Virus record (IMG/VR): IMGVR_UViG_3300035698_031462
Span: 1-25,086 of that record
Origin: a virus
Length of the DNA: 25,086 bases
Direction: 5' to 3' (one strand)
In this document: positions 1 to 25,086 of the stretch, piece by piece
Layout: every line of letters begins with the position of its first letter
Numbering within the stretch: the first letter of the stretch is position 1
The notes under the pieces: generated by a model
Told to the model about the DNA's origin: nothing
The model's database searches: none
The model's input: only the letters and a program-made list of their open reading frames with translations
Position numbers and translations under genes: made by a program

Positions 1-253
1 CGGTTTCAGGAACGGCTTTAAATTTAATCATAATACCCGAAGTGCCTTCATGGAACGTTGCTCGCAGAAGTTGTAATTCAGGTACTTTTATTGGTTCATA
101 TAACCAACGAATACAAGCAAATATAGTTGCCATCACAGGTATGGGCAAAAGTGCATAATAATAAGCATACCCCAACCAACGTAAAAAACAAATCGATAGT
201 ATCACCACAAAAAACAGCCCCACTACTAAACAAATCGCAGTACTTTTATGCAC
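1..253 (-). CDS. Partial small membrane protein, N-terminal part
   Basis: A minus-strand frame is open from a GTG at 251-253 to the window edge, about 84 codons. The start is supported by an AGGGGAGA-type ribosome binding site about 8 bases upstream. The N-terminus is strongly hydrophobic: a segment around CLVVGLFFVVILSICFL (residues 7-23) and a second around YYALLPIPVMATIFACI suggest two membrane helices, followed by a polar region (YEPIKVPELQLLRATFHEG). The gene overlaps the 3' end of the upstream endonuclease gene by 28 bases. The family is not recognised. It is not the missing C-terminal part of DnaE, because no polymerase motif is visible. Confidence 0.6.
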   Translation of the reverse strand, partial: MHKSTAICLVVGLFFVVILSICFLRWLGYAYYYALLPIPVMATIFACIRWLYEPIKVPELQLLRATFHEGTSGIMIKFKAVPET

Positions 254-1296
254 TTCTTAATCTCCCCTATTGCTCTCTTATATCGCGGCAAGTATGTCTC
301 TCGTTTACAATTACCAGGCTTGACTACTCGCAGAATTATACCCAACTCCTTACATACTCGACGCTTAATTCTATCATTAGCTTTTCTCGCCCATAAGGCC
401 TCTTCTCCATAAATGGGTTTATAATGAGTAGACCCATTTATTTCCACTGCAAATTTGATAGTTGGAAAATAAAAATCCAATTCCAAAGATCGCCCCGTTC
501 TACCAACTCCCTTAAGTACATCCCAATTGTTTCGACTATATGACACTCCTAAACCCTGAACCAATTTCTCAAATTCCGTTTCGACAAAACTCTCAGAGAA
601 TACAAACAAAGAAAAACACCCTTTCGAACAAAAATAATGGCGCTCTTTCATTGCAGAAGGAGACTTCCAAACCATCTTGCCACACTTCTCGCACTTTACT
701 TCTGTTTTATGGTTCTGAAATTCATCGTGACACCCAATAGAACAAAAAATATTTTGTCGGTCTTTTAACACACTGGGAGGGCGATAGAATATTTTATCAC
801 ATTGTGCACAATTTCGTGATTCTCTCTTATCATTGTATTTTGATCTACACTTAGTGGAACAACAATGAATTGGATAACGTTTCTGCTCAGCTAGGACTTT
901 CTCAAACTCCTTACTACACATAACGCACTTCACTTGATAGCCTTTGCGATAATATTTACTTTTACAAGAATTATCACAAAAAAATCTACCAGTTTCATTT
1001 TCTTGTATTTGCCCAGGTGTTTTAAGCAGATTGGCCCTACAATTCATACACTGGACAACAGACTGAGTAGTAAACTTACGGCTACAGTCATAACCACAAA
1101 AATGCCTCTTACTATTAGCAACTCTATATGGCTCTTTCCAAACTTTTTTACCACACATGTCACAAGAAATCAAAACATTATTATTGGCACGATCAGATTG
1201 GTAATAACATTTTTGAGAACAATAATACTTTTTGTTTTGCTTACGAACTTTCTTTCTTTCAAACTTAACACCACATCCAGAACAAGTGAGCTTCAT
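226..1296 (-). CDS. Zinc-finger array homing endonuclease, EDxHD/Vsr-like nuclease domain
   Basis: A 356-residue protein from the ATG at 1296, chosen because AGGAG lies 7 bases upstream; the longer frame from 1371 has no such site. Residues 5-227 hold six tandem units of the form CxxC-x(16-20)-C-x3-C (for example CSGC...YYCSQKC, CDMC...FCGYDC, CEKC...FCSKGC), probably zinc-binding DNA-recognition modules. The C-terminal 125 residues carry LELDFYFP (E272, D274), AVEINGSTHY (E285, H291) and D308 ahead of KRRVCKELGI. This is the layout of the EDxHD homing endonucleases, a Vsr-like branch of the PD-(D/E)XK fold that includes I-Bth0305I and the endonucleases found in fractured phage genes. It lies directly downstream of a truncated dnaE, so it probably inserted there. 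A mobile endonuclease role is inferred from fold and position. Confidence 0.8.
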   Translation of the reverse strand: MKLTCSGCGVKFERKKVRKQNKKYYCSQKCYYQSDRANNNVLISCDMCGKKVWKEPYRVANSKRHFCGYDCSRKFTTQSVVQCMNCRANLLKTPGQIQENETGRFFCDNSCKSKYYRKGYQVKCVMCSKEFEKVLAEQKRYPIHCCSTKCRSKYNDKRESRNCAQCDKIFYRPPSVLKDRQNIFCSIGCHDEFQNHKTEVKCEKCGKMVWKSPSAMKERHYFCSKGCFSLFVFSESFVETEFEKLVQGLGVSYSRNNWDVLKGVGRTGRSLELDFYFPTIKFAVEINGSTHYKPIYGEEALWARKANDRIKRRVCKELGIILRVVKPGNCKRETYLPRYKRAIGEIKKCIKVLRFV

Positions 1297-1348
1297 AATA
1301 TTTCTCCTATTAATCCACTTACTATTCCAAAAACATGGGAAGCATTCC

Positions 1349-1370
1349 TGCATTTTTTTTAAAAAATGCA
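1349..1370. repeat. Palindrome between dnaE stop and endonuclease gene
   Basis: A perfect 22-base palindrome, TGCATTTTTT then TT then AAAAAATGCA on the plus strand, lies just after the dnaE stop codon at 1377-1379. On the minus-strand transcript it would form an A/U-rich hairpin of 8-9 pairs. No T-run follows it in the transcribed direction beyond its own arm, so it is a poor terminator candidate. It may mark the insertion junction of the endonuclease gene. Confidence 0.4.
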
Positions 1371-1376
1371 ACTTTA

Positions 1377-2728
1377 TTATATTCTCCCATCTGAAGAAAT
1401 CTGCGTTTTTGGCTCAATTTGGCTGGTTATACCAAAATCATCCTCTGAAAAGAACGCCAAATTGTCAAATCCCAAAAAACGCTCCCATAAGAACCCGTAT
1501 TCTAAACAATCTATAACTCCATCCACAATACCAATACATTTTAATAAAAGTGATCCATAGCCCGAGCCCCTAATGCCTGCTGCAATGGATTTCTCCCGTG
1601 CAAACCTCATAACATCTTCAACAATTAAGAAGTATGTAGCAAAATCAAATCGCTTTGTATCCCAGATGAGCTTTATATCTCCAAGCTCCATCTTCAACCT
1701 TTCAACATGCTGAGGTGAATTCTCCAACCCAAGTCGCTTTAACCCTTGCCAACCTTTTTTCTCTAAACATTCATAAGGAGTAGATGAACCCTCTGGAAGT
1801 TCAAACTTAGGCAACAACATCTTTCCACCCAAAACAATATCAGAGTAATCACACTTCTCTGCTATTTCCAGTGTGTTACTCATGCCTGATGGTATAGTGT
1901 TCCCGAAAATATTTGCCATTTCTTCTTTGGACTTAAAATAGAATTCCTTATAAGGAAAGTTGTACCGACGTGGATCTTTGATAGTTCTCATAGAACTAAT
2001 ACATGTTATAATCTCATGAAACTCAGCATCTGCCTTGTTGATATAATGAATATCATTAGTTACGATAATTTTGACATCCATTTCTTTAGACAATTTCTGA
2101 ATATCTGGTAATATTTTCTGTTCCTTACTAAGTCCATGAAACATGGCCTCTAGATAATAATCATCACCGTATATATCTTTAAAGCACGCAACAGCTCTTT
2201 TGGCTAAATCATATCTATCACATAATAAACAATGATTGACAACATTTGAGAGGCACGCACTAGTAGCAATAACACCTTCGGAGTATTCACTAAGTAGTTC
2301 TAAGTCTACCCGAGGATCATAGTAAAATCCATCCAAAGAAGCGATCTGTGATAAAGAACAAATGTTTTGAAAGCCAACAAAATTTTTCGCAATCAAGACA
2401 ATATGACGATTAGCCTTACGTCCACCTGGTTGTTCTTTCTTGCTTTGAGCTTTATGGTTTGGACATAAATATCCTTCCATTCCCAATATGGGTCGAACAT
2501 CCTGATTGCGACATTCTTGTAGAAAATCAATTGCTCCAGCAAAAGTTCCATGATCAGTAAGCCCACAAGCTGACATTCCATGTTTTTTAGCTGTAGAAAC
2601 TAAATCTTTTACTGATGCAAATCCATCAAACTTTGAGTACTGAACATTTCAGCAACCACTCCCCTCCACAAAAACGTAGAGGGAAGTAGTTACTGACTAT
2701 GATTGTGAATGTGACAAAAATCAATCAT
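1377..2728 (-). CDS. dnaE: DNA polymerase III alpha N-terminal part (PHP domain), interrupted by a bypass-like gap and 3'-truncated
   Basis: The main frame (1377-2639) begins at YSKFDG and continues through GLTDHGTFAGA, ATSACLSN, VTNDIHYI and RGSGYGSLLL, ending soon after GFLWERFLGFDN. These are the PHP domain and the start of the polymerase palm of DnaE. The PHP metal motif is missing from this frame but present upstream in another: ATG at 2728, with GGAGG about 8 bases before it, encodes MIDFCHIHNHSQ and then hits UAA (2690-2692). Joining the last CAG (2693-2695) to a second CAG (2640-2642) gives FCHIHNHSQYSKFDG, matching the family exactly with no missing residue. The 50 nt between the CAGs fold into a long hairpin, so translational bypass is inferred. 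The frame stops before the catalytic palm aspartates; the C-terminal two thirds are absent, with an endonuclease gene directly downstream. It is split or degraded. Confidence 0.85.
2640..2695 (-). promoter_or_regulatory. Candidate translational bypass element in dnaE (CAG-UAA ... CAG)
   Basis: On the minus strand the order is take-off codon CAG (2695-2693), stop UAA (2692-2690), a gap totalling 50 nt (2692-2643), and a second CAG (2642-2640) followed by in-frame DnaE sequence. The gap starts with a 17-pair RNA stem including several G-U pairs: UAACUACUU plus CCCUCUAC on the 5' side, loop GUUUUU, then GUGGAGGG plus GAGUGGUUG. Because 50 plus 3 is not a multiple of three, a plain stop readthrough cannot restore the protein. 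The geometry (matched codons, stop after take-off, a gap near 50 nt, hairpin at the gap start) parallels T4 gene 60. Known self-splicing introns are far larger than 53 nt. Confidence 0.75.
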
Positions 2729-2836
2729 AGTTAACCCTCCATTCCTGGGAAATTGGACTCCCAATTTGAAATTTTGTACTTGTTTTCATAACACTAATAT
2801 ACAATACGCTTCAATGAAAATAATAAGAAATGTACA
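2729..2836 (-). promoter_or_regulatory. dnaE leader with hairpin and strong ribosome binding site
   Basis: This is the short spacer between the upstream gene stop (2837) and the dnaE ATG (2728). On the minus strand it contains a 7-pair hairpin, AAATTGG-GAGT-CCAATTT, then GGAGGG about 7 bases before the ATG. A TATATT hexamer lies farther upstream but has no convincing -35 partner. Confidence 0.35.
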
Positions 2837-3172
2837 TTAAACTTCTGAAGTATCCAATGTTGCCCAGCGTGAGGGTTCGGGTTTTAGTTTAGCCAATACT
2901 TCATCCGATGTGCTTACTTCTATGGTATTAATATCAGTAATCAAAGAAGTTTTTTGTAAAGAAGCTCCTTTGACAATAATTTTCCAAGTAATACTCTCAT
3001 TACTTACATCGACTATGCGAACAAATTCATGACGAGGATTAGATCCTACTTGCATTGCACAAGTAATTTCCCTATTTTTTAGATCCATAAGGAGATTTTG
3101 AACATCTCCATCGTTCTCGACTATTGAATCAAAAACTTTGCTTACAACTGTTTTGTAACGAATATACCTCAT
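2837..3172 (-). CDS. Hypothetical protein, 111 residues
   Basis: Not recognised. A small mixed alpha/beta-looking protein (MRYIRYKTVVSKVFDSIVE at the start, KLKPEPSRWATLDTSEV at the end) without membrane segments, signal peptide or cysteine motif. It starts at 3172 with an ATGA-type 4-base overlap with the upstream FmdB-like gene, so the two are probably translationally coupled. It is the last gene before the dnaE leader. Confidence 0.7.
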   Translation of the reverse strand: MRYIRYKTVVSKVFDSIVENDGDVQNLLMDLKNREITCAMQVGSNPRHEFVRIVDVSNESITWKIIVKGASLQKTSLITDINTIEVSTSDEVLAKLKPEPSRWATLDTSEV

Positions 3173-3582
3173 TTGTTTTGTTGTCGCTTAACTCGTTCAA
3201 TGGCAATATTTTCTTGAAGTTTCGAGCGTCTTAACCTATCTGCCTTGGCATCACGTCGCTTACGAGCCTTAATTATGGCATCAGTGGCTGTTTTTTGGGT
3301 CACAGTAGCAGAGCCCGTATGTCCATCTGCGCTCGTTACGCGATGCTTTACCCCATTCTTATCTCTCCAATATTTCGCTTGCTTAATATCCGAATATTGG
3401 TTCGCCTCACGTCCCGACATAACAATCGCCCCTATTGCAGAAACAAGCTTCTTGATAGGATGCTCACACTGGGGACACTCCACTAAGGGATCACTCAAGA
3501 TAGACTGGTTTACCTCAAATGTATCCATACACAAACCGCAAGATTGGTCCATGTCCACTGCTAGATATTCATAAAACGGCAT
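3169..3582 (-). CDS. FmdB-like zinc-ribbon protein
   Basis: A 137-residue protein. It starts MPFYEYLA and has two cysteine pairs, C15/C18 and C36/C39 (CGLC...CPQC), followed by HPIKKLVSAIGAIVMSG. This is the N-terminal pattern of the FmdB putative regulatory family: MPxYEY, a single zinc ribbon and a conserved hydrophobic stretch. The remainder (residues 60-137) is rich in Lys and Arg with a helical basic tail (KARKRRDAKADRLRRSK), so nucleic-acid binding is plausible. FmdB-like small proteins are common in phages but their role there is not established. It overlaps the next gene by 4 bases. Confidence 0.75.
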   Translation of the reverse strand: MPFYEYLAVDMDQSCGLCMDTFEVNQSILSDPLVECPQCEHPIKKLVSAIGAIVMSGREANQYSDIKQAKYWRDKNGVKHRVTSADGHTGSATVTQKTATDAIIKARKRRDAKADRLRRSKLQENIAIERVKRQQNK

Positions 3583-3595
3583 GGCTCATTATACA

Positions 3596-4435
3596 TCACA
3601 ACTCAGGATCACCTAACTCTAACATTGAAAACCGCAACGAGGTAGGATTCTCCACTATTGGAACATCACCAACCATACTCATACGGTCTCCATACTGTTT
3701 ATATAATTCTATCATTCGGTGTCCCTTTTGTTGGGATTTTTCCTTTATACGGGGTATTAACTCATTGGCGTGCTTATTGCGGAAACGCTCATATTCTTTC
3801 GGATTTAAATTTTGTGCATCCTCCAGGCATAACCCTGCCTGATGAAAAACATCTTGAAGATCCGACCTAGAAGAATATACATCATTAATACAGAAGGGAA
3901 GGAGAGTATTATTAACAATATCGTCTTCATTCATACCTTTTTGGATATAAAAATCAATACAATGAGTGTAAACAAATTCTTCTTCCATATGCTGGAACTT
4001 ACTAGCGGCTCTGTTTATTTGATGAGAAACTGCATGAATTGCCTCATGGACTACTACGTCCTCTACCTCAACACTCATAGGACATAATTGAGCCATTATT
4101 TTTTCAAACTTGGTTTTCGGCTTAGGTAATCCAATTTTATCTTTAACAATGATAGTGTTAATATCTTTGATGTAACAGCCCCCTATTTGAGGCCATCCAC
4201 TTTGCTGTAGAACATAGTCCGCAGCAACATAAATCAACAAACCCGACAAATCAACATCAGGAAATTTATCTTGAATATACAATTGAACGTTTGGAAGCTC
4301 AGCAAGTTTTTTGCGACTTGTTTTGGGATGGTTTATGATTTTTTTTACACGCCGATTAAATGATTCTTGTTGACGAGAACGTTCTTTGCTGCGCTCTTTA
4401 TGAAATGCCCAAAGATATTGATGGTAATGCTGCAT
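3596..4435 (-). CDS. Putative zinc metallopeptidase (HExxH)
   Basis: A 279-residue protein with VVVHEAIHAVSHQ (H130, E131, H134), the HExxH zinc-peptidase signature. The downstream HMEEEFVYTHCIDFY (E151-E153) could provide the third zinc ligand, as in gluzincin-type enzymes. A basic N-terminus (residues 12-45) precedes the domain, and the C-terminal third is charged and helical. No signal peptide or membrane helix is visible, so it probably acts in the cytoplasm or in the virion. The exact family is not recognised. The start overlaps the upstream gene by 38 bases and has AAGGGG about 8 bases upstream. Confidence 0.65.
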   Translation of the reverse strand: MQHYHQYLWAFHKERSKERSRQQESFNRRVKKIINHPKTSRKKLAELPNVQLYIQDKFPDVDLSGLLIYVAADYVLQQSGWPQIGGCYIKDINTIIVKDKIGLPKPKTKFEKIMAQLCPMSVEVEDVVVHEAIHAVSHQINRAASKFQHMEEEFVYTHCIDFYIQKGMNEDDIVNNTLLPFCINDVYSSRSDLQDVFHQAGLCLEDAQNLNPKEYERFRNKHANELIPRIKEKSQQKGHRMIELYKQYGDRMSMVGDVPIVENPTSLRFSMLELGDPEL

Positions 4436-4652
4436 CTCCTACATACCCCTTACAGGCAATAACTTGCCTAACTACACTTTCATTTGTGACATACAAGCGA
4501 CTTTTTTTAACTTGACCCACTATAGAAATCATTTTCTCATGAATAGGATTGGTACAATCTGGAGAAGAACAACTATTGCAAAGAGGATCAAAAAAACCCT
4601 GCGGAGTTACAATGACTTTATCTACTGGCGCTAATTGTACTTCATATTCCAT
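4398..4652 (-). CDS. Hypothetical cysteine-containing small protein, 84 residues
   Basis: Not recognised. The protein has a compact cysteine cluster, LCNSCSSPDCTNPIHEKM, that could bind a metal, within a mostly beta-like sequence beginning MEYEVQLAPVDKVIVTP. The gene lies between its upstream neighbour (stop at 4655) and the metallopeptidase gene, which it overlaps. Its position in a tightly packed run supports it as real. Confidence 0.6.
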   Translation of the reverse strand: MEYEVQLAPVDKVIVTPQGFFDPLCNSCSSPDCTNPIHEKMISIVGQVKKSRLYVTNESVVRQVIACKGYVGDAALPSISLGIS

Positions 4653-4654
4653 GT

Positions 4655-5143
4655 CTACATCAAATCAGTAGCATTTACACCCTTGGTCCTGCGAACCTGT
4701 TTTTTGGGATCTAATGGGCGCATAGCCAGCTTTTTTCTTTCTTCTATGGATTCTTGCAATATCTCCGGACTCGGAGAAAAGGACTCTACAGGACGAATTG
4801 CTGTATCAGTTTGTTTCATTGCTTCATCAACAGAATCTTGAATCAATTCAACTTGGCTTTTTGATTCTTCATTTTCCTCGTCAGCCCTGTGATCCACAAT
4901 ACTAGGTCCTTTTAATTTTCTTTTTTTCACCAAGGGTTGTTTGCAAATAGCTTTACGCACAACATCTGCAACATCTAAAAACATATCCATGTCCCAGGTG
5001 TCTATTTTGTCTTCGCCATATTTTTGAAGCTCAATGTACTTTCTATCACTAGTATCAAAAAAAGTAATATGCCATTCGTCACCATCTGGACTTTCATATA
5101 CAAAGTCCTGACGATTAAATTCCGCCATTCTTTTAAGAGGCAT
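4655..5143 (-). CDS. Hypothetical protein, 162 residues
   Basis: Not recognised. The start at 5143 (MPLKRMAEFNRQDF) is preferred over the frame's first ATG at 5179 because GAGGAGGGAGAAG lies immediately upstream. Residues 1-70 look globular (YESPDGDEWHITFFDTS, WDMDMFLDVADVV). Residues 75-162 are rich in charged and polar residues and look disordered (KKRKLKGPSIVDH, DEENEESKSQ), ending in a basic stretch. It overlaps the upstream gene by 11 bases. Confidence 0.6.
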   Translation of the reverse strand: MPLKRMAEFNRQDFVYESPDGDEWHITFFDTSDRKYIELQKYGEDKIDTWDMDMFLDVADVVRKAICKQPLVKKRKLKGPSIVDHRADEENEESKSQVELIQDSVDEAMKQTDTAIRPVESFSPSPEILQESIEERKKLAMRPLDPKKQVRRTKGVNATDLM

Positions 5144-5582
5144 CTTCTCCCTCCTCTTTCTTTTCTTTAAGGTAAGCACTTGTCAATCTAGCATTTTCCT
5201 CATCATCTCGCTGCTTTAGTCTGTCATTCATAACTAAACCCGCAAGATACATTCTACTCCAATAAAACCATCCATTCCTCTCTATTAAAAGCCTATCATC
5301 CACCCATAGGCTTAACCACTTGTTATTTTCACACCACTCATTAAGTTGTTGAAGATCGTCAATTGGAGTTTCCATTTGCAAGGGACGAATCGCATCAAAA
5401 ATCACAACCTTGCCATCACTCCAGCAATGAAGCATAAACTGAGATGAAATCATAGGAGCTGTCACATAGGCTTCTGTTCTTAGCATCCATGTGTCTGGAC
5501 TCCCATCGCTAGCCATGAGTTTACACACAGTTGGAAAATGCCCCTTGGCTTCAATAAGAGTAATATCCGTTACTTCTACCAT
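5133..5582 (-). CDS. Hypothetical protein, 149 residues
   Basis: Not recognised. Tryptophan-rich central part (NEWCENNKWLSLWVDDR, NGWFYWSRMYLAG) with an acidic and lysine-rich tail (KEKKEEGEDAS). No membrane helix or metal motif. The ATG at 5582 overlaps the stop of the glycosylase gene in a TAATG arrangement, indicating translational coupling in the same operon. Confidence 0.65.
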   Translation of the reverse strand: MVEVTDITLIEAKGHFPTVCKLMASDGSPDTWMLRTEAYVTAPMISSQFMLHCWSDGKVVIFDAIRPLQMETPIDDLQQLNEWCENNKWLSLWVDDRLLIERNGWFYWSRMYLAGLVMNDRLKQRDDEENARLTSAYLKEKKEEGEDAS

Positions 5583-6322
5583 TAAGAACTTTTAAGCCCC
5601 AATTCTACGGCACTTTGTATCGCCAACTGATGCTCCCATTCCTCCTGAGACAATGACATACGGTCATCATTATCAACAATGCTTCTCCAACTTGTTGCTA
5701 TTTTTTCAATATCTTCCTCAAAATTATCAGCAACAAACTCTCTCCCACTTTTCTCACTACGTATTACATAAGACGGATGGAAGGTAGCAAACGACCAACT
5801 ACGGTATCTATAAATAAACTTCCACTGTCCCCTATGTGCCGTAATGCCCCAATCACCACGAATATATTTCAATGCCGGATTGCCAAGAGTTACAATTATT
5901 TTGGGCTTCAGTATATTTATTTCACGACGAACCCACAGATTACAACAAGTCTCAACAATATTACTATGATCACTAGCCGGGAACTTGTTATTTTGCGGAC
6001 GGCAAGACAAAACATTGCTAATAAGCACTGTGTCCTTGCGAAAAGTTTCAGGATATTTACGCAACTCAATACGTAATCGCTGTCCAGCATTACCAACAAA
6101 GGGTCGATTCTGTTTTATCTCTTCTTTACCAGCTGCCTCGCCAATGAACATAAAAGTGGGGTTCTTGGCATTTCCCTCCGACTGTACAATAGTTTCATAG
6201 TGGGAATACATTGAACATGCTCGACATTTGCTCTTTTCTTCAGCAAAAACTCTATACTCATCCGAAATTATCGGAAAATTTCTATCTAAAATATCAGCGA
6301 ATGATAATTCCATTTTGCTCAT
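5582..6322 (-). CDS. Uracil-DNA glycosylase, family 4-like (iron-sulfur)
   Basis: A 246-residue protein that probably removes uracil from DNA and starts base-excision repair. Motif A is FIGEAAGKEEIKQNRPFVGN (residues 59-78), corresponding to the GExPGxxED...PFVGxAG motif. Motif B is HPSYV (182-186), where family 4 usually has HPAAL. Four cysteines fit the [4Fe-4S] cluster pattern: C33 and C36 (KCRAC), C107 (SCRPQNN) and C126 or C127. LGNPALKYI is also typical. The alanine in GEAAG and tyrosine in HPSYV deviate from the classic motifs, so substrate range could differ. A TATAAT promoter lies upstream at 6353-6358 and the gene heads a run of small phage genes. Phages use such enzymes in genome repair or to handle uracil-containing DNA. 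Confidence 0.85.
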   Translation of the reverse strand: MSKMELSFADILDRNFPIISDEYRVFAEEKSKCRACSMYSHYETIVQSEGNAKNPTFMFIGEAAGKEEIKQNRPFVGNAGQRLRIELRKYPETFRKDTVLISNVLSCRPQNNKFPASDHSNIVETCCNLWVRREINILKPKIIVTLGNPALKYIRGDWGITAHRGQWKFIYRYRSWSFATFHPSYVIRSEKSGREFVADNFEEDIEKIATSWRSIVDNDDRMSLSQEEWEHQLAIQSAVELGLKSS

Positions 6323-6352
6323 TTATCCAAATAACTTTGCTTGCGATCCTAT

Positions 6353-6358
6353 ATTATA
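6353..6358 (-). promoter_or_regulatory. -10 box upstream of the glycosylase gene
   Basis: TATAAT on the minus strand (GGTATAATATAGG) lies about 30 bases upstream of the glycosylase ATG at 6322. It sits directly after the tRNA-like element. A clear -35 TTGACA is not seen, because the -35 region falls inside the tRNA-like sequence. Confidence 0.45.
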
Positions 6359-6368
6359 CCTACTCTAA

Positions 6369-6425
6369 GCAGGTGGCGGGGACTCGAACCCCGCACTCGG
6401 CCGCTGCTCACACCTGGACACCTGC
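6369..6425 (-). ncRNA. tRNA-like element lacking an anticodon arm
   Basis: On the minus strand, GCAGGTG (6425-6419) pairs perfectly with CACCTGC (6375-6369) as a 7-pair acceptor-like stem. It directly encloses a canonical T arm, GCGGGG-TTCGAGT-CCCCGC (6394-6376). Only 24 bases separate the 5' arm from the T arm, including GCGGCCGAGTG, which resembles a serine- or leucine-type D-arm. There is no room for an anticodon arm and total length is 57, against at least 70 for a tRNA. It could be an internally deleted tRNA gene, an attachment-site-like tRNA 3' end or a functional tRNA mimic. It lies between a stop codon (6440) and the glycosylase promoter. Confidence 0.5.
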
Positions 6426-6439
6426 CTCATATTCGATCG

Positions 6440-6697
6440 TCAAATGCTGCAATACGACACAACTGCCCTGGACCATTCCAAAACACGCTCTTGAAGCATC
6501 TTATCACATTGTTCCTTTGCCTTCTCAAAAGTATTAAAAGTGTAGGTTTTCCCCAAAATGTCTCGAACCTTTTGATAAACCAAAGGTACTGCAATATAAA
6601 CAGAATAACGATCTCGACTTTTCTCATAAATAGTCGCTAAGACCTTTCCGTTGTGTCCTAATTCCCACTTCTTTTGATTTAACTCTTTCCATGCCAT
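6440..6697 (-). CDS. Hypothetical protein, 85 residues
   Basis: Not recognised. Short protein starting MAWKELNQKKWELGHNGKVL, with a probable three-strand beta part (ATIYEKSRDRYSVYIAVPL) and a helical C-terminal half (FEKAKEQCDKMLQERV). The start at 6697 has GAGGTG about 5 bases upstream and lies just after the methylase stop, so it is probably co-translated with it. Confidence 0.65.
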   Translation of the reverse strand: MAWKELNQKKWELGHNGKVLATIYEKSRDRYSVYIAVPLVYQKVRDILGKTYTFNTFEKAKEQCDKMLQERVLEWSRAVVSYCSI

Positions 6698-6700
6698 AAT

Positions 6701-7678
6701 TCACCTCGCAAATATATCAAAACACTTCGTCTTAACTCTTAAACGTCGCTGAGCTATTTTGTAACTATCCTCGTTATTTTCGTAACCACAAAACTTCCTG
6801 CCAAAATTGCGTGCCGCGACTCCCGTAGTTCCCGAACCCATGAAAGGATCTAAAACCACAACATCTTCTTCTACAATTGAAGGGCGAGGAGTAACCAAGC
6901 GTATCAAACGCTCCATTAACTCTACAGGCTTAACTGTATCATGTGCGTTAAAATCTTCTTTCTCAGATTGACTAGGTTTCGGAATCATAAAAATGTGATC
7001 ATATTGCACAAACATATGGTCCATCCATATTAAATTCGCAGGCCACCTACCCATAGGATGAACGTTACATTGCTTCTTGTTGCCGGTATTTGCGGAAAAA
7101 TATTTATCATTGCCATAATTCTTCCCAGCAAAGTGCTCAAAACTTTCTAACTGCTTCTTATCTTCTTCGTTTTTATAAGGAATACGACATTCATCAATAT
7201 TCAATCCGCCAACATTATACTTTAACACATTTTCGGCATAAGTGCCTTCGGTTGGTTTTTGAGCCATAACAATAGGCTCCCATGCCGTTTTTAGTTGCGT
7301 CCCCCAACCATCCCAATCTTTATTTGTAGACTTACCAATATCCAAACTATGAGGGAATCCACTGGCATATCCCCAGCAAAGACAATCCTTAATTTTGAAA
7401 CCAACATCCTCCAAGCTGCATCCTAATCTATGGTACAATCTACAGTGACCAAATGCCAACAAGAAAGCACCAGGACGCATAACTTTAAAACACGCTTCCC
7501 AAATCCCTTTATCAGGAAGAACCTTATCCCAATTTAGCCCTAAAAACTTCATGCCATAAGGGGCTCAGTAGGGTGGGTCAGTGACTACTGCGTGTACAGA
7601 ATTTTCTTCCAAATTCTGTGGAATCATTTCTGCTGAGTCACCATAACCCACCCTACATTTTCCTTTCTTTTTCTTCAT
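6701..7678 (-). CDS. DNA N4/N6 methyltransferase with in-frame UGA in the DPPY motif
   Basis: This enzyme would transfer a methyl group from SAM to adenine N6 or cytosine N4. Motif order is beta class: catalytic motif IV first, then LDPFMGSGTTG (SAM-binding motif I) near the C-terminus, with GRWPANLI and VKPVELMERL between. The frame from ATG 7678 encodes GYGDSAEMI...SVHAVVTDPPY (codons 11-37), then UGA (7567-7565), Ala, Pro, Tyr, then GMKFLGLNWDK. The family normally has DPPYG directly followed by a hydrophobic FMG/FLG segment, so the 12 bases from UGA to the second Tyr codon are extra. The start is uncertain: a GTG at 7651 (codon 10) is also possible. Recoding, bypass or a nonsense lesion would each explain the pattern. 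The rest shows no decay. The upstream endonuclease gene overlaps the start by 26 bases. Confidence 0.8.
7556..7656 (-). promoter_or_regulatory. Candidate recoding element: nested mRNA hairpin, UAC-UGA-GCC-CCU-UAU
   Basis: Three nested inverted repeats lie in the methylase mRNA just before the in-frame UGA. The outer arms are 7646-7656 and 7568-7578 (11 perfect pairs, GUAGGGUGGGU with ACCCACCCUAC). The middle arms are 7636-7641 and 7581-7586 (6 pairs). The inner arms are 7611-7619 and 7596-7604 (9 perfect pairs, ACAGAAUUU with AAAUUCUGU, 6-base loop). The 3' foot of the outer stem ends exactly on the Tyr codon UAC preceding UGA. Nine bases later comes UAU, another Tyr codon read by the same tRNA, followed by the normal motif. 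A peptidyl-tRNA hop from UAC to UAU would restore DPPYG. Confidence 0.6.
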
Positions 7679-8453
7679 TTTCTCCATATCCATTGCAATC
7701 TAGTAAATTCAACAAGCGCAACTCTTTTCGTTGCCACACTTCCAGAGGTATATTATATTCAGAACGAAATGAAGCAATTTTATCTCTGTCTTTTTGTTTC
7801 ATCCATCCTTTCACTTCAATGATTTTTTCTATAGTGTTATTGTGTAGTATGAAAAAATCTGGAACATAAGTTTTGTTTAGAGACATTAGATAATATCGTC
7901 GGTATTCGTATTTCCAAACTAGGTCTTTGCTGTCCAAATATTGAGCAACCACCAATTCCCAAGAAGACCGAAAGTAACAACGCTGTTTCCCTACACAATG
8001 CCATCCCTGCTTCCACATTGTCGGTTTAAAATCAGGAGACTTGCCATACATAGGGTTATTCTTGCCCGACATATCTATTGATTTTTGTTTCTCATAACAC
8101 TCTCTATCACAAAATACTCTTTCTTTGCTTCTCTTTTTGGAAGTAAGGAATTTCTCATTACAATAAAAACAGACGTATTCCCAAGAATGGTGAGTTGCCC
8201 ACCGTTTACCCAAATTAGATTTCAAGAACCTGCCACGGCAACCAGCACTACAGAAACTCTGAGCAGACTTAGCTTTGCTAGGTGTACGATAAAAGACATT
8301 CCCACATAAACATTGCAATTCGATCTTCTTCTCCAACTGCGATGCTCTAATTTTATAGCTACACTCCCTAGAACACGTAGTTTGACGACCGTGTTTTAGT
8401 CTTTTAGGATCAGCCTCATACTTCTCTCCGCAGACTGGGCACGCCCGAATCAT
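7653..8453 (-). CDS. Zinc-finger homing endonuclease with PD-(D/E)XK nuclease domain
   Basis: A 266-residue protein. Residues 5-119 contain three cysteine units of the same type as in the 226-1296 gene (CPVC...TCSREC, CLC...FCSAGC, CFYC...FCDREC). MSGKNNPMYGKS (residues 128-139) resembles a NUMOD3 DNA-binding module found in homing endonucleases. The C-terminal domain has SSWE (E166), YVPDFFI (D199) and IIEVKGW (E213, K215), the PD-(D/E)XK catalytic layout. It starts with a 4-base overlap with the upstream helix-turn-helix gene and ends inside the methylase start, so the endonuclease gene is wedged between two phage genes. The cleavage target is unknown; the adjacent methylase is the natural candidate. 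Confidence 0.8.
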   Translation of the reverse strand: MIRACPVCGEKYEADPKRLKHGRQTTCSRECSYKIRASQLEKKIELQCLCGNVFYRTPSKAKSAQSFCSAGCRGRFLKSNLGKRWATHHSWEYVCFYCNEKFLTSKKRSKERVFCDRECYEKQKSIDMSGKNNPMYGKSPDFKPTMWKQGWHCVGKQRCYFRSSWELVVAQYLDSKDLVWKYEYRRYYLMSLNKTYVPDFFILHNNTIEKIIEVKGWMKQKDRDKIASFRSEYNIPLEVWQRKELRLLNLLDCNGYGENEEKERKM

Positions 8454-9070
8454 CTTGACAACCTTTCCAAGGTTGCAAGTTGAAAGTAGAAATACCTCCC
8501 ATGTTCATTGAATCCCTCGCCATATAAAAAAGTAGCCTCGGCGGAATCCTCTATCTCCACCTTAATTGGTTCTCGATAATGTGTTAAAAGTAGCTGTAGG
8601 CACTCAGCTTGCAGAGATCTAACACACGATGGTTCATGAATATCGCTTACCTGGCTAGAGCTAGGACATAGACTGTAGATATCTTGAGGAGGAAATTTTA
8701 ACAAAGCTGTTATTTTCCAGTCACCACTAAATCCCTGCCGTCTATCCCAGTGAAATTCACTAATCGCCACCTGTTCATCTCTAGCTGCTTCTATATCAAA
8801 CGAATCGGGATATAGCCCTTGACAACAACTTTCACGATTTCTTTCGCAGACCAAATTAAACAGCTCTTCCCGTAACTCTTCATCTATCGATGGTGATTTG
8901 TGCCAAGATCTAAAAACTTCCCTCATATCGAATAATCTGTGTCGATTCTTTTTAACACAAGGGATTTTGCCTTCATCGGACCACTTCCTTATAATTGAAA
9001 CTGGCATTTCTAACAATTTAGACACTAATCCAATTTTGACCAAACTGTTGAATTTCTGGTATTTGAGCAT
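8450..9070 (-). CDS. Helix-turn-helix (MerR/excisionase-like) DNA-binding protein
   Basis: A 206-residue protein. The N-terminal 55 residues contain LVKIGLVSKLLEMPVSIIRK followed by WSDEGKIPCVKKNRHRLFDM, the helix-turn-helix plus wing of MerR/excisionase-type DNA-binding domains. The C-terminal 150 residues are not recognised (QGFSGDWKITALLKFPPQDI, HGRYFYFQLATLERLSR). A well-formed promoter with an extended -10 lies just upstream and AAGGA lies about 6 bases before the ATG, so this gene probably heads the transcript that continues into the endonuclease and methylase. A regulatory role is inferred from the DNA-binding domain alone. Confidence 0.65.
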   Translation of the reverse strand: MLKYQKFNSLVKIGLVSKLLEMPVSIIRKWSDEGKIPCVKKNRHRLFDMREVFRSWHKSPSIDEELREELFNLVCERNRESCCQGLYPDSFDIEAARDEQVAISEFHWDRRQGFSGDWKITALLKFPPQDIYSLCPSSSQVSDIHEPSCVRSLQAECLQLLLTHYREPIKVEIEDSAEATFLYGEGFNEHGRYFYFQLATLERLSR

Positions 9071-9091
9071 ATTATTCCTTTCAATATCTAC

Positions 9092-9097
9092 ATTATA
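9092..9097 (-). promoter_or_regulatory. Extended -10 promoter upstream of the helix-turn-helix gene
   Basis: The minus strand has TGGTATAATG about 20 bases before the ATG at 9070, that is TATAAT preceded by TGn. An extended -10 can work without a good -35, and none is evident. The 126-base gap 9071-9196 otherwise holds nothing recognisable. Confidence 0.55.
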
Positions 9098-9196
9098 CCA
9101 GAAACCAAAGACGCACTCCTCTATTTTTGTAGATTTCCTGTCGCTGTGGCGTGTACTGAGTTCTCAGCCAGATCATCTAAAAGTAATCGACTATCT

Positions 9197-9919
9197 TTAT
9201 GATATATCATTACGTCCAATCCGTGCTTGAAGCTGTTGAATATCCTTAAAATAGAGGCATTGCTTCTTATTATCCAAATCGCTCTTTATGGGCAGACAGA
9301 GCCAAGGGAATACGTCTGGCCACCAAAAACAAGTCACTCGCACACGAAAACGAAATCCTAACTTATAAGCCCGCTTAGGATCATCATATTGCACAGGATG
9401 TTCTTGATCATTCCAAAAATCATTAATCCATGAACACACTATCAACTGATTTGCATTAGGATCATTCAAAATAGGATCACCATACCGATCATCAGTTGGT
9501 TGCTGAAACGTCCAAGAAGGAAAAGGAGGATGCAGGCGTCGGCTCTTACTAAGTCGCTGAGCCTTACATGATATAAACTTTTCTACCTCGCGAATTTCTC
9601 CAGAAGCAGTCTTAATTTTCATAGGAGTTAGAGCTACAATATCCTTGTGCCAGATACCCTCATCTCGCACCAAAATTCCGCAATCAGGTGGTTCAGAAGA
9701 CACACCCTCATCGCCAACATAATGATGCCCTGTCCATTCTCCAAACATACCAGTGATAGCATCACCCTTAATCTCTTTCGGAGTGCGCCCATCTGATTCC
9801 GCCAGCCTGTTCATTTTTTCGGAATCAGAAATCCATCCTCCGTAAACAGAGATCATTTCCTCTCGACCCAGCGTAACAATCTTATGAAACGCACCGCTAT
9901 CCAATACTACCTTCGGCAT
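9197..9919 (-). CDS. Candidate PD-(D/E)XK nuclease-like protein next to D12 methylase
   Basis: About 240 residues; the ATG at 9919 is chosen, though an in-frame GTG at 9925 is possible. A stretch reads MFGEWTGHHYV, then EPPDCGILV, then MKIKTASGEIREVEKFISCK. The order of an early glutamate, PD and a later (x)CK resembles the PD-(D/E)XK nuclease core, but the ExK position is replaced by SCK, so the assignment is tentative. The C-terminal part is aromatic-rich (RVTCFWWPDVFPWLCLP). The gene overlaps the end of the D12 methylase gene by about 23 bases, so the pair could form a restriction-modification unit. An unrelated phage function is equally possible. Confidence 0.6.
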   Translation of the reverse strand: MPKVVLDSGAFHKIVTLGREEMISVYGGWISDSEKMNRLAESDGRTPKEIKGDAITGMFGEWTGHHYVGDEGVSSEPPDCGILVRDEGIWHKDIVALTPMKIKTASGEIREVEKFISCKAQRLSKSRRLHPPFPSWTFQQPTDDRYGDPILNDPNANQLIVCSWINDFWNDQEHPVQYDDPKRAYKLGFRFRVRVTCFWWPDVFPWLCLPIKSDLDNKKQCLYFKDIQQLQARIGRNDIS

Positions 9920-10817
9920 TCCCACACAATCCCACTAAGTCCATAGCCTTATTACGTGCCGCAAACATACGAGCTGCATCTTCGCTTACTATGAATAACT
10001 CTTTCCCTACACGATTCTTCAGTCTAGATGCCGTCATTGAATATAACCACTGATCTGAAATCATCCGCTCTTCAGGAACTCCACACTGAGACCATACATG
10101 ACGAAGCTCCACACAATCGTCTACAGTGACCACATATCGAAAAGATCCCGATGTTACTCTCTCCGCCAAGTCCTTATGAGCCTCAAGGTCAAACGCATGC
10201 TGATAACATTGAGCACCCTTCTTTAAATAAGGAGGATCTAAAAAAAGTGACACTCCCTTATCCGAACCTTCTTCTAACACCTTCTCCCAAGGCAGGTTAG
10301 TAATCTCGCACGTCTGCAATATCTTGTTAGCCTGCCCAATACGCTTAATGGTTGAGTAATGAGACCAACGAGCAGTAATCGGATACTGACTCCTCTGATT
10401 CATGCCGCCAGTCGGACCACCAGTCACAACGCCACTAAAACAAGTCTTGATCAAAAACAAGAACCTGTAACCGGCTGGATAAATCTTATGATTGACATCT
10501 GCTTTCACTTCCTGCCAAAGACTAATCGCTCGTTTGATTTTCTTCTTGTCACCACGATGGTCTAACATTGGAGTGTGTTCTGTTATTAAATCAATAAGTT
10601 GATCAGGATCTTCTTTGACCATCCTCCATAAATCATAGACTCCAGGGTCTATATCGTTAATCCAAGCATTCTCGAACCCACTAGCCAAGTATACGCTGCC
10701 TCCACCAACAAATGGCTCACGATAATTGCGTTCATTCTTCTTTAGATACATCAGTATCTTAGATGTATGTCTGCTTTTACCACCGGGATACCTAATGAAG
10801 CTCCTCGTGTGTGCCAC
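9897..10817 (-). CDS. D12-class DNA adenine methyltransferase
   Basis: It methylates adenine N6 using SAM. The N-terminal SAM motif is FIRYPGGKS with REPFVGGGSVYLA and INDIDP, and the catalytic motif is FLDPPYLKKG (DPPY at about 194-197). About 306 residues, the usual size for Dam-like D12 enzymes. The start is taken as the GTG at 10817 because GGGAG lies 8 bases upstream and it overlaps the stop of the upstream GIY-YIG gene; a second in-frame GTG at 10832 is possible. A methylase in a phage usually protects its DNA from host restriction. A possible nuclease partner follows immediately. Confidence 0.85.
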   Translation of the reverse strand: MAHTRSFIRYPGGKSRHTSKILMYLKKNERNYREPFVGGGSVYLASGFENAWINDIDPGVYDLWRMVKEDPDQLIDLITEHTPMLDHRGDKKKIKRAISLWQEVKADVNHKIYPAGYRFLFLIKTCFSGVVTGGPTGGMNQRSQYPITARWSHYSTIKRIGQANKILQTCEITNLPWEKVLEEGSDKGVSLFLDPPYLKKGAQCYQHAFDLEAHKDLAERVTSGSFRYVVTVDDCVELRHVWSQCGVPEERMISDQWLYSMTASRLKNRVGKELFIVSEDAARMFAARNKAMDLVGLCGNAEGSIG

Positions 10818-11560
10818 TATATGTACTCCCACAAAAAAGATTTATAATGCTTATTTTTCCCAGTCATATACCTCCATATCCCCGAATATGAATACCCTGC
10901 GATCTCTGCCGACGCCAAAGATGGGAATGTGCGAACTATTTTTCCATCCATGGTTTTCTGAACAACGGTTTTTTTGTTCGTGCTACGTAAACTATTAGCA
11001 AGGCTCGTATCAGGCGACCCTTTTTCTCTAACGCCTTTCAACGCACAACGACAAGCTTCTTTGGCATCCGCCAAACAGTTAAACCGACCCAAGTAATATT
11101 CCACACCCCTAAAACCAATCCTAACGATCCACTTCTCTCCATCATAAGTAACACCTGGATTCGGTTTGTTGCTCCGTGTTTTTCCTAATTTTGATTGGCT
11201 TATCTTCTCGCATTGCTCTAGTGTTAACTCTACCCGATCTGTATAGGGGTTAATGTTATAGCCATATTTATTATCGAGACAATTCATCTTATCAATCCAT
11301 TTTTGTTCTCTAGATTCTAAATCTTCGATTTCACAAATCTCTAGGCAAAAGGAATCAAAACTTAACTTCCCATATTTGTTCCACGAAGCTTGCAAATGAG
11401 GATTAGTATGCACTCCTCGTTGTAATTTATCAAAGTGTTGGCTTCTCACTCTGTGATAACAGTTTTTGGAGCTTCCAATGTAGATTTTGTCATTTTCCAA
11501 GTTCCTAATGCAGTATATACCGCATTGATTTCCGTCCCATTTTAGAGGTATTTGTTCCAT
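10817..11560 (-). CDS. GIY-YIG homing endonuclease
   Basis: A 247-residue protein with CGIYCIRN (GIY at 14-16), KIYIGSS (YIG at 27-29), an arginine in YHRVRSQHF and a glutamate in LESREQKWID, the catalytic set of GIY-YIG nucleases. The middle has LGRFNCLADAKEACRCA, resembling AP2-like DNA-binding modules. The C-terminus, GKIVRTFPSLASAEIAGYS, resembles a NUMOD1 helix-turn-helix. Such modular proteins are freestanding or intron-borne homing endonucleases. It starts with AAAGGAG 6 bases before the ATG and has its own TATAAT. It sits between two D12 methylase genes, which suggests it spread by targeting one of them. Confidence 0.85.
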   Translation of the reverse strand: MEQIPLKWDGNQCGIYCIRNLENDKIYIGSSKNCYHRVRSQHFDKLQRGVHTNPHLQASWNKYGKLSFDSFCLEICEIEDLESREQKWIDKMNCLDNKYGYNINPYTDRVELTLEQCEKISQSKLGKTRSNKPNPGVTYDGEKWIVRIGFRGVEYYLGRFNCLADAKEACRCALKGVREKGSPDTSLANSLRSTNKKTVVQKTMDGKIVRTFPSLASAEIAGYSYSGIWRYMTGKNKHYKSFLWEYI

Positions 11561-11577
11561 AATAATCTCCTTTGAGT

Positions 11578-11583
11578 ATTATA
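11578..11583 (-). promoter_or_regulatory. -10 box of the GIY-YIG gene
   Basis: TTCCGTATAATACTC on the minus strand, TATAAT about 20 bases before the ATG at 11560 and followed by AAAGGAG. No clear -35 box. Confidence 0.45.
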
Positions 11584-11634
11584 CGGAACTTTTGCACACT
11601 TCCCTCTTTTAGATAACGCAAGAACACTTTTGGC

Positions 11635-11640
11635 ATTATA
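11635..11640 (-). promoter_or_regulatory. Second TATAAT upstream of the GIY-YIG gene
   Basis: TTCGTATAATGCC on the minus strand, 57 bases upstream of the first TATAAT and with a nearly identical flank (TTC-GTATAAT). It could be a tandem promoter or part of a duplicated segment. No -35 box is evident. Confidence 0.35.
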
Positions 11641-11658
11641 CGAACCTCAAAACATGAT

Positions 11659-11856
11659 CTAGAAAATCCATAGCACTTCCTGCTTCCGTGCCTTCTTCAA
11701 GCCTCCCGCAGCATGATTGGCCATGTCGAAAGTGACCTGTCGCCAGCCCTTGTACAGCTTGTCATACAGGGGCGACGGATAGCCGCTCAGGATCACCTTG
11801 CCCTTGCAAGCGTTCAACACCTTCGCCAGGGATAGCGGATAGGACTTTTCATTAGA
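11659..11856 (-). pseudogene. GC-rich C-terminal remnant of a D12-type DNA methylase
   Basis: About 66 codons are open in the same frame as the upstream methylase, immediately after its stop codon at 11857-11859. The translation contains LAKVLNACKGKVILSGYPSP, then LYDKLYKGWRQVTFDM, NHAAGG and KQEVLWIF before a stop. This is the C-terminal pattern of D12-type phage or plasmid methylases (GKVxLSGYxSxLYD...W...ExLW). There is no start and no N-terminal half. Base composition is visibly GC-rich (codons GGC, CTG, AAG, TGG) compared with the AT-rich neighbours, so it looks like a recently acquired fragment from another genome. Together with the two -10 boxes it accounts for the gap 11561-11856. Confidence 0.7.
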
Positions 11857-12780
11857 TTAGTAATTAGTAATCAGTAATTCTGATCCGGTTTTCTTTTCTG
11901 CAAGAGAACTTCCACAGTACTTCCATTCCTCAGTATAAAAATTCCATCCACCAAACAACTCTCGCACAATCTCATTATCATCATAACTAATACAGACTTT
12001 ATGCTTACACTTCATAACTGCTTCGGCGAAATCACGATGATCATCCATCGAAAAATTGTGTTGATACTGCTGACTTGCCCTTGACATCTCTGTATTTACA
12101 ACATACGGCGGATCACAGTAAATAAACACATCATTTCCTGGTTTTTCCAACAAGATTCGATAGTCCCCAATGGAGATATGCGTGCCACGAATATGTTTAG
12201 CTGCCTGTTCCAGTCGTCCACTGGATACAATGTTCCATCCTGCTGGGTTAGAGTAGTATAAACGAGATGGGATATCATAATTCACTCTTCCTGCCCATAC
12301 AGTTCTGTTTACGAAAAAGTAACGGAATGCCTGATCTCCCTCTTCGTCATAAGAGACTCTCTTAAAAATCTCACCTAATCTAGCATTATATTTCTTGCCC
12401 TTCTCTTTTGTAGAAACTTCTAACTCCCCCACTTGAGCCGGAGGCGTGCCTTGGCACAGTTTTATAAATTCTTCCGAACGAAACGCCAAAGCCTGATACA
12501 CCGACATGAGCCCAGGATGAACATCATTTATCCATCGGTACTCTGTTTTAGGGTCAATGGCGAAATAGACCCCTCCCCCACCCACAAAAGGCTCCCGATA
12601 TTCCCGAAAAAATTTCGGAGCCCGGCAAAGTATTCGATCTTGAATGCTTTTCCTTGTCTTCCCACCAGGATATCTAAAAATAGAAATAATTACTCCGGCC
12701 TCCAAAAATATTAACCCTTCAAGAACAACCCTACCGCGAGAGATCTCCTTTGCCACTGCCCTATAAACCACTATCAACAT
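11857..12780 (-). CDS. D12-class DNA adenine methyltransferase (second copy)
   Basis: About 307 residues from ATG 12780, overlapping the upstream gene by 20 bases. The first 30 residues before SIFRYPGGKTRKS are unusual for the family, so a later start is possible. Motifs are FRYPGGKT (35-42), REPFVGGGGVYFA, INDVHPG, YCDPPYVVNT (DPPY 223-226) and the C-terminal GSELLITNY. It differs clearly in sequence from the 9897-10817 methylase, so the two are not recent duplicates and may recognise different sites. It probably methylates adenine N6. A PD-(D/E)XK protein is encoded directly upstream. Confidence 0.85.
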   Translation of the reverse strand: MLIVVYRAVAKEISRGRVVLEGLIFLEAGVIISIFRYPGGKTRKSIQDRILCRAPKFFREYREPFVGGGGVYFAIDPKTEYRWINDVHPGLMSVYQALAFRSEEFIKLCQGTPPAQVGELEVSTKEKGKKYNARLGEIFKRVSYDEEGDQAFRYFFVNRTVWAGRVNYDIPSRLYYSNPAGWNIVSSGRLEQAAKHIRGTHISIGDYRILLEKPGNDVFIYCDPPYVVNTEMSRASQQYQHNFSMDDHRDFAEAVMKCKHKVCISYDDNEIVRELFGGWNFYTEEWKYCGSSLAEKKTGSELLITNY

Positions 12781-13249
12781 CGATTCCGTGTTTTAAGCAA
12801 TACATGTCGCGGAGGCGGCCTTGACAACTACATGTGGGTCCTTGACCTCCCAATTGCTCCCATTGATTCTTGTATGGCAGAAAATCCTGGGGATTAAATG
12901 TTTTTTTTAAAACGCCAGAACTATTATGCAATTTTAATGCCCATACTGGGACTACATAATAACTATTAGGCTCCAGTATCTCTTTGTTTAGACACACAAC
13001 AATCAAATAATCAAAATCCTCAACCCTATATGAGGAACCAACCTGTCCTTCAGCGTTACTGGTATTTCCTATAGGAATTCCCTTAATGGCAGTACTTGTC
13101 TTTACTTGAACTCGTTTTTTGCCAACTAGAAAATCATAGCCCAACCGAGGGCATTTAGACTTATCCTGAAAGCTATAAAGTTCGGATAGCTTGGCCTTCA
13201 CAAACCCTTCGCCAATTTTGCCAATGCGGTCCGAGCTAAGCATGTTCAT
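12761..13249 (-). CDS. PD-(D/E)XK nuclease-fold protein
   Basis: A 162-residue protein with RIGKIGEGFVKAKL (E14), then YDFLVGKKRVQVKTS (D39, Q48, K50). This is the E...D...(E/Q)xK core of small PD-(D/E)XK nucleases, with glutamine replacing the usual glutamate. A later part (VEDFDYLIVVCLNKE, YVVPVWAL) is typical of the same fold. The C-terminus has three cysteines (CSCQGRLRDMYC). GAGGAG lies 8 bases before the ATG. It overlaps the upstream CHC2 gene by 4 bases and the downstream D12 methylase by 20, so it could be the nuclease of a restriction-modification pair or a repair or recombination nuclease. Confidence 0.7.
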   Translation of the reverse strand: MNMLSSDRIGKIGEGFVKAKLSELYSFQDKSKCPRLGYDFLVGKKRVQVKTSTAIKGIPIGNTSNAEGQVGSSYRVEDFDYLIVVCLNKEILEPNSYYVVPVWALKLHNSSGVLKKTFNPQDFLPYKNQWEQLGGQGPTCSCQGRLRDMYCLKHGIDVDSGL

Positions 13250-13878
13250 CTTTTTTTCTCCTCATACTTCTTTATTAATTCGGCTTTCTCTAACTGGGCC
13301 AACTTTTCTTGGCGCCTATCAATAATGCCGCCTATATGGTTAGCAATACTCTCGATATTCTCAATGTTATACTCTATCAAACTAATATCAACCAACTTCC
13401 ATAACTCGTTGACTTTGGAGCATTCCTCATCATTGAATACTCTGCTCTTTAAAAATTCATTACACACTGTGCTAATATGTAATAAATTAGAGGCTAAATC
13501 CCCTGCATGGTCAGGAGGTGATAGCAACTTCCCCTTTTCTACTAACTCCTGTTCAAACTTAACCTCATCCGCAGAAGACAAATCAAATCCTTCTGCAAGT
13601 TTTTGTATTACATCTCGTATGGAGATATTCTCCATGCAAGAAATTAAATGAATAATATTATGTCTGAATTGACAACCAAAACAATAGAAGTTCTCATATT
13701 CAGAGAATGTCCAAACATAAAAACTAGGCTTTGTTTCTGAGTGTCCAGGAAGAGGACACAAATAAGCAAATCTACCACCGCTAAGAGCCCGAATTGGTTC
13801 GTGACCCTTCGTTGCCAAGTAATCGATTATAGATGTCTTCTGTAGAATACGATGAATCATCAAGCGGGTTAAAGGCAC
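13246..13878 (-). CDS. Stand-alone CHC2 primase-type zinc-binding protein
   Basis: A 210-residue protein. ILQKTSIIDYLATKGHEPIR, LCPLPGHSETKPSFYVW and ENFYCFGCQFRHNIIHLI match the N-terminal zinc domain of DnaG primases: C41, H46, C66 and C69 are the ligands. The TOPRIM catalytic domain is absent; the C-terminal half is helical and charged (KVNELWKLVDISLIEYN, KLAQLEKAELIKKYEEK). It therefore cannot make primers alone but could recognise template for a separate primase or regulate the helicase. The start is a GTG with GGGAG 8 bases upstream, inside the end of the preceding gene (98-base overlap). Neighbours are DnaB and DnaC, consistent with a replication role. Confidence 0.75.
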   Translation of the reverse strand: MPLTRLMIHRILQKTSIIDYLATKGHEPIRALSGGRFAYLCPLPGHSETKPSFYVWTFSEYENFYCFGCQFRHNIIHLISCMENISIRDVIQKLAEGFDLSSADEVKFEQELVEKGKLLSPPDHAGDLASNLLHISTVCNEFLKSRVFNDEECSKVNELWKLVDISLIEYNIENIESIANHIGGIIDRRQEKLAQLEKAELIKKYEEKKR

Positions 13879-14467
13879 TATGAAACTCCCATTTTATACC
13901 ATATCTCCCCTTCAGGAAATCAAAAATCATAAACGAGCCTTTTCTTTGCCAAAACTCGGTATTCAAAGTGTGTCCTTTGTGCAATATGGTATTGGTGGCA
14001 ATTTGACACGACAAAGGATGTGAAATAATCAATATTTTCTTGTTTAGAACATATTTATCACAAATATCATTAATGCATTTCATCATGCGAAATCTGCACT
14101 GTAAAATTGATTCACCCTCTTCAGCTAACACTCTGGAATGACAAAAGATATCACTAGTCCATGGTATCCAACTGCGACTTAGCACTCCTAAATTACGCTC
14201 GCGTAATCCCTTTAATTTACGAGTATCATTACTGGTCAAGCGATTATCTTGAGATTTTAAACGCAACTTATGAACTAATTTTAACACCCGCGTAGCATCA
14301 CTGCTGAACAACACATCTATTCGCTTAACCTTTGTATAAAAATATGACCCTATTTTATCTGCTTGCTGATTCCCCAACGGGCTTGCAGGGACATCGTCAC
14401 TACCAGGCATTAAATTAGATTCTTCTAATACAGTTGACACATCGTTCATTAATATTAACTGACTCAT
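13781..14467 (-). CDS. Histidine-phosphatase-fold protein lacking the catalytic RHG motif
   Basis: A 228-residue protein with the layout of the phosphoglycerate-mutase-like histidine phosphatases: LILM at the first strand, SPLGNQQADKIGSYF, FSSDATRV (R60), LRERNLGVLS, EEGES (E119) and ILIISHPLS (H150). The first strand should be followed by RHG, whose histidine is phosphorylated in catalysis. Here the sequence reads LILMNDVST, so the nucleophilic histidine and its arginine are missing. The protein is probably not a classical phosphatase and may have a binding or structural role. Its ATG overlaps the DnaB stop as ATGA. The 3' end overlaps the CHC2 gene. Confidence 0.7.
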   Translation of the reverse strand: MSQLILMNDVSTVLEESNLMPGSDDVPASPLGNQQADKIGSYFYTKVKRIDVLFSSDATRVLKLVHKLRLKSQDNRLTSNDTRKLKGLRERNLGVLSRSWIPWTSDIFCHSRVLAEEGESILQCRFRMMKCINDICDKYVLNKKILIISHPLSCQIATNTILHKGHTLNTEFWQRKGSFMIFDFLKGRYGIKWEFHSAFNPLDDSSYSTEDIYNRLLGNEGSRTNSGS

Positions 14468-17223
14468 CCTATATCATCCAGTTCATAATTTGAGGTTTGG
14501 AATTCCAGGGCTTTCTTCTCTTGATGTTTTATTACAACTTCTGGAGGGGTATTAAGTTGTGTTTCAATGTCAAGACCAAAGTCATTCTCTAGAATATTAT
14601 GAGAAACATCAGTTCCTGCAATTTTACAAATGTCAGCATTGAGGTGCAATTCTTTAGTGTAGCCATGAGGTCCATACCGAGATTTGACAACATGTAATTT
14701 AATTCGATTTTCCTCATCAGGCACACTTGTCATGGCGAAAACAAACTCAGAGTGAGATGGTACTTCTTGGGAATCTTTAACAGCAGTTGAATCCAACTGC
14801 GCATCCGCACCTTCTTCACGAATGCGTTTAATATCCGAACGACCCAATTGTGCGGCTGTCATAATATGAAAACCATAACTCTTGCCCATAAATTTCAAAC
14901 CCTTAATCAGCTCCCCTAAAGCTAAATCATGTCTCATTGCAGATCGTTGCTCGGTCTTTAACAATGACAAATAATCCACCACCACAAGAACGGGCTTGAA
15001 ATAATTAATGCGCTTATCTAATTCTCGTTTTAGAGCAGATAAAGACAAGCGATCTTCAACATCGATGATCCCAAAATTCTCATAAAACCATATTTTAGAT
15101 TCTTCTATTTTCTTAACTTCTTCTGCGCTTAAGAGATTAGGGCTGAGTAATTTTGTATAAGAAATCTCTGTAGTGTTAGATACCATACGAGTCATAAAAT
15201 CCTCCCAGTCCATTTCTAATGGAAGGAACAAGACTTGCTTACCCGTATTGCGATTAACTTCCAATGCGACATTAAGCATTACATTAGTATTATGTGTAAT
15301 AAACCCATTAGCCACATAATTGTGATGAACAGGCATAGCGATATCGAATGTTTCGCAGGTTCCAACTTCTTGAATAGACGTAATTTTATCCCACAATACA
15401 TCTTGAGTAGCAAGTTTCATTAGTTGTGCATCATCATCCAAGTACTTGGCAAGCTCTACTAGACTATCGCGATTAACAGAAGCTCCACGCTTAGCTACTC
15501 TCTTAATTTCTCCACTTTCTTTAGCTTGTCTATATGATCTATAAGATTTCTGTTGCAAAACAAATTTCTTCTCGATCAACTCCCATATAGCACTAGGAAT
15601 TAAGTCTTTATTACGATTGGGAGAAACATGTATTTGTGATATAGATTTTCGAGCAAAATTACATTTAATTCCATAAAAACCTATTTTGTTAACAAACTTT
15701 CGAACTTGATAACTGTCCCTTATTTTAACTTGCCAACTCTCTCTTTTCTCGCCTTTATACTTGACAAAAATGCGGGCCAATTTTGCAACAATCTTAAAAC
15801 GCATCAACAAATCACGAACATCTTTAGCTAATTGTTGCGATGAAGATGCATATATTACAGAGCACCTAGTCTTGATAGTTCCATTTTTCTTAACCTCTTT
15901 TGCAATACTAAAACATCCATCACAAGCAAACATAGCTCTCAAAAAAACAATCAAACTATCTGCTGTCCATTGAAAGATTTCCGGATGCAGAGACTTTTCA
16001 ATTGCTTTACATCCATCAAGACCATAGTTTTTACCTATTGATCGCAAACTGGTAATATAATAATTCCCAACAATAATTTCTCCGTGCATTTTTTTAGGCT
16101 TTAATTTTCCTCCTAAAACAACACACGAATCGCTCATCATTTTGACAATTATGTCATCCTGATTACTAAAAGTATAAAGCGGTTGGCTAGTCCCTCCATC
16201 CGAATACATACATCCAAGCCAAAACGCCAAATCAAACTGTGGATCTTTGGCTCCAAATCCATAATGTCTTGCTATTCCTATATGCTCCCCAATTCCCAAT
16301 GATGATGCCTCGCTATATCCATTCAATTGTAAAAACGGGTGGTTTGAAGTAACATCAACACTAAATCCCAGTGAAGTAGTAATTCGTAGACATTTTTTAT
16401 TACCGTTCGATATTATTTTCTTGACTGGCTGATAATATAATTCACCCTTATTGTGATCATAAGACAAAATAGATAACTTTTCACCCAACTTGTGTTGATT
16501 AAACATTTCCTCGACAGTTGTTTGTGCTCCATTTTTAAGAAAGCATTTTTCATAATGAGCCAAACACTTATTTCCACCAGTGGCTCCAATAAACAAACTA
16601 GTATGCCCAGGCTTAAAACCAACATTCATCGCCTTATCAATTTCAGCGATTCCACACTTAATCATATTATGAGGATGATCGCGTTTTTCTTTTAACCGTT
16701 CAATAAATTCATCTTTCTTTTCATTGGCTGTAAAAAAGATAGATTTCTTAATCTCCGTTAAGTCCAACACAGAATCTAAATCTTCTCTATATTGCCGCGT
16801 AGCTCCAACGTACCCCATTTTAGATACGTTGTCATTAAATTTTCGCATTGCAGCTAAACCACCACGATAAACATACGCTTCAATAAGCTGCTTAATCAAC
16901 AGATCAAAATCATCTCTACTATTAGTATAACTCACACCATATCTACAGGAATGATATATCTGCATCGGTATACTAATATCACCTTTGCCACCCTGCTCGA
17001 TAAGTAAGGTGCGAAAATGTTTATCAGTTAAAAGTCGCTTCCCATCACTAATACTACCAGTATACAATATTGCCTGAGCTAAAGGTTGATGACGTTCAGC
17101 AAAAAAATCCATAGTAATATTGGCACTCATAACCTCATCAACAATATCAACATAACGCAACATTAAATTAAGAACCTTGCGTTCAACATCTAAATGTATT
17201 TTGTCTATGTTTTGTTCTGTCAT
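14464..17223 (-). CDS. dnaB: Replicative DNA helicase DnaB with an in-frame intein
   Basis: A 919-residue precursor; after removal of a 426-residue intein the mature helicase would be 493 residues, the normal DnaB size. The N-terminal domain covers about residues 1-160. The RecA-like domain begins at FKPGHTSLFIGATGGNK, which together with the post-intein TNVMLNVALEVNR forms Walker A GATGGNKT. Later motifs are FLPLEMDWEDFMTRMV, KPVLVVVDYLSLLKTEQ (Walker B), MTAAQLGRSD and VKSRYGPHG. It unwinds DNA at the phage fork. The ATG follows the dnaC-like stop with no gap, and the stop overlaps the next ATG, so loader, helicase and downstream genes form one translational unit. Confidence 0.93.
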   Translation of the reverse strand: MTEQNIDKIHLDVERKVLNLMLRYVDIVDEVMSANITMDFFAERHQPLAQAILYTGSISDGKRLLTDKHFRTLLIEQGGKGDISIPMQIYHSCRYGVSYTNSRDDFDLLIKQLIEAYVYRGGLAAMRKFNDNVSKMGYVGATRQYREDLDSVLDLTEIKKSIFFTANEKKDEFIERLKEKRDHPHNMIKCGIAEIDKAMNVGFKPGHTSLFIGATGGNKCLAHYEKCFLKNGAQTTVEEMFNQHKLGEKLSILSYDHNKGELYYQPVKKIISNGNKKCLRITTSLGFSVDVTSNHPFLQLNGYSEASSLGIGEHIGIARHYGFGAKDPQFDLAFWLGCMYSDGGTSQPLYTFSNQDDIIVKMMSDSCVVLGGKLKPKKMHGEIIVGNYYITSLRSIGKNYGLDGCKAIEKSLHPEIFQWTADSLIVFLRAMFACDGCFSIAKEVKKNGTIKTRCSVIYASSSQQLAKDVRDLLMRFKIVAKLARIFVKYKGEKRESWQVKIRDSYQVRKFVNKIGFYGIKCNFARKSISQIHVSPNRNKDLIPSAIWELIEKKFVLQQKSYRSYRQAKESGEIKRVAKRGASVNRDSLVELAKYLDDDAQLMKLATQDVLWDKITSIQEVGTCETFDIAMPVHHNYVANGFITHNTNVMLNVALEVNRNTGKQVLFLPLEMDWEDFMTRMVSNTTEISYTKLLSPNLLSAEEVKKIEESKIWFYENFGIIDVEDRLSLSALKRELDKRINYFKPVLVVVDYLSLLKTEQRSAMRHDLALGELIKGLKFMGKSYGFHIMTAAQLGRSDIKRIREEGADAQLDSTAVKDSQEVPSHSEFVFAMTSVPDEENRIKLHVVKSRYGPHGYTKELHLNADICKIAGTDVSHNILENDFGLDIETQLNTPPEVVIKHQEKKALEFQTSNYELDDIG
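15289..16566 (-). mobile_element. DnaB Walker A intein with LAGLIDADG endonuclease
   Basis: Residues 220-645 of the DnaB precursor. It begins with Cys (CLAHYEKCF) and ends VANGFITHN, with Thr as the first C-extein residue. Splicing motifs include TSNHPFLQLNG (block B, conserved His) and GTCETFDIAMPVHHNYVANG (block F). The central part has two LAGLIDADG-like helices, FWLGCMYSDGG and FLRAMFACDGC, so the element should encode an active or recently active homing endonuclease. Insertion between Lys and Thr of the P-loop makes splicing essential for helicase activity. The intein uses AT-rich codons like its host gene, so it is not a very recent arrival from a GC-rich source. Confidence 0.92.
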
Positions 17224-18045
17224 CTATGACTTCTTTAGCTCTATAAGAGTGTTATCTCCATTTAAAACAGATCTTACAAATTCATCTCCAAACATATTTA
17301 CAATTTTTTTTACTCCGTCCGTACTATTCAACATTTTAGAAAACAAGGAAGAGCATACAAAAATCGTGGGGAGATTAAGAATTCTCCGAGTTCCAAATAA
17401 CACATTCATTGAGGTATGATCCGGTGGAGAATTATGACCACCACGATAATCATCTATTCCATCTATAAAAAGAAAATCTAACTCGGATAATTCTTCCAAC
17501 AAAACATGATTAATTTGCTTGCCTTTAGTGTCCCACCGAGCATGATTAATAATATCGTAAAATTTCACCCATTTAAACTGAATGTTCTTTCCAACAACAT
17601 AGGCATTGCATGCTTCCTTTAGTACTAAAACAGCCAACAAAGTTTTGCCAGAATTCTCAGGACCTACTATGACAAGGTTGTTGCCATCTACAATCCGATC
17701 ATTGAGTTTAATCTTAGTTGGATCTCGGGCAACATCTAAGTTATAATCCACACCAAAACAATAGCGAAAAGCAGCATTGCGTCCCAGTAAAGTGCTGTTT
17801 GTAGTTAATGACCCACGTATCTCTCCTTTATTCTTTATAAGACCCGTAAAGTCACTCCAATTGCAATATTTAAGATCCGCAGGAACAATATCCACGGCTT
17901 CCAGTCTTGACTTGGCGGTAGCAATAAGTTGACAACTACAACGACGCGGAGCACCATTTACGTGAACAATTTGCGAACCATGACACTTATCACATTGGTC
18001 CGCAAACCACTTACTCCATTCTAAATATGAAAGTTTCTTCTTCAT
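17224..18045 (-). CDS. DnaC-like helicase loader ATPase
   Basis: A 273-residue AAA+ protein. A zinc-ribbon-like N-terminus (CDKCHG at 18-23 and CSC at 36-38) precedes Walker A GPENSGKT (128-135), Walker B LDFLFIDGIDD (D195) and a sensor-1-like TIFVCSS. This arrangement matches DnaC/DnaI/IstB-type loaders that place DnaB on DNA. It is directly followed by dnaB, which supports the role. The ATG lies only 9 bases downstream of the conserved right-end motif of the TnpB element and has no good ribosome binding site. The insertion may therefore have replaced its original translation signals. Confidence 0.85.
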   Translation of the reverse strand: MKKKLSYLEWSKWFADQCDKCHGSQIVHVNGAPRRCSCQLIATAKSRLEAVDIVPADLKYCNWSDFTGLIKNKGEIRGSLTTNSTLLGRNAAFRYCFGVDYNLDVARDPTKIKLNDRIVDGNNLVIVGPENSGKTLLAVLVLKEACNAYVVGKNIQFKWVKFYDIINHARWDTKGKQINHVLLEELSELDFLFIDGIDDYRGGHNSPPDHTSMNVLFGTRRILNLPTIFVCSSLFSKMLNSTDGVKKIVNMFGDEFVRSVLNGDNTLIELKKS

Positions 18046-18069
18046 GAACTACCCAAGGGCTAATGACCC

Positions 18070-19260
18070 TTAGATTTCCTCCTTCTTAGAACCCCGTTTA
18101 CTCAAGGTGCTCTCCAGAGGCTTTACTTTGGGACGTCCCGTCCCTAGAAATAATTGATCCTTCATACCGAAATTAAGAATATTCTTAGCAGCATTTATAT
18201 CTCTATCATGAATAGATCCACATGCACACGTCCACTTCCTATTAGATAATTTCAACTCCCTGTTGATAGAACCACACTTAGAACACATCTTGCTACTAGG
18301 CTCAAATCTTCCTATTCTAACAATGTTCACTCCTGTCCACTCTGCTTTGTACTCAAGAAGTTCATTAAATTTACTCCAACTACAATCCTGAATGCTCTGA
18401 GCTAATTTGTGGTTCCTTAACATCCCTACTATATTCAAGTCTTCTAAGCATATAGTTTGATTCTCACTTATTAATCTAGAAGACAATTTGTGTAGAAAGT
18501 CTGTTCTTAAATTACGGATACGTTCGTGTAGTTTTGCTACTCTTAAATTGGCTTTTCTTTTGTGTTGACTTCCTTTCTGTTTCTTGCTTGCTCTACCTTG
18601 TAACTTTTTCAACCTAAACAAATGTGTTTTTAAATACTTAGGATTACTTACATTCTCTCCATCTGAAGTTGTCAAGAAACTTTTAACACCTAAATCTACT
18701 CCTATTGAAGAAGACTCTCGGATTCTATGTTTTTCGGGTGGCTTAATACCAGTGTCTACTAAAATACTGATGAAGTACTTGCCTGTGGGAGTCATGCTCA
18801 CAACAGCAGACTTAATATCTCCTTCAGGTTTTCTGTCAAGAGCAAACCTTACATTCGGGATCTTAGGAATTGATACTCTTTTGGTCTCCCAATCCACTCT
18901 AATGCTTTGAGGAACAGAGAATGATTTTCTTGAATGGTGCTTACTCTTGAATTTAGGAAAGCCTTTCTTTTCTCTAAAGAACCTAGTAAAAGCTTCATCC
19001 ATATTTTTGAGAGACATTTGAAGTGATTGAGAATTTACTTCTTTTAACCATGCTGTGTTTTCATCTTTTTTAAGCATAGGCAAATCAGCACTCAAATCAA
19101 ACCTAGACAGACTTGTTTTGTCTGTCTTATAAGCTTTTATTTTCTTTTCTAGAGCATAGTTGTATAGCCACCTACAACATCCAATGTGCTTATAAATGAG
19201 CACAGATTGTTTTTTTGTGGGATAGATTCTATATTTGTAAGCTCTATAGATTGTTTCCAT
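18070..19260 (-). CDS. tnpB: TnpB RNA-guided nuclease of IS200/IS605 type
   Basis: A 396-residue, apparently complete TnpB. The N-terminus AYKYRIYPTKKQ is typical. RuvC-like catalytic residues are D189 (SIGVDLGVKSF), E273 (CLEDLN) and D352 or D354 (HDRDINAAKNIL). The zinc ribbon is C326/C329 (CSKCGS) and C345/C347 (CACGS). The C-terminal tail GTGRPKVKPLES is the usual one, whose coding region commonly doubles as the 5' part of the guide (omega) RNA. TnpB uses a right-end RNA to cut DNA and thereby helps keep the transposon. TATAAT lies only 5 bases before the ATG, so its message may be nearly leaderless. Confidence 0.95.
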   Translation of the reverse strand: METIYRAYKYRIYPTKKQSVLIYKHIGCCRWLYNYALEKKIKAYKTDKTSLSRFDLSADLPMLKKDENTAWLKEVNSQSLQMSLKNMDEAFTRFFREKKGFPKFKSKHHSRKSFSVPQSIRVDWETKRVSIPKIPNVRFALDRKPEGDIKSAVVSMTPTGKYFISILVDTGIKPPEKHRIRESSSIGVDLGVKSFLTTSDGENVSNPKYLKTHLFRLKKLQGRASKKQKGSQHKRKANLRVAKLHERIRNLRTDFLHKLSSRLISENQTICLEDLNIVGMLRNHKLAQSIQDCSWSKFNELLEYKAEWTGVNIVRIGRFEPSSKMCSKCGSINRELKLSNRKWTCACGSIHDRDINAAKNILNFGMKDQLFLGTGRPKVKPLESTLSKRGSKKEEI

Positions 19261-19265
19261 GTACT

Positions 19266-19271
19266 ATTATA
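19266..19271 (-). promoter_or_regulatory. -10 box directly upstream of tnpB
   Basis: GTGTATAATAGTAC on the minus strand ends 5 bases before the ATG at 19260. If used, transcription would start at or within the first codon, giving a leaderless message. The rest of the gap 19272-19379 holds the two hairpins listed separately. Confidence 0.4.
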
Positions 19272-19335
19272 CACAAAAACACTAGCAACTCCTTCTTCAT
19301 TTTAACTTTTTTTGTAATTATGTTAACTTTAATTC

Positions 19336-19360
19336 ACCCCTTGACTAAAGACCAAGGGGT
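19336..19360. repeat. Hairpin ACCCCTTG...CAAGGGGT in tnpB upstream region
   Basis: Eight perfect pairs (19336-19343 with 19353-19360) around a 9-base loop, followed on the plus strand by TTTTCTT. As there is no plus-strand gene to terminate, it more likely belongs to the left end of the IS element or to the 3' end of the AAA+ message. Confidence 0.5.
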
Positions 19361-19364
19361 TTTC

Positions 19365-19396
19365 TTGATCTTAGTTTCTTCATAAACTAAGATCAA
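19365..19396. repeat. 13-bp perfect inverted repeat across the AAA+ stop codon
   Basis: TTGATCTTAGTTT (19365-19377) and AAACTAAGATCAA (19384-19396) flank a 6-base loop. The repeat spans the last codons (IDLSL) and the stop of the AAA+ C-terminal ORF, so one arm is coding. No T-run follows on the minus strand. It may be a left-end hairpin of the IS element or an RNA-stabilising 3' stem. Confidence 0.6.
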
Positions 19397-20144
19397 TCAT
19401 CCTGCCAATCTCTCCCTTTGCATCAGAACTAGATTGGTTAGAAGTACTAACTTTCTTGCGAGAGTTTGCAAGAACAGCCCGACCACCTTGCCCATTTGTA
19501 CCCAATGCCCATTCTCGCATTCGTTGAATGTCTTCCCGTCGTGAATTATACAAAGGGTGGAAAGAAGACAATGCTTGCACTATATCATCTGTTGTTACTT
19601 GGCGTTTATTGTCCGCATAGGATACAAAAAGGGCGTTATCAATTCCCTTTTCAATCTCCACGGGCGTGTAATTTATACTCGCTGACACAATTGCATTAAT
19701 GTCGAATTTTTGCGACGATCTACCTTTTCGTCTCAGGAGCTTCTCAATAACCTCTTCTCGCTGTTCATCATTGGGTAAATCAATAAAGAAAATCTCATCA
19801 AACCTACCAGCACGCATAAACTCCGGGGGTATCCCAGCAATATTATTAGCAGTACAGACAACAAAGACAGGAGAATCCTTGTCTTGCATCCAAGTGAGCA
19901 TCGTGCCAAAGACACGATTAGTGACTCCTCCATCTGTAGAGTTACTACTCTCAACTCCACCAATGCCCTTTTCTACTTCATCCACCCATAAAATGCAATT
20001 GTGGCTAATAAAACCATTAGTAAAATACAAATGAGGATTTTCACAACTCACATCATAAACATACCCATCAAAATCAATCTCTTCAACAGATTCTATTTCG
20101 TTCTCAATGATTATTGACTCGTTATTTTGTGTGTTCTTTTGCAT
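19380..20144 (-). CDS. Ycf46-like AAA+ ATPase, C-terminal half with split-intein C-part
   Basis: A 254-residue ORF, started at the ATG at 20144 because AGGAG lies just upstream. Residues 1-49 are a C-intein: IESVEEIDFDGYVYDVSCEN, HLYFTNGFISHN, then Cys as first extein residue. Residues 50 onward continue the AAA+ domain: CILWVDEVEKGIGG (Walker B), VFVVCTANNIAGIP (sensor 1), FMRAGRFDEIFFIDLP (arginine finger region) and a lid domain. This matches Ycf46-type AAA+ proteins. The ORF cannot work alone because Walker A is in the upstream ORF (20994-23069). Trans-splicing would yield a protein of about 589 residues. An endonuclease gene lies between the halves. The last codons form one arm of an inverted repeat. 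Confidence 0.88.
   Translation of the reverse strand: MQKNTQNNESIIIENEIESVEEIDFDGYVYDVSCENPHLYFTNGFISHNCILWVDEVEKGIGGVESSNSTDGGVTNRVFGTMLTWMQDKDSPVFVVCTANNIAGIPPEFMRAGRFDEIFFIDLPNDEQREEVIEKLLRRKGRSSQKFDINAIVSASINYTPVEIEKGIDNALFVSYADNKRQVTTDDIVQALSSFHPLYNSRREDIQRMREWALGTNGQGGRAVLANSRKKVSTSNQSSSDAKGEIGRMIDLSL
19998..20144 (-). mobile_element. C-terminal half of a split intein (AAA+ Walker B site)
   Basis: 49 codons from the ORF start to His-Asn, followed by extein Cys-Ile-Leu-Trp. Block F is DGYVYDVSCENPHLYF and block G is NGFISHN plus C. The length fits natural C-inteins of about 35-50 residues. Its partner is at 20997-21356. Confidence 0.88.
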
Positions 20145-20973
20145 GGCATCTCCTACAAAGCAACTGTCCGTTTTGGGGATCAAAAAACATTATATCAGCA
20201 TATATCTTCTCTTTATTAAACCCATACTTCCTTATAAAGTCATACATCGAAACATACTTGTGATGAACTGTTAATTTCTCATCGCTTCCACACAAAACAC
20301 ACACTTCTTTATCTCTGATCCGAACTTTACTTCGCCACTCATAATATTCAGCACAATGACGCACAGATCTAACAAATTTTTGATAAGAGCTTTCACTGTC
20401 ACATATATCATGTGTCAATCTGCCAATGATTCCAAATTTAATTCTACATTCATTAGAACAATAATGTGTAGCATAATACCGTTTCTGCGAGGGATATATT
20501 TTAATCTCTGTTCTGCAACCATCACATTGTACAAAAATAGCGTCTTCTCTGTTGTGATAGCAATTATTAGAACAATAGTCCCCGAACTTAGACTTTTTTT
20601 CCCATTTGGCTCGTCGAAATTTCTTACCGCATTTTTTACACATTAAATCAAGAGAGCTGCGTTTGTGCCTACATTTGTTCGAACAATACTTAGCGGTCTT
20701 TTTCCTGTGTTCAGCAACAATAAATGTTTTACCACAGTAACAAACAATCTCACATCTACCACTTTCTCTACATAACTTAGAACAATATTTGGCTGAATCT
20801 TTTTTGTATTTAGGGACCAAGAATACAGTATTGCATTTAATACATCCAACCTCGTACTTAGAATGCTGACACTCTTTCGAACAAAATTTTCGTGTTCCTT
20901 TTCTACTTGCATAAACAAAAAATTCGTTACCACATCCAATACATCTTATTTTGCACTTGCTGGACTTTTTCAT
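20122..20973 (-). CDS. Zinc-finger HNH homing endonuclease inside a split intein gene
   Basis: 283 residues from the ATG at 20973, which has AAGGAG 9 bases upstream; the longer frame from 21009 lacks a comparable site. Five tandem CxxC...C-x3-C units fill residues 10-185 (CIGC...FCSKEC, CIKC...YCSKLC, CYC...YCSNKC, CKKC...YCSNNC, CDGC...YCSNEC), the same module as in the genes at 226-1296 and 7653-8453. The C-terminus is an HNH domain: YEWRSKVRIRDKEVCVLCGS, KLTVHHKYV, GQLLCRRCHAKEH. It lies exactly between the two intein halves of the AAA+ gene, overlapping the downstream start by 23 bases. This is the fractured-gene arrangement, in which a freestanding endonuclease sits in the break of a split intein. 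Confidence 0.88.
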   Translation of the reverse strand: MKKSSKCKIRCIGCGNEFFVYASRKGTRKFCSKECQHSKYEVGCIKCNTVFLVPKYKKDSAKYCSKLCRESGRCEIVCYCGKTFIVAEHRKKTAKYCSNKCRHKRSSLDLMCKKCGKKFRRAKWEKKSKFGDYCSNNCYHNREDAIFVQCDGCRTEIKIYPSQKRYYATHYCSNECRIKFGIIGRLTHDICDSESSYQKFVRSVRHCAEYYEWRSKVRIRDKEVCVLCGSDEKLTVHHKYVSMYDFIRKYGFNKEKIYADIMFFDPQNGQLLCRRCHAKEHTK

Positions 20974-20993
20974 AAGCAATATCTCCTTGTATG

Positions 20994-23069
20994 CTATTGT
21001 TGTATACAATATATTGCCTCTCCTTTTACAAAGTCCTTTGCTTTTTTCATTTTTCTTGCATTAGCCATTAATAAATGATTTGGGGTTGTTACTATCTCCT
21101 GTCCTGATTTGGTTTTAATTTTAATTAATCGACCTTTTAATTTGGTTCTGATCAACGCTTTGACTTTTAGTTTTTTTGTCAAACCTTCTCTGTCAACCCC
21201 GTCAACAACCGTGTGTTTTTTAGGAGAAATATATACAACCTTTTGAGAGCCATTATCAGTAGTTTCATTATTGGAATCCAATTTTTCTCTTGTAAATAAA
21301 CTTTCTATTTCTAAAAAATCCCCGTTTATGTTAATGCGGGTACTGCCCACAACACAAGGTGCTATGGCCTCTGCTGTACGAAGACATTCGCGGATATTAT
21401 TTTCCGACTCGCCGACGTGAGAAGCAAATATGGCTCCGAAATCCAAACGCAACAAAGGCATTTGATATAAATCAGCTAAAGCATCACAGGCAGCGCTCTT
21501 ACCTGTGTTATGAGACACAATGTCATTCGAATAATATCGGTGAGTTACACTTTTTACCTCTAAATCAAATGTGTTTTTTACTCCAATACACTCTTTAGCT
21601 ACGACCTTTTTCCAACCTGCATTCCAGGCACCTCGCTCGTTCTTGGTAAGTATCGAATCAGTTTGAACATCTATATCTTCAGCTTTTTTCCAAACAAACA
21701 CCCATGGATCATCAATATTATTTGTAGCCCACACATAATGGTCATACGAGCAACCTAATTGAACTCCATTTTCCAAAACAAGGTTATAGCACTCCTTGTT
21801 TTGTTTTTGGACTAAGTCCCCTACATTTTGCCACCCATCAGGTGTTTCTATTTGATAAGTACCGCCCTTTCTGCATAGTTCAAAAAAATCTTCTATTGTT
21901 ATTTCTTGTACTTGATCTTCTGGCATAATAGTTCCATTATGCTTCGGCTTAACTTCTACTAATACTTTCCCATCTACTATAAAATCCGGACTATATTCTA
22001 CGAATATTTTGTGCTCTCCTTCATCAGAAACTTTTTTTACCTTAATTTTTGTTTTTCTTAAAACACATCTTGGAATCCCTAAATCCAAAACCCCCTTGGG
22101 TGCGGGTAAGCCAAACTGTCGTGCATCTTCCTTAAATGCTAAACGACGCAATGCTAACCAATCCTTGAGTGTGTCTAGTCCGCCCAGATCGTCCATAGTA
22201 AAACGAGAATCACGATACTCTAGAATCCCACCCTTCCGAATCATCTGCTTCTTCTCATCAAGGATAGTTTGTATGTTAAACTTACGATCCTTAACAATGG
22301 TCATCGCATAAGCATTTTCAGCCTCATTAATAGTCAAACCAGAAGCAGCTTTCACTAAATCTTCTTCTTGTTCTTTGGCTTGATGATAAGCTTGAGGTAA
22401 TTTATTAGAAATTTCTTTCCCAATTTGCAGAAGAGCACGCTTGATTTCCTTATAAGAAGGAACTGGAAAATCAACAAGTGTAACATCTTTCTCTAGAGAT
22501 GGAGAACAAACAAATGTCGGAGAAATGATAACCACTACAGTGCTAGAAATAATTCCACCTATTTCTTTAAGTTTTCGTTCAACCTGTGGAATACTATCTA
22601 AGAAAACATGAAAATCCAAAAGTAAATAAATACTCTCTTCAGATAGTTGTTTCTTTTCAATGACAATCTTACTTTGCTTGCCAGCATGGTCTACAATGTG
22701 TGACAAGACAGCAATAGGGCTCTCATGAACTTCTGAATCTTCCACCACTACCGGCTTTTGTGTTTCTGCATTAAGAAGTCCACGATCACAATCCCACCGA
22801 AAAAGCTCTGCTCCTCTATAGATTGCCAAGTCTTTAAAAAAATCTACTACACGTCGCTCTTCAGAAGTACGAACATACAGAATCTTAAAACGACTTTGGA
22901 TCATATAATTAAGATCACGACCAATTGATCCATCGCCAGCCGCTAACATTCTTTCTTTGGCTTGGGTTCGTTCGTCTTCTGACAGATGTACTTTACCATC
23001 AAATGGCGGAGCTATTGGCTGTTGAGTTGTCTGAGCTTTCGGAACTGAGTTGACAATCTTCTTTGGCAT
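20994..23069 (-). CDS. Ycf46-like AAA+ ATPase, N-terminal half with cis intein and split-intein N-part
   Basis: A 691-residue ORF. Residues 1-334 contain the Ycf46-type N-terminal domain (YMIQSRFKILYVRTSEERRV, FRWDCDRGL) and the start of the AAA+ domain (MDDLGGLDTLKDWLALRRLA, PKGVLDLGIPR). Residues 335-521 are an intein, 522-571 continue the extein (TGKSAACDALADLY, VGESENNIRECLRTAEAIAP) and 572-691 are an N-intein ending at a stop. The mature Walker A would read GIPRTGKS. Completion needs the downstream ORF 19380-20144. Ycf46-like ATPases are little understood; a chaperone-like or DNA-associated role in phage replication is inference. It starts with AAGG 9 bases before the ATG, inside the last 71 bases of the IF3 gene. 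Confidence 0.9.
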   Translation of the reverse strand: MPKKIVNSVPKAQTTQQPIAPPFDGKVHLSEDERTQAKERMLAAGDGSIGRDLNYMIQSRFKILYVRTSEERRVVDFFKDLAIYRGAELFRWDCDRGLLNAETQKPVVVEDSEVHESPIAVLSHIVDHAGKQSKIVIEKKQLSEESIYLLLDFHVFLDSIPQVERKLKEIGGIISSTVVVIISPTFVCSPSLEKDVTLVDFPVPSYKEIKRALLQIGKEISNKLPQAYHQAKEQEEDLVKAASGLTINEAENAYAMTIVKDRKFNIQTILDEKKQMIRKGGILEYRDSRFTMDDLGGLDTLKDWLALRRLAFKEDARQFGLPAPKGVLDLGIPRCVLRKTKIKVKKVSDEGEHKIFVEYSPDFIVDGKVLVEVKPKHNGTIMPEDQVQEITIEDFFELCRKGGTYQIETPDGWQNVGDLVQKQNKECYNLVLENGVQLGCSYDHYVWATNNIDDPWVFVWKKAEDIDVQTDSILTKNERGAWNAGWKKVVAKECIGVKNTFDLEVKSVTHRYYSNDIVSHNTGKSAACDALADLYQMPLLRLDFGAIFASHVGESENNIRECLRTAEAIAPCVVGSTRININGDFLEIESLFTREKLDSNNETTDNGSQKVVYISPKKHTVVDGVDREGLTKKLKVKALIRTKLKGRLIKIKTKSGQEIVTTPNHLLMANARKMKKAKDFVKGEAIYCIQQ
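20997..21356 (-). mobile_element. N-terminal half of a split intein (AAA+ Walker B site)
   Basis: 120 codons from Cys (CVVGSTRININGDFLEIESL) to the stop. Block B is GQEIVTTPNHLLM with the conserved Thr and His, followed by the usual KKAKDFVKGEAIY segment. The endonuclease region and C-terminal blocks are missing and supplied by the separate ORF starting at 20144. Confidence 0.88.
21507..22067 (-). mobile_element. Cis intein in AAA+ Walker A
   Basis: 187 codons from Cys (CVLRKTKIKVKKVSDEG) to DIVSHN, followed by extein TGKS. Block B is LENGVQLGCSYDHYVW, with the His kept but Ser in place of the usual Thr. Block F is GVKNTFDLEVKSVTHRYYSN. No LAGLIDADG or HNH domain is present. An N-terminal insert, YSPDFIVDGKVLVEVKP, resembles a PD-(D/E)XK core. 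The size is that of a mini-intein with a small extra segment. Confidence 0.88.
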
Positions 23070-23553
23070 TACTTTTCCCTTGCTTAGGTCTAATGGTAGC
23101 AGTAATCAATGAACCACTGGATTTTCTCTGTTTTATTTGAATGTCATTCAATTCGGATAAAATTCCATCCATTTTTTGTACCGCAAAGGAGGGGTTAGAT
23201 TTCTCCCTGCCTCTCATCTGTACAGATATTTTAACATCCATTCCCTTAGAAAGGAAACGTTTAATATGATTTATTTTAATTTCTCTATCATGGCAATCAA
23301 TACATACCCGGAAATTCATCTCTTTGAGCACATTGTGTTGTGCTTTTTTTTGTGTTTTCTTTTTTTGATATTGCCATTTACCTTGGTCCATTATTTTATA
23401 AACTAACATCATTTCTCCGTTTTTGTTTATTTGGACCAGGTCTAGATTTTGATCATCTGCAAGCTGCTGAGCGGATTTATAAGACATGTGTCCCAAATTA
23501 GTCCCGTTAGAATCCAAAACTAACACTACTCCGCTTGAATTTTCTCTGTTCAT
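22999..23553 (-). CDS. infC: Translation initiation factor IF3 (phage-encoded)
   Basis: A 184-residue protein aligning along both IF3 domains. The N-domain shows LVLDSNGTNLGHMSYKSAQQ, NLDLVQINKNG and VYKIMDQGKWQYQKKK (compare CKIMDYGKFKYEQ). The C-domain shows LKEMNFRVCIDCHDREIKI and FLSKGMDVKISVQMRGREK. IF3 binds the 30S subunit, checks the initiator tRNA and start codon, and prevents subunit joining. A serine-rich tail (SSESSDNSTANSSAI) is extra and overlaps the AAA+ start. Very large phages are known to carry translation factors; the effect here on host or phage start-site choice is inference. It starts with ATG rather than the AUU of chromosomal infC, so the classic autoregulation is unlikely. 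Confidence 0.9.
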   Translation of the reverse strand: MNRENSSGVVLVLDSNGTNLGHMSYKSAQQLADDQNLDLVQINKNGEMMLVYKIMDQGKWQYQKKKTQKKAQHNVLKEMNFRVCIDCHDREIKINHIKRFLSKGMDVKISVQMRGREKSNPSFAVQKMDGILSELNDIQIKQRKSSGSLITATIRPKQGKSNAKEDCQLSSESSDNSTANSSAI

Positions 23554-23563
23554 TTAATTCTAC

Positions 23564-24352
23564 TTACCCTTTGAAATAGGAGTTCGACACAATATTATCA
23601 AACTCTAGCATATCCTCTTTAAGAAATGGTGCCACTATCCCTAAAAAATCAATCTCGTATTTTTTAGGGTATGGAGCATTCTGAATTGTTGCTTTTACTA
23701 CGGATCTCAACATCTCCCTACTGAGATCTCCCAAAATGGATTGTAAGGTTTTCTGAGGCTCTGGAAACTTCTCTTGAGCAACTTGATATCCAACGACAAG
23801 TCCTCTCTTGATCATTAATAAAGGAATTCCGCCAAGTTCGAATATAGTCATATCATCGCTTTTTATCTCTACATCAAGAAGAGAATCTGCACGAACTACT
23901 ACAGCATCATCTTCTTCTTGATAAGATTTAAGGAATCGACTTATGTGCTGATCATTAAGTAGATTTTTTAAATGAAATCCACTGCCCGTGAGTCGGGGTG
24001 CCCAAATACTCGCCCACCAATCTATATAACCACGGAGAACTTCATTGCTCATCTGGTTTCCTATCTTTTTTACCATACGATCATATAAAGCATTAATGTA
24101 ATCTCCATCTCGTCTGGTGTTCCCCACAATTCTAGGAACACCGAACTCCTTCATGGTAGAATCAATGTATCGTAAGAAGTCCGAGTTATTCCACTGGACA
24201 CATGGTTTTTGCTTAAACCTCTCCCGTCGTTTCCTGCTTTTAACTAGATCTAAAACTGCATCGGTAGGTGATCCAATTAGACTCATGGGATCTTCATCAG
24301 GAGTGTTATCTTTCTGTTTAATTGCCTTGATAATAAGAGATCGCTCATCCAT
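23564..24352 (-). CDS. Hypothetical phage protein, 262 residues
   Basis: Not recognised. A soluble, mainly helical-looking protein (MDERSLIIKAIKQKDNTPDE, FLRYIDSTMKEFG, EVLRGYIDWWASIWAPR, LGDLSREMLRSVVKATIQN). No metal, nucleotide or membrane motif. The ATG overlaps the stop of the interrupted upstream gene as TAATG, which implies translational coupling. IF3 follows 10 bases downstream of its stop. Conserved neighbours in related phages would be the best clue. Confidence 0.7.
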   Translation of the reverse strand: MDERSLIIKAIKQKDNTPDEDPMSLIGSPTDAVLDLVKSRKRRERFKQKPCVQWNNSDFLRYIDSTMKEFGVPRIVGNTRRDGDYINALYDRMVKKIGNQMSNEVLRGYIDWWASIWAPRLTGSGFHLKNLLNDQHISRFLKSYQEEDDAVVVRADSLLDVEIKSDDMTIFELGGIPLLMIKRGLVVGYQVAQEKFPEPQKTLQSILGDLSREMLRSVVKATIQNAPYPKKYEIDFLGIVAPFLKEDMLEFDNIVSNSYFKG

Positions 24353-24453
24353 TACTCTATTATACCATTCCTGTCTTTAGTTAGATAATCCTGCCTATTT
24401 AGGCGCGCAATGGCTTCCCTAGTGGCAACATCTCCTAGCTTTGTTTTTGTTTT
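24352..24453 (-). pseudogene. 3' part of an interrupted gene, unknown product
   Basis: An open minus-strand frame of 33 codons, KTKTKLGDVATREAIARLNR then QDYLTKDRNGIIE and stop, overlapping the next ATG as TAATG. It looks like genuine protein sequence but has no start or ribosome binding site. It continues the reading of the segment at 24974-25084 after removal of about 520 bases: the upstream part ends Ala-Lys and this one begins Lys-Thr. Unless the insertion is removed at RNA level, the gene is broken. Confidence 0.55.
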
Positions 24454-24973
24454 ACACACACTTATGTGAAAACAAGTTCTTAACACCAAGGAGAGAAGAT
24501 GACGAAACATGAGGGACAACTAGAACACTCAAAATCATCAACAGACTCAAGGATAAAACAAAAACATCAGGCACGGTACCACCGATCAAAATAGATAAAC
24601 CTACTAATATACTACAAGAGTATATGCATACAATGCTACAAAAAGCAAGGCGAATAGGATTAGGACTTGTGTTAAACAGAGCCACAGTGGACCAGGACGT
24701 AGCCATTTTATACAGGATCAACGTTTAAGACCTGCCCGGAGCCTGGATTTCGGAACCTATACTAGGTTTTGGCAAAACCTTCCTTATTAAGTCCTTCCTT
24801 TTTTATGAGTATGGTCTCAGGATACATTGGGTCTTCCACCTCCCCGTGATTTCTTTACCTGGCGGCACGGTGCTCCAACCCACCAGTAAGCAGTATGTTA
24901 GGTTATAATTATACCGTAGCAATCAACAGATATTCGCTATATTCCCTTTTATTTTACTGAGCCCTTGGGTAGT
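24454..24973 (+). mobile_element. About 520-base insertion with IS605-like right end and structured DNA
   Basis: This segment separates two parts of one minus-strand gene. Its right edge (24960-24974) is AGCCCTTGGGTAGTT, identical over 15 bases to the right end of the tnpB element at 18047-18061 and oriented so that the element reads on the plus strand. The left edge has a hairpin (TGTTTT-A-CACA with TGTG-AAAACA). Inside, a 31-residue plus-strand ORF (24499-24594, MTKHEGQLEHSKSS...) follows AAGGAG, overlapping a second short frame ending at 24728. The 3' half (24730-24960) has several inverted repeats, such as AGGTTTT-GGC-AAAACCT and GGGT...ACCC stems. No transposase or tnpB is present. It could be a non-autonomous element or an intron-like chimera. 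Exact ends are uncertain by about 6 bases. Confidence 0.5.
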
Positions 24974-25084
24974 TTATTTTGCTATAATTAAATATTCTTT
25001 AGATGATCGTCCCTTACCTCGTCCTTGTCGTTTTCTGTACAGATAGCGGTAATCTTCAGACAGAACCTCTATGGTAACTTTTCT
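24974..25084 (-). pseudogene. Upstream part of an interrupted gene, runs off the window edge
   Basis: A minus-strand frame open from the edge to TAA at 24974-24976. It encodes RKVTIEVLSEDYRYLYRKRQ then GRGKGRSSKEYLIIAK. The basic tail suggests nucleic-acid binding, but the family is not recognised. The stop codon is formed at the junction with the downstream insertion, and the reading resumes at 24453. The N-terminus lies outside the window. Confidence 0.55.
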
Positions 25085-25086
25085 TC

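Follow-up and report, generated by a model that had tools for sequence, protein, structure and literature searches.

Two genes of one phage, both lying beside homing-endonuclease genes, may be expressed by programmed translational bypassing. In this tentative reading, ribosomes would cross 50 nt in dnaE at a take-off hairpin resembling that of T4 gene 60, and in a methylase gene would perform a hop of a new, shorter type. This would be an in-frame stop-hop occurring naturally, with a 12-bp stem driving the 12-nt slide by closing in the ribosome's wake. For the methylase mRNA by itself, no other single explanation does as well as programmed bypassing that shifts the ribosome 12 nt forward, though we hold it with slightly less than even confidence. 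That ribosomes skip 12 bases of this gene is suggested by a stop-initiated excess within a catalytic motif, placed directly after a strong hairpin, together with a T4-like insert in dnaE of the same contig. To our knowledge, well-supported cases of translational bypassing are confined to a single yeast mitochondrial lineage and gene 60 of T4. The methylase, if the reading is true, would be a variant of a very rare phenomenon. It would also be the first natural in-frame stop-hop in the reviewed literature, a 2016 review knowing of none (PMC5009743; no later case found).

Genetic code of the window

The window, meaning the whole 25,086-base stretch of an IMG/VR virus record analysed here, is a single metagenomic contig with nearly all confident genes on the minus strand, and neither single-sequence search nor megablast returned a close relative. 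ORFs of at least 100 aa cover 91% of the window under translation table 11 and UGA terminates 8 of its 28 listed genes, so UGA is a genuine stop and the code is standard. The sequence-only reading had raised a code in which UGA is sense; reassignment (genetic code 4 or 25) is ruled out by this ORF cover and by the UGA-terminated genes. Scanning for VTDPPY followed by UAA or UGA recovered methylases in three phage contigs (L031, L032 and L035), in which UGA occupies the glycine position of DPPYG (written DPPY-TGA). ORF cover of these contigs is 0.20-0.46 under table 11 versus 0.86-0.96 with UGA as a sense codon, apparently for Gly, and their methylases are therefore code variants and not parallels. 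Apart from the window, DPPY-UGA methylases were found only in such UGA-sense contigs.

A stop-initiated excess in a methylase catalytic motif

The whole methylase frame lies at about 7693-6701 on the minus strand, as does every feature described below for this gene. Read through its one interruption, it matches the N6_N4_Mtase profile (PF01555, E 4.7e-30) and contains motif IV (DPPY, interrupted) and motif I (FMGSGTTG). The 5' reading frame, delimited by translation and by alignment to homologues, is MDMEKMKKKKGKCRVGYGDSAEMIPQNLEENSVHAVVTDPPY (42 codons, 7568..7693), with alternative starts at ATG 7687, ATG 7678 and GTG 7650. Codons at the interruption are ordered GAC CCA CCC TAC / TGA GCC CCT TAT / GGC ATG AAG. 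The candidate take-off codon UAC, the Tyr of DPPY (7568..7570), is followed immediately by an in-frame UGA (7565..7567), which opens a 12-nt excess, UGA GCC CCU UAU (7556..7567). The excess ends in the candidate landing codon UAU (7556..7558), the first UAY in any frame past take-off, after which the frame resumes with GMKFLG (6701..7555; PF01555, phrog_67). The minus-strand sequence bears out the initial description of the gene as TDPPY-UGA-A-P-Y-GMKFLG, with synonymous Tyr codons flanking a 9-nt gap after an immediate stop.

Alignment to homologues agrees with the excess of 12 bases that had been proposed from the window alone. Among 80 IMG/VR phage homologue loci, all 76 motif matches place 8 residues between DPPY and W[D/N], as do isolated phages, versus 12 in the window, so the excess amounts to 12 nt; it is missing in every homologue examined. 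No methylase with the pattern DPPYxxPYG was found in 2.9 million viral contigs, and none with TDPPYxxPYG in 84,980 GTDB species genomes. Homologue spacing and these scans together show that the 12 nt are in frame, start with a stop codon and are private to this gene. An intron was also considered and rejected, 12 nt being too short and the window having no Rfam match at E up to 1.

UGA readthrough, yielding DPPY-X-APY-GMKF, is improbable. The insert is in frame, and suppression of a single stop would restore a full-length chain, but that chain would carry four extra residues in the catalytic loop, found in no homologue. A homologue with a sense codon at the UGA position of the APY extension, which would have favoured readthrough, was absent from both the viral and the prokaryotic (GTDB) genome collections. 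The RNA structure at this site, described below, lies 5' of the stop, whereas readthrough stimulators are usually 3' of it.

Using other synonymous codons, the insert encodes xPYG again and resembles a second copy of PPYG, a result to be expected if two diverged methylases had been joined out of alignment. A recombination or repair scar is an unlikely but substantial alternative, under which break repair beside the endonuclease gene fused two divergent motif IV copies (CCA CCC TAC TGA and GCC CCT TAT GGC) out of register. The methylase would then be either dead or produced in two pieces, a peptide of 42 aa and a chain of 283 aa started anew at ATG 7552. This ATG lies 12 nt beyond the stop and opens a frame of 283 aa (7552-6701). 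The methylase family is targeted by an endonuclease elsewhere, with an HNH gene inside a member of the same family in phage Applejack, and endonuclease-split enzymes exist in T4-like phages (PMC2988022). Of 76 near-invariant columns the window methylase also retains only 64, fewer than any other sequence among the 76 in the alignment, although many of the changes are conservative. This count appears compatible with either divergence or some relaxation, and the earlier claim that the downstream part shows no decay holds only approximately. Against this alternative, the downstream frame and motifs are intact, and ATG 7552 has no Shine-Dalgarno sequence ahead of it. A scar would moreover leave unexplained both the very stable, gene-specific structure that ends exactly on the last sense codon and the dnaE element in the same contig. 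No orthologue of the window methylase was found in related large phages, where the motif-bearing methylases seen were mostly of TSPPY types.

A gene-specific stem ending on the candidate take-off codon

Folding, shuffles, recodings and comparison with homologues delineate a 5' structure at 7568..7656 on the minus strand, composed of an outer 12-bp stem and inner helices. The outer stem pairs GUAGGGUGGGUU (7656-7645) with GACCCACCCUAC (7579-7568), and the last three bases of this 3' arm are the take-off codon UAC. The region 7660-7565 folds at -41.1 kcal/mol (z -6.0 versus dinucleotide shuffles), and 2000 alternative synonymous codings of the peptide included no fold of equal stability (z -4.8). 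Codon shuffling gives z -6.8 for the window methylase versus a mean of -0.37 and a minimum of -2.57 for 74 homologues, and the helix that ends at the DPPY Tyr codon has 13 bp in the window versus at most 7 bp in the homologues. Across 651 kb of the phage family, 10 of 43,226 sampled 90-nt segments (0.023%) reach -39.9 kcal/mol and so match the methylase structure in stability, and the methylase stem and the dnaE hairpin are the strongest coding-strand structures in the window. The opposite strand of the methylase stem folds about equally stably (-40.2), and a role at the DNA level is therefore possible.

The base of the stem includes the endonuclease stop UAG (7655-7653) and the possible GTG start at 7650, so the structure could serve translational coupling. 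A coupling or initiation-control hairpin for the endonuclease-methylase pair would account for a 5' arm that begins at the endonuclease stop codon, and hairpin control is known for phage homing-endonuclease genes (PMC3014915). Under this explanation, to which we assign a low probability, the UGA insert would be an unrelated lesion, but the stop would be left unexplained and it would be by chance that the 3' arm ends precisely on the take-off codon.

A T4-like insert in dnaE

A second insert interrupts dnaE-N, also on the minus strand. Alignment to DnaE places its first codons, MIDFCHIHNHSQ, at 2693..2728, the last of them being the candidate take-off codon CAG (2695-2693); only 12 codons precede take-off. 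Folding predicts a 22-bp hairpin with a UUUU loop (2649..2696), whose 5' arm holds the take-off CAG and the following UAA (2692-2690). The candidate landing codon, also CAG (2640..2642), lies 50 nt past take-off, and UAC (2639) resumes YSKFDG. The gene start reads HIHNHSQ, UAA plus insert, and CAG-YSKFDGF, versus an uninterrupted HxHxHSxxSxFDG in relatives, and the resumed YSKFDGF fits the PHP motif of DnaE. This matches the earlier suggestion that dnaE holds a second stop-initiated insert at which hopping would restore a motif. The insert is absent from the relatives whose start was inspected.

The remainder of the gene (1377..2639) is the natural N-terminal half of a split DnaE, as judged by its identity to large phage contigs. 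Relatives at 14 loci of such contigs (39 to 548 kb) are 43-50% identical to dnaE-N, and those of them that were read through also terminate it at ...WERFLxF..DFG; they share the natural N-terminal half, which rules out a decayed fragment. A family of large phage contigs (L118-L121 and L207-L220; up to 548 kb) has a natural split in DnaE, with the N-part, about 430-470 aa long, separate from the C-part; L121 has an intein in dnaE-N.

The dnaE hairpin folds at -36.9 kcal/mol (z -10), versus only -18.8 on the opposite strand, and 5 of its 22 pairs are G.U, so it appears built as coding-strand RNA. The G.U pairs also argue that the stem is no mechanical inverted copy, which bears on a further alternative, that the metagenome contig contains a minority variant or an error of sequencing or assembly. 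The data come from a single contig, but an exact in-frame insertion of 12 nt together with a structured 50-nt insert in dnaE would be hard to produce by error, and we consider this alternative highly improbable.

Matched flanking codons prove nothing alone. Screening 651 kb, comprising the window and relatives, for stops with a same-tRNA codon no more than 75 nt on that opens at least 150 codons returned 1,670 sites, and any duplication-like 12-nt insertion would yield the matched Tyr codons, which are thus weak evidence. RNA structure ranks both candidates high in this screen: the dnaE site has the most stable gap hairpin of the 1,670, and the methylase site is third by 5' structure, below two out-of-frame stops inside open genes. 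No sibling bypass element was seen among the other top matches inspected in the 651 kb, which were out-of-frame stops in intact genes or ordinary hairpins. The hop proposed by the sequence-only reading is partly supported: the excess, the stop, the codons, the gene-specific stem and the dnaE parallel speak for it, but the matched codons carry little weight and the 9-nt methylase gap contains no T4-type take-off (A-site) hairpin. A programmed event seems favoured by the gene-specific stem ending on the take-off codon and by a dnaE insert with the architecture of T4 gene 60; bypassing is better supported for dnaE than for the methylase.

Proposed mechanism and comparison with known bypassing

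Under programmed bypassing, the ribosome would read MDMEK...TDPPY and halt when UAC occupies the P site and UGA the A site. It would then release, slide forward 12 nt (9 nt between codons) and re-pair on UAU, and translation would go on with GMKFLG, restoring the family motif DPPYG. The driving force may be the 5' stem, which would draw the mRNA forward by refolding once the ribosome had passed. At take-off the ribosome would enclose the 3' arm of this stem, freeing it after the shift, and the outer 12 bp could close only once the 12 nt of GACCCACCCUAC had left the ribosome; as this length equals the shift of 12 nt, stem closure is predicted to pull the mRNA by the length of the hop. If this is true, the gene would offer a small, testable model for ribosome movement by refolding mRNA.

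T4 gene 60 served as the control (NC_000866 2852-2803, minus strand); its UUCG hairpin holds AU-GGA-UAG in the 5' arm, and its landing codon is GGA. Both window genes resemble it in having a stop immediately after the take-off codon (UAC-UGA, CAG-UAA), a landing codon read by the take-off tRNA (UAC/UAU, CAG/CAG), a resumed motif that fits homologues and an insert within a conserved enzyme region. Like T4 gene 60, dnaE has a tetraloop hairpin whose 5' arm contains both the stop and the take-off codon, and the same codon recurs 50 nt on. The methylase shares an endonuclease gene on the 5' side (mobA in T4; PMC5009743) and a stem-loop upstream of take-off, far more stable than that of T4. GAG stands upstream of the landing codon in both, by six nt in T4 (PMC3014915) and by 5 nt before UAU in the methylase. 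Basic residues may also be comparably placed, with KKYK 29-32 residues before G46 in T4 gene 60 and KKKKGK 30-35 residues ahead of methylase take-off, the latter depending on the start codon; the T4 residues K14-K17 act 29-32 residues ahead of take-off (PMC11194080, PMC5009743).

The T4 model combines a nascent peptide that blocks termination, parting of codon and anticodon, and structures refolding behind the ribosome that drive forward motion (PMC11194080, PMC5009743). Unlike T4 gene 60, with its gap of 50 nt, the methylase has an in-frame gap of 9 nt and take-off and landing codons that are synonymous instead of identical; its gap is free of any hairpin, and the structure is found upstream, where the take-off codon forms the end of its 3' arm. 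The T4 5' structure scores z -0.2 by the same statistic, and a very stable 5' stem is therefore no defining T4 feature. Given this unexceptional T4 value and the missing A-site hairpin, the methylase would be a different design from T4.

Synthetic stop-hops in Escherichia coli (Weiss et al. 1987, reviewed in PMC5009743) are in-frame and have same-tRNA codons flanking the stop, as in the methylase, but were obtained in artificial constructs. The mitochondrial byp elements of Magnusiomyces capitatus are likewise bypassed inserts occurring several per genome, as with the two candidates in the window; unlike these structured phage elements, they are mitochondrial, use an unused A-site codon and are seemingly independent of mRNA context (PMC5009743).

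Endonuclease genes and mobile elements

The ORF at 8453-7653 (7653..8453, minus strand) sits directly 5' of the methylase and overlaps its start. It combines a zinc-ribbon-like N-terminus with a T7 endonuclease I-like nuclease domain (Phage_endo_I, 2.4e-5, weak and below cut-off; phrog_9019, 1.5e-14), and with these two domains is predicted to be a free-standing homing endonuclease. The methylase insert probably arrived with this homing-endonuclease-like gene, and it may shield the DPPY-coding site from cleavage, as proposed for mobA and gene 60 of T4, where the 50-nt insert is thought to be protective (PMC5009743). A second zinc-ribbon endonuclease gene, HEN-like, follows dnaE-N (226..1371, minus strand; phrog_559 and phrog_9084 homing endonuclease) and is weakly similar to two other HEN-like ORFs, 8453-7653 and 21009-20122.

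The window holds two candidates in one contig, each in a conserved motif, each within or next to a very strong RNA structure, and each in a gene with an endonuclease gene at its flank. If both are true, this would suggest that endonuclease genes recurrently leave behind inserts, which phages then bypass at the level of the ribosome. More such cases may be hidden, because gene finders would call both genes broken.

Fractured genes associated with Vsr-related homing endonucleases were reportedly described by Dassa et al. in 2009. The window resembles these in its zinc-ribbon endonucleases, its phage context and, at 19380-23069, a split intein whose halves are separated by a free-standing endonuclease; the methylase differs in lacking an intein or intron and in having two parts only 12 nt apart. 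The gene at 19380-23069 (minus strand) encodes an AAA ATPase with two inteins, the second split by the free-standing zinc-ribbon HNH ORF 21009-20122 in a fractured-gene arrangement. Endonuclease-like ORFs occupy the same AAA split-intein place in G001 and G003, and in the related phage L204 a relative of the 8453-7653 endonuclease separates the two split-intein halves of the AAA ATPase gene.

Other mobile elements of the window, all on the minus strand, include a GIY-YIG homing-endonuclease-like gene between two Dam-like methylase genes (10817-11560), a DnaB helicase gene with a LAGLIDADG intein at the Walker A motif (14464-17223) and a stand-alone TnpB (IS605 OrfB; 18070-19260) with no recognised TnpA. 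In the related phage L240, a very strong hairpin at about 15375-15470 (plus strand) spans the codons for Walker A in a recA-like gene that is intact and carries no insert.
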